This document shows, in pieces, positions 1-64,000 of a stretch of 64,000 nt of DNA. This DNA is from Caulobacter vibrioides (GTDB taxonomy: Bacteria; Pseudomonadota; Alphaproteobacteria; Caulobacterales; Caulobacteraceae), in the NCBI GenBank assembly GCA_001449105.1, contig LNIY01000150.1:1-64000 (forward strand), in the 5' to 3' direction. How positions within the stretch are numbered: the stretch's first letter is position 1; the number at the start of each line of letters is the position of its first letter. The notes beneath the pieces are model-generated. The model did no database searches and was not told the origin of the DNA. It saw nothing but the letters and a program-made list of their open reading frames with translations. The position numbers and the translations under genes were made by a program.

Positions 1-19
1 GCTCCCCCAGAGGGGGAGC
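1..19. repeat. GC-rich perfect inverted repeat
   Basis: The first 19 bases form a perfect palindrome of CTCCCCC and GGGGGAG around a short centre. It looks like half of the REP-like element found again at 38-79, and may be the tail of a larger element or of a terminator lying outside the window. Confidence 0.5.
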
Positions 20-37
20 ATCTTGGCGCCTCTAGAT

Positions 38-79
38 CCTCCCCCTCTGGGGGGAGGTGGCCCGAAGGGCCGGAGGGGG
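38..79. repeat. REP-like bipartite palindrome (family A)
   Basis: A 20-bp palindrome (CCTCCCCC...GGGGGAGG) is followed by a second GC-rich arm built around GGCCCGAAGGGCC and ending in GGAGGGG. The same two-part design recurs at 322-362, 22863-22906 and 22934-22977. This marks a dispersed intergenic repeat. No coding region is supported here. Confidence 0.65.
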
Positions 80-177
80 GCCGTTTTCAGCTTCCGGGAC
101 GTTGGCCGATCTCGCACCAACTCCCCCCACCGATCGCTCACGCGATCGCCTCCCTCACAGGGGAGGTTACCTAACCC

Positions 178-275
178 GCAAAATCCCCGCGAAAGCGGGG
201 ACCCAGGTGTTTTATCGTCGAGCGCCGTGGGCTTCAGAAAAAGCCTGGGTCCCCGCTTTCGCGGGGATTTTACGG
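178..275. repeat. 98-bp dispersed palindromic repeat (family B), copy 1
   Basis: A 98-bp unit begins with AAAATCCCCGCGAAAGCGGG and ends with its inverse, CCCGCTTTCGCGGGGATTTT. A middle part contains GAGCGCC and CAGAAAAAGCCT. A second copy of the same length lies at 33921-34018. The outer arms can pair into a long hairpin, and each arm also holds its own small hairpin (CCCCGC GAAA GCGGGG). It lies in the leader region of the TonB receptor. Confidence 0.8.
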
Positions 276-321
276 AATATAGACCGGACGGGGATGGAGC
301 GGCCGCAGCCGCCTGCGGCTG

Positions 322-362
322 CCCCCTCAGTCGCTCCGCGACAGCTCCCCCTTCAGGGGGAG
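322..362. repeat. REP-like bipartite palindrome (family A), inverted copy
   Basis: This is the inverse orientation of the element at 38-79: CCCCCTC, a variable arm (TCGCTCCGCGA), then the CTCCCCCTTCAGGGGGAG palindrome. The rest of 1-515 shows no credible gene. Open frames here lack codon structure and run through the repeats. Confidence 0.6.
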
Positions 363-515
363 CGTCTGCCCCAAAGTGGCGCCGGCGCCACACTCGTCAC
401 ACCGTCGCCACAAAATTTCGGTCGCCGACTGGAGGTTTCCGCACGGTCCGCCGTCGAGGCGATTAGAACGTCGCGTCGAGGGGGCGCGGCGGAAGGGGAT
501 TTTTCGAACTTGTCC

Positions 516-3500
516 ATGCGTAACACCCAACGCCGCCGGACCGTCCGCGGCTTGCTGCTGGCGTCCGCCGCCGTCCTGACCCTCGCCGGCCAGGCCGTCG
601 CCCAGGACGCGCGCCATACCTTCAACATCCCGTCGCAGGACGCGGTGTCGGCGCTGCAGACCTACGCCAAGCAGACCGGCAAGCAGGTGCTGTTCCCTTA
701 CGAGGCCGCCACCGGCCGCAAGACCCCGGCCGTGACCGGCGACCTGTCGGACGCCGAGGCGCTGAAGCGCCTGGCCGACGCCGCCGGCCTGGTCGTCGCC
801 TCGGACGACGGCAAGACCATCACCCTGCGCCCGGCGCAGGCCGCCCGCCCCCAGTCGGACGCCGCCGCGACTGAAGCGGCTTCCGAACAAGTCGCCGAAG
901 TCGAAGCCATCATCGTGGTCGGCAGCCAGATCGAAGGCGCCCGCACCACCGAAGCCCTCCCCGTCTCGGTCGTGACCGAGAAGGACATCATCGCCACCGG
1001 CGCCGTCTCGGGCGACGAGCTGTTCCGCTCGATCCCGCAGGCCGGCGACGTGCAGTTCCAGGAAGCCCGCACCACCGGCAACCTGAACGACGCCCGCGGC
1101 GACGTCTCCTCGCTGAACCTGCGCAGCCTCGGCACCGGCAACACCCTGGCCCTGCTGAACGGCCGCCGCGCCGTGCTGCACCCGGGCACCCAGACCGAGA
1201 ACCTGGTGCCGGTGCAGACCGTCAACACCAACGCCCTGCCCGTGGCCGGCGTGAAGCGGGTCGAAGTGCTGCGCGACGGCGCCGGCGCCCTCTACGGCTC
1301 GGACGCCGTGGCCGGCGTGGTCAACACCGTGCTCGACACCAGGTTCCAGGGTCTGCGCATCGAAGCCCAGGTCGGCGGCTCGGAAGGCACCGGCTATCGC
1401 GAAGGCACCGTCAACCTGAAGGCCGGCACGCGCCTGGAAGACGGCACGCGTCTGACCTTCTTCGGCTCGTACACCGCCCACAGCCGCATGATGGCCGACG
1501 AGCGCGACTACGCCGCCAGCGAAGACCACCGCGACCGCGTCGCCGGCACGCCCTGGGCCGGCAACACCAGCTTCGACAACCGCTCGACCTCCAGCCCCTG
1601 GGGTTCGTTCACGCTGATCCCGTCGTCGACCGCGCCCCGCCAGAACGGCGTGGCCCTGACCACGTCCGGCGTGTTCCACATCGAGCCGACGGCCAACACC
1701 GCCGCCGGCTGCAGCAGCGCCGTCCTGGCCGGCAACCTCTGCATCAGGTCGGGCACGATCACCGGCGCCGCCGACCGCGACCTGCGCTACGACGAGAACC
1801 CCCAGCGCACCCTCAAGGGCGGCCTGGAGCGGACCAATCTGTTCAGCACCGTCGAGCGCGACCTCGACAACGGCATGACCTTCTTCGGTGAAGCCGGCTA
1901 CTACCACGCCCTGTTCACCGGCCAGCGCGAGCAGTCGGCGCCGATCTCGTCGGCCCCGATCAGCATCGCGGCCAACGCCTACTGGAACCCCTTCGGCGCG
2001 ACCACCCTGGCCGACGGCAGCGTCAACCCCAACCGCCTGTCGGGCCTGACCGGCGTCGGCGCCTCGGGCGTGGCGATGAACATCACCACCTACCGCCCGG
2101 TCGACGCGGGTCCGCGCACCTACACCGTCACCGACGACAGCTACCGCCTGCTGGGCGGCCTGAAGGGTACGTTCGGCGACGGCTGGAAGTGGGAGTCGGC
2201 CGGCCTCTACTCCTTCGCCCGCACGAAGGACAAGACGCACAACGCCATCAGCAGCACGCTCTTCCAGCAGGCGCTGAACCGTACGGACTCCACCGCCTAC
2301 AACCCGTTCAACGGCGGCTCGCAGACCAACTGGTCGGGCGAAGACGGCACCCCCAACAGCCAGGCGACGATCAACTCGTTCCTGATCGACGTCTACCGCA
2401 TCAGCGAAACCTCGCTGGCGATGTGGGACTTCAAGGTCTCCAAGAAGGACCTCTTCCGCCTGCCGGGCGGCGACGTCGGCTTCGCCTCGGGCGTGGAAGT
2501 GCGCCGCGAGACCTACAAGGACGACCGTGACGACCGCCTGGACGGCACGACGACCTACACCAACAGCGTCACCGGCGTGACCTACAACAGCGACGTCCTG
2601 GGGGCCTCCGGCTCGCCGGACATCAAGGGCGACCGCGTCATCAGCTCGGCCTTCGCCGAACTGGCCGTGCCGATCATCTCGCCCGAGATGAACATCCCGT
2701 TCGTCGAGGAAGTGACCCTGCAGCTGGCCGCCCGCGACGAGTACTATTCGGACTTCGGCAACGTGCTGAAGCCGAAGGGCGCCCTGCTGTGGAAGGTCGG
2801 CCAGGGCCTGTCGTTCCGCACCTCGGTGTCGCAGAGCTTCCGCGCGCCGAACCTGCCGCAGTTCTACAGCGAAGGCTCGACCGTCTCGAACGGCCGTCCC
2901 GACTACGCCTTCTGCCGCATCAACACCCCGACGGCCACGACCTGCGCCAGCACCTCGACGCTGGAAGTTCGTCAGGGCAACAAGGACCTGAAGCCGGAAG
3001 ACGCCGACAACGCCTCGATCGGCTTCGTCTACCAGCCGAAGTTCATCCCGATGGAATACGGCCGCCTGACCCTGACGACCGACTTCTGGTCGATCCGGGA
3101 AAAGAACGTCATCGGCATCCTGGGCGGCTACAACCAGATCGCCTACGACCTGCTTCTGCGCCAGCAGGGCAGCTTCAACCCCAACGTGGTGCGCGACGCC
3201 CCGGTCGGAACCAACACCGTCGGCGCCATCTCGTACATCAGCGACACCTACATGAACCTGCAGCCGCGCGTGGTTCAGGGCGTGGACTTCTCGCTGGCCT
3301 ACGACCTGGACGACACCCCCTGGGGCGACTTCGGCTTCAACCTGAACGTGGCCAAGCTGACCAAGTACGACCAGTCGGCCAGCCCGATCGAGCAGATCCT
3401 GCAGCAGGCCGTCGCCAGCGGCGCCCTGGCGGGCCTGACGGTCTCGTCGGCCGGCAGCCAGATCAAGATGGACGGCTTCCCGGAATTCCGCGGCACCGCC

Positions 3501-3806
3501 AGCTTCACCTGGCGCAAGGACGGCTGGGGCGCGGGCGCGTTCGTCAACTACGTCGGCGAGACCTACGACACCGGCCCCGCCCAGGTGAACGGCCAGTACT
3601 TCCCGATCTCGGACTGGACCACGGTCAGCCTGTACGGCCAGTACGCGTTCCAGAGCGGCCAGTTCGACGGCTCGACCCTGCGGGTCGGCGTGCGCAACAT
3701 CGCCGACAAGGCCCCGCCGGTCACCTCGAGCAACTTCGGTTACTCGGGCGCCCTGCACAACTCGACGGGCCGCTACTGGTACATGAACATCTCCAAGCGG
3801 TTCTGA
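516..3806 (+). CDS. TonB-dependent receptor with N-terminal STN domain
   Basis: This outer-membrane active transporter of 1096 residues takes up a substrate that the sequence does not reveal, using TonB energy. The ATG at 516 is chosen because it opens a clear signal peptide (MRNTQRRRTVRGLLLASAAV, then AQA) that ends near residue 28. Residues about 30-105 form an STN (secretin/TonB short N-terminal) domain. The plug domain follows from about residue 130 (EAIIVVGSQIEGA) and a 22-strand barrel from about 270. The barrel ends in the aromatic RYWYMNISKRF, as outer-membrane porin-fold proteins do. STN domains often signal through an anti-sigma factor, but no sigma/anti-sigma pair lies downstream. 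The frame stays open to position 57, but that part is repeat DNA and is not coding. The long antisense frame across this gene is a composition artefact. Confidence 0.92.
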   Translation: MRNTQRRRTVRGLLLASAAVLTLAGQAVAQDARHTFNIPSQDAVSALQTYAKQTGKQVLFPYEAATGRKTPAVTGDLSDAEALKRLADAAGLVVASDDGKTITLRPAQAARPQSDAAATEAASEQVAEVEAIIVVGSQIEGARTTEALPVSVVTEKDIIATGAVSGDELFRSIPQAGDVQFQEARTTGNLNDARGDVSSLNLRSLGTGNTLALLNGRRAVLHPGTQTENLVPVQTVNTNALPVAGVKRVEVLRDGAGALYGSDAVAGVVNTVLDTRFQGLRIEAQVGGSEGTGYREGTVNLKAGTRLEDGTRLTFFGSYTAHSRMMADERDYAASEDHRDRVAGTPWAGNTSFDNRSTSSPWGSFTLIPSSTAPRQNGVALTTSGVFHIEPTANTAAGCSSAVLAGNLCIRSGTITGAADRDLRYDENPQRTLKGGLERTNLFSTVERDLDNGMTFFGEAGYYHALFTGQREQSAPISSAPISIAANAYWNPFGATTLADGSVNPNRLSGLTGVGASGVAMNITTYRPVDAGPRTYTVTDDSYRLLGGLKGTFGDGWKWESAGLYSFARTKDKTHNAISSTLFQQALNRTDSTAYNPFNGGSQTNWSGEDGTPNSQATINSFLIDVYRISETSLAMWDFKVSKKDLFRLPGGDVGFASGVEVRRETYKDDRDDRLDGTTTYTNSVTGVTYNSDVLGASGSPDIKGDRVISSAFAELAVPIISPEMNIPFVEEVTLQLAARDEYYSDFGNVLKPKGALLWKVGQGLSFRTSVSQSFRAPNLPQFYSEGSTVSNGRPDYAFCRINTPTATTCASTSTLEVRQGNKDLKPEDADNASIGFVYQPKFIPMEYGRLTLTTDFWSIREKNVIGILGGYNQIAYDLLLRQQGSFNPNVVRDAPVGTNTVGAISYISDTYMNLQPRVVQGVDFSLAYDLDDTPWGDFGFNLNVAKLTKYDQSASPIEQILQQAVASGALAGLTVSSAGSQIKMDGFPEFRGTASFTWRKDGWGAGAFVNYVGETYDTGPAQVNGQYFPISDWTTVSLYGQYAFQSGQFDGSTLRVGVRNIADKAPPVTSSNFGYSGALHNSTGRYWYMNISKRF

Positions 3807-3833
3807 TCACCGCCCGGCAGATGATCTCGGAAG

Positions 3834-3863
3834 CCCGCCCGTCGCACGACGGGCGGGCTTTTC
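3834..3863 (+). terminator. Rho-independent terminator of the TonB receptor gene
   Basis: A 12-bp perfect stem (GCCCGCCCGTCG paired with CGACGGGCGGGC) with a two-base loop is followed by TTTT. It lies 28 bases after the receptor stop codon. Confidence 0.85.
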
Positions 3864-3969
3864 CGTATTCGGAGCACGGCGCGGGGATTTGCCGTGACCC
3901 GAAAGTCTTTTTGGGAAATATTCTCGCCCGCGGCGACGGAGGGTTCGACGCCGGCCGAGTCGGGGCTCA

Positions 3970-4959
3970 TTGAAAACCATGTCGCGAGCGGGCTCGCCTC
4001 TCGCCCCGCCGTGGGGCTATGCCCTCGCGGCCGTCGCCGCGGGCGCGGCCTTCGGGGTGCGCCTGGCGCTCAACAGCTGGTTTCCGCCCGGTTTTCCGTA
4101 CCTGACCTTCTTTCCGGCCATCGTGCTGACCGCCTATTTCGCGGGCCGCGGGCCGGGCATCCTGTGCGCCGCCCTGTCGGGCCTGTGCGCCTGGTACTTC
4201 TTCATTCCGCCGTACAACAGCTTCCACGTCGACTTCGCCACGACGGTGGCGATCACGTTCTACGTCTTCGTGGCGGCGGTCGACATCTTCTTCATCGACG
4301 GCATGCGCAAGGCCATGCGCCACCTGGCCCACGAGCGCGAGGCCCAGGCGCAGCTGGCCCGCAGCCGCGACCTGCTCTATCGCGAAATGCACCACCGGGT
4401 GAGCAACAACCTGCAGATGGTCGGCGCCCTGCTGCGCCTGCAGTCGTCGGGCATGAAGGACGAGGACGCCCGCCACGCCCTGATCGAGGCCGGCGGCCGC
4501 ATCGAGACCATCGCCAAGATCCAGCGCCAGCTGCACGACCAGACGGGCGAGCCGACCTCGTTCCGAGCCTTCGCCGAGGCCCTGCTGGACGACGCCGGCC
4601 AGGCCTTCGGGGCGCGCCACGCCGTGCGCGTCGAGGGCGGCGAGGATCCGCTGCATCCCGAGCAGGCGACGCCGGTGACCCTGGTGATGCTGGAGTGCTT
4701 CAACAACGCCCTGGAACACGCCTTCAGCGCCGGGACCGACGGTCGCATCGTCGTGGCCCTGGAGCAGGAAGGCGCCAGCCACGTGCTGACCATCCGCGAC
4801 AACGGGGCGGGTCCGCCCGCCGGGTTCGAGCCCGCCGCCTCGCCCAGCCTCGGCCTGCGCATCGTCCACGCCATGGCCCGCCAGTTGGGCGGCGCCTTCA
4901 CCATGGCCCGCATCGACGGCTGGACGGTGTGCCGGCTGAGCTACGCGCGGGCGGTCTAG
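3970..4959 (+). CDS. Sensor histidine kinase, DUF4118 plus HisKA_2 type
   Basis: This membrane histidine kinase has 329 residues from a TTG at 3970, or 326 from the ATG at 3979. Neither start has a strong ribosome site. Residues about 15-105 contain four hydrophobic segments of the DUF4118 type, also seen in KdpD. A short linker leads to the HisKA_2 phosphoacceptor motif REMHHRVSNNLQ with the histidine near 142. The C-terminal ATPase domain has the N box (ECFNNALEHAF), the G1 box (DNGAGPP) and a G2-like SLGLRIV. No response regulator is adjacent, which is common for HisKA_2/HWE kinases of alphaproteobacteria that feed general stress or orphan regulators. The signal sensed is unknown. Confidence 0.87.
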   Translation: MKTMSRAGSPLAPPWGYALAAVAAGAAFGVRLALNSWFPPGFPYLTFFPAIVLTAYFAGRGPGILCAALSGLCAWYFFIPPYNSFHVDFATTVAITFYVFVAAVDIFFIDGMRKAMRHLAHEREAQAQLARSRDLLYREMHHRVSNNLQMVGALLRLQSSGMKDEDARHALIEAGGRIETIAKIQRQLHDQTGEPTSFRAFAEALLDDAGQAFGARHAVRVEGGEDPLHPEQATPVTLVMLECFNNALEHAFSAGTDGRIVVALEQEGASHVLTIRDNGAGPPAGFEPAASPSLGLRIVHAMARQLGGAFTMARIDGWTVCRLSYARAV

Positions 4960-5000
4960 CTCCCTCTTTCGGTCCGGAGGGCGCCTCGGCGCTCGAAAAA

Positions 5001-5030
5001 CCTCATCCTGAGCTTGTCGAAGGACGGGGT
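5001..5030. repeat. Dispersed palindrome (family C), single copy
   Basis: CCTCATCCTGAGCTTGTCGA followed by AGGACGGGG is one copy of a short repeat that recurs as inverted pairs at 20911, 38932 and 44439. It lies between the kinase and the peptidase gene. Confidence 0.75.
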
Positions 5031-5072
5031 TTTCGTCTCAAACACGGGGATCCTCTCTCCGGAGCCTCCGCC

Positions 5073-6107
5073 ATGCCCCGTCCCGGTCCGCGCAACCTGA
5101 TCACCGACGTCGAGGGCCTGCTGGTCGGCCACGCCCAGGACGAGGCCGTGGCCTCGGGCGTCACCGCCCTCCTCTGCCCCGACGCCTGGACGGCGGGGGT
5201 GGACGTGCGCGGCGGCGGGCCGGGCACGCGCGAGATCGACGTGCTGAGACCCGAGAACAACTTCAGCAAGGCCCACGCGGTCTGCCTGTCGGGCGGCTCG
5301 GTGTTCGGCCTGGGCGCGGCCGACGGCGTCGTGGCGGCCCTGTCGGCGGCGGGACGCGGCATCCGCCTGGCGCCGACCTCGCCGGCCATCCCCATCGTGC
5401 CGGCGGCGGTGCTGCACGACCTGGGCAACGGCGGCGACAAGGCCTGGGGCCTGGATCCGCCCTATCGCTGGCTGGGCATCGAGGCCGCGGCGGCGGCCGA
5501 CAAGACCTTCGCGCTGGGGTCGATCGGCGCGGGCCTGGGGGCCATGGCGGGCGTTTCCAAGGGCGGGATCGGCAGCGCCTCGCTGGACCTGGGCGAGGGC
5601 CTCGTCGTGGGCGCCCTGGCGGCGGTCAATCCGGTCGGCTCGGTGCGGATGGCCGACGGCGAGACCTTCTGGGCCTGGCCCTGGGAGATCGACGGCGAGT
5701 TCGGCGGCGTCCGGCCCGCGCCCGACGCGCCGACCGAGGCCGAGCCGATCCCCGAGGATTCCAAGCTGGCGGCGCTGGGCCGGCTGCAGGCCGGGGCCAA
5801 CACCACCCTGGCCGTGGTGGCGGTCACCGCGGACCTGACGACGGCCGAGTGCACGCGGTTGGCGATGATGGCCCAGGACGGGCTGGCGCGGGCCATCCGG
5901 CCGGTCCACACGCCCTTCGACGGCGACGTGGTCTTCGCCCTGGCCTCGGGCGCCCAGAGCCTGGGCGAAGGTCCCGGACGGGCGATCGCCCTGGCGAAAC
6001 TGGGATCAGCCGCGGCCGACACGCTGGCGCGGGCCATCGCCCGCGGCGCGTACGAAGCTCAGTCTTCGGTGACCGGGGCCACTTCCGGCGGCGCGTCGGC
6101 GCCGTAG
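5073..6107 (+). CDS. P1 family (S58, DmpA-like) peptidase
   Basis: This 344-residue protein belongs to the N-terminal-nucleophile aminopeptidase group that includes DmpA and the beta-peptidyl aminopeptidases. Such enzymes cleave themselves to expose a serine or threonine nucleophile and then release N-terminal residues from peptides. The expected cleavage site is visible as AGANTTLAVVAV near residue 233-244, which would expose a threonine. Other family signatures are CLSGGSVFGLGAADGV and a GIGSASLDLGEG segment. The ATG at 5073 starts immediately before the conserved N-terminus (NLITDVEGLLVGHA). Its 3' end overlaps the convergent MarR gene by 49 bases. The physiological substrate is unknown. 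Confidence 0.88.
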   Translation: MPRPGPRNLITDVEGLLVGHAQDEAVASGVTALLCPDAWTAGVDVRGGGPGTREIDVLRPENNFSKAHAVCLSGGSVFGLGAADGVVAALSAAGRGIRLAPTSPAIPIVPAAVLHDLGNGGDKAWGLDPPYRWLGIEAAAAADKTFALGSIGAGLGAMAGVSKGGIGSASLDLGEGLVVGALAAVNPVGSVRMADGETFWAWPWEIDGEFGGVRPAPDAPTEAEPIPEDSKLAALGRLQAGANTTLAVVAVTADLTTAECTRLAMMAQDGLARAIRPVHTPFDGDVVFALASGAQSLGEGPGRAIALAKLGSAAADTLARAIARGAYEAQSSVTGATSGGASAP

Positions 6108-6586
6108 AGCTGGACGGCGGCGGCTTCCAGGCGGCCCATCAGCCGCTTGAGGGTCGCCACCTCGCCCGGCGCCAGGCCGGCCAGCAGGGCCGCCTCGTAG
6201 GCCAGGGCCAGCGGACGGATCTCGGCGAACAACCGACGGCCCGCGGCGGTGAGCTCCAGCGTATGCGAGCGGCGGTCGGTGCGGTTGGTGATGCGGGCCA
6301 CCAGACGACGCTCGACCAGGTCCTGGGCGGCGCGGCTGACGCGCACCTTGTCCATGGCGGTGCGGGCCACGGCCTGATGCTGGGTCAACGGCCCCTCGAT
6401 CAGGATCGACATCAGGCGCCACTGCGGGATCGACAGGCCGAAGCGGTCTTCGTAGGCGCGGGCGATCAGGCGGCTGACGGCGCTGGAGGCCGTCGCCAGG
6501 CGGTATGGCACATAGTCCGAGAGCGACAGCTGTTCACTGGCCGTGTCCGGTGAACCCGGCGTCAGAGATGAGACCGTCGCGGCCAT
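6059..6586 (-). CDS. MarR family transcriptional regulator
   Basis: This 175-residue winged-helix repressor or activator should act as a dimer on DNA. Residues about 58-120 carry the MarR core: LSIPQWRLMSILIEGPLTQ, then the recognition helix region MDKVRVSRAAQDLVERRLVAR, then the wing NRTDRRSHTLELTAAGRRLF. The gene overlaps the convergent S58 peptidase gene by 49 bases, so it is not in one operon with it. The 213 bases upstream hold no other gene and probably contain its promoter. The ligand is unknown. Confidence 0.9.
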   Translation of the reverse strand: MAATVSSLTPGSPDTASEQLSLSDYVPYRLATASSAVSRLIARAYEDRFGLSIPQWRLMSILIEGPLTQHQAVARTAMDKVRVSRAAQDLVERRLVARITNRTDRRSHTLELTAAGRRLFAEIRPLALAYEAALLAGLAPGEVATLKRLMGRLEAAAVQLYGADAPPEVAPVTED

Positions 6587-6799
6587 GCCCGTACCTTTCC
6601 TCCTGCTCCGGCCTGCGGCCCGCGAAGACGGAGCCGTCTCTACGCCGAATCACGCTCTGGCAACCCACCGCGAGCGCCCCTCGATCTGGCGCCGCGATGA
6701 AAACGCTCTCAATCACCCGCCCCGGACCGTGGCGGAAAGCGGGCGTTTCGCCCGTCGCATGAGCATACGCACCTAAACGCGCCCAACCAAGCGGCGCCT

Positions 6800-7672
6800 T
6801 TAGTGGCCGCCGTGATCCTCGCCGTGGCCATGACCCGCCTTCGGCGCGGGTTCGGTGTGGGTCAGCTGCTTCTGGCAACGCTCCAGCAGGCGCAGGTTGT
6901 CGGGGCTGTTCCAGACATCGGCGAACTCGACCACGGCCAGGCGCAGACGACGCATGTGCTCGCTCCACTCCAGCGGCGGCTCGGGCTTGTCGTGGCCCTC
7001 GTCATCGTGGGGCTTGCCGTGGGCGCCCGCCCCACAGGTGCAGGCGTGCGGCGCGACCCCCGCGCCCGGAGCGGCGACGGGCGCGCAAGTGGCGTTGACG
7101 ATGACGGTCTGCTTGCTGCTGATCTTCACCTGAGGCGAGGCCAGGGCCAGCCCGCCGACGGTGACGGGGACGCAGCAGATCACGCACTGGCACGGCGCGG
7201 GCGCCTTGCAGGCCCCGGCATGCGGCTGTGCGGGCCTGGCGTGGTCATGCGCCTCCTCGCCCTTGGCCTGATGGCCGCAGGTGCAGGGCTTGTGAGCCTT
7301 GGGCTCGGGTTTCGCCTCGGGTTTGGGGAACTGGCCCAGGCAGGCCTTCTCCAGGCTCTTGAGCGCCTTGCCGCAGGCGGCGAACTCGATCAGCGCCCCG
7401 ACCCGCGCCTCGACCTCGGCGACCAGTTCCTCGGCGCGGCGCAGCAGCTCGCCCGTCGGCGCGCTGGTGGCGGCCACGCAGCGGGCCAGGATCGCCTTGT
7501 GAATGGTCTTGGGCACGTCGCGCCAGCGCTCGTCCCTACCCTTGCGGCCGGTAAAGCGCCCGGCGCAGAAGGCCAGGGCCGCCACGGCCAGGGTGATCAG
7601 GGCGATGCCGGCCAGCAGGGTCGGATCGAAGATCGGGACCGGCGTCTCGACCGGAAACTCTGATTGATACAC
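6800..7672 (-). CDS. Cys/His-rich single-pass membrane protein of unknown function
   Basis: I do not recognise a named family for this 290-residue protein. It has one strong membrane segment at about residues 15-40 (FDPTLLAGIALITLAVAALAF), so most of it faces one side of the inner membrane. The middle is very rich in cysteine and histidine: CTCGH, CQCVICC and a second CTCG motif, separated by Pro/Lys-rich linkers. The C-terminus ends GHGHGEDHGGH. These clusters suggest metal binding or an Fe-S or zinc site, but this is an inference. A CtrA-like half-site lies about 40 bases upstream of the start. Confidence 0.7.
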   Translation of the reverse strand: MYQSEFPVETPVPIFDPTLLAGIALITLAVAALAFCAGRFTGRKGRDERWRDVPKTIHKAILARCVAATSAPTGELLRRAEELVAEVEARVGALIEFAACGKALKSLEKACLGQFPKPEAKPEPKAHKPCTCGHQAKGEEAHDHARPAQPHAGACKAPAPCQCVICCVPVTVGGLALASPQVKISSKQTVIVNATCAPVAAPGAGVAPHACTCGAGAHGKPHDDEGHDKPEPPLEWSEHMRRLRLAVVEFADVWNSPDNLRLLERCQKQLTHTEPAPKAGHGHGEDHGGH

Positions 7673-7710
7673 CCCACCCCTCCCGCATGCGCCGTTCGAC
7701 GAGCAACGTT

Positions 7711-7718
7711 ATGGTTAA
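7711..7718 (-). promoter_or_regulatory. Possible CtrA half-site (TTAACCAT)
   Basis: On the minus strand the sequence reads TTAACCAT, the reported half-site for the Caulobacter cell-cycle regulator CtrA. It sits 39 bases upstream of the start of the Cys/His-rich membrane protein. The second half-site of a full TTAA-N7-TTAA box is absent, so this is weak. Confidence 0.3.
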
Positions 7719-7754
7719 CGCATGCGCGTGACGCTTGCACGGTGAAGGTTGGGA

Positions 7755-8018
7755 TCAGCGGCGGGAAATCACGCCTCGGGCGCGGGCGCCCTGGTCGTAG
7801 CGGCTCTCGCCGCCGTAGACGGCGACTTCGCACAGGATGTCGCCGCCTTCCTGGGCGGCCCAAAGGTAGTTGCGCTCGACCTCGACGTTGCGGCCGGCGG
7901 GCGAAATGCCGTCGAAGGTGTCTCCCCAGGGAATCACCTTCGACAGCTCGCGCCAGGACAGGGTCATGGCCCGCGACAGCTCGTCGTCGGCCATGGCCTG
8001 CAGGTCGGGATCGCTCAC
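7755..8018 (-). CDS. Conserved small protein of unknown function
   Basis: This is an 87-residue acidic, cytosolic-looking protein with no signal peptide or membrane segment. It starts at an ATG 7 bases after the stop of the upstream DUF3297 gene, so the two are probably co-transcribed. The frame has the third-position GC bias of its neighbours, which supports it as a real gene. No motif assigns a function. Confidence 0.65.
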   Translation of the reverse strand: MSDPDLQAMADDELSRAMTLSWRELSKVIPWGDTFDGISPAGRNVEVERNYLWAAQEGGDILCEVAVYGGESRYDQGARARGVISRR

Positions 8019-8025
8019 GCGCGGC

Positions 8026-8280
8026 CTACTCGGCCGAAGCTTCGGCGTCGCGGTAGTAGGGCACGACCTCGCCTTGCAGCTTGATGGTCATGGCGTTGCC
8101 CTTGCGGTCGACGGTCTTGCCGGCGGTCACGCGCACCCAGCCTTCGCTGACGCAGTACTCGTCGACATTGGTCTTCTCGACGCCCTTGAAGCGGATGCCG
8201 ACGCCGCGCTCCAGCGCCTCGGCGTTGTAGTACGGGCTGTCGGGATTGGCGGACAGGCGGTCGGGAGGCGTATCGCTCAT
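8026..8280 (-). CDS. DUF3297 family protein
   Basis: This 84-residue protein matches the DUF3297 family along its full length: the opening MSDTPPDRLSANPDSPYYN, then GVGIRFKGVEKTNVDEYCVS and WVRVTAGKTVDRKGN. The family is small, conserved in proteobacteria and has no established biochemical role. It probably forms a two-gene unit with the 87-residue gene downstream (7 bases apart). Confidence 0.85.
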   Translation of the reverse strand: MSDTPPDRLSANPDSPYYNAEALERGVGIRFKGVEKTNVDEYCVSEGWVRVTAGKTVDRKGNAMTIKLQGEVVPYYRDAEASAE

Positions 8281-8379
8281 CGGATCGGCTTTCGAAATCT
8301 GGGGCGGGCTGGCTGGCCCGCCGAAGCGGGCGTGATACCGGCGAAAGCCCCGGATTCCAAGCCTCTAGAGCCCTGCTCC

Positions 8380-9318
8380 TCACTCGGCGGCGTAGACCAC
8401 CGGATGGACGTGGGCCCACAGATGGGCGCGATAGGTCTCGAAGCACTGCTCGCCGCAGATCAGCCGCATGACCGCGCCCTCGGCGATGTGGCGGGCGCAG
8501 GCCGGATCGGCCGACACCAGCGGATGCAGGGCCTCGGCGTTCCAGGCCTTGGAGTGCTCGATGTCGAGCTGGGCGTGCAGGGCGAAGTACTTGCGGGCTT
8601 CGGGCGGCGCGCCCAGGCGCTTGAGGCCGGCGTCGACGCAGGCCACCCGGGTCGGCGCGGTCAGCTCGACCACGCCCAGCGCGCCGATCGACTGATAGAC
8701 GTAGCGCCGCGTGGTGGCCAAGGCGGTCATGACGTTGGCCAGGCACAGCGACTGCCACAGCGTGGCGTCGATGGCCGGGGTCAGTTCGAAGGTCTCGATG
8801 GTGCGGGCCAGCATCGGACCGTGCATGCCGGACGCCCTGCCCCGCCCCATCTCGTCCCAGTAGTTGCGGGCCAACTCCAGCTTGGCGCGATCCAGCACCT
8901 TGACCTGGGTCATGGCCACCAGATCGTCGAAGCCCGCCTCGCCGGCGGCTTCCTGGGTCAGGAACCACTTGAGGTCCTCCATCGAGGCCTCGCCTTCCAG
9001 CCAGTCGAACAGGGGGTCCCATTGGCCGGGACCGTGGTCCTTCAGAGCCTCGAACCAGGCGATGAAGCCGTCCGGGTCGGTGGGCGCGTTCTCAACCAGC
9101 GGCGCGATGTGGCCGCGGAACTGCTCGATCAGCGCGCCCTCGATCCGCTGCATCCGCAGGTCCTCGTCCAGGGCCTCGCGCCAGTCGGACGACGGGAAGG
9201 CCGGGGCCAGGCGACGGTGGTTCCAATGGGCCAGACCCCGGTGCAGGGCCTCGGCGTCGGGAAACTGCGGGCTGAAGGCGCCCAGGCGCGACAAGCGTTC
9301 TCCGCCAAACACGATCAT
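8380..9318 (-). CDS. Iron-containing redox enzyme family protein (haem-oxygenase-like fold)
   Basis: This 312-residue protein resembles the haem-oxygenase-like diiron oxidase (HDO) group, helical-bundle enzymes that bind two non-haem irons. Candidate ligands follow the family layout. FLTQEAAGE gives glutamates near 123-127, NYWDEMGRG with a histidine near 166 matches the N-x-x-D-E-x-G-x-G motif, and HAQLDIEH gives H248, D252 and H255. The substrate cannot be deduced, since known members act on amino-acid, fatty-acid or nitroso substrates. It stands alone with no biosynthetic partners nearby. Confidence 0.75.
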   Translation of the reverse strand: MIVFGGERLSRLGAFSPQFPDAEALHRGLAHWNHRRLAPAFPSSDWREALDEDLRMQRIEGALIEQFRGHIAPLVENAPTDPDGFIAWFEALKDHGPGQWDPLFDWLEGEASMEDLKWFLTQEAAGEAGFDDLVAMTQVKVLDRAKLELARNYWDEMGRGRASGMHGPMLARTIETFELTPAIDATLWQSLCLANVMTALATTRRYVYQSIGALGVVELTAPTRVACVDAGLKRLGAPPEARKYFALHAQLDIEHSKAWNAEALHPLVSADPACARHIAEGAVMRLICGEQCFETYRAHLWAHVHPVVYAAE

Positions 9319-9385
9319 GAACTCCGGAAAAGCTGAACGGCTGCGATGAAGGCGGGAGGCTCCGCGCGGAGCCTCCCGAAGGGGA

Positions 9386-9676
9386 TCAGCGCTCGGCGCC
9401 GCCCTCGCCTGTGCGGCCGGGCTCGATGGCGCCGGTGTCGACGCCGCCGGAGACGCCGTTGTTCAGCTGGTCTTCGCCGCCGCCCTCGACGCCTTCGCCT
9501 TCACGACGCTGGCGGTCGGCCTGCTGGTTCTGCTGGTCGGGCTGGGGCTGCTGGGGGTTCTGCTGCTGTTGCTGCGGCGAACGGTTGTCGCCCTGCTGGT
9601 TCTGCTGCTCGACCTGCGGACGCCGGGCGTCGTTGGGTTGCTGTTGCAGGCCTTGGTTGTTCGGGGTCTCGCCCAT
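9386..9676 (-). CDS. Gln-rich, low-complexity protein
   Basis: This 96-residue protein begins at an ATG preceded by GGGAAG seven bases upstream. Its first 65 residues are dominated by Gln, Asn, Pro and Arg (runs such as QQQQQNPQQPQP). The C-terminus is Gly/Glu-rich. There is no signal peptide or membrane segment, so it is probably intrinsically disordered and cytosolic. I know no function. The frame also runs further upstream to 9778, but that part lacks a ribosome site. Confidence 0.55.
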   Translation of the reverse strand: MGETPNNQGLQQQPNDARRPQVEQQNQQGDNRSPQQQQQNPQQPQPDQQNQQADRQRREGEGVEGGGEDQLNNGVSGGVDTGAIEPGRTGEGGAER

Positions 9677-9788
9677 GTCGTGTCTTCCCTGATCATTGGC
9701 CTGCGCGGGATGCGCCGGCGGGAAGCAAACGAGCATTCCGCCCAGGCGTTCCTGGGTCGGAAAGTCGACAAACATCACCGAAAATCAA

Positions 9789-11168
9789 CTACTTGAGCGA
9801 GGAACGCTTGGTCGTGTCGCGAGTTTGAGCCAGCTTTGCGGGCGGCTTTTCGAGGGCCTGATAGACCCACTTGCGGGTCTCGGCGTCGAGGCCGGGCCCG
9901 ACCCCGCCGAGGCGCTGGATCATGCCGACGAAGAAGAGGTCGTTGGCCGGGTCGATCCAGAACCAGGTGCCGGCGCTGCCGCCCCAGCTGATCGTGCCCG
10001 GACCGACCGGCGCGCCCGAGGCGGCCGGATCCACAGCCACGGCCACGTCGAGGCCGTAGCCCATGCCCAGCGCGAACGGGAAAGGCTTCTGCTGGCCGGG
10101 CTTGAGCACGCCGGACGTGCCGTCGGTGGTGACCTGGAAGCTCGGCGGCAGGTGGTTCAGCCGCATCATCGCCACCGTCTCCGGCTCGAGGATGCGCACG
10201 CCGTCCAGGTCGCCGCCGTTGAGGATCATCTGGGCGAAGCGGGCGAAGTCGCCGGCGGTCGACAGCAGGCCGCCGCCGCCCGACGGGGCCGGGGGCGGCC
10301 TGGTCACGTCGCGCCAGCCGCCCTCGACGGCGGGCACGAGCTTTCCGGTGGCCGGATCGGCGTCGTAGATCGCCGCCAACCGCGCGGTCTTGTCGGCGGG
10401 AACCCAGAAGGCGGTGTCCTTCATCTTCAGCGGCCTGAAGATGCGCTGCTGCATGAACACCGGCAGGGCCTGGCCCGACAGTCGCTCGATGATCAGGCCC
10501 TGGATATCGGCCGCGACGCTGTAGCGCCACAGCTTGCCCGGCTCGGCGTACATCGGCAGGGCGGCGATCTTCTGCACCATCGAGAACAGCGAGTCCGACT
10601 GCAGAACCCCGGCCCGGTAGTAGGCCTGGTCGGCGTGGCTGCCCGGGTCGTCGGCGATGCCGTAGGCGAAGCCCGCCGTGTGGGTCATCAGCTCGCGCAT
10701 GGTCGGCGGGCGGCTGATCGGCGACAGGATCGGACGGCCCGAGGCGTCGACGCCGTTGGCGATCCGCAGGCCCTCGAACTCGGGAATGAACTTGGTGACC
10801 GGGTCGTCCAGCTTCCAGCGGCCCTCGTCGTAGAGGATCAGCATGGCCACGCCCGTGACCGGCTTGGTCTCCGAGCGGATGCGGAAGATGGCGTCGGCCG
10901 GCATGGCCTCGGGCTGGTCCAGCGCGCGCTTGCCGTAGGTCGTCTGGGTGACGACCTTGCCGTGGCGGGCCAGGAGGGTGACGCCGCCGGCGATCTGGCC
11001 CTGGTCGACCAGGCGCTGCATGGTCTCGTCGACGCGCTTGAGCTTCTCGGACGAGAAGCCCACCGCCTCGGGCTTGGCGCGCGGCAAGGCGCTCGCCACG
11101 CCCGGATGGGCGGCGGTCAGGCCCAGGAACCCGGCCAGGGCCCCGACGGACTTGCGCCAGAAGCTCAT
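9789..11168 (-). CDS. Serine hydrolase, beta-lactamase/class C esterase family
   Basis: This 459-residue exported enzyme has the serine beta-lactamase fold used by class C beta-lactamases, esterases and D-peptidases. The ATG at 11168 opens a signal peptide ending near SALPRA. The nucleophile motif SETK (S-x-x-K) lies near residue 98-101. A YSV segment (WRYSVAADIQG) supplies the Y-x-S/N-like element, and a GWGG-like loop (ISWGGSAGTWFW) follows near the C-terminus. Such proteins usually hydrolyse esters or amides rather than beta-lactams. It follows parC with a 69-bp gap, so it could be read from that transcript. Confidence 0.85.
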   Translation of the reverse strand: MSFWRKSVGALAGFLGLTAAHPGVASALPRAKPEAVGFSSEKLKRVDETMQRLVDQGQIAGGVTLLARHGKVVTQTTYGKRALDQPEAMPADAIFRIRSETKPVTGVAMLILYDEGRWKLDDPVTKFIPEFEGLRIANGVDASGRPILSPISRPPTMRELMTHTAGFAYGIADDPGSHADQAYYRAGVLQSDSLFSMVQKIAALPMYAEPGKLWRYSVAADIQGLIIERLSGQALPVFMQQRIFRPLKMKDTAFWVPADKTARLAAIYDADPATGKLVPAVEGGWRDVTRPPPAPSGGGGLLSTAGDFARFAQMILNGGDLDGVRILEPETVAMMRLNHLPPSFQVTTDGTSGVLKPGQQKPFPFALGMGYGLDVAVAVDPAASGAPVGPGTISWGGSAGTWFWIDPANDLFFVGMIQRLGGVGPGLDAETRKWVYQALEKPPAKLAQTRDTTKRSSLK

Positions 11169-11237
11169 AGGTCGACTTATCTCACAGAGGGTTTGGCGAG
11201 AGCATGGCGCCGAAGACGCCGCTCTCGCCATATCACA

Positions 11238-13520
11238 TCACTTGGGACGGAAGCGCTTCTGGGTCGGGAAACCCTTGGGCGCCAGCTTGCCGGCGCCGGC
11301 CCGACGGCCGACGAAGGCCTGCCAGTCGGTCCACTCGCGACGGCGCAGGGCCGTGTCGATCCAGTAGCCGCCGGTCTCGGCGTTGAACGACAGGCCGTCG
11401 CGCAGGCCGCCCTCGCGGTAGGCCTGCAGCTTGACGCCCTTGCCGCGCGGCATTTCCGGCAGCTCTTCCAGCGGGAAGATCAGGATCTTGCCGTTGTCGC
11501 CGACCACCGCCAGCTGGTCGCCGACGGCTTCGAGGCAGAAGGCCGCGCCGGTGGAGTCGACGGTCAGCACCTGCTTGCCCGCCTTGCGGTTGGCCAGGGC
11601 TTCCTCTTCCGGCAGCAGGAAGCCATAGCCCTGCTTGGAGGCCAGGATGCGCTTGCGACCCGCCTTGAACGGGAAGACGTCGATGATCTTCACCTTGTCG
11701 TCCAGCTCGATCATCATCCGCACCGGTTCGCCATGACCGCGCGCCGACGGCAGGTTGGCGCAGCCCAGCGTGAAGAACCGGCCGTCCGAGGTGAACAGCA
11801 GGAGCTTGTCGGTCGTCTCGGCCGGCACCAGGAAGCCGAGCTTGTCGCCTTCCTTGAACTTCAGCTCGGACGGGTCGTCGATCTTGCCCTTGGCGGCGCG
11901 GATCCAGCCGCGCTCGGACAGGATGATGGTGATCGGCTCGCGCACGATCATCGCCTCGATGGCGGCGTCGGCGTCGACCACCGGGGCCACGTCGAAGACC
12001 GAGCGGCCGGTCACGCCCGTGGGGCGCGGCTTGTCCAGCGGATGCTTGATCTTGATCAGGGACGCGCGCACCTGGCGCAGGCCCGTGCCGACCAGGTCCC
12101 ACTGCTTCTTGTCGCTGGCCAGCATGGCCAGGATGCCGTCGCGCTCTTCCACCAGTTCGGCGTGCTCGCGGCGGATCTCCATCTCCTCCAGCTTGGCCAG
12201 TTGGCGCAGGCGGGTGTTGAGGATGGCGTCTGCCTGGATGTCGCTGAGGGCGAAGGCCGCCATCAGCTTTTCCTTCGGCTTGTCCTCGTAGCGGACGATG
12301 CGGATCACCTCGTCGAGATTGAGGTAGGCGATCAGCAGGCCGTCGAGGATGTGCAGGCGGGCTTCGATCTTGGCCAGGCGGTGGCGGGCCCGGCGGGTCA
12401 GCACCTCGCGACGGTGGGCCAGGAAGGCCATCAGCGCCGACTTGATGCCCATGACGCCCGGCGTGCCGCGCGCGTCCAGCACGTTGATGTTGACCGAGAA
12501 CCGGCTTTCCAGCGCCGAGAGCTTGAACAGGCTCTCCATCAGCACTTCGGGTTCGACGTTCTTGGACTTCGGCTCAAGAACGAGGCGGATGTCCTCGGCG
12601 CTCTCGTCGCGGACGTCGCCCAGCAGGGCGGCCTTCTTGCTCTCGATCAGGTCGGCCAGTTGCTCGACCAGATCCGACTTCTTCACCTGATACGGGATCT
12701 CGGTGACGACGATCTGGTAGGTGCCGCGGCCGGTCTCCTCGCGCTCCCACTTGGCGCGGGTGCGGATGCCGCCGCGGCCGGTCTCGTAGGTTTCGAGCAA
12801 GGACGCGGCCGGCTCGACAATGACGCCGCCGGTCGGGAAGTCCGGACCCGGCACGCGCTCGAGGATGTCGGCGGTCGTGGCCTCGGGATTAGACAGCAGC
12901 AGCAGGCAGGCGTCGATCAGCTCGGCCGGGTTGTGCGGCGGGATCGAGGTGGCCATGCCGACGGCGATGCCGGCCGAACCGTTGGCCAGCAGGTTGGGGA
13001 AGCCCGACGGCAGGACCACCGGCTCCTCGTCCTGGCCGTCATAGGTGGGCCGGAAGTCGACCGCGTCCTCGTCGATGCCGTCGAGCAGAAGCGTCGCCGC
13101 CTCCGTCATCTTGCATTCGGTGTAACGCATGGCGGCGGCGTTATCGCCGTCGATATTGCCGAAGTTGCCCTGCCCCTCGACCAGCGGGATGCGCTGGGAG
13201 AAGTCCTGGGCCAGGCGCACCAGGGCGTCGTAGATCGACTGGTCGCCATGCGGGTGGAAGTTACCCATCACCTCGCCGACCACCTTGGCGCACTTGCGCG
13301 CGGCGGACTCGGGGTTCAGGCGCATGTTGCTCATGGCGTAGAGCACGCGACGGTGCACCGGCTTCATGCCGTCGCGGACGTCGGGCAGCGCCCGCGATCC
13401 GATGGTCGACAGCGCATAGGCCAGATAGCGCTTGGACAGCGCCTCGGTCAGCGGCTCTTCGAGGATGCGGTCGCCGTCGCCGGGACCGCCGGGGGGAGGA
13501 GTGACGGGCTTGTTCATCAA
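11238..13520 (-). CDS. parC: DNA topoisomerase IV subunit A
   Basis: ParC forms the breakage-reunion subunit of topoisomerase IV, which with ParE decatenates daughter chromosomes. The protein is 760 residues long. The active-site tyrosine is Y133 in [11 protein letters not shown], preceded by R132. The segment [19 protein letters not shown] is the quinolone-determining helix region. It has Gln where E. coli ParC has Ser80, which I believe is usual in alphaproteobacterial ParC. The C-terminal region (from about 500) forms the beta-pinwheel. ParC is told from GyrA by its shorter tail and this helix sequence. Two ATG codons are adjacent at the start, and either could be used. Confidence 0.95.
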
Positions 13521-13594
13521 TCAGATTCGTTTCGGCCCGACAGCCTAGCAGATATGCGCGGCTCGATTCGAGGCGCTGGCCGGGTTTTTGCGGC

Positions 13595-13810
13595 TTATCC
13601 GGCCGCGGGCGCCCGCAGAAGGGCCCCTGCCCGCTCGACGAGGTCGATCACCGCCTCGCCCTGCCACACCTCGATCGTCTCGGCGCTGGCGTGGTCACGC
13701 AGCAGCGACAAGGCATGGCGCCGGTAGGCGTCGTCCGCCAGGTCCTGGATATCGACTGCCGTGGCGACCTGGTTTCCGGCCAGACAGACGAACGTGTAGG
13801 TTTTCATCAC
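13595..13810 (-). CDS. Small conserved hypothetical protein
   Basis: This 71-residue protein starts MMKTYTFVCLAGNQ. It has an alternating beta-alpha character, no membrane segment and no recognisable motif. The codon bias matches the surrounding core genes, and it lies 74 bases upstream of parC in the same direction, so it may share the parC promoter. Confidence 0.6.
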   Translation of the reverse strand: MMKTYTFVCLAGNQVATAVDIQDLADDAYRRHALSLLRDHASAETIEVWQGEAVIDLVERAGALLRAPAAG

Positions 13811-13890
13811 AGCCCTCGCCGCGACCCTAGCACGTCGAGCGGAGCCGTTGGTCGGATGGCCGACGGATCACGGGATTGGGAACGGCCGTG

Positions 13891-15321
13891 TCAGGCCTCG
13901 GCCGCCTCGCCGCTGCGGGCCGGCAAGGCGAGGGTCACGCGAAGGCCGCCGATCGGCGCCCGCCCCAGGGTCAGGGCGCCGTCGTGCAACTCGGCCAGCT
14001 CCAGCGCGATCGGCAGGCCGAAGCCGTGTCCGGAGCCGCGCTCGTCCAGCCGACTGCCCGGCACCAGGGCGGCGGCGGCGGCCTCGTCGTTCAGGCCGGG
14101 ACCGTCGTCGTCGATGTCGAGCACCACGCGCGCGCCTTCTCGCCGACCCGTGACCCGCACGGTGCGCTCGGCGAACTTCCAGGCGTTGTCGAGCAGGTTG
14201 CCGGTCATCTCGTCGAAGTCCTGCGGATCGCAGGCGACATAGAGGTCGTCGGCCACGTCGAGCTCGGCGCGCACGCCGGCGGCGGCGTGGATGCGCGACA
14301 GTGCCGCGACCAGGTCTTCGAGGCGCGACCGGACCGGCAGGGCCGGACGGCCGGGCGCGCCGGGCGAGGCGGCGCGAGCGCGGCCCAGATGATGGCCGAT
14401 GGCCCCGTCGATCTGGGCGATCAGGCTGGCTAGGCTGCCGTCGGGATCGCGTCCCGGCTCGGCAAGGCGCACGGCCAGGGTGGCCAGGGGGGTCTTCAGG
14501 CCATGAGCCAGGTTGGAGACGTGGCTGCGGGCCTTGGCCAGGGCCTGTTCATTGTGGTCCAGCAGGGCGTTGAGCTCGGCCACGACCGGCTCCAGCTCGC
14601 GGGGCTGGCCGCCGTCGATGCGACGCTGCTCGCCGGCCCGCACGGCGGCCAGAGAGGCGCCGAGCTTGCGCAGCGGCCGCAGGCCCAGCTCCAGCTGGCC
14701 GATCATCGCCGCCAGCAGGCCCACGCCCAGCACGCCCAGCGACAGCAGCAGCGGCCGCAGGCCCTCGTCGCGCATGCGGTCTCGGATGTAGCGCGGCGCG
14801 CCGGCCGTGACCGTCACCGGCCCGCGGCTGGTGGTGATCGTCAGGGTACGGAAATAGAAGCTCTCGTTCCAGCCGCTGCGCGAGCGCCAGCGGCGGGATT
14901 CCTTCAGCGGCGCGGTCGGCGGCTTGTCGGGGCGCATCTCGCGCTGGGGCATGCGGTCCCGGTCGCGATCGCGCTCCGGACGGGGCCAGGGCGGCGGCCC
15001 CTCCCCCTGCCTCGGCTCCACCGCGGCCACGGTCTGCGAGCGCAGCACGCCCGCCGGTCCCTTGACGACCCAGGCCCAGCCGGCGCCGCGCCGGATGAAC
15101 GGACCGACCGACTGGATGCGGTCCTGGTCCAGCGAGCCGTCGGACTTCACCGCCCGGGCCAGCACCGATATCTGGGATTCCAGGCTGGCGTCGACGTTGC
15201 GACGGACGAACTGGTCCAGCGTCGGGCGGATGGTCAGGGCGGCCAGCACCACCGCCACGACGGTGAACAGGACGCCGCTGAGCAGCAGCCGCGCGCGGAT
15301 GGAGTTCAGCGGACCGCTCAC
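13891..15321 (-). CDS. Sensor histidine kinase of an OmpR-type two-component system
   Basis: This 476-residue inner-membrane kinase begins at a GTG that overlaps the stop of the response regulator by four bases (GTGA). One membrane segment lies at about 10-32. A long periplasmic loop includes a Pro/Arg/Asp-rich stretch at about 100-130, and a second membrane segment lies near 190-210. A HAMP-like linker follows, then the phosphoacceptor motif NLAHGLKTPLA near 270-280. The ATPase domain shows the N box (GNLLDNAWKFA), the G1 box (DIDDDGPGL) and a G2 region (RGSGHGFGLPIA). The H box is of the PhoQ type. It should phosphorylate the regulator encoded just upstream. The signal is unknown. The divergent TonB receptor is the likely target. 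Confidence 0.92.
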   Translation of the reverse strand: MSGPLNSIRARLLLSGVLFTVVAVVLAALTIRPTLDQFVRRNVDASLESQISVLARAVKSDGSLDQDRIQSVGPFIRRGAGWAWVVKGPAGVLRSQTVAAVEPRQGEGPPPWPRPERDRDRDRMPQREMRPDKPPTAPLKESRRWRSRSGWNESFYFRTLTITTSRGPVTVTAGAPRYIRDRMRDEGLRPLLLSLGVLGVGLLAAMIGQLELGLRPLRKLGASLAAVRAGEQRRIDGGQPRELEPVVAELNALLDHNEQALAKARSHVSNLAHGLKTPLATLAVRLAEPGRDPDGSLASLIAQIDGAIGHHLGRARAASPGAPGRPALPVRSRLEDLVAALSRIHAAAGVRAELDVADDLYVACDPQDFDEMTGNLLDNAWKFAERTVRVTGRREGARVVLDIDDDGPGLNDEAAAAALVPGSRLDERGSGHGFGLPIALELAELHDGALTLGRAPIGGLRVTLALPARSGEAAEA

Positions 15322-15983
15322 GCCGCCCCCGCCGTCAGGCGATAGCCGCGGCCGCGCACGGTCTCGATCATCTCGTGGCCGATCTTGCGCCGCAGCCGGC
15401 CGACGATGACCTCCAGCGAGTTGGAATCCCCGCCCGCGTCGCCCTCATAGGCCTGTTCCAGGATGTCCATCCGCTCGACCACCACCTCCTTGCGCAGGAT
15501 CAGGCACGACAGCACCCGCCATTCGAAGCTGGTCAGCTTCAGCGGCATGCCGTCGAACTCGAACCCGCCCATCTGGGCGTCGAAGGTCAGGCGGCCGCAG
15601 ACGATGCGCGGGCCGTGGTGGCCGGCCGAGCGGCGCACCAGCGCGCGAAGCCGCATGACCAGCTCCTCCACGCGGAACGGTTTGGTCAGATAGTCGTCGG
15701 CGCCGGCCTTGAAGCCCTCGACCTTCTCGGTCCAGCCGTAGCGGGCGGTGAGGATCAGCACCGGCAGCGGCCGGTTCTGGGCCCGCCAGCCGCGCAGCAC
15801 CGACAAGCCGTCCTGCTTGGGCAGGCCAAGGTCGAGCACGGCGGCGGCGTAGGTTTCGGTGGCGCCCAGGTGCGCGCCGGTCTCGCCGTCGGCGGCGATG
15901 TCCACCGCGAACTGCTCTTCGCGCAAGGCCTGGGCTATGCTTTCGGCCAGCGGCGCGTCGTCTTCGACCAACAGGATGCGCAT
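15318..15983 (-). CDS. OmpR/PhoP-family response regulator
   Basis: This 221-residue DNA-binding regulator has a receiver domain (MRILLVEDDA at the start, phosphoacceptor D51 in LDLGLPKQDG, LTKPF lysine near 102). A winged-helix effector domain begins near residue 125 and ends VRGRGYRL. The ATG at 15983 is used because it opens directly at the first beta strand of the receiver. The kinase gene follows with a four-base overlap, so the two are translationally coupled. Divergent from it is a TonB-dependent receptor, and the 121-bp region between holds phased repeats suited to an OmpR-family dimer. Confidence 0.93.
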   Translation of the reverse strand: MRILLVEDDAPLAESIAQALREEQFAVDIAADGETGAHLGATETYAAAVLDLGLPKQDGLSVLRGWRAQNRPLPVLILTARYGWTEKVEGFKAGADDYLTKPFRVEELVMRLRALVRRSAGHHGPRIVCGRLTFDAQMGGFEFDGMPLKLTSFEWRVLSCLILRKEVVVERMDILEQAYEGDAGGDSNSLEVIVGRLRRKIGHEMIETVRGRGYRLTAGAA

Positions 15984-16016
15984 CCGCAATCCTTTAGCCG
16001 ACGAACCCAAACCGAA

Positions 16017-16036
16017 CCTGAACCAGTTCGTTCAGG
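16017..16036. promoter_or_regulatory. Inverted repeat CCTGAAC-N6-GTTCAGG
   Basis: A perfect 7-bp inverted repeat lies between the response regulator and the divergent TonB receptor. It overlaps the first of the phased direct repeats, and could be a regulator site or part of a hairpin in the leader. Confidence 0.45.
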
Positions 16037-16056
16037 CTACGTCGAGGTTGCGTGCG
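16029..16056 (+). promoter_or_regulatory. Phased direct repeats, candidate response-regulator binding site
   Basis: Three half-sites, CGTTCAG, CGTCGAG and CGTGCGT, begin at 16029, 16040 and 16051, exactly 11 bp apart. This is the spacing at which OmpR/PhoB-type dimers bind head to tail. The site lies 50-75 bp ahead of the TonB receptor start. Confidence 0.45.
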
Positions 16057-16104
16057 TTACAGAGGCTGCAATCGAGGGATTCGGTTCGAGATTTGGGGAT
16101 TGGA

Positions 16105-18930
16105 ATGACGAGGAAGATGGCCCTTCTGGCGGGTCTGCTGGGCTGCATCACGCCAACGATGCTTTACGCCCAGGAAACAGCCCAGCCGACCCAGAGCCCG
16201 CGCCAGTCCGCCCAGCAGGTTCCGTCCGACGCCGATCTCGACACCGAGGTCGAGGGCATCGTCGTCACCGGCCAGCGCCAGTACGGCGCGGTGATCGGCG
16301 ACATCCAGCCGGAAACCACCTTCAACGCCGCCGACGTGCGTTCGCTGGGCGTCAGCTCGGTGACCGAACTTCTGTCGGAGCTGTCGGCCCAGACCACCAG
16401 CGCCAGCGGCGGCGCGCCCGTCGTGCTGCTGAACGGCCGGCGCATCTCAGGGATGGGCGAAATCCGCGACATCCCCACCGAAGCCATCCAGCGCGTCGAG
16501 ATCCTGCCCGAGGAAGTGGCGCTGAAGTACGGCTACTCGGCCGACCAGAAGGTGGTCAACGTCGTGCTGCGCCAGCGCTTCCGCGCCCGCACCGGCGAGA
16601 TCAGCGTCGCGGCCCCCACCGACGGCGGCCAGACCACCGAGCAGATCGACTCCAGCACCCTGCGCCTCAACCGCCAGGGCCGCCTGAACACCGCCTTCAA
16701 GTACGCCCACAGCGACAAGCTGCTGGAAAGCGACCGCGACATCATCTCGCGCTCGGCCAGCAACAACTACGTCGGCGACGTCACGCCCTTCCGCACGCTG
16801 CGTCCGCGCACCGACAGCCTGTCGTTCAACACCGTCTACAACCGCGTGCTGGAGAACGGGATCTCGGCGACCGTCAACGGCAGCCTGTCCTACGACCAGA
16901 GCCAGTCGCTGTCGGGCCTGGCCCGGGCCGAGCTGGACGTTCCGGCCGCCAGCCCGTTCTCGGTGTCGGGCGACGACGAGACGGTCTACCGCTACCTGAC
17001 CGACTTGGGCGCCATGGAGCAGTGGAGCCGTTCGTACAACGCCCACGCCGGCTTCACCCTCGACGGCGCGATGAAGTCGTGGCGCTGGAACCTGACCGGC
17101 AACTACGACCACGACGAAAGCCGCACCAGCACCGACCGTAATCCCGGCATCGACGAGCTGCAGGACCGGCTGGACGCCCTGGACCCCACCTTCGATCCGC
17201 GCGCGGGCCTGCCGACCGGCAGCTTCATCAAGGACCGCGCCAGCTCGACCAACGACACGATCAACACCCAGCTGGTCATGAACGGCGCCCTGACGCGCCT
17301 GCCGGCCGGCGACATCTCGACCAGCGTCAAGCTGGGGGCCGAAGGCGCCTGGGTGGATTCCTGGTCGCGCCGCAGCGGCGTGGAAAGCAGCGTCGACCTG
17401 TCGCGCGGCACCGCCAACGCCCAGGTCAGCTTCGACGTGCCGATCACCAGCCGGAAGAACAACTTCATGGCCAAGGCCGGCGACCTGTCGGCCAACCTGA
17501 ACCTGTCGGTCAACCAGCTGTCGGACTTCGGGACCCTGACCTCGATCGGCTACGGCCTGAACTGGTCGCCGATCAAGCCGGTCAGCTTCATCGTCTCGAT
17601 GAACAACCAGGAAAACGCGCCCAGCATGTCGCAGCTGGGCGGCGCGCAGGTCACCACGCCCGACGTGCAGGTGTTCGACTACGTGCGCGGCGAAAGCGTG
17701 CAGATCATCCGCCTGAGCGGCGGCAATCCCGACCTGAAGGCCGAGGAGAAGAAGGTCCTGCGCTTCGGCGTCACCCTCAAGCCGCCGGTGGTCGAGGGCC
17801 TGTCGATCAACGCCAACTATACCCGTTCGCGCACCGACAATCCGATCTCGTCGTTCCCCAGCGCCACGGCGGCGACCGAGGCGGCCTTCCCCGACCGCTT
17901 CTTCCGCGAGGACCCGACGGTGGACGACCCGGTCGGCCGCCTGATCCGCATCGACGCGCGTCCGGTGAACTTCGCCAAGCGGGAAAGCGACCAGATCCGC
18001 TGGGGCCTGAACTTCAACCGCCAGATCGGCAAGACCCCGCCGCGCCCGACCCCGACGCCCGAGGAGATGCAGCGCTGGCGCGACCGCCAGGGCCAGGGCG
18101 AAGGACGCGGCGAAGGCCGTCGCGGCCAGGACGGCCAGCAGACCCAGACCCAGGGCCAGACCCAGGGCCAGACGACGGCTCAAGCCCAGACGACCGAGGG
18201 GGCCCAGCCTCCGGGCATGGACCTGCTGCAAGGCGCCATGCGCCAGGGCGGCGAGCGTCGCGGCGGCGATCAGCCCGCCGCCGCCGACAACGCCCAGCCG
18301 CCGTCCGACGCCCCGCGCACGGGCGGCGACCAGGGCGGTCCCGGCGGCGGCCCGGGCGGCGTTTTCGGTGGTCCTGGCGGCGGCTTCGGCGGTCGCGGTC
18401 CCGGCGGCGGCTTCGGCGGCCCGCCCCCCGGCTTCGGCGCGGCGCGCCTGCAACTGGGCCTCTTCCACACCGTGCGCCTGCGCGACCGGATCTACATCAC
18501 CGACGGCGGAACCCCGCTCGACCTGCTGGACGGCGACGCCCTGGGCAACAGCGGCGGCTCGCCCCGCCACGAGGTCGAGGCCCAGGCCGGCCTGACCAAG
18601 AACGGCATGGGCATGCGCCTGACGGCCAACTGGCGCAGCGCCACCGAGGTGACCGGGGGCACGACGGGCAGCTCGACCGGCACGCTGAAGTTCTCCGACC
18701 TGACGACGGTGAACCTGCGCCTGTTCGCCAACCTGGGCGCCCGCCGCGAACTGGTGGCCAAGTATCCGGTGCTGCGCGGCACGCGGGTCACCTTCGGCGT
18801 CACCAACCTGTTCGACGAGAAGCAGGAGGTGCGCAACGCCGCCGGCGGCACGCCGATCACCTACCAGGAAGACTATCTCGACCCGCTCGGCCGCAGCGTG
18901 AAGCTGAGCGTGCGCAAGGTGTTCTTCTAG
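16105..18930 (+). CDS. TonB-dependent receptor with a Gln/Gly-rich insertion
   Basis: This 941-residue outer-membrane protein has a signal peptide ending at LYAQ (about residue 23). A plug domain starts at about 50 (EGIVVTGQRQYG), contains VVLLNGRRISGMGEIRDIP, and leads into a barrel. It has no STN domain. Near residues 650-780 the barrel is interrupted by about 130 residues of low-complexity sequence. First comes an Arg/Glu/Gln-rich part with repeated QTQGQTQGQTT, then a Gly/Pro-rich part (GGPGGGPGG, GGFGG repeats). The barrel then resumes and ends in an aromatic residue (VRKVFF). The insertion is probably a surface loop. The gene is divergent from a two-component system that may control it. 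The substrate is unknown, and metal-response control is a guess. Confidence 0.85.
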   Translation: MTRKMALLAGLLGCITPTMLYAQETAQPTQSPRQSAQQVPSDADLDTEVEGIVVTGQRQYGAVIGDIQPETTFNAADVRSLGVSSVTELLSELSAQTTSASGGAPVVLLNGRRISGMGEIRDIPTEAIQRVEILPEEVALKYGYSADQKVVNVVLRQRFRARTGEISVAAPTDGGQTTEQIDSSTLRLNRQGRLNTAFKYAHSDKLLESDRDIISRSASNNYVGDVTPFRTLRPRTDSLSFNTVYNRVLENGISATVNGSLSYDQSQSLSGLARAELDVPAASPFSVSGDDETVYRYLTDLGAMEQWSRSYNAHAGFTLDGAMKSWRWNLTGNYDHDESRTSTDRNPGIDELQDRLDALDPTFDPRAGLPTGSFIKDRASSTNDTINTQLVMNGALTRLPAGDISTSVKLGAEGAWVDSWSRRSGVESSVDLSRGTANAQVSFDVPITSRKNNFMAKAGDLSANLNLSVNQLSDFGTLTSIGYGLNWSPIKPVSFIVSMNNQENAPSMSQLGGAQVTTPDVQVFDYVRGESVQIIRLSGGNPDLKAEEKKVLRFGVTLKPPVVEGLSINANYTRSRTDNPISSFPSATAATEAAFPDRFFREDPTVDDPVGRLIRIDARPVNFAKRESDQIRWGLNFNRQIGKTPPRPTPTPEEMQRWRDRQGQGEGRGEGRRGQDGQQTQTQGQTQGQTTAQAQTTEGAQPPGMDLLQGAMRQGGERRGGDQPAAADNAQPPSDAPRTGGDQGGPGGGPGGVFGGPGGGFGGRGPGGGFGGPPPGFGAARLQLGLFHTVRLRDRIYITDGGTPLDLLDGDALGNSGGSPRHEVEAQAGLTKNGMGMRLTANWRSATEVTGGTTGSSTGTLKFSDLTTVNLRLFANLGARRELVAKYPVLRGTRVTFGVTNLFDEKQEVRNAAGGTPITYQEDYLDPLGRSVKLSVRKVFF

Positions 18931-18952
18931 GGAAAGACGGCCGGGGCGGCCT

Positions 18953-19684
18953 CTACAGCCGCCCCGCCTCGCCCAGCCGGTCCAGCAGCCACATGCGGGC
19001 CGGCGGCAGCGGCCGGTTCAGCGGCCCGAACACGAACTGCGCCAGGAAGTGGCCGGTGATGTCGAGGCCCGCCTTGACGTCGCCTTCGCCTAAGCCTCCC
19101 TGCGACGACAGCAGGAACAGCGGCAAGGGCATCAGCTTGTCGTGATAAGGCGCACCGGCCTTGCGGCTGACGGCCCGGCCGGTGCGCGGGCTGACATAGA
19201 CCAGGTCGTCGACGTCGCCGGTGGCCGCGCATTTCGACAGGTCCAGGCCAAAGCCCAGGTCCTGTAGAAGGCCCGCTTCGTAGCGCACATAGACCGCCGG
19301 CCAGATGTCGGGGATCTCCAGCACCCGGATCAGGGTCTCCAGGGCCAGGAACGCGCCGGGATGCGGCTCGCGCTCGGGCAAGGCGCCGGCGGCGACGGCG
19401 GCGGCCGATTGCAGGCCGGCCAGCGCCAGACGGTCGTCGAACAGCGAGGACGGCCCCTCGCCCATCGGCTCCAGTTGCGCCGAACCCATCTGGTCGGCGA
19501 CCCGGGCGCGATAGCGGGCGATGACCCGCGCGCCGGCCTGCAGGAACGGCTTCATCCGCCGCGAGGCCGCGCCGGCCACGTGGGCGACGAACTTGCCCCG
19601 GTCCTGGGTCAGGAGCTCGACGATGGCGCCGGTCTCGCCGTGCGCCCGCGCCGAAAGCACGAAGGCGTCGTCCTCCCACTCCAT
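18953..19684 (-). CDS. recO: DNA repair protein RecO
   Basis: RecO helps RecF/RecR load RecA onto single-stranded DNA coated with SSB. This protein has 243 residues from the ATG at 19684, where the family begins (MEWEDDAFVLSARAHGETGA). Residues 1-80 form the OB fold (VELLTQDRGKFVAHVAGAAS). The helical C-terminal domain contains RYEAGLLQDLGFGLDLSKCA, the family segment before the usual cysteine cluster. Only one cysteine of that cluster is evident, as in many alphaproteobacterial RecO proteins. In Caulobacter-type genomes recO is linked to the rnc-era region, as here at a distance of 2.2 kb. Confidence 0.93.
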   Translation of the reverse strand: MEWEDDAFVLSARAHGETGAIVELLTQDRGKFVAHVAGAASRRMKPFLQAGARVIARYRARVADQMGSAQLEPMGEGPSSLFDDRLALAGLQSAAAVAAGALPEREPHPGAFLALETLIRVLEIPDIWPAVYVRYEAGLLQDLGFGLDLSKCAATGDVDDLVYVSPRTGRAVSRKAGAPYHDKLMPLPLFLLSSQGGLGEGDVKAGLDITGHFLAQFVFGPLNRPLPPARMWLLDRLGEAGRL

Positions 19685-19868
19685 CATCGGACGCTCTCCG
19701 GACGGGGCGTGGGGATCGGCGCTACGGGTCGCATCAGGGGCATGAGTCGTGCATACGCCGCTCCGGCGGCGACGGCAAAACCCACGACGCGCGATGGGCG
19801 AGCCAATAGCCGTTGCACCCTCCATGGTCGAGGCGCTAAGCAGGTCGCCTAGAGCCGGGGGGCCCTCC

Positions 19869-20861
19869 ATGACCGATGAATCGCTGATCGCTTCGCACGT
19901 CTACAGCCGCAAGCTGGACAAGCCGAAGAACGTCTGGCCGGCCATACTTGTCACCGCCCTGGTCGGGGTGGCGATCATCGCCGCCTACAGCTTGGCGCAG
20001 ATGCGCGGCGCCAGCCGGGTGTTCGATCCCTCGGAGCTGCTCAACAGCCGCTTCCTGTTCTCGCTGGTGCCCTGCGGCGTGCTGGCCGTGGTCCTGTGGG
20101 GCGGCCTCTATTTCGGCTATGTCCGCTCGCGCAACGCCTCGATGGGACCGGCCAGCTTCAACGTCATCGCCATCGCGATCTTCGCGACCTCGGTGCTGGC
20201 GCCGATGTCGGTGCACGGCGTCTGGTACGTCGAAAAGCAGATCGCGCTGGGCAAGGCCCGCAAGGCCTGGGACGCCGAGCCCGAGCTGAAGGCCGAACTG
20301 GCCGCGATCGCCGCCGCCGACCGGGCGGCCGACGCCGCCGCCATCGCGGCGCTGAAGCCGCACTACGAGGCCACCGAGCGGATGCTGGTGATCTCGCCGA
20401 TCACCATCGCCTCGCAGGCCGACGTCCGCACCGCCAGCGACCGCCTGCGCAAGACCCTGGACCTGATGGCCCAGACCGAAAGCGAAGACGCCACCCGCCA
20501 GGCCGGCACGAAGGCCGCCATCGACGCGGCCATCCGCAAGGCCGACGCCCCGCCGCTGGTCCGCGATCACATCTACGCCCGCCTGGCCGCCGACGAACGC
20601 GCCGCGGCGGCGGCCGGCAACGTCCGCGACGACCTGCGCCGCAGCACCTACGAGGAAACCCTGGCCGCCCTGGACGTGCTGACCGCGGCGCGCGGCCTGT
20701 GGAAGTCGGACGGCGAGAAGCTGTTCTTCGCCCGCCAGTCCGATATCGACGAGCTCGAGTCGCACCTGCGCAATGCCAAGCTCACCCGCTACGACCTGCA
20801 CCACCAGCCGGCCGAGCGCCTGCCGGCCCAGAGCTGGGCCAGGCCGCCGAAGGGCGTTTGA
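19869..20861 (+). CDS. Membrane protein of unknown function
   Basis: This 330-residue protein begins MTDESLIASHVYSRKLDKPK. It has three hydrophobic segments near residues 25-45, 58-80 and 95-115. The rest is a long, charged, mostly helical soluble domain (Ala/Asp/Lys/Arg-rich, about residues 125-300) that could form a coiled coil. I do not recognise a family. The gene lies on the opposite strand to recO, with about 185 bases between their starts, so both promoters may share that space. Confidence 0.7.
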   Translation: MTDESLIASHVYSRKLDKPKNVWPAILVTALVGVAIIAAYSLAQMRGASRVFDPSELLNSRFLFSLVPCGVLAVVLWGGLYFGYVRSRNASMGPASFNVIAIAIFATSVLAPMSVHGVWYVEKQIALGKARKAWDAEPELKAELAAIAAADRAADAAAIAALKPHYEATERMLVISPITIASQADVRTASDRLRKTLDLMAQTESEDATRQAGTKAAIDAAIRKADAPPLVRDHIYARLAADERAAAAAGNVRDDLRRSTYEETLAALDVLTAARGLWKSDGEKLFFARQSDIDELESHLRNAKLTRYDLHHQPAERLPAQSWARPPKGV

Positions 20862-20910
20862 GGCCCCGGGAAACGCTTTAACCCGTATCTACATCCAAGG
20901 TTCGAGCGTG

Positions 20911-21007
20911 GTCCTCGTCCTTCGACAAGCTCAGGATGAGGACCATTTACAGGCTCGGATCGTAGAAAAACCTCATCCTGAGCCTGTCGAAGGACGAGGT
21001 TTTCGTC
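20911..21007. repeat. Inverted pair of family C repeats
   Basis: CCTCGTCCTTCGACAAGCTC-AGGATGAGG and its inverse face each other across about 30 bases. The pair can form a hairpin of nearly 30 bp. It lies between the membrane protein gene and the end of the nat gene, and could act as a bidirectional transcript end. Confidence 0.8.
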
Positions 21008-21031
21008 TCAGATATTGAATGTCGATCCAAC

Positions 21032-21886
21032 CTAGGCCGGCGTTCCCCAGGCCACGACCTTCTCCAGAACCGGGCGCCAGTCGGCTTCGACCGGCAGGCC
21101 GATGACGTCGCGCAGCACCGCTTCCAGCTCATCGACCGACAGGTCGCGCTGCTCGACCAGCGCGCCGGCGGCGTCGCGGTGGGTCAGGCGGTCGTTCTTC
21201 AGGGCGTAGCGCGCGGTCGGCGTCGTGCGGCCCACCGTCATGCTCCAGGTGAAGTGCGAGCTGGGATGGGTGTAGGTGAAGAAGTTGGCCTGCTCGTAGT
21301 CCACCGCCGCCCAGGCGCCCCGGGCCACCTGGTAGAGCGGCGCCCAGCGGCCCGACAGATCGGCCTGAACCTGGCGCTCGGCCACGCCGTCCTGCGAGGC
21401 GTCGACGATGCGGAAAGCGCCGTTGGGGCTGGCCTGGTCGCCGTCGGCGAACAGCCGCAGCGGCGCGGTCAGCACGCAGCCGCCGAAGCCGGCGTCCGCC
21501 AGCCAGGTCTCGCCGCCGATCGTAACGCCCAGCACCTGGTGCGAGCGCGGACGCGGCGGCGCGCCTTCCGGCGCCATCCACAGCACCCGCGCCATCAGAC
21601 CCTCGACCTGGAAGCCCAGGGCGACCAGCACGCGCCTGAGCAGGCTGTTCTGCTCGTAGCAGTAGCCGCCCCGGCCGGCCGTGATCAGCTTGGCGTCTAC
21701 ATCGGCCGGCGCGATGCTGATCCCGCGCCCCAGCAGCACGTCGAGGTTCTCGAACGGGATCGCGTCGGGGTGCTTCTGGCAGATCGCCTTCAGCACGCCG
21801 AGCGTCGGGTCGCGCGGGCCGTCGTAACCGATCCGCGCGAAGTAGGCGTCCAGATCGACGGCCTGCGCGACCGGCGCGTCAAACAT
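21032..21886 (-). CDS. nat: Arylamine N-acetyltransferase
   Basis: NAT enzymes move an acetyl group from acetyl-CoA to arylamines and hydrazines. The protein has 284 residues, the usual length. The catalytic triad is visible: C76 in RGGYCYEQN, H116 in RSHQVL and D131 in WLADAGFGG. The N-terminus (VDLDAYFARIGYDG) is typical. It overlaps the end of era by eight bases and is probably the last gene of the lepB-rnc-era transcript. The natural substrate is unknown. Confidence 0.93.
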   Translation of the reverse strand: MFDAPVAQAVDLDAYFARIGYDGPRDPTLGVLKAICQKHPDAIPFENLDVLLGRGISIAPADVDAKLITAGRGGYCYEQNSLLRRVLVALGFQVEGLMARVLWMAPEGAPPRPRSHQVLGVTIGGETWLADAGFGGCVLTAPLRLFADGDQASPNGAFRIVDASQDGVAERQVQADLSGRWAPLYQVARGAWAAVDYEQANFFTYTHPSSHFTWSMTVGRTTPTARYALKNDRLTHRDAAGALVEQRDLSVDELEAVLRDVIGLPVEADWRPVLEKVVAWGTPA

Positions 21887-22829
21887 CGAAATCGAGGCCC
21901 ATGTCGCTGAACAGGCCGCGTTCCTCGGCCCAGTTCTCCTTGACCTTCACGTGCAGGAACAGGTGCACCTTGCGGTCCAGGATGTCCTGCAGCTCCTCGC
22001 GCGAGGCCTGGCCGATCCACTTCAGCACCTGGCCGCCCTTGCCCAGTACGATGGCGCGCTGGCCCTCGCGCTCGACATAGATGGTCTGCTCGATGCGGGC
22101 GCTGCCGTCGGCGCGTTCCTCGAACGAGGTGGTCTCCACCGAGGCCGCGTAGGGCAGCTCCTCGTGGACGCGCAGATAGATCTTCTCGCGCGTGATCTCG
22201 GCGGCCAGCAGGCGGGCCGGCAGGTCGGCCGTCTGGTCTTCCGGATAGAGCCAGGGGCTCTCGGGCATCATCGAGGCCAGCTTGGCGGTCAGGTCGTCGA
22301 CGCCCGCGCCGGTCTCGGCGCTGATCATGAAGACGTCGGTGTAGACGCCGGTGTCGAAGAAGTCCTTTGCCACGGCCAGCAGCGTGTCGCGCTTGATGCC
22401 GTCGATCTTGTTGAGCGCCAGGATCACCTTGCGGCCGCTCTCCTTGAGCGCCTCGATGATGGTCTGGACGTCCTGCACGGCGCGGTGCTCGGCCGGGGTG
22501 GCGTTGCGGGCGCGGTCGGCCAGTTCGGCCTGCACGTCGACGAGGTGGACGGTGACTTCGGCTTCTTCCGAGCCGGCCCAGGCCGAGCGGACCATGGCGC
22601 GGTCCAGGCGACGGCGCGGGCTGAAGATCCCGGGGGTGTCGACGAGGACGATCTGGGTGTCGCCGGCCAGGGCGACGCCGCGCACGGGGAAGCGGGTCGT
22701 CTGCACCTTCTGGGTGACGATCGAGACCTTGGCCCCGACCATGCGGTTGACCAGGGTGGACTTGCCGGCGTTCGGCGCGCCGATGATGGCGGCGAACCCG
22801 GCGCGGGTGTTGGAGGTGTTTTCAGTCAT
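21879..22829 (-). CDS. era: GTPase Era
   Basis: Era is a GTP-binding factor that joins the 16S rRNA 3' end during 30S assembly. The ATG at 22829 gives 316 residues. The G1 loop is GAPNAGKST, G3 is DTPGIFSP, G4 is NKID, and a G5 (ISAETG) follows. The KH RNA-binding domain occupies the last 100 residues (GKGGQVLKWIG). Era usually follows rnc closely, but here 153 bases separate them, filled by an inverted pair of repeats. Confidence 0.96.
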   Translation of the reverse strand: MTENTSNTRAGFAAIIGAPNAGKSTLVNRMVGAKVSIVTQKVQTTRFPVRGVALAGDTQIVLVDTPGIFSPRRRLDRAMVRSAWAGSEEAEVTVHLVDVQAELADRARNATPAEHRAVQDVQTIIEALKESGRKVILALNKIDGIKRDTLLAVAKDFFDTGVYTDVFMISAETGAGVDDLTAKLASMMPESPWLYPEDQTADLPARLLAAEITREKIYLRVHEELPYAASVETTSFEERADGSARIEQTIYVEREGQRAIVLGKGGQVLKWIGQASREELQDILDRKVHLFLHVKVKENWAEERGLFSDMGLDFDV

Positions 22830-22862
22830 TGGGCGTGCGTGTAGCACAGCAGCGCCCAAAAT

Positions 22863-22906
22863 CCTCCCCCTGAAGGGGGAGGTGTCGCCATAGGCGACGG
22901 AGGGGG
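22863..22906. repeat. REP-like bipartite palindrome (family A), forward copy
   Basis: The palindrome CCTCCCCCTGAAGGGGGAGG is followed by TGTCGCCATAGGCGACGGAG and GGGG. It is 44 bp long and lies in the rnc-era gap, facing the inverse copy at 22934-22977. Confidence 0.75.
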
Positions 22907-22933
22907 AAATACCTTCCGCCTCAGCAGCCTCTT

Positions 22934-22977
22934 CCCCCTCCGACCGCTTCGCGGCCACCTCCCCCTTCAGGGGGAGG
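22934..22977. repeat. REP-like bipartite palindrome (family A), inverted copy
   Basis: The inverse of the preceding 44-bp element, with a different variable arm (ACCGCTTCGCGG). The two copies are 27 bases apart and could pair with each other in the rnc-era mRNA. Confidence 0.75.
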
Positions 22978-22982
22978 ATCTT

Positions 22983-23690
22983 TCAATCGCCTTGCACCCG
23001 CTCCAGAAGCGCCTTGGCGGCGGCCTTCTCGGCCTCCTGCCGGGACTTTCCCTTGGCGATGGCCGGATCGACGTCCTTGACGCTGACCTCGACGGTGAAC
23101 ACCGGGGCGTGGTCGGGGCCGGTGCGGTCGAGCACGCGGTAGGTCGGCAGCGGCCGGGCCTTGCTCTGCGCCCACTCCTGCAGCGCGGTCTTGGGGTCGC
23201 GCGGACGCCCCTGCCCGGCCCGTTCGAACTCTTCGGACCACAGGTCGAGGAAGACCTTGCGGGCCAGCTCCAGCCCGCCGTCCTGATAGAGAGCGGCCAT
23301 CAAGGCCTCGCAGGCGCCGGCCAGGATCGATTCCGTCTCGCGGCCGCCGATCTTGCTCGACGAGGCCGACAGGCGCAGGGCGGGACCCAGTTCGGCGCCC
23401 TTGGCCACGCGGGCGCAGGTCTCGCGGCTGACCAGGGCGTTGAGGCGGGGAGCCAGCTCGCCCTCCTTGGCCTTGGGGAAACGCTCGGCCAGGGCCTCGG
23501 CGGCCAGGAGCCCCAGCACCCGGTCGCCGATGAACTCCAGCACCTCGTTGTCGCGCACCTTGGCCTTGGCGCCGTCGCCGACGCTGGCGTGGGTCAGCGC
23601 CTGCTCGAGCAGTTCCCGATCCTCGAACCGATGACCGATCCGGCGCTCCAGGTCGCCGACGGCGGCGACCCGTCTGTCCTTCACGGCCAT
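22983..23690 (-). CDS. rnc: Ribonuclease III
   Basis: RNase III cleaves double-stranded RNA, including rRNA precursors. The protein has 235 residues. The catalytic signature [13 protein letters not shown] lies at about 48-60, with the second acidic cluster [18 protein letters not shown] near 122-139. The dsRNA-binding domain is C-terminal ([13 protein letters not shown] to KAAAKALLE). It starts four bases after lepB ends, so it is in the lepB-rnc-era operon. An inverted repeat pair lies just past the stop codon. Confidence 0.96.
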
Positions 23691-23694
23691 GGTG

Positions 23695-24552
23695 TTACTT
23701 CAGCACGCGGAAGAAGCGGCTCGGACGGGCGTCCATGAACCAGGTCCAGGGCTTGAACAGGTGCGCGTCGGCGTTCCACGACAGCAGGATGATCTGCGCC
23801 TTGCCGACCAGGTTCTCGGCCGGGACGAAGCCCACGCCGATGGCGTCGCCGGTGTACTGGTCGTTCTCGTAGTTCCACTTGCAGGTCCCCGCGTCCGTCT
23901 TGAACGGCGAGATGCCCGGGTTGAAGCGGCTGTCGGCCGAGTTGTCGCGGTTGTCGCCCATGAAGAAGTAGCAGCCTTGCGGCACTTCATAGACGCCGGT
24001 GTTGTCGCCCTGCGTGTCCGGGCCCGCGTCGGCCTGGGTCAGATAGGTGCGGCCCTCGGGCGTGGTTTCCTGGATGCGCTTCATCGGTTGGGTGAAGCCG
24101 TAGCCGCTGTCGACCAGCACGTCGGCCTGCTCCTGGCGCTTGACGGCCTGGCCGTTGATGTAGAGCGCGCCGCCGCGGACCTGGACCTTGTCGCCGGGCA
24201 GGCCGACCAGACGCTTGATGTAGTCGACGTGGCCGTCGCGCGGCAGCTTGAAGACTATGATGTCGCCCCGCTTGGGCGCCGAGCCCAGGATGCGGCCCTT
24301 GAACAGCGGCGGGCTGAACGGGATCGAGTGCTTCGAATAGCCGTACGAGAACTTCGAGACGATGATGTAGTCGCCTTGATAGAGATTGGGCTCCATCGAG
24401 GCCGACGGGATCGTGAACGGCTGGAACAGCAGCACCCGCAGCACCAGGGCGATGCCCAGGGCATAGGCCACGGTCTTGATGATCTCGATGAATTCGTTGA
24501 CGGCGCCGCCCTTTTCTTCTTCGGGGGGCGTGGTCTCGACGGCTTCGGTCAT
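23695..24552 (-). CDS. lepB: Signal peptidase I
   Basis: LepB removes signal peptides from exported proteins at the periplasmic face of the inner membrane. The protein has 285 residues and one main membrane segment at about 22-45. The nucleophile is S52 in PSASMEP, and the general base is K113 in [11 protein letters not shown]. The box E motif [11 protein letters not shown] is present near 212-222. It begins the lepB-rnc-era transcript. In related genomes acpS lies directly upstream, but here two accessory genes separate them. Confidence 0.95.
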
Positions 24553-24763
24553 GCGCGCGGGGCTCTTTGCGAATGGGGGTCGGGCGAGCCCGACAGGTCT
24601 TGCTAGACGCGGTTGTCGCCGCGGGCAAGCACCGCCGGCGATAGTGACGCTTCATGGCGCCCGTTTGGCGCCGCGCCGCGGGCTCGCCTTAAAGATTATT
24701 CATTGGCCGCGCGGTTTGGCGAATGATGTTCTCCCCGGCGCTGTCTATTCCGGGACCTCGCCG

Positions 24764-26080
24764 ATGCGCTCGTTCGCTCCGCTGTTCATTCTCGCCGTCG
24801 GCGCGGCCGCCGCCTGGCAGGCCCGCGCGACCGAGATCGCGCCCCGCCCCGTGGTCGAGGGCGTGGCCCAGGCCATCGCCGACAACTACTACGACGCCGC
24901 CAGGGGCGCGGCGGTGGCCTCGCAGCTGCGGGCCGAGGCCGCCAAGGGGACCTATGACCGCCTGACCGACCCGCGCGATCTGGCCACCACGCTGAGCGAG
25001 CGCCTGCGGCCGCTGGACCATCACTTCAACGTCTCGTGGTCGGCCGAACCCGCCGCCGGCCCCCGCCCCTCGACCGGTCCGGCGACCACGGCCGTCCCCG
25101 GTCCGCCGCGCGTCGATCCGATCCGGCGCGCGAACTACGGCCTCCGCCGGGTCGAGATCCTGGGCGGCAACCTCGGCTACATCGACATGCGGATGTTCGC
25201 CCACTTCGAGTTCGGCGAGCCGGACGCCCCGGCCCGCAAGGCCATCGAGGCGGCGCTGCAGATGGTGGCCAACACCGACGCGGTGATCATCGACCTGCGC
25301 GACAACGGCGGCGGATCGCCGGCCATGGTCGGCTACCTGGCCAGCGCCTTCACGCCCAGGGGCGCGGACATCTACAACACCTTCAGGTACCGCGAGGGAA
25401 CCGAGAGCGAGGCCCCCAAGGACTGGTATCCGGCACCCCGCCTGGAGGTGCCGCTCTACGTGCTGACAAGCGGCCGCACCGGCTCGGCGGCCGAGGCCCT
25501 GGCCTACACGCTGAAGAACGCCAGGCGCGCGGTGATCGTCGGCGAGGCCAGCGGCGGCGCGGCCAATCCCGGCGGCCCCGTGCCGGTGGCGGGCGGCTTC
25601 TCGATCTTCGTCTCCAACGGCTCGCCCGTCAGCCCGATCACGGGGACCAACTGGGAAGGCGACGGCGTGCAGCCCGACGTGGCGGTTCCGGCCGCCAAGG
25701 CCCTCGACGCGGCCCGCGCCCTGGCGCTGGAGACCGTGCTGAAGACCGCGACCGGCCCCGCCGCCCAGGACGCCCGCTGGGCGCTGGAAGCGATCCGCGC
25801 CGAGGCCGCCCCGCCGGCGACCAGGCCGCTGGCCGACTATGTGGGAAGCTATGGCGCGGTCGAGATCGTGCAGCTCGACGGGCGCTTGGCCATGAAGCGC
25901 GGCCGCCGGCCGCCGAGCGTGCTGGCGCCGCTGGGCGGCGAGACGTTCACGGTGGCGGGCGAGTCCGGCCGCCGCGTGGTGTTCGAGCGCGACGCCAGGG
26001 GCGCGGTCACGGCCTTCGAAGCGGTCGGCTACGAAGGCGGCGGATCGCGCTTCCGCCGCGAGGCGGGTCCGGCGAGCTAA
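24764..26080 (+). CDS. S41 family peptidase, secreted
   Basis: This 438-residue protein belongs to the S41 (C-terminal processing peptidase/IRBP) family. The ATG at 24764 opens a signal peptide (MRSFAPLFILAVGAAAAWQA). An N-terminal helical domain (VVEGVAQAIADNYYD) precedes the core, and no PDZ domain is evident. The catalytic core holds DAVIIDLRDNGGGSPAMVGYLAS and the serine motif TSGRTGSAAEALAYTLKN near residue 240. The family often degrades cell-wall-linked or secreted peptides. It lies convergent with an outer-membrane protein gene inside the acpS-lepB interval, so it is an addition to a core block. Confidence 0.85.
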   Translation: MRSFAPLFILAVGAAAAWQARATEIAPRPVVEGVAQAIADNYYDAARGAAVASQLRAEAAKGTYDRLTDPRDLATTLSERLRPLDHHFNVSWSAEPAAGPRPSTGPATTAVPGPPRVDPIRRANYGLRRVEILGGNLGYIDMRMFAHFEFGEPDAPARKAIEAALQMVANTDAVIIDLRDNGGGSPAMVGYLASAFTPRGADIYNTFRYREGTESEAPKDWYPAPRLEVPLYVLTSGRTGSAAEALAYTLKNARRAVIVGEASGGAANPGGPVPVAGGFSIFVSNGSPVSPITGTNWEGDGVQPDVAVPAAKALDAARALALETVLKTATGPAAQDARWALEAIRAEAAPPATRPLADYVGSYGAVEIVQLDGRLAMKRGRRPPSVLAPLGGETFTVAGESGRRVVFERDARGAVTAFEAVGYEGGGSRFRREAGPAS

Positions 26081-26122
26081 GCTCTCTCGACCCGTCCCGC
26101 GACGACGCGGATACGCCCGCGA

Positions 26123-27577
26123 TCAGAAGTCGTACTGCAGGCGCGCGCCTAGGCTGGACAGCCCGTGCTTGCGCAGCTTGGCGCTGGAGCCGTCGCCCAG
26201 GGCGACGCCGCTGGCCGGGTTGTCCCCGACCGGCGTGTCGAGCCAGATATGCTCGCGATGATCGGCGGTCAGCGCCAGGCCCCACGCGGGGTTGAAGCGG
26301 TACTCGATCGACGCCGTCGCCCCGGCGACGCCGCGCGACCGGGTCAGGTTCTCGGTGTCCATGCGGCCGGTCGCCAGGCGGCTGTGGAGGTCGAGGCTGA
26401 CCCACCGCACCCCGTAGTCGCCCGAGAGCGACCAGCGCAGCGGCAGGCTGAATATCTGGTCGCCTTCCACGCCCAGGCTGGCGGTCGCCTTGAAGGTCGG
26501 ACCATCGGCCTTGCGCTGCATGCGCGCCAGATAGGCCGCTCCATTGGAACGCCGCCCCGCGATGACCTCGTCCTCGTCGAGCCACCACCAGCCGCTCGAC
26601 ACCGCCGCGCCCGGAACCAGGCGGACCGGACCGACGTCCAGCGCCCGGGAGACCCCGCCGGCCGTCTCGAACAGCGTGTCGACCTGGCGCGTGCTGTCCA
26701 GGTCGATCCGGCTGACCGACACCGAGTCGATCATCGCGACGTTGGTCGTGGCCGGGGTGAAGCGGGCGAAGACGTTGCACGCGCTATTGCCGCAGAAGCC
26801 GAACGTGGACGGCCCGCTGACCTGGTAGCCGCCGCCCGAGAACGGGGCCGCGAGGCTGCCCTTCATCGTGAAGGTCTCGGCCGAGATCGACCCGTTCAGC
26901 CTCCAGCCCGCGGCGTCGAAGCCCGCCGGGCGGTACTCCACGCCCAGGGCCTGGCGGCTGGACCAGGCGTCGATCGACTGCCGGACGGGCGCGCCGGTGT
27001 TGCGCGCCGTCTGCTGCACGTTGACGATCCCGCCCAGCGGCAGGGCCAGGGCGGTGGGGATGTCGAGCAAGGTGGGCCCGCCCGGCCCGATGACGATCCG
27101 GTTGACGTCGTCGCGCAGGATGACGCTCTGGAGTTCGGTCTTCACGCGGTCGCGCTGGTCGAGATCCAGCTCGCCGATCTGCGAGGTGAAGGAAAGACGG
27201 AAGCGACGAGGCTCCGCCGTCGCCAGGGGCTCGGGCCGAGCCGTCGAAGCCGGGGCTGGAATCGCGGCCGGCGCCGGAGCCAGCGCGACGGCCGCGCCGG
27301 GCGACGCGGCGGCCTCGCCGCAGGCGCCCGTCGCGACCTTGGCCCGCCATTGCTCGGCCTGGGCCCTCAGCGCCTTGTAGCGGCTCCATTCGACGTCGCC
27401 CGCCGAACCCACGGCGCCGCGGCGGGCGGCGCTTTCGACCGCCTCGTGCGCCGACTTCATCGCCGCGAACGCCTGATCCTCGAGCCGATCGATCTCGGCT
27501 CTGGCCTGGACCTCGCAAGCGTCGGAAGCCTGCGGCGCGGCCGCCATGGCCAAGCCGAACGCGGTCACCAAAAACAT
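26123..27577 (-). CDS. Predicted outer-membrane beta-barrel protein
   Basis: This 484-residue protein has a signal peptide (MFLVTAFGLAMAAAPQA). A short helical N-terminal part (about 20-70, charged, possibly coiled coil) and a Pro/Ala linker follow. From about 120 it is rich in alternating beta strands, and it ends in LGARLQYDF. The terminal phenylalanine is a BAM-recognition signature of outer-membrane barrels. Two cysteines (CGNSAC) may form a loop disulfide. I do not recognise a family. It is convergent with the S41 peptidase gene (42 bases between stops). Confidence 0.65.
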   Translation of the reverse strand: MFLVTAFGLAMAAAPQASDACEVQARAEIDRLEDQAFAAMKSAHEAVESAARRGAVGSAGDVEWSRYKALRAQAEQWRAKVATGACGEAAASPGAAVALAPAPAAIPAPASTARPEPLATAEPRRFRLSFTSQIGELDLDQRDRVKTELQSVILRDDVNRIVIGPGGPTLLDIPTALALPLGGIVNVQQTARNTGAPVRQSIDAWSSRQALGVEYRPAGFDAAGWRLNGSISAETFTMKGSLAAPFSGGGYQVSGPSTFGFCGNSACNVFARFTPATTNVAMIDSVSVSRIDLDSTRQVDTLFETAGGVSRALDVGPVRLVPGAAVSSGWWWLDEDEVIAGRRSNGAAYLARMQRKADGPTFKATASLGVEGDQIFSLPLRWSLSGDYGVRWVSLDLHSRLATGRMDTENLTRSRGVAGATASIEYRFNPAWGLALTADHREHIWLDTPVGDNPASGVALGDGSSAKLRKHGLSSLGARLQYDF

Positions 27578-27670
27578 CGCTGCCCCTTCATCGCCCCGTT
27601 GGGAAACCGAAGACACCTATGCTGGTGATCACTCGGCCGCGCAACCCGAAGCGGACCCGGGACGAGGTCG

Positions 27671-28069
27671 TCAGCCCGGCACGGCCTCGATGATGACGAA
27701 GGCCTGGGCGTAGGGGTGGTCGTCGGTCAGCGACAGGTGGATCACCGGGACCATGCCTTCGGGGATCAACTGTGCCAGCTTGGCGGCCGCGCCGCCGGTC
27801 AGGGACATGGTCGGCTTGCCCGACGGCAGGTTCACCACGCCCATGTCGCCCAGGTGCACGCCCTGCTTGAGGCCGGTGCCGAGGGCCTTGGAGCAGGCCT
27901 CCTTGGCGGCGAAGCGCTTGGCGTAGCTGGAGGCGCGGTCGGGCTTGCGTTCGGACCGCTTGCGCTCGATCTCGGTGAAGACCTTGTTGGTGAAGCGCTC
28001 GCCGAAGCGTTCGAGCGTCTTCTCGATGCGGCGGATGTCGCTGAGGTCCGAACCGATGCCGATGATCAT
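27671..28069 (-). CDS. acpS: Holo-(acyl carrier protein) synthase
   Basis: AcpS attaches 4'-phosphopantetheine from CoA to ACP for fatty-acid synthesis. The protein has 132 residues from [20 protein letters not shown]. The metal-binding aspartate is D8, and the second signature is [15 protein letters not shown] with its glutamate. [18 protein letters not shown] closes the fold. The start codon overlaps the pdxJ stop by one base (TGATG), showing translational coupling in a pyrE-pdxJ-acpS unit. Confidence 0.95.
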
Positions 28070-28821
28070 CAGGCCTGCTCCAGCCGCGCCGCGTCCATCA
28101 GCGTCCGCATCCTCAGGATCGCCTGGGGCAGCCCCACGAAGATGGCCTCGCCGATCAGGAAGTGGCCGATGTTCAGCTCGACGATCTGCGGGATGGCGGC
28201 CACCGGCTTGACGGTGGCGTAGTCGATGCCGTGGCCCGCATGGACCTCCAGCCCCAGCGAGGCGGCGAAGGCCGCGCCCGACTTCAGGCGCTCGAGAATG
28301 GCGGCGGCCCGCTCGGTCTCGCCCGCGCGGGCGGCGTCGCAATAGGCGCCGGTGTGCAGTTCCACCACCTGGGCCCCGACGTCGGCCGAGGCCTGGATCT
28401 GGGCGCGGTCGGGCTCGATGAACAGCGACACCCGCGCGCCAACGGTGCGCAGGCGGGCGGTCGCGTCGGCGATGCGGTTGGCGCCCTTCACGACGTCGAG
28501 ACCGCCTTCGGTCGTCACCTCCTCGCGTCGCTCGGGCACCAGGCAGGCGGCGTGCGGCCGGGCGCCCATGGCGATGCCGACCATCTCGTCGGTGACCGCC
28601 ATCTCAAAGTTCAGCGGCTTGCCGCGCTTGAGGCAGAGGTCGGTCAGGACGGCGATGTCGGCGTCGCTGATGTGGCGGCGGTCCTCGCGCAGGTGCGCGG
28701 TGATGCCGTCGGCGCCGGCCGCCAGGGCCAGCTCGGCGGCGCGCACCGGTTCCGGATAGCTCGACCCGCGCGCGTTGCGGATCGTGGCCACGTGGTCGAT
28801 GTTGACGCCGAGCCGGAGCAT
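28069..28821 (-). CDS. pdxJ: Pyridoxine 5'-phosphate synthase
   Basis: PdxJ joins 1-deoxyxylulose 5-phosphate and aminoacetone phosphate to make pyridoxine 5'-phosphate. The protein has 250 residues. Diagnostic segments are [39 protein letters not shown] and [12 protein letters not shown], which give the TIM-barrel active-site histidines and glutamate. It follows pyrE by five bases and overlaps acpS by one base. Confidence 0.96.
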
Positions 28822-28826
28822 GGGGC

Positions 28827-29411
28827 TCAGCCCTTCAGCCGGCGGCTGCCCGGATCCTCAATCGGGATCGCGGCCAGCTCTGGCGGCAGAGCGTCGGCCG
28901 GATAGGCCGGGACTTCGAGGCTGGCCAGCGCGATCAGCGGCACGCCGACATCGGCCTTGCCGCCCGAACGGTCGACGATGCAGGCCGCGGCCACGACGTC
29001 GCCGCCGGCGTCCTTGATCGCCTGGATGCATTCGCGCGACGACAGGCCGGTGGTGACGATGTCCTCGACCATCACGACCTTCTGGCCGGGCTCCAGGTGG
29101 AAGCCGCGACGGAACTTGAAGCCGCCGCCCTCGCGCTCGACGTAGATCGACGGCACGTTCAGATGACGGGCGGTCTCGTAGCCGGGGATGATACCGCCGA
29201 CGGCGGGCGAAACCGCCACGTCGACATGGCCCACCGTGGCCACGATCTTGTCGGCCAGGGCCTTGCAGAGCCGCTCGCAGCGCTCGGGGCGCATGAACAC
29301 CAGGTTCTTCTGCAGGAAGACCGGGCTGTGCAGGCCGCTGGAGAGCACGAAGTGGCCTTCGCGCAGGGCGCCGGCGGCGCGGAATTCGTCGAGGACGTCG
29401 TCGTTGGTCAT
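28827..29411 (-). CDS. pyrE: Orotate phosphoribosyltransferase
   Basis: PyrE converts orotate and PRPP to orotidine 5'-phosphate in pyrimidine synthesis. The protein has 194 residues. The PRPP-binding motif is [14 protein letters not shown] near 112-125, and [12 protein letters not shown] and [15 protein letters not shown] are typical of the long-form bacterial PyrE. It heads the pyrE-pdxJ-acpS unit. Confidence 0.95.
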
Positions 29412-29441
29412 GAGGCGTGGATATAGACCAGCCCGGCGAGT

Positions 29442-29747
29442 CTACAAACCGCTCAACAGGCCAGGTAGATCGCGAGCGCCATGCAGGACCCGGACGATCA
29501 GCGGCGGCCGCCGGTCGGCGTTGTAGACCAGCAGATAAGGAAAGCCGCGAACCACCAGGAAACGATGCGGCGCGGCGGCTATCTCCTGGCGCTCGCCCCC
29601 GCAGTTCGGTTGCTCGAAGATGAGCCTGGCCGCATCCAGTACGGCGCGACGAAATCCCGTCGCGGCCGAAGGGCGGTCTGCGCGGATCCAGGCCTCGGCC
29701 TCGACAAGGTCCAGGCGGGCCAGGGGCGAAAAGGCCGCTTGGCTCAA
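29442..29747 (-). CDS. parE: ParE/RelE-superfamily toxin
   Basis: This 101-residue protein has the type II ParE-like toxin pattern: FSPLARLDLVEAEAWI at the start, RRAVLDAARLIFEQPNCGGER in the middle, and RFLVVRGFPYLLVYNADR followed by IVRVLHGARD. ParE toxins poison DNA gyrase, while RelE relatives cut mRNA on ribosomes. The ending VLHGARD is ParE-like. Its start overlaps the antitoxin stop by four bases. Confidence 0.87.
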   Translation of the reverse strand: MSQAAFSPLARLDLVEAEAWIRADRPSAATGFRRAVLDAARLIFEQPNCGGERQEIAAAPHRFLVVRGFPYLLVYNADRRPPLIVRVLHGARDLPGLLSGL

Positions 29748-29989
29748 GCGCCGGCGCGCTCCGCATCGATCTGCGCGAAAATCTCCTCGGCGGTGAACGT
29801 CCCTTCCCGGTCCGCTTGCGCCGTGGCCTCGACCAGCATGGCGTTGAACTCGACGCGCTGACGCTCGGCGTCTCGCATCAGACGCAGCGCCGAGCGCACC
29901 ACCTCATCGACGGTGCTGTAACGCCCCGCCTCGACGCAGTCGCGCGCGAACCGTTCGAGATCGTCGGTCAACTGGATACTGGTCGCCAT
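29744..29989 (-). CDS. parD: ParD-type antitoxin
   Basis: This 81-residue protein starts with a ribbon-helix-helix DNA-binding region (TSIQLTDDLERFARDCVEAG RYS, then TVDEVVRSALRLMRDAE) and ends in an acidic toxin-binding tail. It should neutralise the ParE-like protein encoded next to it and repress its own promoter. The two genes overlap by four bases. The pair sits between pyrE and a divergent NUDIX gene. Confidence 0.87.
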   Translation of the reverse strand: MATSIQLTDDLERFARDCVEAGRYSTVDEVVRSALRLMRDAERQRVEFNAMLVEATAQADREGTFTAEEIFAQIDAERAGA

Positions 29990-30059
29990 CGTCGGCCTCG
30001 CGCCAGGGGATCACCCGAAAGTGCGCCCTGAACCGCCAGGCATCAAGTACACAGCCGCC

Positions 30060-30470
30060 ATGAACGACTCCCCTCCCCGTCCCCGCGTCGGCTGCGGCGC
30101 GGCCATCATCGACGCCCAGGGCCGCATCCTGCTGGTCCAGCGCCGTCGCATGCCAGAGGCCGGCCATTGGGGCCAGCCGGGCGGCAAGCTCGACTGGGGC
30201 GAGCCTGGCCGGACCTGCGCCGAACGCGAGATCCTCGAGGAGTTGGGGATCAAGGTCGTCGCCGGCCCGGTGCTGGCGGTGACCGACATGATCACCGCCG
30301 ACAGCCACTGGCTGGCCGTCACCTACCGCGCCGACGGCTGCGAGGGCGAGCCCGTGATCCAGGAGCCGGAGGCCATCGCCGACTGGGGCTGGTTCGCGCT
30401 GGACGCCCTGCCCGCGCCCCTGACCCAGGCCACGCGGGATGCGGTGGCGGCCCTGCGCGGCGCGAACTGA
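30060..30470 (+). CDS. NUDIX hydrolase
   Basis: This 136-residue enzyme hydrolyses a nucleoside-diphosphate-linked substrate. The NUDIX box GGKLDWGEPGRTCAEREI-LEELG spans about residues 39-61 and keeps the metal-binding REx2EE. The ATG at 30060 comes after a short leader, divergent from parDE. The layout resembles ADP-ribose or dNTP pyrophosphatases, but the substrate cannot be assigned. Confidence 0.9.
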   Translation: MNDSPPRPRVGCGAAIIDAQGRILLVQRRRMPEAGHWGQPGGKLDWGEPGRTCAEREILEELGIKVVAGPVLAVTDMITADSHWLAVTYRADGCEGEPVIQEPEAIADWGWFALDALPAPLTQATRDAVAALRGAN

Positions 30471-30488
30471 ACTTTTTTCGGCAGGCCG

Positions 30489-30515
30489 CGTCACATGCGC
30501 GACCCTGACCTCGTC
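30489..30515 (+). promoter_or_regulatory. ECF41-type promoter
   Basis: CGTCACA (30489-30495) and CGTC (30512-30515) are separated by exactly 16 bases. The published ECF41 sigma-factor promoter is TGTCACA, 16 bases, CGTC, so only one position differs. It lies 33 bases before the start of an AhpD/carboxymuconolactone-decarboxylase gene, the class of gene known to be controlled by ECF41. Confidence 0.7.
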
Positions 30516-30548
30516 ATGACGGCGCAACCCTCTCAAAGGAGACCCGCC

Positions 30549-31001
30549 ATGACCGCCAAGCTCGATCCCTTCGCCGCCGCTCCCGCCGTGATGAAGTCGT
30601 GGTTCACCGCCTCGACCGTGATCGCCGCCAGCCTGGAGCCGAGCCTGATCGAACTGGTCAAGATCCGCGCCTCGCAGATCAACGCCTGCGCCAACTGTAT
30701 CAACATGCACACGGTGGAAGCCCGCGCCCAGGGCGAGACCGAACAGCGCATCTACCTGCTGTCGGCCTGGCGCGAGGCGCCCTGCTACACGCCCCGCGAA
30801 CGCGCCGCCCTGGCCTGGACGGAAGCCCTGACCCGCCTGTCGGAAGGCCACACGCAGGAAGCCGCCCACGCCGATCTGGCGGCGCAGTTCACGCAGGAAG
30901 AACAGGTCAAGCTGACCCTGATGATCAACGTCATCAACGGCTGGAACCGTCTGGCCGTCGGCTTTGGCCTCTGGATCGAGCAGCCGGCGAAGGCGGCTTG
31001 A
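30549..31001 (+). CDS. Carboxymuconolactone decarboxylase/AhpD-like protein
   Basis: This 150-residue all-helical protein has the AhpD-like redox motif CANC in INACANCINMHTVEA (about residues 40-54) with the following histidine, and ends NVINGWNRLAVGFG. Members act as thiol peroxidase partners or small redox enzymes and form trimers or hexamers. An ideal ribosome site (AAAGGAG) precedes the ATG at 30549. Its promoter matches ECF41 sigma factors, which usually lie next to such genes. No sigma-factor gene is in this window. Confidence 0.9.
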   Translation: MTAKLDPFAAAPAVMKSWFTASTVIAASLEPSLIELVKIRASQINACANCINMHTVEARAQGETEQRIYLLSAWREAPCYTPRERAALAWTEALTRLSEGHTQEAAHADLAAQFTQEEQVKLTLMINVINGWNRLAVGFGLWIEQPAKAA

Positions 31002-31010
31002 ACGCCCCCT

Positions 31011-31035
31011 CCCTCTCCCTATGGGAGAGGGTTTT
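31011..31035 (+). terminator. Rho-independent terminator
   Basis: A nine-bp stem (CCCTCTCCC with GGGAGAGGG) with a three-base loop is followed by TTTT. It ends at the stop codon of the convergent rsh gene. Confidence 0.75.
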
Positions 31036-33386
31036 CACCCCCGCGTCCGGTCCACCGTCTCGACCGACGGACAGGTGCGCAGCGCCGCCGAGATGTTGGT
31101 CAGGTGCTTGGCGTCGCGCACCTCGACGTCGATGTCGGTGTCGAAGAAATCGCTCTGCCGGTGGTGCATGCGCAGGTTGACGATGTTGCCGCCGGCCTCG
31201 CCGATGATGGTGCAGACCTGACCCAGCACGCCCGGCGCATTGCCGATGGTGGCGTGCAGGCGGGCCAGCGAGACGGTGTCGCGCTCGGCTTCCGGCGTCC
31301 AGTTGAGGTCGCGCCAGAGGTCCTCGCGGTCCTCGTATTCGGCCAGCTTCGGGCAGTCGATGGTGTGGACGTCGAGGCCGCCGTCCTGCTCCTTGGCCCC
31401 ATCCTCGCGCAGGATGCCGACGATGCGGTCGCCCGGCACGGGGCTGCAGCAGTGGGCGAAATGCAGGGAGACGCCGGGGGTCAGTCCGCCGCCGCGCACA
31501 TAGAGCCGCGCGCCCTTGCCGCCCTCGATCTTGCGACGGGCCGTGGCGGCCTCGCGATCGGCGTCGACCATGCCCGGGAACGCCGTCTCCAGAACCTGGC
31601 TGGGCGTCACGCGGCCGCGGCCGATGGCGTCGAACAGCGCCTCCTCGCTTTCCAGCGCGAAGCGTTCGAGGATCGGACGCAGCGACACGTCCTTGAGGTT
31701 CTTGCCGGCGCGCTCGAAGGTCTGCTCGACCGACACGCGGCCCAGGCGCAGGAACTCTTCCTTCTCGGTCTGACGGATGTGACGGCGGATGGCCGAGCGA
31801 GCCCGGCCCGTCACCGTCAGCGAACGCCAGTCCGGCGGCACGACGGGCTTGGAGCCGCGGATCACCTCGACCACGTCGCCGTTGGTCAGGATGGTGCGCA
31901 AGGGCTTCAGCTCGCCGTTGATCTTCACGCCGATGCAGGTGTCGCCGACGCTGGTGTGGACGGCGTAGGCGAAGTCGAGCGGCATGGCCCCGCGCGGCAG
32001 GCTGACCAGCTTGCCCTTGGGGGTGAAGACGAACACCTGGTCGAGGAACATCTCGAGCTTGGCGTGCTCGACCAGCTCCTCGCTGTCGCCGCCGTGCTCC
32101 AGCACCTGGACCAGCTGGCGCAGGTTGGCCAGCGGGTCGCGGCCGCCGGCGGCCTCCATGCCTTCGAGGTCGAGGCCGTAGGAGGCGTCCTTGTAGCGGA
32201 AGTGGGCGGCGACACCCTCTTCGTTCACCCGGTCCATCGACTCGGTGCGGATCTGCATCTCGATGCGCATGCCGCGCGGCCCCACCACGGTGGTGTGCAG
32301 CGAGCGGTAGTTGTTGCGCTTGGGCGTCGAGATGAAGTCCTTGAAGCGGTCGGGCACGCTGGACCAGGCCCGGTGCACCACGCCCAGGGCGCGGTAGCAG
32401 TCCTCCTCGCTGTCGACGATCACGCGGAACGCATAGATGTCGGACATCTGCGAGAAGCCGATCGACTTGCGCTGCAGCTTGCGCCAGATCGAGTAAGGGG
32501 CCTTTTCGCGACCGAACACGCGGGCCGGCAGGTTGGCCGACTCCAGGCGGGCCTGGATCTCCTGGCTGACCAGGGCCACGGCGCCGCCCTGCTCGACGCG
32601 CAGGGCGTCGAGGCGCCGGACGATCGCGTCGCGGGCGACCGGGTTGGTGTGCTGGAAGGACAGCTCCTCCAGCTCGGTGCAGATGCGGTGACAGCCGATG
32701 TTGCGGGCCAGCGGCGCGTAGATGTCGCGCGTCTCGCGGGCGATGCGCTCGCGCTTGGCCTGGTTCTTGATGAAGTGCAGCGTCCGCATGTTGTGCAGAC
32801 GGTCGGCCAGCTTGACCAGGAGGACGCGGACGTCCTTGGAGATGGCCAGGATGAACTTGCGCAGGTTCTCGGCCTGGCGCGTGTGCTCGGCCTGGAGCTC
32901 CAGCTTAGAGAGCTTGGTGACGCCCTCGACCAGTTCGGCGATCTCCTCGCCGAACAGCTTGCCGATCTCCTCCTTGGTGACCGGCGTGTCCTCGATGACG
33001 TCGTGCAGCAGCGCCGTGACGATGGTCGCGGTGTCGAGCCGGTACTCGGTGAGGATGCCCGCCACCTCGATCGGGTGGGCGTAATAGGGGTCGCCGCTGG
33101 CGCGCGTCTGGCTGCCGTGCATGCGCATGGCGAAGACGTAGGCGCGGTTGAGCAGGGCCTCGTCGGCCGTCGGGTCGTAGGCGTGGACCCGCTCGATCAG
33201 CTCGTACTGGCGAAGGAACTTGCGCGGCTTGGGAGCCGGCGGAGCCTCGGGCGCCGGTTGGGCCTGGGGCTCGGACGAAGACGCGCCCGACTCCGCCTCT
33301 GACGAGGCAGCTTCGGGCGCGCGTTCGGACGGAGCGGCGGCGAACGCCGCTTCGATGGCTAGAGGGTCTGCGCCGTCGGGGCTCAG
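31035..33386 (-). CDS. rsh: RelA/SpoT bifunctional (p)ppGpp synthetase/hydrolase, probable CTG start
   Basis: This long-form RSH enzyme makes and degrades the alarmone (p)ppGpp. From a CTG at 33386 it has 783 residues. A disordered Ala/Pro/Glu/Ser tail (1-55) leads into the HD hydrolase domain ([14 protein letters not shown]..., HDVIEDT near 128). The synthetase domain ([13 protein letters not shown]), the TGS domain ([15 protein letters not shown]), a zinc-finger region ([12 protein letters not shown]) and the C-terminal ACT domain follow. The first in-frame ATG is at 33128, which would delete the first conserved helix of the HD domain. No ATG, GTG or TTG lies between there and an in-frame stop at 33581-33579. 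The CTG overlaps the rpoZ stop (CTGA) and has AGGAGG seven bases upstream. Often annotated as spoT or relA. Confidence 0.93.
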
Positions 33387-33742
33387 TACCGCTCCTCCTG
33401 ACCGCCGTCGCGGTCGCTTTGCAGCGCGCGAACGAGTTCCAGTTCGCTCATCTGCATGTGGGTCGGATCGGCCAGCAGGGCGAGGGTTTCGGCCTCTTCC
33501 TCGGCTTCCGAGTGCTCGTCGACGCGCTGCAGCGTGGTGATCAGGTGCTCCTTGAGCCCCTCGTGATCGATCACGTCGTCAGCGATCTCGCGCAGGGCGA
33601 CGACCGGGTTCTTATCGTTGTCGCGGTCGACCATCAGGGCCGCGCCGGCCGAGATGCCGCGGGCGCGGTGCGCCGACAGCAGGACGAGCGCGAAGCGGTT
33701 GGGAACCTTCTCGACGCAATCTTCGACGGTGACGCGGGCCAT
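33383..33742 (-). CDS. rpoZ: RNA polymerase omega subunit
   Basis: Omega is the small assembly subunit of RNA polymerase and part of one ppGpp-binding site. The protein has 119 residues and the family core [30 protein letters not shown], then [11 protein letters not shown]. It is longer than E. coli omega, with an acidic tail. Its stop codon overlaps the proposed CTG start of rsh, and its last codons provide the rsh ribosome site. This couples translation of a ppGpp receptor subunit to the ppGpp enzyme. Confidence 0.96.
33394..33399 (-). promoter_or_regulatory. Ribosome-binding site that fixes the rsh start
   Basis: On the minus strand AGGAGG lies within the last codons of rpoZ, with seven bases between it and the CTG at 33386-33384. 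This is a consensus Shine-Dalgarno at optimal spacing, and the only one near the missing rsh N-terminus. Confidence 0.75.
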
Positions 33743-33920
33743 GAATTCCTCGGGCTGACCGTAAGGTCTCTCAAAATAGGGCTCCGTGCGGCGTCACGCA
33801 ACGCCGCTTCGGCTGTAACCCAGCTTTCGCGAGGCGGCGTGTATGCCTTCTCGCTGGAGCAAAGTCCAGCCGGAACAAGGGAAAGGCGCCGCGCCCTTCC
33901 CATCTTCTCGCCTCCCCTCG

Positions 33921-34018
33921 GTAAAATACCCGCGAAAGCGGGGACGCAGGAGTTTTATCCTTGAGCGCCCTGGGTTGCAGAAAAAGCCTAGGTCCACGCT
34001 TTCGCGGGGATTTTACGG
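33921..34018. repeat. 98-bp dispersed palindromic repeat (family B), copy 2
   Basis: This copy has the same length and nearly the same sequence as 178-275. It starts GTAAAATACCCGCGAAAGCG and ends GCTTTCGCGGGGATTTTACG-G. Its last six bases lie inside the end of folK and supply the folK TAA stop codon. The stretch 33743-33920 between rpoZ and the repeat shows no gene. Confidence 0.8.
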
Positions 34019-34540
34019 ATGGGGTTGCGGCCTGGCGTCCGCCCCCACGCTCGCCTTCGCGGCGAGATCGCCAGCGCGCGCGCCCAGCAGCGGATGGACC
34101 CAGCCCGGCGCAATCTCCGCCAGCGGCCCCATCACGAACAGGCGCTCGTGGGCGCGCGGATGCGGCAGGACGAGGTTGCCGTCCGTCACCGTCCGACCGT
34201 GGGCGATCAGGTCGAGATCCAGCGTACGCGCGGCGTTTCGCTCGGCGCGGGCGCGGCCGAACTCGGCCTCGATGCGGTGCAGGGCCTCCAGGGCCTCGGC
34301 CGGCGACAGGGCCGTCTCCACCAGCACGACGCCGTTCAGATAGGCCGGGCCGGCCGGATCGGGCCAGGCCGCCGAGGTCCACCAGCCCGAGCGGGCGACC
34401 ACCGCCATGCCCTCGCCGGCCAGCGCCGACACGGCCGCATCCAACAGAGCCTCGCGACTCGTGTAGGCTCCCGGCAGATTACAGCCGAGGGCGACGACCA
34501 CGGCCGCATCCAGACCATTTCGATCAAGCCGTTCTTTCAA
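34013..34540 (-). CDS. folK: HPPK (6-hydroxymethyl-dihydropterin pyrophosphokinase)
   Basis: FolK transfers pyrophosphate from ATP to 6-hydroxymethyl-dihydropterin in folate synthesis. The signature RTLDLDLIAHG, with the metal-binding aspartates, lies near 108-118, followed by LVLPHPRAHERLFVMGPLAEIAP. The N-terminus ALGCNLPGAYTSREALL is a variant of the usual GSNLGD. A TTG at 34540 gives 175 residues, and a GTG at 34501 is an alternative 13 codons later. Neither has a good ribosome site. The gene is divergent from the NYN gene with only 12 bases between starts, which favours the later start. The stop codon comes from a 98-bp repeat. Confidence 0.88.
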   Translation of the reverse strand: MKERLDRNGLDAAVVVALGCNLPGAYTSREALLDAAVSALAGEGMAVVARSGWWTSAAWPDPAGPAYLNGVVLVETALSPAEALEALHRIEAEFGRARAERNAARTLDLDLIAHGRTVTDGNLVLPHPRAHERLFVMGPLAEIAPGWVHPLLGARAGDLAAKASVGADARPQPHP

Positions 34541-34552
34541 GGAATTAGATCC

Positions 34553-35155
34553 GTGACCTTCTATCCGACCGAGCGGCTGGCGCTGTTCATCGACGGGGCC
34601 AACCTCTATTCCGCCGCCAAGGCCCTTGGCTTCGACATCGACTATCGAAAGCTCCTCGACGAGTTCAAGAAGCGCGGCCTGCTCGTGAGGGCCTACTACT
34701 ACACCGCCATCGCCGAGAACGACGACTATTCGCCGATCCGCCCGCTGGTGGACTGGCTGGACTACAACGGCTTCACCCTGGTGACCAAGCCGGCCCGCGA
34801 ATACACCGACAGCCAGGGCCGCAAGCGCTGGCGCGGCGACATGGACATCGAGATCGCGGTCGACATGCTGCAGATGGCCGATACGGTCGACCACCTGGTG
34901 CTGTTCTCGGGCGACGGCGACTTCCGCGCCCTGGTCGAGGCCGTGCAGCGCAAGGGCCGCCGGGTCACCGTCGTCTCGACGATGAAGAGCCAGCCGCCGA
35001 TGACCAGCGACGATCTGCGCCGCCAGGCCGACAACTTCGTCGACCTCAACGACCTCGGAAACATCATCGGCCGCCCGCAACGCGCGCCGCAGCAACGCTA
35101 CACCTCGGGCGACCAGCGCACCCCCGCCGAGCGTGAAGCCGAAGACGAGTACTAA
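34553..35155 (+). CDS. NYN (LabA/DUF88) domain protein
   Basis: This 200-residue protein has the NYN/PIN-like nuclease fold: ERLALFIDGANLYSAAKALG at residues 6-25, MDIEIAVDMLQMAD near 100, and HLVLFSGDGDFRALVEAVQRKG near 117-138. The conserved aspartates of a metal-dependent RNase site are in place. Family members are thought to process RNA, and LabA itself affects cyanobacterial clock output. The GTG at 34553 is preceded by AAGGA. The C-terminal tail is short, polar and probably disordered. Confidence 0.88.
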   Translation: MTFYPTERLALFIDGANLYSAAKALGFDIDYRKLLDEFKKRGLLVRAYYYTAIAENDDYSPIRPLVDWLDYNGFTLVTKPAREYTDSQGRKRWRGDMDIEIAVDMLQMADTVDHLVLFSGDGDFRALVEAVQRKGRRVTVVSTMKSQPPMTSDDLRRQADNFVDLNDLGNIIGRPQRAPQQRYTSGDQRTPAEREAEDEY

Positions 35156-35166
35156 GGGCCGACCCC

Positions 35167-35841
35167 ATGCAGCATTCCAACATCGTCGGCGAGGTCGTCC
35201 CCTCCCCGGCCGAGCCGCCGCGCGACTGTCCGCTGTGCCCGCGCCTGGTGGCCTATCGCCGCGAGAACCAGGACCTCTATCCGGACTATTTCAACGGCCC
35301 GGCCCCGTCGTTCGGCGACAAGGACGCGCGCCTGCTGGTCGTCGGCCTGGCGCCCGGCCGCAAGGGCGCCAACCGCACCGGACGGCCGTTCACCGGCGAC
35401 TACGCCGGCACGCTGCTTTACGAGACCCTGATCAAGTACGGCTTCGCCACGGGCAAGTTCGAGGCGCGCATCGACGACTCCCTGCAACTGGTCGGCAGCG
35501 CGGTGACCAACGCCGTGCGCTGCGCTCCGCCCGGCAACAAGCCCGAGACCAGCGAGGAGAACACCTGCCGCCCGTTCCTGAAGGCGCGGCTGGACATGTT
35601 CCCCAACCTGAAGGCCATCGTCACCCTGGGCGACGTCTCGCGCCGCAACGTGCTCAAGACCCTGGGCCTGAAGGCCTCGGCCGGCATCCCCGGCCACGGC
35701 TCTGAGTTCCAGGCCGGCCCCTACCGCATCTTCAACAGCTATCACTGCTCGCGGCTCAACACGAACACCGGACGCCTGACGACGCCGATGTTCGAGGAGC
35801 TGTTCGCACGGGTGCGGGCCTACGTGGACGCGGCCGGCTAG
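35167..35841 (+). CDS. Uracil-DNA glycosylase, family 5 (UdgB-like)
   Basis: This 224-residue repair enzyme removes uracil and some other deaminated bases from DNA. N-terminal cysteines (CPLCPRL, near 20-24) and later ones (C119 region, C133 region) fit the 4Fe-4S site of UDG families 4 and 5. The motif GLAPGRKGANRTGRPFTGDYAG marks family 5 rather than family 4. Motif 2 appears as SYHCSRLNTNTGRLT near 191-205. It starts eleven bases after the NYN gene stop and is probably co-transcribed with it. Confidence 0.88.
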   Translation: MQHSNIVGEVVPSPAEPPRDCPLCPRLVAYRRENQDLYPDYFNGPAPSFGDKDARLLVVGLAPGRKGANRTGRPFTGDYAGTLLYETLIKYGFATGKFEARIDDSLQLVGSAVTNAVRCAPPGNKPETSEENTCRPFLKARLDMFPNLKAIVTLGDVSRRNVLKTLGLKASAGIPGHGSEFQAGPYRIFNSYHCSRLNTNTGRLTTPMFEELFARVRAYVDAAG

Positions 35842-36848
35842 GCCGCGAACCGAGCCCGGTCGAGGCTGACCGTGCCGCCGGCGTCCAGCAGGATCACCAG
35901 CCGACGGCCTTGATCCTCGATCGGGAACTCGACGGCGCCGTCCTGTCGCAGCAGGCCCGGCTTCATGGGCCAGAGGTTGGACGCCAGCAGGCTGGGGACG
36001 GGCTCGACGCAGGCGCGCACCGCCGCATCGACGGCGCCCGGCTCCATCGGCTTGCCGACCGCCACCACTTCGCGCGCGGCCAGCGACAGCCGGGTGAAGC
36101 CCAGGAAGCCGCCGCGCATCATCAGCTGGCTGACAGCCAGCCCCACGACCGGTGCGGCGTTGGACTCGGCGACCTGCAGGGCGCCCAGATAGCCAAACAA
36201 CCTGGCCTTCAGCGCCCGCAGCACCGCCGCGATCCTGGTGGCCCGAGCCGCCGGCGCCTCGCCCTTGTCGGCCAGCGTGACGTAGATTTCCACATGATCG
36301 GCGAACTCGGCCGGTGAACTGGACACGGTCAGGGCGAAGGCCGCCGCCTCCCTCGCCAACTCGACATCCACGCGGTTCACCACCTCGACCAGGGCCATGA
36401 CGGCCTCATGCGCCGGATAGTCCATGACCTGAAACACCGGCGCGCCGGCGACGCCCAGCCTCGTCAACATCGCCCAACCGGCCACCAGATCGTCCTGGGT
36501 CAGCAGTCCGAGCCTGGCCAGCACCGTGCGCGCCTTGGTCAGCGCCTCTTCAGTGCGCGCTTGTTCAGCCGCCAGCAGGTCGTTCAGCGCATCGATCTCC
36601 AGCGTGATCAGTTGCGCCGGACGCGCCAGAAGCCCCAAGGCCGGCAACAGGACGAGCGCACTGCCGTGCAGGTTCGGTAGTTCGGTGAGCAGCGCCCCCT
36701 CGTCAGGAAAGGCGAAATGGGCGCTGCGGTCGCTGATCGCCCAGGCCAGCCATTCGGGACCCGACGGGATCAGGCTCAAGACCAGTTGGGAGCGCTCCGA
36801 GAGAGACCCGGGCTCGCGAAACAGACGACCGCCCACCGAAAGAACCAT
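35838..36848 (-). CDS. Conserved hypothetical protein
   Basis: I do not recognise this 336-residue protein. It is soluble, mostly helical, rich in Ala and Leu, with no signal peptide or membrane segment. A basic first 15 residues (MVLSVGGRLFREPGSL) and a C-terminal region with beta character (RRLVILLDAGGTVSLDRARFAA) are visible. Its stop overlaps the convergent glycosylase gene by four bases. Codon use matches the core genes, so it is a real gene. Confidence 0.65.
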   Translation of the reverse strand: MVLSVGGRLFREPGSLSERSQLVLSLIPSGPEWLAWAISDRSAHFAFPDEGALLTELPNLHGSALVLLPALGLLARPAQLITLEIDALNDLLAAEQARTEEALTKARTVLARLGLLTQDDLVAGWAMLTRLGVAGAPVFQVMDYPAHEAVMALVEVVNRVDVELAREAAAFALTVSSSPAEFADHVEIYVTLADKGEAPAARATRIAAVLRALKARLFGYLGALQVAESNAAPVVGLAVSQLMMRGGFLGFTRLSLAAREVVAVGKPMEPGAVDAAVRACVEPVPSLLASNLWPMKPGLLRQDGAVEFPIEDQGRRLVILLDAGGTVSLDRARFAA

Positions 36849-36928
36849 GCGACGAACTCCCCACTACGCATCGCGCGCTTCGCACCAAGCGGGCGTCGCG
36901 ACGCTTCACAACCGGAGTTATCGCCGAA

Positions 36929-36949
36929 GGTCACTACCGGGAAGTGACC
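36929..36949. other. Hairpin after the alpha/beta hydrolase gene
   Basis: A perfect 7-bp inverted repeat, GGTCACT and AGTGACC with a 7-base loop, lies nine bases past the stop of the sugar-gene trio. It lacks a T tract, so it is an mRNA end or protein-binding site of unproven role. Confidence 0.35.
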
Positions 36950-36957
36950 GGCAGGCG

Positions 36958-37803
36958 CTATCGCTTCGCCGTCCAGCCGTTGTCGGCCAACCAGTCGCGC
37001 AGCCGCTCGGGCCAGGCCTTGATGGCCGCCTTTTCCGTGCGGAAGCCCATGTTGAAGGCGTGGCCGCCGCTCTGGAACAGGTGGAACTCGACCGGAACCT
37101 TGGCGGCGCGGAACTTCGAAAGCAGCTCCACCGGCGGGGCCGAGCAGCACTCGTCGTCGTCGGCCGCCAGGATGAAGGCCGGCGGCGCGTCGGCCGGGAT
37201 CTTGTCGGGGATGCCGACCGGACCGGGATAGATCAGCACCTGGAAGTCGGGTCGGCCGCTGACCGCGTCCACCGCGTCGACCTTGGGATCCTTCGCCGTC
37301 GAGCCATAGACGGCCAGGTCCACGACCTCGCCGCCGCCGGAGAAGCCCATCAGGCCGATCTTCCTGGGATCCACCCCGAACTCGGCGGCGCGCGAGCGCA
37401 CGATCCGAACGGCCCGCACCGCGTCCTGGCGGGCGTGGTCGATCGTGTAGGGCGAACCTTCCTCCTGGCTGAGGCGGTACTTCAGCACGAACACCGCCAC
37501 GCCCAAGGGGTTGAGCACCTTGGCGACGTCCGTCCCTTCCGGATGGATGACCAGCATCTTGTGGCCGCCGCCCGGCAGCACGATCACCGCCGCGCCCGTG
37601 GCCTTGTCGGCCGGCGGCAGATACGCCGTCACCGACGGGTCGTTGATCGACTTGGCCCAGTACTCGGCCGCCTGTTCGGGGATGGCCTTGCGCGCCTCGA
37701 AGCCCGGCGCGCCGTTCGGCCACAGGGCCACGCGCTGCTGGGCGCAGGCCAGGCCCGGCAAGGCGAACGCGACGAGCGTCGCGGCGAGGATGATCCGGCG
37801 CAT
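36958..37803 (-). CDS. Exported alpha/beta hydrolase (acetyl-esterase-like)
   Basis: This 281-residue protein has a signal peptide (MRRIILAATLVAFALPGLACA). The core is of the BD-FAE/acetyl-xylan-esterase type: AAVIVLPGGGHKML (oxyanion segment), the nucleophile elbow GLMGFSGGGE (serine near 155), an acid region AADDDECC, and the catalytic histidine in SGGHAFNMGF. It probably removes acyl groups from carbohydrate. The start codon overlaps the stop of the oxidoreductase gene by one base (TGATG). It is the third gene of a set with a lactonase and an oxidoreductase. Confidence 0.85.
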   Translation of the reverse strand: MRRIILAATLVAFALPGLACAQQRVALWPNGAPGFEARKAIPEQAAEYWAKSINDPSVTAYLPPADKATGAAVIVLPGGGHKMLVIHPEGTDVAKVLNPLGVAVFVLKYRLSQEEGSPYTIDHARQDAVRAVRIVRSRAAEFGVDPRKIGLMGFSGGGEVVDLAVYGSTAKDPKVDAVDAVSGRPDFQVLIYPGPVGIPDKIPADAPPAFILAADDDECCSAPPVELLSKFRAAKVPVEFHLFQSGGHAFNMGFRTEKAAIKAWPERLRDWLADNGWTAKR

Positions 37804-38906
37804 CACAGCTTCACCGTCCGGCCTTCGCGGGCCGCCTTGTAGATGGCCTCGATGATCCGCAGGTCCTTCAGCCCCTCCTCGCCCGGGACGATCGGGTCGC
37901 GGCCGGTGAGGATGCATTCCGACAGGTGGTCGAGCTGGCCGGCGAACTGGCTCTTCTTCACCGCCGGCGGCGTGCGGGGCCTGGCCTGGCCGTCGAGATT
38001 GGCCCGCATCGTCTGGCCCTCGTAGCTGGTGGCCGGATCGATCTCGACCCAGCCCTTGGGCCCCGACACCCGATAGCGGTTGCAGTTGGCGCTATAGGTC
38101 GAGACGCAGTTGGCCGTCGCGCCCGAGGGGAACAGGAGCTGGAAGTTGATGGTGTCCTCGACCTCGGCGAACACCGGGTTCGTGCGATCGGTCGACTCCA
38201 TGGCGTTGACCGCGATCGGCTCCTCGCCGGTCAGGTAGCGGGCGGCGTTTAGGCTGTAGATGCCGATGTCCATCAGGCTGCCGCCGCCCGACAGCGCCTT
38301 CTTCACCCGCCACATGTTCGGATCGCTGGCGGTCCAGCCGTGGTCGGCGACGATGGTCGCCACCGGCCCCAAGGCCCCGCCCCGCGCCAGGGCGATGGCG
38401 TCGAGGTTGTGCGGCTCGAAGCGGCTGCGATAGCCGATCATCAGCTTGCGCTTGGCGGCCTTGCAGGCGGCGATCATCGCCTCGCCGTCGGCGACCGAGG
38501 CAGCCATCGGCTTCTCGCACATCACGTGCTTGCCGGCCTTGGCGGCCCGCTCGGTGAAGGTGCGGTGCAGGCTGTTGGGCGTGACCACGTAGACGATGTC
38601 GACGGCCGGATCGTCGATGATCCGATCGAAGGTCTCGTAGGAATAGCGGCTCTTTTCCGGGATGCCGTACTGGGCGCCGTACTTGGCCAGCTTCTCCGGC
38701 GTGCCGCTGACCAGGGCCGTCAGCTTGGAATGCTCGCACTCGGCGAAACGCGGCATGATGATCTGGGTGGCGTAGTAGCCCAGGCCCAGCATGGCGTAGC
38801 CCAGCTTTCGGCCCTCGGCCTTGGCCTGGGCCAGCGCCGCGGCGGGCGCGGTGGCGGCCATGGCGCCGACCGCGAGGCCGGACTGCAGGAACGTGCGCTT
38901 GTTCAT
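37803..38906 (-). CDS. Exported Gfo/Idh/MocA family oxidoreductase
   Basis: This 367-residue NAD(P)-dependent enzyme resembles glucose-fructose oxidoreductase and related periplasmic sugar dehydrogenases. The N-terminus MNKRTFLQSGLAVGAMAA looks like a Tat signal with KR instead of RR, cleaved near ALA. The Rossmann domain starts LGYAMLGLGYYA. The motif CEKPMA carries the catalytic lysine, and YSLNAARYLTG the substrate-binding region. The start lies downstream of an inverted repeat pair, 124 bases after the lactonase stop. Substrate unknown, probably a sugar or polyol. Confidence 0.87.
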   Translation of the reverse strand: MNKRTFLQSGLAVGAMAATAPAAALAQAKAEGRKLGYAMLGLGYYATQIIMPRFAECEHSKLTALVSGTPEKLAKYGAQYGIPEKSRYSYETFDRIIDDPAVDIVYVVTPNSLHRTFTERAAKAGKHVMCEKPMAASVADGEAMIAACKAAKRKLMIGYRSRFEPHNLDAIALARGGALGPVATIVADHGWTASDPNMWRVKKALSGGGSLMDIGIYSLNAARYLTGEEPIAVNAMESTDRTNPVFAEVEDTINFQLLFPSGATANCVSTYSANCNRYRVSGPKGWVEIDPATSYEGQTMRANLDGQARPRTPPAVKKSQFAGQLDHLSECILTGRDPIVPGEEGLKDLRIIEAIYKAAREGRTVKL

Positions 38907-38931
38907 CAAGGTGACCTCCACCTGTGGAGCG

Positions 38932-39022
38932 CCCTCGTCCTTCGACAAGCTCAGGATGAGGGCCAATGCCGGCTCGGCGCTTGCAATGAATTCCTCACCC
39001 TGAGCCTGTCGAAGGGCGAGGA
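38932..39022. repeat. Inverted pair of family C repeats
   Basis: CCCTCGTCCTTCGACAAGCT-CAGGATGAGGG faces CCTCACCCTGAGCCTGTCGA-AGGGCGAGG. The pair lies between two genes read in the same direction, so it may weaken read-through from the lactonase gene into the oxidoreductase. Confidence 0.8.
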
Positions 39023-39030
39023 ACTCACGC

Positions 39031-40068
39031 TCAGAAGACCAGTCCGGTCGTCTTCAGGCGCACCCGCGCCAGGGTCTTGTCGGCGGTCAGGAACAGGGTC
39101 TGGCCGTCCTCGCCGAAGGCGCAGTTGGCGATAGGGCCGCCGGTCTCGATGACCCCGATCAGCTCGCCCGCGGGAGTAATCACCAGCACCCCGCCCGGAC
39201 CGGTGGCGTAGAGCCGTCCTTCCGTATCCAGGCACATGCCGTCGGGCAGGCCCGGACCGCCGGCCTTGTGCAGGGCCGAAGCGTCGAAGAACACTTTGCG
39301 CGAGGTCGGCAGGCCGTCCGCGGCCAGGTCGTAGGCCATGATCACCGGCCCCTCTGGATCCGAGACGGCCACATAGAGGCGCTTCTCGTCGGGGCTCAGG
39401 GCCACGCCGTTGGGGAAGGTCAGCTTGTCGTCGACCACCGCCAGCGAGCCGTCGGCGGCAAGCCGGTAGACGCCGTTGAAGGCGAGTTCCTTGACCGGCG
39501 AGGCGTCCAGCCCCTCAAGGCCGTAAGGCGGATCAGTGAAGTAGATCGCGCCGCTCTTGGCCACGACCAGGTCGTTGGGGCTGTTGAAGCGCTTGCCCTG
39601 GTAGCGGTCGACGACGACCGAGCGGGCCTTGGTCTTCAGATCAAGCCTGGTGATGGCCCGATAGCCGTGGTTGCAGACCAGGAGGTCGCCGCGTGCGTCC
39701 AGCGCCATGCCGTTCGAGCCCGGCTCGCGGAAGACCTTGGTCGGCGGGCCGTCATAGCCGGAGGGCGAAAGGAAGACGCTTTTGCCGTCCTTCTGGCTCC
39801 AGCGGTACATGATGTTGGCCGGCACGTCGGAGAAGACGAGATACTGGCCGTCCTTCACCCACACCGGCCCCTCCGACCAGGTAAAGCCGTCGGCCAGTTT
39901 CTCGATCTTCGCATCGGGTGAGATCACCGCGTCGAGCGCGGGCGACAGGCGACGAACCTGGCCCAGGGTCGGGCGGGCTGCGGCTTCAGCGGACATGGAA
40001 AGGCCTCCGGCGGCGATGGCGGCGCCGGCTCCCAGAGCCAGCGTGACGGTGCGGCGCGTCGCGGTCAT
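39031..40068 (-). CDS. Exported SMP-30/gluconolactonase-like protein
   Basis: This 345-residue beta-propeller lactonase or related sugar hydrolase has a Tat-type signal (MTATRRTVTLALGAGAAIAA). Propeller motifs include DGFTWSEGPVWV (metal-ligand glutamate), NGMALDARGDLLVCNHG, RFNSPNDLVV (metal ligand Asn-Asp) and FPNGVALSPDEKRLYVA. It should open sugar lactones in the periplasm. It heads a set with an oxidoreductase and an esterase, and a LacI-type operator lies 28-50 bases upstream. GGAGG precedes the ATG. Confidence 0.88.
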   Translation of the reverse strand: MTATRRTVTLALGAGAAIAAGGLSMSAEAAARPTLGQVRRLSPALDAVISPDAKIEKLADGFTWSEGPVWVKDGQYLVFSDVPANIMYRWSQKDGKSVFLSPSGYDGPPTKVFREPGSNGMALDARGDLLVCNHGYRAITRLDLKTKARSVVVDRYQGKRFNSPNDLVVAKSGAIYFTDPPYGLEGLDASPVKELAFNGVYRLAADGSLAVVDDKLTFPNGVALSPDEKRLYVAVSDPEGPVIMAYDLAADGLPTSRKVFFDASALHKAGGPGLPDGMCLDTEGRLYATGPGGVLVITPAGELIGVIETGGPIANCAFGEDGQTLFLTADKTLARVRLKTTGLVF

Positions 40069-40095
40069 GCGTCGAGGCCTCCCTTTTTGGTTCTT

Positions 40096-40118
40096 GCTTA
40101 TGACAGCGATGTCATAGC
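40096..40118. promoter_or_regulatory. LacI-type operator
   Basis: TATGACAGCGATGTCATA is an 18-bp even palindrome centred on CG with one mismatch, flanked by GC on both sides. This is the size and symmetry of LacI/GalR-family operators. It sits directly ahead of the exported lactonase gene, so a sugar repressor probably controls this set. Confidence 0.6.
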
Positions 40119-40174
40119 AATGCCCGCCCAGGTTGGCGAGACGTCTTCGGCGACGCGCAACGCGATTTGAGGTT

Positions 40175-41686
40175 TCAGGAGCGAACGCGCGGCACGGCGT
40201 CCAGCCAGCGGGCATAGGCGGCCTCGCGGGCGTGGACGGCCATGGCCGGCTTCAGGTCCTCGGCCGAGGGGCGCGCCTTGGCGGCGTCCTCCAGCGTCTC
40301 GTAGACCCCCGCGCCCAGGCCCGCGAACAGGGCCGCGCCCAGGGCCGTGGTCTCCTGGTAGCTCGACCGCGCCACCGGCAGGCCGGTCAGGTCGGCCAGG
40401 CGCTGGCTGAACCAGGCGCTCTTGGACATGCCGCCGTCGATGCGCAGTTGGGCCTCGCCGAGGAAGGCGTCGGGGGCGTCGGCGCGCATGGCCTCGATCA
40501 GGTCGCGGCTCTGCAGGGCGCAGGCGTCGTAGGTGGCCGCGGCGATCTCGGGCAGGCCGGCGTCGCGGGTCAGGCCGAACACGGCGCCCCGCGCCTTGGC
40601 GTCCCACCAGGGCGCGCCCAGACCGGTGAAGGCCGGCACCACGACGACGCCGTGGTCGGCCTTGGCGGCGCGCGCCAGAGCCTCGGCGGCTCGCGGGCCT
40701 CCGGTGATTCCCAGCCCCTCGCCCAGCCACTGGATCGCCGCCCCGGCCACGAAGATCGAGCCTTCGAGGGCGTAGGTCGTCTGGCCGTCCACCCGCGCGG
40801 CCACCGTGGTCAGCAGGCGCGAGGCCGAGACCGCCCGGGTGGTCCCGGTGTTGATCAGCATGAAGCAGCCGGTGCCGTAGGTGGCCTTCATCTCGCCGGG
40901 GCGGATGCAGCCCTGCCCCATCAGCGCCGCCTGCTGGTCGCCGGCCACGCCCCGGATCGGCAGAGGCCGGCCCAGCACCTGGGCGCCGACCTCGCCAAAG
41001 TCGGCGGCGCAGTCCAAGACCTCCGGCAGCAGCGAGCGCGGCACGCTGAACAGGGCCAGCATCTCGTCCGACCAGTCCTGGGTCTGGATGTCGAACAGCA
41101 GGGTGCGCGAGGCGTTGGTGGCGTCGGTGACGTGGCGCGCGCCTCCGGTCAGCTTCCAGATCGTCCAGGCGTCCATGGTGCCGGCCAGCAGCTGGCCCGC
41201 CTCCGCCCGAGCGCGGGCGCCGGGCACGTTGTCGAGAAGCCAGGCGATCTTGGTGGCCGAGAAATAGGGGTCGAGCAGCAGGCCGGTGACGGCCGTCACC
41301 TGCGCTTCCTTGCCGTCCTCGCGCAGCTTTTCGCAGGCCTCGGCGGTGCGGCGGTCCTGCCAGACGATGGCCGGATGAATCGGGCGGCCGGTGGTCTTGT
41401 CCCACACCACAACCGTCTCGCGCTGGTTGGTGATGCCCAGCGCCACGACCTCGTCGAGCCCGGCGCCCGACTTTTCGACCGCCTCGCGGATAACCGCCAC
41501 GCAGGCGGCGGCGATCTCCTCGGCGTCGTGCTCGACCCAGCCGTCATGGGGATAGCTCTGGCGCAGCGGACGTCCGGCCTCGGCGACTGCCCGGCCCTCA
41601 TGGTCGAACAGGATGGCCCGGGTGCTGGTCGTTCCCTGGTCAAGAGCCAGGATCAGTGCTCGCCCCATACGCGTTTCCTCTTTCAT
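40175..41686 (-). CDS. glpK: Glycerol kinase
   Basis: GlpK phosphorylates glycerol to glycerol 3-phosphate. The protein has 503 residues, or 497 from the ATG at 41668 (MGRALILALDQGTTSTR). FGGY-family motifs are LDQGTTSTRAILFD, the glycerol-contact region ITNQRETVVVWD, GVAGDQQAALMGQ and GTGCFMLINTG. The FGGY signature region includes LRIDGGMSKSAWFSQ. No glpF, glpD or regulator gene is nearby. It lies after the operator-controlled trio in position but has its own start 1.6 kb upstream of that promoter. Confidence 0.95.
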   Translation of the reverse strand: MKEETRMGRALILALDQGTTSTRAILFDHEGRAVAEAGRPLRQSYPHDGWVEHDAEEIAAACVAVIREAVEKSGAGLDEVVALGITNQRETVVVWDKTTGRPIHPAIVWQDRRTAEACEKLREDGKEAQVTAVTGLLLDPYFSATKIAWLLDNVPGARARAEAGQLLAGTMDAWTIWKLTGGARHVTDATNASRTLLFDIQTQDWSDEMLALFSVPRSLLPEVLDCAADFGEVGAQVLGRPLPIRGVAGDQQAALMGQGCIRPGEMKATYGTGCFMLINTGTTRAVSASRLLTTVAARVDGQTTYALEGSIFVAGAAIQWLGEGLGITGGPRAAEALARAAKADHGVVVVPAFTGLGAPWWDAKARGAVFGLTRDAGLPEIAAATYDACALQSRDLIEAMRADAPDAFLGEAQLRIDGGMSKSAWFSQRLADLTGLPVARSSYQETTALGAALFAGLGAGVYETLEDAAKARPSAEDLKPAMAVHAREAAYARWLDAVPRVRS

Positions 41687-41811
41687 GCCCCCGGATTCAC
41701 CTGCGACAGAGCGCCGCTAGTCTCCGGGTTCCATGGCTTGACCTGTTTAAGCATGTTTTCATCTGGGAACACCAAGGTGCCCACAGTCCCGTTTGGCGCC
41801 CGAGGAGGGTC

Positions 41812-42933
41812 GTGAGCCAAGCCGCCCAGACCGCCGAGCTTCTTTCCCTGGCCCGCAGCCGCGAGCCGGAGGACCGTGAGCGGCTGCTCGCCGGCATCGT
41901 CGACCTCTGCGAAGCGGGCGAGGCGCAAGGCAGGCCGGCCGCGCCCGAGATCCAGGTCCTGCTCGATTCGATCTTCATGACCCTGGTGGTCGAGGCCGAG
42001 CGCGACATCCGCCAGCGCCTGGCCGAACGCCTGGCGGACGCGGCGTGGGCGCCGTCGGCCCTGGTCAACATCCTGGCTCTCGACGAGATCGAGATCGCCC
42101 GCCCGATCATCGCCCGCAGCCCGGTGCTGCAGGACCACGACCTGATCCGCCTGCTGGTGCAGGCCACGCTGGAGCACCAGATCGAGGTCGCCCGCCGCCC
42201 AGGCCTGCGCGCGCCGGTGGTCGAGGCCATCCTGTCGCACAGCGAGCCGGCGGTGATGACCGCCCTGGCCGGCAACCCCACCGCCGAGATCAACCAGGAC
42301 GCCATGGGCCGCCTGGTCGCCCACGCCAAGGAAGTCGTGGCCCTGCGCTCGCCGCTGGCCCGCCACCCCGGTCTTTCGCCCCTGCTGGCCGAACAGCTCT
42401 ATCTGTGGGTAGGCCGCGCCCTGCGCGAGGCCCTGACCGGTCGCTTCGACCTCGACCCGGCCAGGATGCAGGCCGCCGTCGACGAGGCCACCCACGCCGC
42501 GCACCTGGGCCTGCTGCCCTCCGCCCCCGCCGCCCTGGCCGTCGAGGACGAGGCCGACCGCGAGGAGATGGAGGCCGCGCTGGTCGAGAAACTCGACGCC
42601 GCCGGCCAGCTTCGCCCGGGCTACCTGCTGCGCGTGCTGCGCGAAGGCCGCCTGCCGCTGTTCGTCTTCGCCATGGCGCGGCTGGGCCGCTTCGACGTGC
42701 GCCAGGTTCGCCGCGCCATCGACAGCAACCGCCCCGAATTGCTGGCCCTGGCCTGCTCGGCCGTCGGCATCGACCGCAGCGTCTTTCCGACCATTCTCGA
42801 GCATGTGCGCCAGCTGAACGGCGGCCGTCCGGGCGGCGGCGAGGAAGCCGCCCGCAAGGCCAGCGGCGCCTTCGGCCCGTTCCGGCCGGACATCGCCGCC
42901 ATGGCCTTCCGCCAGGCCGTCAGCGCCGCCTGA
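41812..42933 (+). CDS. DUF2336 domain-containing protein
   Basis: This 373-residue protein begins at a GTG preceded by GAGGAGG. It is built of helical repeats of HEAT-like character (LLDSIFMTLVVEAERDIRQRLAERLAD, IIARSPVLQDHDLIRLLV, IEVARRPGLRAPVVEAIL). This is the DUF2336 pattern found in alphaproteobacteria. It is cytosolic, with no enzyme motif, and a scaffold or regulator role is only a guess. It is divergent from glpK and followed 58 bases later by nadK. Confidence 0.85.
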   Translation: MSQAAQTAELLSLARSREPEDRERLLAGIVDLCEAGEAQGRPAAPEIQVLLDSIFMTLVVEAERDIRQRLAERLADAAWAPSALVNILALDEIEIARPIIARSPVLQDHDLIRLLVQATLEHQIEVARRPGLRAPVVEAILSHSEPAVMTALAGNPTAEINQDAMGRLVAHAKEVVALRSPLARHPGLSPLLAEQLYLWVGRALREALTGRFDLDPARMQAAVDEATHAAHLGLLPSAPAALAVEDEADREEMEAALVEKLDAAGQLRPGYLLRVLREGRLPLFVFAMARLGRFDVRQVRRAIDSNRPELLALACSAVGIDRSVFPTILEHVRQLNGGRPGGGEEAARKASGAFGPFRPDIAAMAFRQAVSAA

Positions 42934-42991
42934 CGGAGCCGGCAAGACCGCCGTTTGACAAGCAAGCGGCGATCCCGCCACTTGGGGCGGC

Positions 42992-43771
42992 ATGTTCCAA
43001 GCCCAGCCGTACTCGACTCGCCTGACCTTCAAGGCCAGCGACCGCCCCGAAGCCCAGGAGGCCCGCGAGCGCCTGGCCGCCCGCTATGGCGACGCCGGCG
43101 ATGACGCCCAGATCGTCGTCGCGCTCGGCGGCGACGGCTTCATGCTGGAAATGCTGCACGAGACGATCCTGAACCAGAAGCCGATCTACGGCATGAACCG
43201 CGGCTCGGTCGGCTTCCTGATGAACGAGTACAGCGAGGACGAGCTGCTGGCGCGGATCAACGCCGCCGAGCGCGCCGTCATCCATCCGCTGGCCATGGTC
43301 GCCATCGACTCGCGTCGCCGCCAGCACCGGGCGCTGGCGATCAACGAGGTCTCGATGCTGCGCCAAACCCGCCAGACGGCCAAACTGCGCATCTCGATCG
43401 ACGGCAAGGTGCGGATGGGCGAACTGGTCTGCGATGGCGCTCTGGTGGCCACCCCGGCCGGCTCGACCGCCTACAATCTTTCGGCCCACGGACCGATCAT
43501 CCCGCTCGGCGCCCAGGTGCTGGCGCTGACCCCGATCAGCGCTTTTCGACCCAGGCGGTGGCGGGGCGCGCTTTTGCCGCAGAGCGCGAGGGTGACGTTC
43601 GAGGTCCTGGAATGCGATAAGAGACCCGTCAGCGCCGTGGCCGACAATTATGAAGTCCGCGACGTCGTCGAGGTGCATATCTCCGAGGACCGGGGTTCGA
43701 CCCTGTCGATGCTGTTCGACGCGGGCCGCAGTCTGGAGGAGCGCGTACTGACAGAACAGTTCTCGGCCTAG
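42992..43771 (+). CDS. nadK: NAD kinase
   Basis: NadK phosphorylates NAD to NADP. The protein has 259 residues, the short form usual in alphaproteobacteria. The GGDG motif lies at 46-49, followed by [13 protein letters not shown], the NE motif in [10 protein letters not shown], and the [21 protein letters not shown] segment. It has no N-terminal extension. It follows the DUF2336 gene in the same direction. Confidence 0.95.
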
Positions 43772-43884
43772 CCGGGAACGTCGGAAACCCAACACGGGCC
43801 TGTGGAGTGAAACCTTCGTCTCACTCATTGTTAACGCCTGTCGTGTGACCGTTCCCTAAGTAACGCCGACGGGGAGGCGACCCG

Positions 43885-44364
43885 ATGAACAAGCCCACCG
43901 CTGAGGTGATCCAGGTGCCGAACATGCTCAAGCTCAAGGTGGGCGGACGCGGCGGCATCGACATGGCCGCGATCGCCAAGGCCGAAGCGGCTCTCAAGAG
44001 CCTGTCGGGCAATTTCGCCCAATGGCTCAACGACGAGATCACCAAGCTGGAAGCCGCCCGCCAGGGCGTGCGCGCCGACGGCCTCAACGCCCAGACGGTC
44101 GAGACACTCTACCTGCGCGCCCACGACCTGAAGGGCCTGGGCGCCACCTACGAATTCCCGCTGATCACGCGCCTGGCCGCCTCGCTGTGCAAGCTGATCG
44201 ACGACCCGGCCACCCGCCTGCAGGCGCCGATGTTCCTGGTCGACGGCCACATCGACGCGATCAAGGCCTGCGTCCGCGACGACATCAAGACCGACGAGCA
44301 CCCCGTGGGCCGCGCCCTGGCGCTGGAGCTGGAAGGCCGCGTGGCCGAATACCTGGCTGGCTGA
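43885..44364 (+). CDS. Hpt domain (histidine phosphotransfer) protein
   Basis: This 159-residue protein has an Hpt four-helix bundle with the phosphorylatable histidine at H80 in LYLRAHDLKGLGATYEFPLI. The pattern H-D-L-K-G is the standard Hpt signature. The N-terminal 30 residues are a short extension. It is a stand-alone Hpt, so it should shuttle phosphate between a hybrid kinase and response regulators encoded elsewhere. A GAGG site precedes the ATG. Confidence 0.85.
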   Translation: MNKPTAEVIQVPNMLKLKVGGRGGIDMAAIAKAEAALKSLSGNFAQWLNDEITKLEAARQGVRADGLNAQTVETLYLRAHDLKGLGATYEFPLITRLAASLCKLIDDPATRLQAPMFLVDGHIDAIKACVRDDIKTDEHPVGRALALELEGRVAEYLAG

Positions 44365-44389
44365 TCCGTCGGACTTCCTGATCGAAAAC

Positions 44390-44425
44390 AAGAAAGCCGG
44401 GGCCCTCGCCCCGGCTTTCTTCGTT
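44390..44425. terminator. Bidirectional terminator
   Basis: AAGAAAGCCGGGG and its inverse CCCCGGCTTTCTT form a 13-bp stem with T-rich ends on both strands. It lies between the hpt gene and the convergent folD gene. Confidence 0.85.
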
Positions 44426-44438
44426 CTAGGCGTCCGAA

Positions 44439-44520
44439 CCTCGCCCTTCGACAAGCTCAGGGTGAGGTCCTACTTCGAAGCTGGCCTTGATCCTCTTCCT
44501 GAGCCTGTCGAAGGATGAGG
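44439..44520. repeat. Inverted pair of family C repeats
   Basis: CCTCGCCCTTCGACAAGCTC-AGGGTGAGG faces CCTCTTCCTGAGCCTGTCGA-AGGATGAGG across about 23 bases. It lies between the terminator and the end of folD. Confidence 0.8.
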
Positions 44521-44539
44521 ATCACGCGACAACCGCAGC

Positions 44540-45433
44540 CTACTCGCCGATCCCGTTCAGGCGCTTGGCGGCCAGGACGGTGTTGGCCAGCAGGCAGGCG
44601 ATCGTCATCGGCCCGACGCCGCCCGGCACAGGCGTGATGGCCGAGGCCACGGCCTTGACCTCGTCGAAGGCGACGTCGCCGACCAGGCGGGTCTTGCCCC
44701 CGTTCTCTTGGCCGTCATCCTTCGGGATGCGGTTGATGCCGACGTCGATGACCACCGCGCCGGGTTTGACCCAGTCGGCCTTGACCATCTGCGGGCGGCC
44801 GACGGCGGCCACGACGATGTCGGCTTCGCGCACGACGGCCGGCAGGTCCTTGGTGCGCGAGTGGGCGATGGTGACGGTGCAGTCGGCGGCCAGCAGCAGC
44901 TGGGCCATCGGCTTGCCCATCAGGTTCGAGCGGCCGATCACCACGGCGCGCTTGCCCGAAAGCTCGCCCAGCTGGTCGCGCAGCAGCATCATGCAGCCGG
45001 TCGGGGTGCAGGGCGTCAGGGCCGGCAGGCCGCTGGCCAGGCGCCCGGCGTTGGCCACGGTCAGGCCGTCGACGTCCTTGTCGGGCGAGATGGCGGCGAC
45101 CACGGCGGCCTGGCTGATGTGGTCGGGCACGGGGAACTGCACCAGCACGCCGTGCACGGCCGGATCGGAGTTCAGCCGCTCGACCAGGGCCAGCAGTTCG
45201 GCCTGCGAGGTCTCGGCCGGCAGGCGGTGGGTTTCGGAGTGCATGCCCGCTTCCAGGGTCTGCTCGCCCTTGCTGCGCACATAGACCTGGCTGGCCGGGT
45301 CCTCGCCCACCAGCACCACGGCCAGGCCAGGCGTCAGGCCGTGCTCGGCCTTCAGGGCCGCGACCTCGGCGGCGATGGTCTGGCGCAGGCGGGCGGCGAA
45401 GGCCTTCCCGTCGATGATGGCGGCTTGGGTCAT
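44540..45433 (-). CDS. folD: Methylene-tetrahydrofolate dehydrogenase/cyclohydrolase
   Basis: FolD interconverts 5,10-methylene-THF, 5,10-methenyl-THF and 10-formyl-THF. The protein has 297 residues. The catalytic region [14 protein letters not shown] contains the conserved Tyr and Lys, and [39 protein letters not shown] (NADP site) and [16 protein letters not shown] are all in place. It is divergent from crtY. Confidence 0.96.
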
Positions 45434-45555
45434 GGGGGCGCTCCTGTGCGCGCTCCCCTATCGTCTCGCCCGCCTGGGTGCAACGCCCAAACGGGCGCGC
45501 GCTTTGCGTCATAGCGCTGGCGTGAGCGTCGTTCTTTCGTGCTAGAGCCAGAACG

Positions 45556-46743
45556 ATGGAATCCGCTTCCGAAGCGCTTCGCGCCGACGTCGTCCTGGTG
45601 GGCGGCGGACTGGCCAACAGCCTGATCGCCCTGCGCCTGAAAGCGCTGCGGCCGGGCCTGCGCGTGCTGTTGCTGGAGCGTGAGGCGACCATCGGCGGCG
45701 AGCATACCTGGTGCCATTTCGAGACCGACGTCGACGCGGCCATCGGCGGCTGGCTGCGGCCGCTGATCGTGCATCGCTGGACCGGCTACGAGGTGCGCTT
45801 TCCCGCCCACAGCCGCCGCCTGCCCACGCCCTATCTGGCGATCACCTCGCGTCGCCTGCACGAGGTGGTCAGCCGCGTGCTCGGTCCCGACGCCTGGACG
45901 GGCGTGGCCGTCGTCGACGTCAATCCGCACCAGGTGACCCTGGCCGACGGCCGCCGCATCGTCGCCGGCGCGGTGATCGACGGCCGCGGCCCGCGCCGCA
46001 GCAAGCGCCTGGCGCTGGGCTGGCAGAAGTTCGTTGGCCAGGACCTGCGCCTCGTCGCGCCCCATGGCCTGACCGCCCCGATCATCATGGACGCCACGGT
46101 GCCGCAGACAGACGGCTACCGTTTCGTCTACGTCCTGCCGCTGGACCAGCATCGCCTGCTGATCGAGGACACCCGCTACAGCGACGGTCCGGGCCTTGAC
46201 CGCGCCTCGCTGGGCGCGGCAATCGCCGACTACGCCAGGGCCCAGGGGTGGACCATCGAGGCGGTCGAGCGCGAGGAGCACGGCGTGCTGCCCATCGCGC
46301 TGGGCGGCGACATCGACGCCTATTGGCGTGAAGCCCGGCCGCAGGTGGCGGAGGTTGGCCTGCGCGCGGCCCTCTTCCAGCCGACCACCGGCTATTCCCT
46401 GCCCGACGCCGCGCGGCTGGCCGACAAGGTCGCCGCCCTGCCCCGCATCACCAGCGCCAGCGTGCGCGCCTGCGTCGTGACCCATTCCAAGGCGACCTGG
46501 CGCAAGCGGCGTTTCCTGCGCCTGCTCAACCGCATGCTGTTTCGCGCCTGCGCCCCGGAAGAGCGCTATCGGGTGCTGGAGCGGTTCTACCGGCTATCGG
46601 TCCCGCTCATTCAGCGCTTCTATGCGGCGCGCCTGACCTGGCGCGACAAGGCCCGCGTGCTGATCGGCAAGCCGCCGGTGCCTATCGGCGCCGCCATGAA
46701 GTGCATAAGCGAGAGTTCCGTGTTCGGAGGACAAGACGCATGA
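45556..46743 (+). CDS. crtY: Lycopene beta-cyclase (CrtY type)
   Basis: CrtY closes both ends of lycopene to make beta-carotene. The protein has 395 residues. The FAD-binding N-terminus is ADVVLVGGGLANSLIALRL. Family motifs are GEHTWCHFETD, the DGRGP segment, YRFVYVLPLDQHRLLIEDTRYSD and FQPTTGYSLPDA. It heads a tight operon with crtI and crtB, overlapping crtI by four bases (ATGA). No crtE or crtZ is nearby, so GGPP and any hydroxylation must come from genes elsewhere. Confidence 0.93.
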   Translation: MESASEALRADVVLVGGGLANSLIALRLKALRPGLRVLLLEREATIGGEHTWCHFETDVDAAIGGWLRPLIVHRWTGYEVRFPAHSRRLPTPYLAITSRRLHEVVSRVLGPDAWTGVAVVDVNPHQVTLADGRRIVAGAVIDGRGPRRSKRLALGWQKFVGQDLRLVAPHGLTAPIIMDATVPQTDGYRFVYVLPLDQHRLLIEDTRYSDGPGLDRASLGAAIADYARAQGWTIEAVEREEHGVLPIALGGDIDAYWREARPQVAEVGLRAALFQPTTGYSLPDAARLADKVAALPRITSASVRACVVTHSKATWRKRRFLRLLNRMLFRACAPEERYRVLERFYRLSVPLIQRFYAARLTWRDKARVLIGKPPVPIGAAMKCISESSVFGGQDA

Positions 46744-48263
46744 ACGCCCACGCCCCGGTCCCGCCCCGTCCCAAGGCGGCCGTCATCGGCGCCGGTTTCG
46801 GCGGCCTGTCCCTGGCCGTGCGCCTGCAGTCGCAGGGCTTCGACGTCACCCTGTTCGAGGGCCGCGAGAAGCCGGGCGGCCGCGCCTATGTCTGGGAGCA
46901 GGAAGGCTTCACCTTCGACGCAGGCCCGACCGTGGTCACCGATCCCGACTGCCTGAAGGAGCTGTTCGAACTCTCGGGCCGCGACATCGCCGACTATGTC
47001 GACCTGCTGCCCGTCGATCCCTTCTATCGGCTGCTGTGGGAAGACGGCGACGTCTTCGACTACGTCAACGACCAGGAGGGCCTGGATCGCCAGATCGCCG
47101 CCCGTAACCCGGCCGACGTCGAGGGCTACCGCCGCTTCCACGCCTATTCCGAGGAACTGTACCAGAAGGGCTATGTCGAGCTGGGCGCGGTGCCGTTCCT
47201 CGACTTCGGCAGCATGATCGCCTCGGCCCCGGCGCTGATGAAGCTGCAGGCCTGGCGCAGCGTCTACGACAAGGTCGCCAGCTTCGTGAAGGACGACCAC
47301 ATCCGCCAGGCCCTGTCGTTCCACAGCCTGCTGGTCGGCGGCAGCCCGTTCGCCACCTCGTCGATCTACGCCCTGATCCACGCGCTGGAGCGGCGCGGCG
47401 GCGTCTGGTTCCCGCGCGGCGGCACCCACGCCCTGGTGCGGGCCCTGGCCAAGCTGTTCACCGACCTGGGCGGCAAGCTGCACCTCTCCCATCCCGTCGA
47501 GCGCATCGCCGTGCGCGAGGGCCGGGTCACGGGGGTGGTGACCCGCGAAGGCTTCGAGGCCTTCGACACCGTCGCCTCCAACGCCGACGTCATGCACACC
47601 TACCGCCACCTGCTGCGCGAGGAGCCGCGCGGCCAGAAGGTGGGCAAGGCGCTGGAGAACAAGCGCTGGAGCCCGTCGCTGTTCGTGGTCTATTTCGGCC
47701 TCAAGACCCAGCACCCCGAGATCCGCCACCACACCATCTGCTTCGGCAATCGATACCGGGAGCTGATCGGCGAAATCTACGGCAAGGACGGCCTGGCCGA
47801 GGACTTCTCGCTCTACCTGCACCACCCGACCGCCAGCGACCCGGCCATGGCGCCGGAAGGCTGCTCGACCTTCTACGCCCTGTCGCCGGTGCCCAACCTG
47901 CAGACTGCCGACATCGACTGGTCGGTCGAGGGTCCGAAGTACCGCGACAAGATCCTGGCCTATCTGGAAAAGCACTACATTCCGGGCCTGACGGCCGACC
48001 TGGTCACCAGCCGCTTCATCACGCCGGACGACTTCGTCACCGATCTCAACGCCTGGAAGGGCGCGGCCTTCTCGCTGGAGCCGATCCTGACCCAGAGCGC
48101 CTTCTTCCGCACCCACAACCGCGACGACGTGATCCCCAACCTCTACTTCGTCGGCGCCGGCACCCATCCGGGCGCGGGCATTCCGGGCGTTGTGGGCAGC
48201 GCCAAGGCCACGGCCGGCCTGATGATCGACGACTTCGCCACCGCCGCCCCGGCCGTCGAATGA
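46740..48263 (+). CDS. crtI: Phytoene desaturase
   Basis: CrtI turns phytoene into lycopene in four desaturation steps. The protein has 507 residues. The FAD site is AAVIGAGFGGLSLAVRLQSQG, with EGREKPGGRAYVW following. The C-terminal signature NLYFVGAGTHPGAGIPGVVG is diagnostic of CrtI-type desaturases. The ATG at 46740 overlaps the crtY stop, and the gene overlaps crtB by four bases. Confidence 0.95.
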   Translation: MNAHAPVPPRPKAAVIGAGFGGLSLAVRLQSQGFDVTLFEGREKPGGRAYVWEQEGFTFDAGPTVVTDPDCLKELFELSGRDIADYVDLLPVDPFYRLLWEDGDVFDYVNDQEGLDRQIAARNPADVEGYRRFHAYSEELYQKGYVELGAVPFLDFGSMIASAPALMKLQAWRSVYDKVASFVKDDHIRQALSFHSLLVGGSPFATSSIYALIHALERRGGVWFPRGGTHALVRALAKLFTDLGGKLHLSHPVERIAVREGRVTGVVTREGFEAFDTVASNADVMHTYRHLLREEPRGQKVGKALENKRWSPSLFVVYFGLKTQHPEIRHHTICFGNRYRELIGEIYGKDGLAEDFSLYLHHPTASDPAMAPEGCSTFYALSPVPNLQTADIDWSVEGPKYRDKILAYLEKHYIPGLTADLVTSRFITPDDFVTDLNAWKGAAFSLEPILTQSAFFRTHNRDDVIPNLYFVGAGTHPGAGIPGVVGSAKATAGLMIDDFATAAPAVE

Positions 48264-49216
48264 GCACGCTCGAAGCCGACATCGAGGCGCCCAATCTCGA
48301 GGCCCAGAGCCGCGAGGCGATCCAGAAGGGCAGCAAGAGCTTCGCGGCCGCCGCCGCCCTGTTCGACGCCCAGACCCGCGCCGACGCCGAGATGCTGTAC
48401 GCCTGGTGCCGGCACTGCGACGACGTGATCGACGGCCAGACCCTGGGCCACGGCATGAGCCCGGTGGCCGACGCCCCCGCGCGCCTCGCCGCGCTCTACG
48501 CCCAGACCCGCAGCGCCCTGGCCGGCGAAACGCCGGCCGATCCCGTCTTCGCCGCCTTCCAGACCGTGGCCCTGCGGCGCGGCATCCCCGAGCGCTATGC
48601 GCTGGACATGATCGACGGCTTCGCCATGGACGTGGAGGGCCGCAGCTACGAGACGCTGGAAGACCTGCTGGCCTACTGCTGGGGCGTGGCCGGCGTGGTC
48701 GGCGCCATGATGGCCATCGTCATGGGCGTGCCGCCCGGCGATCTGGCCACCCTGCGCCGCGCCCAGGACCTGGGCCTGGGCTTCCAGCTCACAAACATCG
48801 CCCGCGACATCGTCGAGGACGCCCGCAACGACCGCGTCTACGTGCCCCGCGCCTGGCTGGCCGAGCTGAACCTGACCGTCGAGCAATTGACCGATCCGGC
48901 CCGACGCGCCGACGTCGCCGCCCTCGCCCGCCGGCTGGTGCAAGCCGCCGAGCCCTACTACGCCTCGGCCCGCTGGGGCCTGCGCGACCTGCCCGTACGC
49001 TCGGCCTGGGCGATCGCCGCGGCGCGCGGCGTCTACCGCCAGATCGGCCTGGACGTGGTCTCGGCAGGGGCCGCGGCCTGGGACGAGCGCGTGGTCGTCA
49101 GTGGGCGGATGAAGGCCTGGCGCGCGCTGGAAGGCGGCGTCGTCGCCCTGCGCTCGGCGACCCTGGACCGGCTGGGCGCCGCACCCGAGCGGCCGGCGAT
49201 GTGGTCGAGGATCTAG
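48260..49216 (+). CDS. crtB: Phytoene synthase
   Basis: CrtB condenses two geranylgeranyl diphosphates into phytoene. The protein has 318 residues. The aspartate-rich motifs are CRHCDDVIDG (about 50-59) and LTNIARDIVEDARNDRVYVP (about 176-195), which bind Mg-diphosphate. It completes the crtYIB operon. An unrelated AT-rich small gene begins three bases later. Confidence 0.95.
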   Translation: MSTLEADIEAPNLEAQSREAIQKGSKSFAAAAALFDAQTRADAEMLYAWCRHCDDVIDGQTLGHGMSPVADAPARLAALYAQTRSALAGETPADPVFAAFQTVALRRGIPERYALDMIDGFAMDVEGRSYETLEDLLAYCWGVAGVVGAMMAIVMGVPPGDLATLRRAQDLGLGFQLTNIARDIVEDARNDRVYVPRAWLAELNLTVEQLTDPARRADVAALARRLVQAAEPYYASARWGLRDLPVRSAWAIAAARGVYRQIGLDVVSAGAAAWDERVVVSGRMKAWRALEGGVVALRSATLDRLGAAPERPAMWSRI

Positions 49217-49219
49217 CCG

Positions 49220-49474
49220 ATGAAAATAAAGAGACTAGCAGTCAAGGCTCTAGCAGCCATCATCTGCTTCATAATCTCCATTTTCGCATATGATCTTCTA
49301 ACGACCAATCTTGAAAAGTTTGAAGCTTCACGCCTTCAGAGCGCGATATTTCATGGCGCGCTCGCCGGGGTTCTTTACATCGCCTCGGAGAAGATAATGC
49401 GTTTTATGCTGAGGATATTTGGCCTCGACCGAGATTGGGCGCGATCGCGACACGTTTGGAACCGGATCGACTGA
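49220..49474 (+). CDS. Small AT-rich membrane protein, orphan
   Basis: This 84-residue protein has one strong membrane segment (AVKALAAIICFIISIFAYDL) and a weaker second one near residues 43-60, then a basic C-terminus (LDRDWARSRHVWN). Its DNA is visibly AT-richer than its neighbours, with codons such as ATA and AGA-type arginine use that are rare here. It begins three bases after crtB, with AGGA as ribosome site. No family is recognised. It could be a recent acquisition that uses the crt transcript. Confidence 0.5.
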   Translation: MKIKRLAVKALAAIICFIISIFAYDLLTTNLEKFEASRLQSAIFHGALAGVLYIASEKIMRFMLRIFGLDRDWARSRHVWNRID

Positions 49475-49517
49475 ATATCGTGGAGGTTGCTGGCTAGAGG
49501 CCTGAAGCAAGCGCCCC

Positions 49518-50789
49518 CTACCGCTCCAGCTCCCGGTCCGGGAAGGCCAGCTTCGCCGCCAGGGCCACGAACAGCACCCAGCGGAAGTCGTTATAGGCCA
49601 CCGCGATGCTCTCGGTCAGGGCCACCAAGCTGTAGACGACGAGGAACGGGAACGCGAGCAGAGCGCCCCGGTCGCGGAACACGGCGATCAGGGCAAGCGT
49701 CATGGTCTGGATGTAGAACAGGCCCCAGGCGGCCAGGCCGAACAGGCCCATGCCCAACCACTGCTCCAGCCAGGAATTGTGCGCGTGCTGGGCCTGGAAG
49801 CCGGCGTTCTTGCTGATCCAGGCGAACGGTCCCCAGCCGCTCTTGTCGCCCCAGATGGCGTGGTAGCCGAAGCCCAGCCACGGCCGCTCCTGGATCTCGA
49901 CCAGGGCCGCGCTCCAGATCTTGGTGCGTCCCGTCAGGGTGGCGTCCTTGCCGAGGATGGCGAAGAAAACATCCGAGGCCAGCACGACGAAGGCGATCAG
50001 CAGGCCAAAGCCCGTCACCGCCGTCCAGGTCGCCGCCGTGCCCGCCGCCGGGCCGCGCCTTGCGATCAGCACGAAGCCCAGGGCCGCCACGCCCAGCATC
50101 AGCGACACCAGCGAGGTCTTCGAAGTCGACATCAGCACGAGGCCGACCGCCAGCACGGAGAAGCCCCACCACAGCTTGGAGCGCTTGGGGTTCAGCAGCG
50201 CGGCGGCCGAGATGATGCAGAAGCCGAAGGCCATCATGCCGCCCAGGCCGTTCTTCTCGCGCCACAGACCCCGCCAGGCGCCGGGGAAGAGCTCGGTCAT
50301 CACCCCGATCCGCGGCACGGCCAGGCAGACCACGTAGGAGGCCACGATCAGCACCGCGAAGGTGGCGGCGAACACCTCGGCCAGTTCGCGCCAGCGGAAC
50401 CGCGCGGCCAGGGCCACGCCCCCCAGTGTGGTGCAGGTGACGGCGAAGGCCCGGCGGGTGGTGACGTCCGGCGCGATCGACCACAGGGTCGACAGGCAGA
50501 CGATCCCCAGCAGGGCGAACAGGAACGGCTGGCGGGCCGCCACCCGAAAGCTGTTGCGCGGGTCCAGCGCGATCAGGCCAAAGCCCGCCGCATAGGCCGG
50601 CAGGTAGGCGACGCGCAGGATGGCCGAGCCGGCCTCGTCGGCGTTCTCGCCCACCAGCGGCAGCTCCCAGCCGCCGCTGTAGAGCAGCAGCAGGAACACC
50701 GCGGCGGTGAAGATGGCGATCTGGGGAAACAGGAGCCTCGGCGGCGCGACGCTGACCGGTCCGCCGCCGTAGCTCAGGCCATGGCTCAC
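49518..50789 (-). CDS. hfsC: O-antigen ligase/polymerase family protein (HfsC-like)
   Basis: This 423-residue inner-membrane protein has about ten to twelve membrane segments and the Wzy/WaaL-type periplasmic loop. The loop region GRTKIWSAALVEIQERPWLGFGYHAIWGD with a later QAQHAHNSWLEQWLG is the O-antigen ligase/polymerase signature. It probably polymerises polysaccharide repeat units. The GTG start overlaps the hfsB stop by four bases (GTGA). In Caulobacter crescentus the equivalent gene is part of the holdfast cluster and is partly redundant with a paralog. The symbol is assigned by this gene order. Confidence 0.8.
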   Translation of the reverse strand: MSHGLSYGGGPVSVAPPRLLFPQIAIFTAAVFLLLLYSGGWELPLVGENADEAGSAILRVAYLPAYAAGFGLIALDPRNSFRVAARQPFLFALLGIVCLSTLWSIAPDVTTRRAFAVTCTTLGGVALAARFRWRELAEVFAATFAVLIVASYVVCLAVPRIGVMTELFPGAWRGLWREKNGLGGMMAFGFCIISAAALLNPKRSKLWWGFSVLAVGLVLMSTSKTSLVSLMLGVAALGFVLIARRGPAAGTAATWTAVTGFGLLIAFVVLASDVFFAILGKDATLTGRTKIWSAALVEIQERPWLGFGYHAIWGDKSGWGPFAWISKNAGFQAQHAHNSWLEQWLGMGLFGLAAWGLFYIQTMTLALIAVFRDRGALLAFPFLVVYSLVALTESIAVAYNDFRWVLFVALAAKLAFPDRELER

Positions 50790-51487
50790 GGCAGGATGGC
50801 CCGCAGGAAGTTCGGCGGGGTCACCGAGGCCTGATTGAAGAACACCCCGGCGCAGCGGCCGCCGGCGGAGGTCAGGGCGTCGCGCAGCAGGCCCGGCGGC
50901 CGCACGTCGGCCTCCTGGGCGCTGACCACCAGGATGGTCTGGTCCATGTGCTGGGCGATGGTCAGGGCCGCCTGCGAGCTGTCGGCCGACGGGCAGTCGA
51001 CGACGATGATCTCGGCATGGCGACGCAGGGCCGCCCAGTACTCGACGCCCGGCAGGATGTGGGCCTTCTGACGGCCGCGCAGGGCCTCGCGCTTGAAACG
51101 GGTGACCCACAGGCGCGGTCCGCCGACGCTGTGGGCGGCGATGTACTTGGAGTCGGGCCACACCCCGCCGTCGGGCCGGGGCGCCGGCGGCTGCACGGTG
51201 AAGAACATCGAGCCGTCTGGGCTGGCGGCCGCGCCCGAGCCCAGCGGGCCGTAGCGGTCGGGCTGGGCGGCGATGGCCTGGTATTGCGGCGAGGTCGTGA
51301 GGTCCAGGTCGATCAGCCAGGTCCGGCGGCCGGCGCGCCTGGAGGCGAAGCGGGCGAACTCGCGAGCGACCGTCGAGGTCCCCTCCCCGCGCCGGGCCGA
51401 CACGAACTGGACGACGTGCGCACGGCCGGCCGCGGGGGCGCCGAGCGACCCCCACAGTTCAGCCATTTCGACGTTCAAATCCACCAT
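50786..51487 (-). CDS. hfsB: BY-kinase-like polysaccharide protein (HfsB-like)
   Basis: This 233-residue cytosolic protein belongs to the CpsD/Wzc kinase-domain family that pairs with a Wzz-type membrane protein. The Walker A segment reads SARRGEGTSTVAREFA: position 37 is Thr where active kinases have Lys (GEGKST). Walker A' (WLIDLDLT) and Walker B (IIVVDCPSAD) are present. There is no tyrosine cluster at the C-terminus. It therefore looks like a degenerate, possibly inactive kinase that works as a structural partner of HfsA. It lies between hfsA and hfsC on the same strand. Confidence 0.8.
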   Translation of the reverse strand: MVDLNVEMAELWGSLGAPAAGRAHVVQFVSARRGEGTSTVAREFARFASRRAGRRTWLIDLDLTTSPQYQAIAAQPDRYGPLGSGAAASPDGSMFFTVQPPAPRPDGGVWPDSKYIAAHSVGGPRLWVTRFKREALRGRQKAHILPGVEYWAALRRHAEIIVVDCPSADSSQAALTIAQHMDQTILVVSAQEADVRPPGLLRDALTSAGGRCAGVFFNQASVTPPNFLRAILP

Positions 51488-51574
51488 TCGCTCGAATCGC
51501 CGCGCGTTGAAGACCGTAGAAACTAATGCCTAACCATGTTCGCGCGAAAGGCGACCAAATCGCCCACTTGGACC

Positions 51575-53077
51575 TTAGGCCGCGCGCTTGACGCCGGCGG
51601 TCGCCAGCACCGGCAGGCCCAGCGTGCGCGAGGCCGATTGCGGGGTCTGCAGGCCCGGGCGCAGCAGCATCCGCACCAGGCCCGCGCAGGCGGCGGTGAA
51701 GGCGGCGAACAGGAAGGCCAGAACCAGCACCGGCTTCTTCAGGCTCTTGCCCTCCGACGGCGCGACGGCCCGCTGGACGATGCGGATATTGTCGCTGCTC
51801 TCGGCCGACATCTGGCGCTGGGCCTGGTCCTGCTGCTCCTTCACCGTGAAGTCGCGGACATTGGCCGACAGCACGTCGCGGTCACGGGTCAGCTGGTTGA
51901 ACTGCGGCTCCAGCTGCGCCAGGCGCAGCAGGCGCTCGTTCACTTCCTGCACCTGCATGGCGTAGGCGCCTTGCGACTGGCGCAGGGCGGCGACTTCGGC
52001 CGACAGGTCGTTGCGGGTCGACTGCAGGGTCTGCCAGATCGGGTTGGGGCCGCTGCGGCGCGCGCCCTCGCCGTTGGTGCGACCGCTGGCCACGCCCTGC
52101 TCCAGCTGGGCGATCTGGGCGTCGATGTCCCTCACCGGCTGGGCGTTGGGCAGATAGCGGGCCAGCAGGCCCTCGCGGTCGAGCTTCAACTGGGCCAGCT
52201 TGCTGGAGGCCGACATGTCCTGGTCGCGATAGAGCACGGCCTCGGACGGCGTGCGGGACAGCTCGGCCTGCACGGCGGCCAGGCGGCCCTGGCGGTCCTG
52301 CAACTGGGCGTCGATCGAATACTTCTGGGCCTCGACCTGCGCCTGCAACTGGGTCAGGGCGGTCTTCTGGGCGGTGAAGTCGCCGATGTCGTTGGTCTGC
52401 AGGAAGGCCTGGTAGGCGGTGTCGGTCTCGGACAGGCGCTGCTCGAAGGTGTCGCGCTGGCGGGCCAGCACCTTGTCGTCGTCGTTGATCAGCAGGCTGC
52501 GGCGATAGATCAGGTACTCTTCCAGCAGGGTGTTCAGCACCTTCTCGGCCGTTTCCGGATCCCGGTGCTGGTACGACAGGCGGATGATCGAGTTGTCGGG
52601 CGCGGTCTCGATCTTCAGGCTGCGGCCGACGCTGTCGCGCCCCTGGGCGATCATCTTGCGCTTCTGCTCGGGATTGGCCGCGGCGTACTTGGCGGCCCCG
52701 TCCGGGAACACGGTGGCGAAGCCCAGCTTGCGGATCACCCGCTCGCGCAGCTCGCCGCTGCCCAGGATCTCGCTTTCGGACTGGATCACCTGGTCGACGT
52801 CCGGCACCGCGCCGCGGGCGGCGTCGCCGGCGCGCGGCTCGTAGACGTATTCCTGGCCCAGCCGCACGAAGAGGCTGGAATTGGCGGTGTAGGTCTTCTT
52901 CAGGGTGTAGGCGAAGGCCGCGCCCAGGAACAGGATGACCAGGAACACGCCCAGCATCAGCCAGCGTTCACGCCACAGCAGGGTGACGAAGTCGGTCGGC
53001 GCATAGCGAGCCCGCGCCGCCCAGTCGCGTCGCGACGGCGGGTCGTGCGGCACGCTTGTCCAGGCGCTCGTCGACAT
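51575..53077 (-). CDS. hfsA: Wzz/GumC-type polysaccharide co-polymerase (HfsA-like)
   Basis: This 500-residue inner-membrane protein (509 from a GTG at 53104) controls chain length and export. It has an N-terminal Wzz domain with membrane segment WLMLGVFLVILFLGAAFAYT (about 45-65) and a long periplasmic coiled-coil region (about 190-415, rich in Gln/Ala/Leu/Arg). A second membrane segment follows near 455-475 (PVLVLAFLFAAFTAACAGL). It has no kinase domain of its own, and HfsB fills that role. The gene is divergent from hfsD with about 65 bases between starts. Confidence 0.85.
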   Translation of the reverse strand: MSTSAWTSVPHDPPSRRDWAARARYAPTDFVTLLWRERWLMLGVFLVILFLGAAFAYTLKKTYTANSSLFVRLGQEYVYEPRAGDAARGAVPDVDQVIQSESEILGSGELRERVIRKLGFATVFPDGAAKYAAANPEQKRKMIAQGRDSVGRSLKIETAPDNSIIRLSYQHRDPETAEKVLNTLLEEYLIYRRSLLINDDDKVLARQRDTFEQRLSETDTAYQAFLQTNDIGDFTAQKTALTQLQAQVEAQKYSIDAQLQDRQGRLAAVQAELSRTPSEAVLYRDQDMSASSKLAQLKLDREGLLARYLPNAQPVRDIDAQIAQLEQGVASGRTNGEGARRSGPNPIWQTLQSTRNDLSAEVAALRQSQGAYAMQVQEVNERLLRLAQLEPQFNQLTRDRDVLSANVRDFTVKEQQDQAQRQMSAESSDNIRIVQRAVAPSEGKSLKKPVLVLAFLFAAFTAACAGLVRMLLRPGLQTPQSASRTLGLPVLATAGVKRAA

Positions 53078-53142
53078 GCGAATCCAATAGGTCCAAACTT
53101 CCACACGACCCTGGGGCGTCCGGGCTTAAGGTTTGGTTACCT

Positions 53143-53904
53143 ATGTTTGGTAAGAGTCGTCGCATGGATCGGCGCATCCCCCTCTCCACCGCCCTGGCCC
53201 TGGCGCTCGCGACCGCCGGCCTATCGGCTTGCGGCCACGTCGACGGCGAGCCGCTGACGCCCGCCCCGCGGCCCACCGGCCAGTTCCCCAATATCGGCTA
53301 CGCCGACTGGAGCGAGAGCGAGCCGGCCTATCGGTTCTATCCGGGCGACGAGCTCGAGGTGACCGTACCTTCGGCCACGGAGCTTAATAAGTCGGTCATG
53401 GTTCAGCCCGACGGCCGCGTCGCTTTGCCGCTGGTCGGACCGGTCATGGCCGCCGACCGCACGATCGAGGAACTGGAAGCCTCGCTGACCCAGGCCTACG
53501 GCCAGCAGCTGCTGCGCCCGCAGGTGCAGGTGGCGGTCAAGGCGACAGCCCCGCTGAAAGTGTTCGTCGGCGGCGAGGTCGGCAATCCCGGCGTCTACGA
53601 CATGGCCGGCGACGGCGACGCCCTGCGGGCCGTGATCCAGGCCGGCGGGTTCAAGAGCTCGTCCAAGCGCAGCCAGGTGATCATCATTCGTCGCGGCCCC
53701 GACGGGCGGGCCATGATGCGGACGGCCGACCTTCTGAAGGGTCTGACGGATCCGCGCGGCGCGGACCTGGTGCCGCTTCGCCGCTTCGACATCGTCTACG
53801 TGCCGCGCAGCGGGGCTGCGGAGACGGGTCTGTTCATGCAGCAGTACTTCCGCGACCTCCTGCCGATCAGCTTCAGCTACGCCATCAACGGCTTCAGCAA
53901 CTGA
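53143..53904 (+). CDS. hfsD: Polysaccharide export lipoprotein (HfsD/Wza-like)
   Basis: This 253-residue outer-membrane lipoprotein is the export channel subunit for holdfast-type polysaccharide. A lipobox LSAC follows a hydrophobic signal, so the mature N-terminus is a lipidated cysteine. The Poly_export domain (YRFYPGDELEVTVPSATEL, VQPDGRVALPLVGPV) and a SLBB domain (KVFVGGEVGNPGVYDM) follow. The ATG at 53143 and an in-frame ATG at 53164 are both possible starts. It is divergent from hfsA, as in the C. crescentus hfsDABC locus. Confidence 0.87.
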   Translation: MFGKSRRMDRRIPLSTALALALATAGLSACGHVDGEPLTPAPRPTGQFPNIGYADWSESEPAYRFYPGDELEVTVPSATELNKSVMVQPDGRVALPLVGPVMAADRTIEELEASLTQAYGQQLLRPQVQVAVKATAPLKVFVGGEVGNPGVYDMAGDGDALRAVIQAGGFKSSSKRSQVIIIRRGPDGRAMMRTADLLKGLTDPRGADLVPLRRFDIVYVPRSGAAETGLFMQQYFRDLLPISFSYAINGFSN

Positions 53905-53971
53905 TCTTCAAAAGTCACGGCCGGATCCAGAGAGCGTCCGGCCCGAGAAGGTGGAACGGCTGAACCGTGGT

Positions 53972-54250
53972 TCAGCCGTGAGCCAGCCATTGGCGCGCCT
54001 GGCGCTGGGCTTCGGCGACGTCTTCGCTGGCCATCTCTTGCGACAGTTCCTTGCGATAGACCTTGGCTTCGACCGAACCGCGCATGGCGGCCAGGTTGAA
54101 CAGCATGTGCGCCGAGACGTAGTCCAGCGGCGCGCCGCCCTGGCCGGTCGAATACAGCATGCCCATCCGGAACAGCTCGTCGCCGCTCGAGTCGGCGGTC
54201 GGCAGCGGCAAGCCCATCACGGCGGCGGGCGGTTCGATGCTCATCATCAT
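53972..54250 (-). CDS. Small protein with one Sel1-like repeat
   Basis: This 92-residue protein begins at one of three adjacent ATG codons (54250-54242). It has a single Sel1/TPR-like helical pair: DELFRMGMLYSTGQGGAPLDYVSAHMLFNLAAMRGSVEA. The C-terminal helix is charged. A role as a small adaptor is possible. The open frame extends further upstream, but that part has no ribosome site. Confidence 0.65.
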   Translation of the reverse strand: MMMSIEPPAAVMGLPLPTADSSGDELFRMGMLYSTGQGGAPLDYVSAHMLFNLAAMRGSVEAKVYRKELSQEMASEDVAEAQRQARQWLAHG

Positions 54251-54424
54251 GACTTCAGTTCCCCAGTCCTTCCGGCCGGTCCCCAGTGGTCCAGCTCGGC
54301 CATGAACACAGAGAAAACCTTGCTCGCTGAACATATAGTTAAACGCGCAGAGATCATGAATCGAGGCGCGACAACACGCCTCGATCATTGAAGTAACACC
54401 CGATAAACACGGGTATACGGGTGG

Positions 54425-55150
54425 TTAACGCGCCCGCTGACCGAACAGAACCTTACGGGCTTCCTCGGCAGCTTTTCCGGACGCTTGCAGGCCGCTGGAA
54501 CGCAGCTCCGCCCCAAGCTTGAAGCCCCTTTGCACGGCCTCGCGCGCGTTCAGCCGCTCGAACCAGGCCCTGATGTTCGGGAACTCCTCGATCTGGATTC
54601 CCTGGTTCTTCCACGGCACGACCCACGGCCAGATGGCGAAGTCGGCGATGGACAATTGGCCGCAGACGAAATCCTTCCCCGCCAGCTGCTTCTCCAGCAC
54701 GCCGTACAGGCGGTGGGTCTCGTTGGTGTAGCGGATCGCGCCATAGGCCAGCTGGCGCTGGTCGGCGATGATCGCGGGAGCGTACTGGCGGAAGTGGTGG
54801 GTCTGGCCGGCCATGGGCCCCAGACCGCCCATCTGCCACATCACCCACTGGTCGATGTTCACGCGGTCGCGCTCGCCCTGCCCGTAGAACTGGCCGGACT
54901 TGCGGCCCAGGTACTGCAGGATCGCCCCGGACTCGAAGACCGAGATCGGCCGGCCGTCCGGACCATCCGGGTCGACGATGGCCGGCATGCGGTTGTTGGG
55001 GCTGATGGCCAGGAACTCCGGCTTGAACTGCTCGCCCGTGCCGATGTTCACCGGGATCATCTCGTAGGGCAGGCCCATCTCCTCCAGCGCGATGGATATC
55101 TTCCAGCCGTTGGGCGTGGGCCAATAGTGCAGCTCGATGGGACTGGTCAT
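54425..55150 (-). CDS. Glutathione S-transferase family protein
   Basis: This 241-residue cytosolic enzyme has a thioredoxin-like N-terminal domain (IELHYWPTPNGWKISIALEEMGLPYE, then NNRMPAIVDPDGPDG and VFESGAILQYLG). An all-helical C-terminal domain follows, with LSIADFAIWPWVVPW. The pattern is that of the YfcG/Ure2-like group, some of which are disulfide-bond oxidoreductases. The ATG at 55150 starts directly at the first strand. The substrate is unknown. Confidence 0.9.
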   Translation of the reverse strand: MTSPIELHYWPTPNGWKISIALEEMGLPYEMIPVNIGTGEQFKPEFLAISPNNRMPAIVDPDGPDGRPISVFESGAILQYLGRKSGQFYGQGERDRVNIDQWVMWQMGGLGPMAGQTHHFRQYAPAIIADQRQLAYGAIRYTNETHRLYGVLEKQLAGKDFVCGQLSIADFAIWPWVVPWKNQGIQIEEFPNIRAWFERLNAREAVQRGFKLGAELRSSGLQASGKAAEEARKVLFGQRAR

Positions 55151-55331
55151 GCACGCGACTCCCTGATGTCGGTCTTGATGTCCCCGAACATGGCCATGCG
55201 CGCGCGCAACGCCAACATTCATCCTGACATGACCGTTCAGCGACGGTTCAGGCGCCGGGGATCAATCTTGTTTCCAAGGTCGAGGGATTAGGCCGCCTCC
55301 AGGCGACCGCTGACCACAAGGAGACGTACAC

Positions 55332-55844
55332 ATGAAACGTCTGTTGCTCACCATCGCCGCCGTGGCCTCGGTCGCGGGCCCGATGGCCGCCGTCGCCACC
55401 GACGCCTCGGCCCAGGGCCGCGGCCACAACGAGGACCGCTGGGACCGCCGTGACGACCGCCGCGGCGACCGCTGGGATCGTCGCGACGACCGCCGAGATG
55501 ACCGTCGGGGCGACCGCTGGGACCGTCGTGACGACCGTCGCGGCGACCGCCACAGCCGCTGGGACGACCGTCGCTACAACGGCTACTACTACCGTGACCG
55601 CTGGTACTACGGCGCCCCGCCGGCCCATTACTACGGCCGTCCGGACTATCGCCCGGGCTACAGCGCCTGGCGTCGCGGCGGCTACCTGCCGCCCTATTAT
55701 CGCGGCGGCGGCTACGTCGTGCACGACTACGGCCGCTACCACCTGCGCCAGCCGCCCCGCGGCTACTACTGGTACCGCGCCGGCAACGACTACGTGCTGG
55801 CCGCCATCGCCACCGGCCTGATCTTCGAGATCATCAACAACTAG
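55332..55844 (+). CDS. RcnB-like periplasmic protein with Arg/Asp repeat
   Basis: This 170-residue exported protein has a signal peptide ending at SAQ (about residue 27). Residues 35-80 are tandem copies of an 11-residue unit like DRWDRRDDRRG. A Tyr/Gly-rich segment follows, and the C-terminal RcnB-like motif ends DYVLAAIATGLIFEIINN. RcnB proteins are periplasmic and in E. coli modulate nickel/cobalt efflux, but the role here is unknown. The ribosome site is AGGAG. Confidence 0.85.
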   Translation: MKRLLLTIAAVASVAGPMAAVATDASAQGRGHNEDRWDRRDDRRGDRWDRRDDRRDDRRGDRWDRRDDRRGDRHSRWDDRRYNGYYYRDRWYYGAPPAHYYGRPDYRPGYSAWRRGGYLPPYYRGGGYVVHDYGRYHLRQPPRGYYWYRAGNDYVLAAIATGLIFEIINN

Positions 55845-55878
55845 ATCGAACTCGATCACCGGTATCTGAAAAGTCTTG

Positions 55879-55914
55879 CGGCGCCCCGGGAACTCCACCT
55901 GGGGCGCCGTTTTT
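55879..55914 (+). terminator. Rho-independent terminator after the RcnB-like gene
   Basis: A nine-bp GC stem (CGGCGCCCC with GGGGCGCCG) is followed by TTTTT, 34 bases past the stop codon. Confidence 0.85.
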
Positions 55915-56046
55915 GCGCCACGCTCGCCGCGCGTGCGCCACGCATCGGGCGGGAAAACCCGATTGTCGGGTCATTTCGGCCGCAAGCCGCCCCCAGCGTG
56001 AGCCTCGCGTCACAGTCCGACGCAGCAGACACGAAGGCGCTTACCG

Positions 56047-56436
56047 ATGAAGAGCTTGCGCATCTCCGCCGCCGTCCTCGCCCTCGCCGCCGCCGGCTAC
56101 GCCGGTTCGGCGCTGGCCCAGCAGGCCCCCGCCGATCCGTCGGCCCAGACCACCCCGCCTTCGTCCAGCAGCAGCTGGGGCTCGTCGACCGCCGCCGACC
56201 CGTCGGCCTCGACCACCGCTCCGGCGACGACCGACAGCACGGCCCCGCAGGCCGACAGCGCCACGGGCGCGGGCGAACCGACCTCGGCCACCGCGCCGGG
56301 CGAGACCTCGACCACCACGGCCCCTGCCGCCGAGGACGCGACCAAGGCCGACAAGAAGGCCAAGAAGCACAAGAAGCATGCGGACGACCCGGCCGCGGCC
56401 TCGCCCACGCCGCAGGACCCCAGTTCGCCTCAGTAA
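56047..56436 (+). CDS. Exported low-complexity Ser/Thr/Ala protein
   Basis: This 129-residue protein has a clear signal peptide (MKSLRISAAVLALAAAGYAG, then SALAQ). The mature part is Ser/Thr/Ala/Pro-rich and acidic, with a basic patch ADKKAKKHKKHADD near 100-113. It is probably disordered in the periplasm. I do not recognise a family. Confidence 0.65.
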   Translation: MKSLRISAAVLALAAAGYAGSALAQQAPADPSAQTTPPSSSSSWGSSTAADPSASTTAPATTDSTAPQADSATGAGEPTSATAPGETSTTTAPAAEDATKADKKAKKHKKHADDPAAASPTPQDPSSPQ

Positions 56437-56470
56437 GAGCGCGCCCTCAGTTCGAGTCCCTCCGAAAAGA

Positions 56471-56504
56471 GAAGGGCCCGCCGCTTTCGCGACGGGCCCT
56501 TTCA
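56471..56504. terminator. Terminator between convergent genes
   Basis: AAGGGCCCG and CGGGCCCTT form a strong stem around GCCGCTTTCGCGA, ending in TTTCATTTT. It lies between the Ser/Thr-rich gene and gatB. Confidence 0.8.
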
Positions 56505-56525
56505 TTTTGCCTTGAGGGCCGTGGA

Positions 56526-58022
56526 TCAGAGACCCAGCTTCGCCTTCAGCAGGTCGTTGACCGTGCCCGGGTTGGCCTTGCCGCCGGTGGCCTTCATGAC
56601 CTGGCCGACGAACCAGCCGATGGCCTGGGGCTTGTCCTTCACGGCCGCGGCCTTGTCGGGGTTGGCGCCGATCAGCTCGTCGATCGCCGCCTCGATGGCG
56701 CCGGTGTCGTTGATCTGCACCAGGCCGCGCTTCTCGACGATCTCGGCCGGACGGCCCTCGCCGGCCCACATGTGCTCGAACACTTCCTTGGCGATCTTCG
56801 AGCTGATGGTGCCGTTCTCGATCAGCTCGACCAGCTGGGCGATGTCCGACGACGGCAGCGGCGAGGCGGCGATCTCGTGGCCGCCCGACGACAGCTTCGA
56901 CAGCAACTCGTTGGTCACCCAGTTCGACACCAGCTTGGCGTCGCGGCCTTTCGCTGCGGCTTCGAAATAGTCGGCGCGATCGCTCTCGATGATCAGCACG
57001 CCGGCGTCGTAGGCCGACAGACCGTACTGGCTTTGCAGGCGCTGCTTCTTGGCGTCCGGCAGTTCCGGCAGGGTCTCTTCGATCGACTTCACCCAGGCCG
57101 GGTCCAGCACCAGCGGCAGCAGGTCCGGATCGGGGAAGTAGCGATAGTCGTGCGCCTCTTCCTTCGAACGCATCGAGCGGGTCTCGCCCTTGGTCGGGTC
57201 GAACAGGCGGGTTTCCTGGTCGATCGAGCCCCCCTCTTCGAGAATCTCAATTTGCCGGCGGGCCTCGTACTCGATGGCCTGCTGGATGTAGCGGTAGCTG
57301 TTGACGTTCTTGATCTCGCAGCGCGTGCCCAGGTGCTTGAAGCTGCCGGTCTCGCGGAACTTCTCGTAGTCGCCCGGACGGCAGACCGACACGTTGACGT
57401 CGGCGCGAAGGTTGCCCTTCTCCATGTCGCCGTCGCAGGTGCCCAGATAAACCAGGATCGTGCGCAGCTTCTTGACGTAGGCGGCGGCCTCTTCCGAGGT
57501 GCGCATGTCGGGCTTGGAGACGATCTCCATCAGCGCCGTGCCCGCGCGGTTCAGGTCCACATAGGTGGCGTTCGGGTCCTGGTCGTGCAGCGACTTGCCG
57601 GCGTCCTGTTCCAGGTGCAGGCGCTCGATGCGCACGTCGAAGGTCGTGCCGTCGTCGCGCTCGACGGTCACCACGCCCTCGCCGACGATCGGCTGGTCGA
57701 ACTGGCTGATCTGGTAGCCCTGCGGCAGGTCCGGATAGAAGTAGTTCTTGCGGTCGAAGCGGCTCTTCAGATTGATCTGCGCCTTCAGGCCCAGGCCCGT
57801 CTTCACCGCCTGCTCGACGCAGAAGCGGTTCAGCACCGGCAGCATGCCCGGCATGGCCGCGTCCACGAGGCTGACCTGCTCGTTGGGACCGGCGCCGAAG
57901 CCGACGGCCGCGCCCGAGAACAGCTTGGACTTGCTGGCCACCTGGGCGTGAACCTCGAGGCCCAGCACCATTTCCCAGTCGCCGGTGCGACCCTTGATCG
58001 TCTTGGAAGCAGCTTCGGTCAT
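56526..58022 (-). CDS. gatB: Asp/Glu-tRNA amidotransferase subunit B
   Basis: GatB is the kinase/transferase subunit that, with GatA and GatC, converts Glu-tRNA(Gln) or Asp-tRNA(Asn) to the amide form. The protein has 498 residues. It begins [20 protein letters not shown] and contains [29 protein letters not shown] and the [26 protein letters not shown] signature. The C-terminal tRNA-binding (Yqey-like) domain is complete. gatA and gatC are not in the window. The 287 bases upstream (58023-58309) hold no gene and no clear structure beyond a GC-rich stretch. Confidence 0.96.
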
Positions 58023-58309
58023 GTCTCTTGTCCTCCCTCCGTCGCCGGAAGGCCGGTTAGCGCGGGCGGCGAAGCAGGCCTCGCCGTTTCAAGGGTTCCT
58101 CATGCACCGTGGGGGTCGTGGAGCGCAAGGCTGGCGGGGTGGTTTGTTGCGGGGGAAAAGCGCTGCCTGTTCCCCCTTCGCCCGCCTTCCGTCGCTCCGG
58201 AGTTCTGGCCTTCCGTCATAGCGTAGAGGCAGACATCGAAGTTCCAGAGCTTTGCCCCATCGTTCGTCGCCGGCCAAAGCGGTAGAAGAGCACCGACACA
58301 CGCAGCCGT

Positions 58310-58903
58310 TCAGGTCAGGTGATTAATCGCCTCACAAACATTTTCGATGAACTCGACAGTCGCCTCTATGTCTGAAGAATGAACCGGCCACCGTGCACCA
58401 GGAAAACCTGGATCAAGGTCAGCCTCATGTGCAATTTTATTACGACGATCGACCACAAGAGAAAGTTGATCCTTAATCGACTTCGGCGTCCTAGAGAGCA
58501 AGCCGCCTACCCCATCCCACAATTTTACGTCCGAGTACAGACGTATAGCGTCAGCTATCTTGTCCGGTTGCTGAAATGACAAATGACTATGTTGAAGCCT
58601 TATCTCGGCCTCCAACGCGGATCGAGCATCCGCTTTCGATGACAGCGCCAGCGCGCTAACAGACACCCGAAATCGTGCATAAGCTTCCGTCGGAGATCTC
58701 GTTCCGTCAAATATTTGCAAAACACCAAGGCGCGCGGCTTCGTGGACAAAATGATCGAGGGCGCTGACAGCGAGGACATGCTGAGCCCGGAGAAGGTCGG
58801 ACGGATCAGCAGCGGCGGTAAGCAGGCCACTGATAGCCTGATGAAATCCGCCAAGCTCGCGAACTCGAACAATGTTCTGGCGAAATAGCTCGATAGGCGT
58901 CAT
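58310..58903 (-). CDS. HEPN-superfamily putative RNase (RiboL-PSP-HEPN-like)
   Basis: This 197-residue helical protein carries the catalytic HEPN motif R-N-x3-H as RRNKIAHEAD (R154 to H159). The N-terminal helix VLAVSALDHFVHEAARLGV is typical of the RiboL-PSP-HEPN branch. HEPN proteins of this type are metal-independent RNases found in toxin-antitoxin and antiviral systems. The gene starts six bases after the ParA-like gene stop, so the two form an operon. The DNA is clearly AT-richer than its neighbours. Nothing identifies its RNA target. Confidence 0.75.
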   Translation of the reverse strand: MTPIELFRQNIVRVRELGGFHQAISGLLTAAADPSDLLRAQHVLAVSALDHFVHEAARLGVLQIFDGTRSPTEAYARFRVSVSALALSSKADARSALEAEIRLQHSHLSFQQPDKIADAIRLYSDVKLWDGVGGLLSRTPKSIKDQLSLVVDRRNKIAHEADLDPGFPGARWPVHSSDIEATVEFIENVCEAINHLT

Positions 58904-58909
58904 ACGATA

Positions 58910-59953
58910 TTACACCGCCAATGAAGCTATACGATCTGCACCCTCTGAGAATATGCTAGCAAACTGCTGCATAGACTTCTTCGTTCTCTCAAGGACGATA
59001 CCTGTTTGCTCGAGCTGAATATCAGTCAAGGCGAACACTGGAGCGCTGTGCTTTTGAGACAGCGCAATTAGACCATTGAAATCAGACATTTGCATAAGAG
59101 GCTTTCCCAATGGAGCCCCCGCACTGTCGTATACATTTTCGGGTAGAAGCATTTCGGCCCCCTCCAGAGCAGGAAGGAGAGTGCCGTCAATTTTCTCGGC
59201 AATAGTATCGATCCACTTTTGGAACGCAGCCGATGGCGTATCCCCCTCACGTAGTCGGTACTTTTGAATGACCGTACCGAGAAATTTAGGGTCGCATGTC
59301 GGGAGAGGATACGTCGCCTCTTTTAGTATTTTTTGATTGTTAGCCTTGACAGCCCACGCCTTCCAACGAGGCAGAACATTAGAAAGCGAGTCGATAGCCA
59401 TAGCGGAAAAATAATCCGGTGCCATAGGCACAATAAAATAGTCACTTATCGAAAGAAGATTCTGATTTACAGGACCAAGACTCGGACTCATATCAATTAA
59501 CACGAAATCAATTTCGTATTTCTCCGCAGTCGCCTGTATAAGGGCATAAATAGCCCCAGGCAAATTCTGTAACGTTGGCAGCGATCCGGACAATTCCTGC
59601 GCTATGCCAAGCGTTGTTTCATATTCGGCCAATCCGATATGACCCGGCAGAATGAACAGATTTGGCTGACCATCCATAGCATCGCAAACAACGGGTCCGA
59701 TTGGCACTGGTTTAGATTCAAATGCTGGCGCGAGACCATCCCTGATGTTTCTCACACCGCCCGAATTGTACACGCCTTCCAAATCCTCGACGCCACTGAG
59801 ACCGTAGAACATCCCAGTCAGATTGCACTGAGGATCACAGTCCACTAGGAGAACCTTCTTCCCCTTCGCGGCGAGCATCCAGCCCAAATTGAATGCGGTC
59901 GTTGTTTTACTCACGCCGCCTTTGTGATTGAACAGGCTGATCAGTTTGGCCAT
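58910..59953 (-). CDS. ParA-like ATPase, partner of the HEPN protein
   Basis: This 347-residue ATPase has the deviant Walker A motif of ParA/MinD proteins, HKGGVSKTTTAFNLG, with both signature lysines (K11 and K16) but Ser where most have Gly. Walker A' is VLLVDCDPQCNL, and the Walker B region is DFVLIDMSPSLGPVN. The ATG at 59953 opens exactly at the first strand (MAKLISLFNHKGG). No parB or parS lies nearby and the gene is AT-rich, so it is not the chromosome partition parA. It precedes the HEPN gene by six bases and probably regulates or delivers it. The frame extends upstream without a plausible start. Confidence 0.85.
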   Translation of the reverse strand: MAKLISLFNHKGGVSKTTTAFNLGWMLAAKGKKVLLVDCDPQCNLTGMFYGLSGVEDLEGVYNSGGVRNIRDGLAPAFESKPVPIGPVVCDAMDGQPNLFILPGHIGLAEYETTLGIAQELSGSLPTLQNLPGAIYALIQATAEKYEIDFVLIDMSPSLGPVNQNLLSISDYFIVPMAPDYFSAMAIDSLSNVLPRWKAWAVKANNQKILKEATYPLPTCDPKFLGTVIQKYRLREGDTPSAAFQKWIDTIAEKIDGTLLPALEGAEMLLPENVYDSAGAPLGKPLMQMSDFNGLIALSQKHSAPVFALTDIQLEQTGIVLERTKKSMQQFASIFSEGADRIASLAV

Positions 59954-60172
59954 TGCACCACTCGCTTTTGGACAGCGTAGCCCGTCAGTGAGCCAAGGTG
60001 AAGCTGCATTGGCCGCCGTCAGCTGGAGCCGGAATTTCGCAAATTCCTGCCGAAGTGGCGGAAAAATTAGCCTCGGGACAATCGCGTTACCAAGAAGCGG
60101 ACGCACCTAATAAAGAGCTTGGCGCTTAAAACGCGGACCTATCGAATGCCGAAAGGCATCGCCAGCCTCCCC

Positions 60173-62617
60173 TCACGTCCCCCGAGGCTTTGCCCGCGTC
60201 GTCGGCGCGGCGCTGGCCGGGTCATCCGGCCACACGTGCCGCGGATAGCGCCCCTTCATCTCCACCTTCACCTCGCGCCAGGAGCCTTTCCAGAAGCCCG
60301 GCAGGTCCTTGGTGATCTGGATCGGGCGGTGGGCGGGCGACAGCAGGGCCAGGGTCAGGGGGACCTTCCCATGGGCGACCGACGGGTGCTCGGCCAGGCC
60401 GTAAAGCTCGCCCACCCGCACCTCGACGCGGGGGCCGCCCTCGGCGCCATAATCGATGGCGAAGGTCGAGCCGGTCGGGGCGGTGAAGCGCGCCGGGGCC
60501 TGGGCCTCGATGCGGCCCTGCATGTCCCACGGGATCAGCGTCTTGATCGCCGCCTCCAGCGTGCCTTCGTCGAGGCTGGCCAGCGACGAGCGCCCGGCCA
60601 GCAGGGGCTCCAGCCATTCGTCCAGGCGAGCGACCAAGGCCGCTTCCGACAGGTCCGGCCAGGCCTCTCCGTCGTTGGCGCGCAGGAAGGCCACGCGGTC
60701 GAGCAGCCCCCTGCCCCGCTCGCCCAGCTTCAGGGCGGCCAGGCCTTCGCTGCGCACCTGGTCGGCCAGGGCCCCAGCGATCAGGGCAGGGTCGGGCCTG
60801 TCGATGATCTTCTCGTCGACGACCAGCTTACCCAGGCGCAGCAGGCGCTTGGCGCGCAGCTTGCCGCCGCCGCTGGTCTCCAGCCGGTCCTCAGCCACGA
60901 GGCGGTCGGCGAAGGCGGCGCGCAGGGCGTCCTCGTCCAGGGGCGCGGCCAGCAGGATACGGTCGCGGGCGTCGCCGCCGCCCAGCTCGCCCACCGCCAG
61001 CCAGGTCTCGCGGGCCAGGGCGTCGGTCGGCTCCAGATAGACGCCGCGACCGCTGGCCAGCTGGTATTCGCCAGGCTTGCCCCGCGCCCGGGCCACCCGT
61101 TCGGGATAGGCCTCGGCCAGCAGCAAGGCATCGTCCAGGGGTTCCGCGCCGCTGGGCTTGCCGGCCTGGCGCGACCAGCGCTCGGCCAGAGCGCGGGCGT
61201 CGCGGGCTCTCGGCGTGCGGTCGCGGCCGAAGCCCTCCAGCCGCTGGCGTAGGTCAACGCCCCGGCCGCCCAGGCCCTGCTCGCTGAGCACGGCGGCGAT
61301 CTCGGCGGCGCGGTGGGCCTGGCCGGAGGCGGCGGCGCGGGCGACCATGTGGGCCAGCCTGGGGGCGAGCGGCATGTTCGACAGCGCCTTGCCGTGCGCG
61401 GACAGGCCGCCGTTGGCGTCCAGCGCCTGCAAGCGATTGAGCAAAGAGCGCGCTTCGCTGAAGGCGGCCTTGGGCGGCGGGTCGAGGAAGGCCAGCCCCT
61501 CGGCGTCCTTGGCGCCCCAGCGGGCGAGGTCCAGCGCCAGGCGCGACAGGTCGGCCTCCAGGATCTCCGGCCGGGCGAAGGCCGTCAGGGCGCGGGTCTC
61601 CGGCTCGTCCCACAGGCGGTAGCAGACGCCGGGCTCGACGCGGCCGGCGCGCCCCCGGCGCTGGTCGGCGGCGGCGCGGGCCACCCGCACCGTCTCCAGC
61701 CGGGTCAGGCCGCTGGACGGGTCGAAGCGCGGCACGCGGGAGAGGCCCGCGTCGATCACCACGCGCACGCCCTCGATGGTCAGGCTGGTCTCGGCGATCG
61801 AGGTGGCCAGCACCACCTTGCGGCGGCCGGCCGGCGCGGGCTGCACGGCCCGGTCCTGCTCGGCCGGATCCAGCGCGCCGTACAGGGGAGCAAGATCGAC
61901 GTCAGGCCGGCGCAGGCGCTCGGCCAGCCAGCTCTCGGCGCGGCGGATCTCGCCCTGGCCAGGCAGGAAGACGAGGACGGAGCCGCTTTCCTCGGCCAGG
62001 GCCCGCTCGACGGCGCGACCGACCCGCTCCTCCAGGCGCTGGCGATCGTCGCGGCCCAGATAGCGGGTCTCGACCGGGAACATCCGTCCCTCGCTCTCGA
62101 CGACCGGCGCATCGCCCAGCAGGGCCGAGACGCGGGCGCCGTCCAGCGTGGCCGACATCACCAGGATCTTCAGGTCGTCGCGCAGCAGGCCCTGGGAATC
62201 GCGCGCCAGGGCCAGGCCGAGGTCGGCGTCCAGGCTGCGCTCGTGGAACTCGTCGAAGATCACGCAGGCGACGCCGTCCAGGCCCGGGTCGTCGAGAATC
62301 ATCCGTGTGAAGACGCCCTCGGTGACCACCTCGATGCGGGTTTTCGCCGACACCTTCGACTGCAGGCGCACGCGGAAACCGACGGTTTCGCCGACGCTCT
62401 CGCCCAGGGTCTGGGCCATGCGCGAGGCGGCGGCCCGGGCGGCCAGGCGCCGGGGCTCCAGCATGACGATCTTGCCGCCGCCGACCCACGCTTCCTCCAA
62501 CAGGGCCAAGGGAACGGCCGTGGTCTTGCCCGCGCCGGGCGGCGCCACGAGAACGGCGGTCTCGCGGTCGGACAAGGCGCCTTTGAGCGCGGGAATGGCC
62601 TGAAAAATGGGCAGCAT
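60173..62617 (-). CDS. hrpB: ATP-dependent RNA helicase HrpB
   Basis: HrpB is a DEAH-type helicase of bacteria with no settled role. The protein has 814 residues. Walker A is APPGAGKTT at about 25-33, motif II is DEFH (FDEFHERSLD) and motif III is MSATLDGARV. Motifs V-VI appear as VLATSIAETSLTI and QRRGRAGRVEPGVCYRLW. The C-terminal HrpB domain (LPWDMQG-like IPWDMQGRIEAQAP) is present. It lies 219 bases upstream of the ParA-HEPN cassette on the same strand. Confidence 0.95.
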   Translation of the reverse strand: MLPIFQAIPALKGALSDRETAVLVAPPGAGKTTAVPLALLEEAWVGGGKIVMLEPRRLAARAAASRMAQTLGESVGETVGFRVRLQSKVSAKTRIEVVTEGVFTRMILDDPGLDGVACVIFDEFHERSLDADLGLALARDSQGLLRDDLKILVMSATLDGARVSALLGDAPVVESEGRMFPVETRYLGRDDRQRLEERVGRAVERALAEESGSVLVFLPGQGEIRRAESWLAERLRRPDVDLAPLYGALDPAEQDRAVQPAPAGRRKVVLATSIAETSLTIEGVRVVIDAGLSRVPRFDPSSGLTRLETVRVARAAADQRRGRAGRVEPGVCYRLWDEPETRALTAFARPEILEADLSRLALDLARWGAKDAEGLAFLDPPPKAAFSEARSLLNRLQALDANGGLSAHGKALSNMPLAPRLAHMVARAAASGQAHRAAEIAAVLSEQGLGGRGVDLRQRLEGFGRDRTPRARDARALAERWSRQAGKPSGAEPLDDALLLAEAYPERVARARGKPGEYQLASGRGVYLEPTDALARETWLAVGELGGGDARDRILLAAPLDEDALRAAFADRLVAEDRLETSGGGKLRAKRLLRLGKLVVDEKIIDRPDPALIAGALADQVRSEGLAALKLGERGRGLLDRVAFLRANDGEAWPDLSEAALVARLDEWLEPLLAGRSSLASLDEGTLEAAIKTLIPWDMQGRIEAQAPARFTAPTGSTFAIDYGAEGGPRVEVRVGELYGLAEHPSVAHGKVPLTLALLSPAHRPIQITKDLPGFWKGSWREVKVEMKGRYPRHVWPDDPASAAPTTRAKPRGT

Positions 62618-62799
62618 CGCGCCCGGCTTTAGCTGGGCTGGGGATCAACGCCAAGCAGGACTGGACTAGCCTCGTCGGCGGAGAACATTTACGCGCTTCG
62701 GCGGCGCGGCCTTGACCCCATGCTCATAAACGGGTCACCGTCCGCAAAATTTTCCAAAGGCGACCCCCGGGGGGGAGTCTTGCCTATCCAGGAGGAACT

Positions 62800-64000
62800 A
62801 TGTGGCGCGTTAAATCGCTTGATGCGATCCTTGCGACGGCTGAGAAAAAATCCCTTCATCGCTCGCTCGGACCGATCCAGCTGACGCTGCTGGGGGTGGG
62901 CGCCATCATCGGTACGGGGATCTTCGTCCTGACCGCCGCCGCCGCCCAGAAGGCCGGCCCCGGCATGATGTGGAGCTTCGTGATCGCCGGCGCCGTCTGC
63001 GCCATCGCCGCGCTCTGCTACTCCGAACTGGCCTCGATGGTCCCGGTCTCGGGCTCGGCCTACACCTATTCCTACGCCGTGATGGGCGAGCCGCTGGCCT
63101 GGATGGTCGGCTGGGCCCTGATCCTGGAATACGCCGTCGCCGCCAGCGCCGTCTCCGCCGGCTGGTCCGGCTACTTCCTCGGCCTGATCGAGAACGCCCT
63201 GGGCTTCCAGTGGCCCGCCCTGCTGAAGGCCGGCCCGGCCTGGTCGATGAACGGCTTCATCCCGGTGGCCGACTTCAGCGTCGGCATCGTCAACATCCCG
63301 GCCATCCTGGTGGCGCTGGCCGTGACCGGCCTGCTGGTGCTCGGCACCACCGAAAGCGCCCGCGTCAACGCCGTGCTCGTGGCCATCAAGGTCACCGCCC
63401 TGACCGCCTTCATCGTGCTGACCATCCCGGTCATCAAGAGCGGCAACTTCTCGCCCTTCGCCCCCAACGGCTGGTTCGGCCCCGAAGGCACCAGCGGCAT
63501 GGGCATCGTCGGCGCCGCCGCCTCGATCTTCTTCGCCTATGTCGGCTTCGACGCCGTGTCGACCGCCGCCGAAGAGACCAAGAACCCGCAGCGCAACGTT
63601 CCGATCGGCCTGATCGGCAGCCTGGCGCTCTGCACCGTCTTCTATCTGCTCGTCGCCGCCGGCGCGATCGGCGCCATCGGCGCCCAGCCGGTGTTCGGCG
63701 CCGACGGCTCGGCCGTCCAGCCCGGCTCGGCCGCCTTCCAGGCCGCCTGCGCCCTGGCCGACAACAGCGGCCGCCTGGTCTGCTCGAACGAAGCCCTCGC
63801 CCACGTCCTGCGCGAGATCAACTGGCCGGTGGTCGGCAACCTGCTGGGCCTGGCCGCGAACCTGGCCCTGCCCTCGGTCATCCTGATGATGATCTACGGC
63901 CAGACCCGCATCTTCTTCGTCATGGCCCGCGACGGCCTGCTGCCGGAGAAGCTCGCCACCATCCACCCGAAGTTCAAGACGCCCTACATCGTGACCATCG
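62800..64000 (+). CDS. Amino-acid permease (APC family), truncated by the window end
   Basis: The first 400 residues of an inner-membrane amino-acid transporter are visible. The GGAGG site lies just before the ATG at 62800. The opening MWRVKSLDAILATAEKKSLH is followed by the first membrane helix LTLLGVGAIIGTGIFVLTA, whose GAIIGTGIF is the APC substrate-site motif. About ten membrane segments follow, including AASIFFAYVGFDAVSTAAEE, as in cationic amino-acid transporters (CAT/YfnA-like). The stop codon lies beyond the window. Substrate is likely a cationic or broad-range amino acid. Confidence 0.9.
   Translation, partial: MWRVKSLDAILATAEKKSLHRSLGPIQLTLLGVGAIIGTGIFVLTAAAAQKAGPGMMWSFVIAGAVCAIAALCYSELASMVPVSGSAYTYSYAVMGEPLAWMVGWALILEYAVAASAVSAGWSGYFLGLIENALGFQWPALLKAGPAWSMNGFIPVADFSVGIVNIPAILVALAVTGLLVLGTTESARVNAVLVAIKVTALTAFIVLTIPVIKSGNFSPFAPNGWFGPEGTSGMGIVGAAASIFFAYVGFDAVSTAAEETKNPQRNVPIGLIGSLALCTVFYLLVAAGAIGAIGAQPVFGADGSAVQPGSAAFQAACALADNSGRLVCSNEALAHVLREINWPVVGNLLGLAANLALPSVILMMIYGQTRIFFVMARDGLLPEKLATIHPKFKTPYIVTI

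Follow-up and report, generated by a model that had tools for sequence, protein, structure and literature searches.

ECF41 sigma factors form a widespread group, for which the promoter TGTCACA-n16-CGTC has been described and for which COE genes (i.e., CMD, oxidoreductase and epimerase genes, CMD standing for carboxymuconolactone decarboxylase) are given as the only detected targets in the portion of the study available to us (Wecke 2012, PMC3426412). The same text calls the WLPEP motif of the linker characteristic of ECF41, and a SnoaL-like extension of these proteins is described in reviews (PMC8999054, PMC8103513). About one third of ECF41 genes have no neighbouring target; indeed, in Table 4 of the former study, 126 of 373 ECF41 contexts (34%) are without an adjacent COE gene, and 38 of these 126 orphan genes (30%) are preceded by a promoter of their own (Wecke 2012, PMC3426412). 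In the passages at hand on S. meliloti RpoE9, a single target is reported, the adjacent CMD gene (PMC6180224). Regarding Caulobacter, a C. crescentus ECF41 factor figures among the working heterologous switches of a published toolbox (PMC10880074), and a literature search combining Caulobacter ECF sigma factors with carboxymuconolactone decarboxylase returned only the S. meliloti paper (PMC6180224).

Here, we analyzed a stretch of 64,000 nucleotides from Caulobacter vibrioides (the window), which belongs to contig C150 in a draft assembly of 5.32 Mb (G000). We consider it very probable that positions 30473-30515 are a promoter read by the single ECF41-type sigma factor of this genome, encoded on contig C115, which would drive its own gene as well as two CMD genes, hereafter CMD1 and CMD2. 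On the forward strand, the site comprises the -35 element CGTCACA (30489-30495), which has one mismatch to TGTCACA (6/7 bases), a 16-base spacer TGCGCGACCCTGACCT (30496-30511) ending in CT, and an exact -10 element CGTC (30512-30515), the spacing of 16 falling within the 16 +/- 1 of ECF41 promoters. The match to TGTCACA-N16-CGTC with one differing base and exact spacing, on which the original prediction was built, is hence confirmed at 30489-30515. Upstream, a T6 tract (30473-30478, forward strand; -16 to -11 from the -35 heptamer) is proposed as an UP-like third promoter element; a scan of 30300-30700 showed no terminator-like hairpin. The site sits in the gap between a NUDIX hydrolase gene (30021-30470, forward strand, stop codon at 30468-30470), which we regard as context outside the unit, and CMD1 (30549-31001, forward strand, 150 aa), the proposed ECF41 target; it begins at -60 from the CMD1 start and ends 33 bases 5' of it. 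The gene order in this neighbourhood is NUDIX-CMD1-RelA/SpoT. On the other side of the NUDIX gene, the window carries on the reverse strand, at 29442-29989, a ParE-type toxin gene (PF05016, 42.5 bits) overlapped by an 81-aa ORF (29744-29989) that looks antitoxin-like by eye, the two being a probable type II toxin-antitoxin pair. Downstream of CMD1, positions 33914-34023 form an imperfect inverted repeat, the 43-nt arms of which are 81% complementary and flank a 24-nt gap.

Transcription is predicted to start at the G at 30524 (forward strand), 9 bases past CGTC, which would leave a 5' UTR of about 25 nt. This prediction was modelled on the G start and the 22/23-nt leader of B. licheniformis and R. 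sphaeroides (Wecke 2012, PMC3426412) and on the S. meliloti SMb20029 promoter (PMC6180224), the last printed base of the latter being taken as its start. A ribosome-binding site, AAAGGAGA, can be read at 30535-30542 (forward strand). An alternative upstream ATG at 30495 would yield a 168-aa ORF; the start at 30549 is favoured because of this ribosome-binding site and because the CMD1 orthologue of one Caulobacter genome (G012) has no equivalent of the ATG at 30495. As foreseen from the sequence, the downstream gene is of the CMD class, with 75.2 bits to the Pfam CMD profile (PF02627, cut-off 23) and 55.1 bits to the AhpD core profile (TIGR00778, cut-off 27.8), and its translation contains CANCINMH, a CxxC...H motif.

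The absence of any ECF41 sigma gene from the genome had been named beforehand as an outcome that would refute the prediction; this was not what we observed, since a full-length gene with the WLPEP motif and likeness to SigJ was found on C115 (L001:1483-2340; TIGR02957 match at C115:9163-9993). It is the sole full-length TIGR02957 match in the genome; its score of 322.3 bits falls marginally short of the cut-off (323.25), and the next match scores 47.4. Its 285-aa product has sigma regions 2 (PF04542, 51.7 bits) and 4 (PF08281, 56.5 bits), both above cut-off, carries WLPEP in the linker (YVGEWLPEP in the translation) and aligns over residues 7-280 to M. tuberculosis SigJ (5xe7, E 2.4e-51). Moreover, it covers positions 2-280 of the 281 of TIGR02957 and hence possesses the C-terminal extension of some 100 aa that is SnoaL-like in ECF41 factors, the Pfam SnoaL_2 match itself being sub-threshold (20.5 vs a curated cut-off of 27). 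Among the named matches listed, the closest protein is that of Caulobacter endophyticus 774, with 94% identity; the CMD1 of this strain is 99% identical to that of the window. The sigma gene is preceded by TGTCACG-TCTGGCGCCTTGGTCT-CGTC, the end of which lies 27 bases 5' of the ATG.

The sigma gene and its proposed targets are scattered. None of the 21 sigma-profile matches of the genome (the ECF41 gene and 20 weaker sigma-like ones) lies on C150, in keeping with the claim that CMD1 has no neighbouring sigma gene. Conversely, no CMD gene adjoins the sigma gene on C115, the check for COE genes being confined to the CMD class: a profile search (E <= 0.001) identified two PF02627 genes in the genome, CMD1 on C150 and CMD2 on C148 (G000:C148:9273-9704). 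In this draft assembly the three genes thus occupy three contigs, and the sigma gene must lie at least 30 kb from CMD1 since it is on another contig. In a relative assembled as a single contig (G005, 5.66 Mb), the sigma gene is at 15,143, CMD2 at 2,209,116 and CMD1 at 3,139,738, all on this one contig, and they are hence truly unlinked there. The original prediction had also seen a departure from the usual paired layout; the lack of linkage holds, while an orphan ECF41 gene is in itself not unusual, considering the 126 orphans among 373 contexts (Wecke 2012, PMC3426412). A further correction is that CMD1 is not the lone candidate target, CMD2 and the sigma gene itself also carrying the promoter. 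Indeed, CMD2 is preceded by TGTCACG-CGGCCCTGTCCCGCCT-CGTC, ending 46 bases 5' of its ATG, and both PF02627 genes of the genome hence follow an ECF41-type promoter. The CMD1 site departs from the consensus at the first -35 base, the sigma-gene and CMD2 sites at the seventh. An internal TGA in the search result for CMD2 raised the idea of a selenocysteine gene, which was rejected, this TGA being the normal stop at the gene end. Both CMD proteins may act as thiol-dependent peroxidases.

The bare motif in the window proves nothing, since about one chance match is expected: with at most one mismatch, one match was observed vs 0.87 expected, and at least one was present in 58 of 100 shuffles. The same is true genome-wide, where no enrichment was detected with at most one mismatch (17 sites vs 13 for a reversed-pattern control). 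Because this enrichment test was negative, the argument rests on position and conservation. The chance of a site falling within 100 bp before the CMD1 start is about 7e-4, and three of the 17 genome-wide sites precede the ECF41 gene, CMD1 and CMD2 (Poisson P about 6e-11, 150-bp windows), the motif and the gene classes having been fixed in advance by the original prediction and by Wecke 2012 (PMC3426412). Of the remaining 14 near-matches, seven lie across ORFs with a coding score and seven do not; three of the latter (L291, L292, L299) have an ORF start at most 150 bases downstream and were left as candidates, not counted as targets. The looser pattern GTCACR-N16-CGTC has 72 matches in the genome. 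YGTCACR-N14-YTCGTC has seven, of which three are the sites preceding the ECF41 gene and the two CMD genes, the other four being inside coding ORFs (on C84, C89, C110 and C71, the last being L100); it was kept out of the P values because it was shaped on sites already seen. An upstream A/T tract further sets the three sites apart: at -16 to -11, A/T occupies 6/6, 6/6 and 5/6 positions, vs 2-4 of 6 in the other 14 near-matches (Fisher 0.0015). In L291, L292 and L299, A/T occupies 3, 2 and 4 of these 6 positions, with any T confined to the last four bases. The six-base A/T run of the three sites lies 10-11 bases before the first -35 base, its phase constant to within one base.

It is very unlikely, in our view, that the site is a genuine ECF promoter read by a different ECF sigma factor of overlapping specificity. 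The 20 weaker sigma-like matches would offer candidates, and some Caulobacter genomes possess a second ECF41-like subgroup with GGTCACA-N16-CGTC upstream. That subgroup was, however, not found in the present genome, where the ECF41 sigma search gave one match at E <= 1e-40, and TGTCACA is described as ECF41-specific in the text consulted (Wecke 2012, PMC3426412). In addition, only the ECF41-gene, CMD2 and CMD1 sites among the 17 near-matches have A/T at five or more of the six tract positions.

CMD1 is present in 9 of 75 Caulobacter genomes, the present one included, in every case as an intact gene. The GTCAC core, the 16-base spacing and CTCGTC are kept in 9/9 orthologues, with invariant columns at 5/7 positions of the -35 element, at none of the first 14 spacer positions and at 6/6 positions of CTCGTC; the -35 element is CGTCACG in G098, TGTCACG in G012 and CGTCACA in the remaining seven. 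An ECF41 gene exists in 9/9 genomes with CMD1 vs 54/75 overall, a weak association (P 0.04) given that these genomes are related and not independent. A promoter-like site stands upstream of the ECF41 gene in all nine. Seven of these sites have a single mismatch and a spacing of 16, among them that of G012, the first base of which lies 279 bases 5' of the start of the sigma gene; G010 has no mismatch and spacing 17, and G004 has two mismatches and CGCC as -10 element. In a tree of 83 CMD proteins, the CMD1 clade consists of the nine unlinked Caulobacter genes and three Sphingomonadales genes (support 99/99). The latter (L156, L159, L182), which are the closest CMD1 relatives outside Caulobacter among the matches listed, lie directly upstream of ECF41 genes, and each follows a perfect promoter whose distance from the matched start is -59 to -65, vs -60 for CMD1. 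More broadly, exact TGTCACA-N15-17-CGTC occurs near the sigma gene at 49 of the 80 named ECF41 loci listed (the loci numbering at least 80), and the CGTCACA variant is also found at two Bradyrhizobium ECF41 loci (L178, L191).

These data bear on two further explanations. That the site resembles an ECF41 promoter by accident within a GC-rich gap, CMD1 being served by another promoter or by transcripts running on from the NUDIX gene, strikes us as most improbable: one such match is expected in the window and the NUDIX gene, on the strand of CMD1, ends 78 bases before it, but all nine orthologues conserve the site while the spacer drifts, two partner sites exist in the genome (at the sigma gene and CMD2), the ECF41-linked relatives have perfect promoters and the T tract is in phase. 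A simple scan of 30300-30700 gave no sigma-70-like promoter, which speaks against another promoter. We can likewise attach hardly any likelihood to the idea that the site is left over from an operon which once joined CMD1 and ECF41, and that it has decayed and no longer works. Such decay would account for the C with which the -35 element begins, and would suit both the perfect TGTCACA at the three Sphingomonadales loci where CMD1 relatives adjoin ECF41 genes and the relic-like ECF41 sites of the genus (G022). Against it, the core, the spacing and the -10 element are invariant in nine orthologues despite the drifted spacer, the gene is intact in 9/9 and CGTCACA also occurs at Bradyrhizobium ECF41 loci.

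Regarding the CMD genes of the genus as a whole, 41 of the 83 entries left after removing proteins shorter than 110 aa and identical ones are from Caulobacter, and 33 of these 41 have a promoter site (31 with at most one mismatch and two, L075 and L278, with two mismatches). No sigma gene was found within 0.7 kb, in the stretch examined, for 26 of these 33; genes unlinked by this rule are not always distant, since CMD2 lies 11-13 kb from the ECF41 gene in, e.g., G002 and G036. Besides CMD1, ECF41-type sites precede unlinked CMD2-type and CMD3-type genes, and CMD-ECF41 pairs with such a site exist in G009, G013, G016 and G024. The eight other entries (L067-L070, L077-L080), which form one clade and come from genomes carrying ECF41, are without a promoter-like site and hence indicate that not every CMD gene has one; two-mismatch matches in four of them were left uncounted as they fall at the start codon or are otherwise misplaced. 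Most of these eight share a AGGAAACGACGATG start region, preceded by CGTCACA in four.

Sites of other classes were also encountered. Genes for a membrane-protein-like product of about 130 aa, weakly DUF4345-like (18.8 bits vs a cut-off of 26.5 for L242:524-916; similar loci are L236, L239, L243, L247 and L251-L254), adjoin ECF41 in Caulobacter, Phenylobacterium, Methylobacterium and Bradyrhizobium, whereas those of G009 and G013 are unlinked. Since 12 of 14 named loci among the matches listed have a site with no more than one mismatch, this family is an apparent non-COE target of ECF41; it was not found in the present genome by a search run without a positive control. The sigma factors of the second ECF41-like subgroup of Caulobacter (L053, L054, L055) reach about 209-238 TIGR02957 bits, and the -35 element of their GGTCACA-N16-CGTC is slightly different. 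Matches to the strict pattern (YGTCACR-N14-YTCGTC) are likewise present in Caulobacter genomes for which the search gave no ECF41 gene (e.g., G006, G008, G011, G029, G030, G063). Those of G008 and G063 are inside coding ORFs; that of G006 (L244) precedes a long ORF and has no A/T tract; that of G030 (L261) is close to the promoter of the G032 DUF4345-like gene (L247), retains the A/T tract and is relic-like; and that of G029 precedes an ORF whose start resembles the DUF4345-like family. The sites inspected in these genomes look like coding, chance-like or relic sequences. In G022 (L269:514-640), a CMD2-type promoter and the first CMD2 codons are followed by unrelated sequence, and CMD2 seems to have been lost there while the ECF41-type promoter remains.

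The A/T tract extends beyond the three sites of this genome. In 33 Caulobacter sites from 32 loci, chosen for lying before a CMD, ECF41 or DUF4345-like gene, A/T frequency is 0.64-0.79 at -15 to -11 vs 0.06-0.52 elsewhere upstream, with the exception of -1, where A is found in 0.88. The tract is not universal, with A/T at 5-6 of 6 positions in 21 of these 33 sites and at 0-4 in the other 12. Nine further T-first sites were left out of this profile and checked afterwards: seven have A/T at 1-3 of 6 positions, and two, the relic-like sites of G022 (L269) and G030 (L261), at five. Among the matches listed, 52 sites from named non-actinobacterial loci have A/T at 0.73-0.81 from -15 to -12, the next values being 0.69 (at -1) and 0.60; the tract is hence present in most, though not all, ECF41-type sites examined outside Actinobacteria, the four actinobacterial sites being too few to judge. 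Counted from a start placed about 9 bases past CGTC, the T6 tract before CMD1 would lie at about -51 to -46. UP elements at about -51 to -46 bind the alpha subunit. The A/T tract resembles such an element and is a probable third promoter element. We found no upstream A/T or UP-type element in the available text of Wecke 2012 (PMC3426412); PMC10880074, which has both ECF41 and UP element, mentions the latter only in general terms in the parts accessible to us, and PMC9023288 is likewise a text with both terms. While no description of the tract was found, we make no claim that it is absent from print. A phased A/T tract could help to tell functional sites from chance matches and provides an experimental opening on UP elements at an ECF promoter.

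The best reading of the sequence data is that of an autoregulated ECF41 sigma factor with a dispersed regulon that includes two AhpD-like genes. The C115 sigma factor would drive its own gene via TGTCACG-N16-CGTC and turn on CMD1 and CMD2 in trans. As in other ECF41 factors, no anti-sigma factor would be expected; instead, the SnoaL-like C-terminal domain might restrain the sigma factor until some signal acts, and positive feedback could then raise the sigma factor and the two CxxC-type proteins together. Regarding its origin, the gain of CMD1 with its promoter and its capture by the resident sigma factor fits the data, because CMD1 is in 9/75 genomes with Sphingomonadales sisters vs 54/75 for the sigma gene; loss in other lineages is the alternative. 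A broader proposal, to which we give about an even chance of being right, is that an A/T tract situated 11-16 bases 5' of the -35 element, and probably bound by the alpha-CTD, constitutes a third element of ECF41 promoters, which together with the -35 and -10 elements marks dispersed regulons. Caulobacter would have gained or moved CMD genes keeping this cassette. The resident autoregulated sigma factor would thereby have acquired control of genes to which it is not linked, and a circuit with one target gene would have grown into a redox regulon of several.

The usual picture of ECF41, one sigma factor and one neighbour gene, is here very probably replaced by a small scattered network. By its title, a paper on an A. 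brasilense ECF41 factor and lateral flagella reportedly offers a precedent for control beyond one COE gene. As one promoter type is common to the sole ECF41 gene and to both CMD genes that the genome search identified, these three constitute a small testable circuit, and this case suggests that the targets of orphan ECF41 genes can be sought away from the sigma gene.

Compared with R. sphaeroides RSP_0606, B. licheniformis ydfG (PMC3426412) and S. meliloti SMb20029-rpoE9 (PMC6180224), as documented in the available parts of these studies, the Caulobacter system has the same -10 element at 16 +/- 1 spacing, a -35 element that differs at one base from TGTCACA, a short leader (here predicted), a CMD target, a SnoaL-like extension and no anti-sigma gene nearby. 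In these three systems, however, the CMD gene adjoins the sigma gene and is the only target detected, whereas here it is not linked to the sigma gene, the site precedes two CMD genes, and a further copy stands before the sigma gene itself. The system also resembles the orphan ECF41 genes reported in the accessible text of PMC3426412 in having no adjacent COE gene (CMD in our case) and an ECF41 promoter before the sigma gene; unlike for these orphans, likely unlinked targets are identified here through conserved promoters. The Sphingomonadales loci share with CMD1 the same CMD clade and a near-equal promoter distance, the gene being linked to the sigma gene there and separate from it in Caulobacter. 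Overall, this appears to be a known kind of circuit, the novelty of which would reside in its dispersed, autoregulated and multi-target form.
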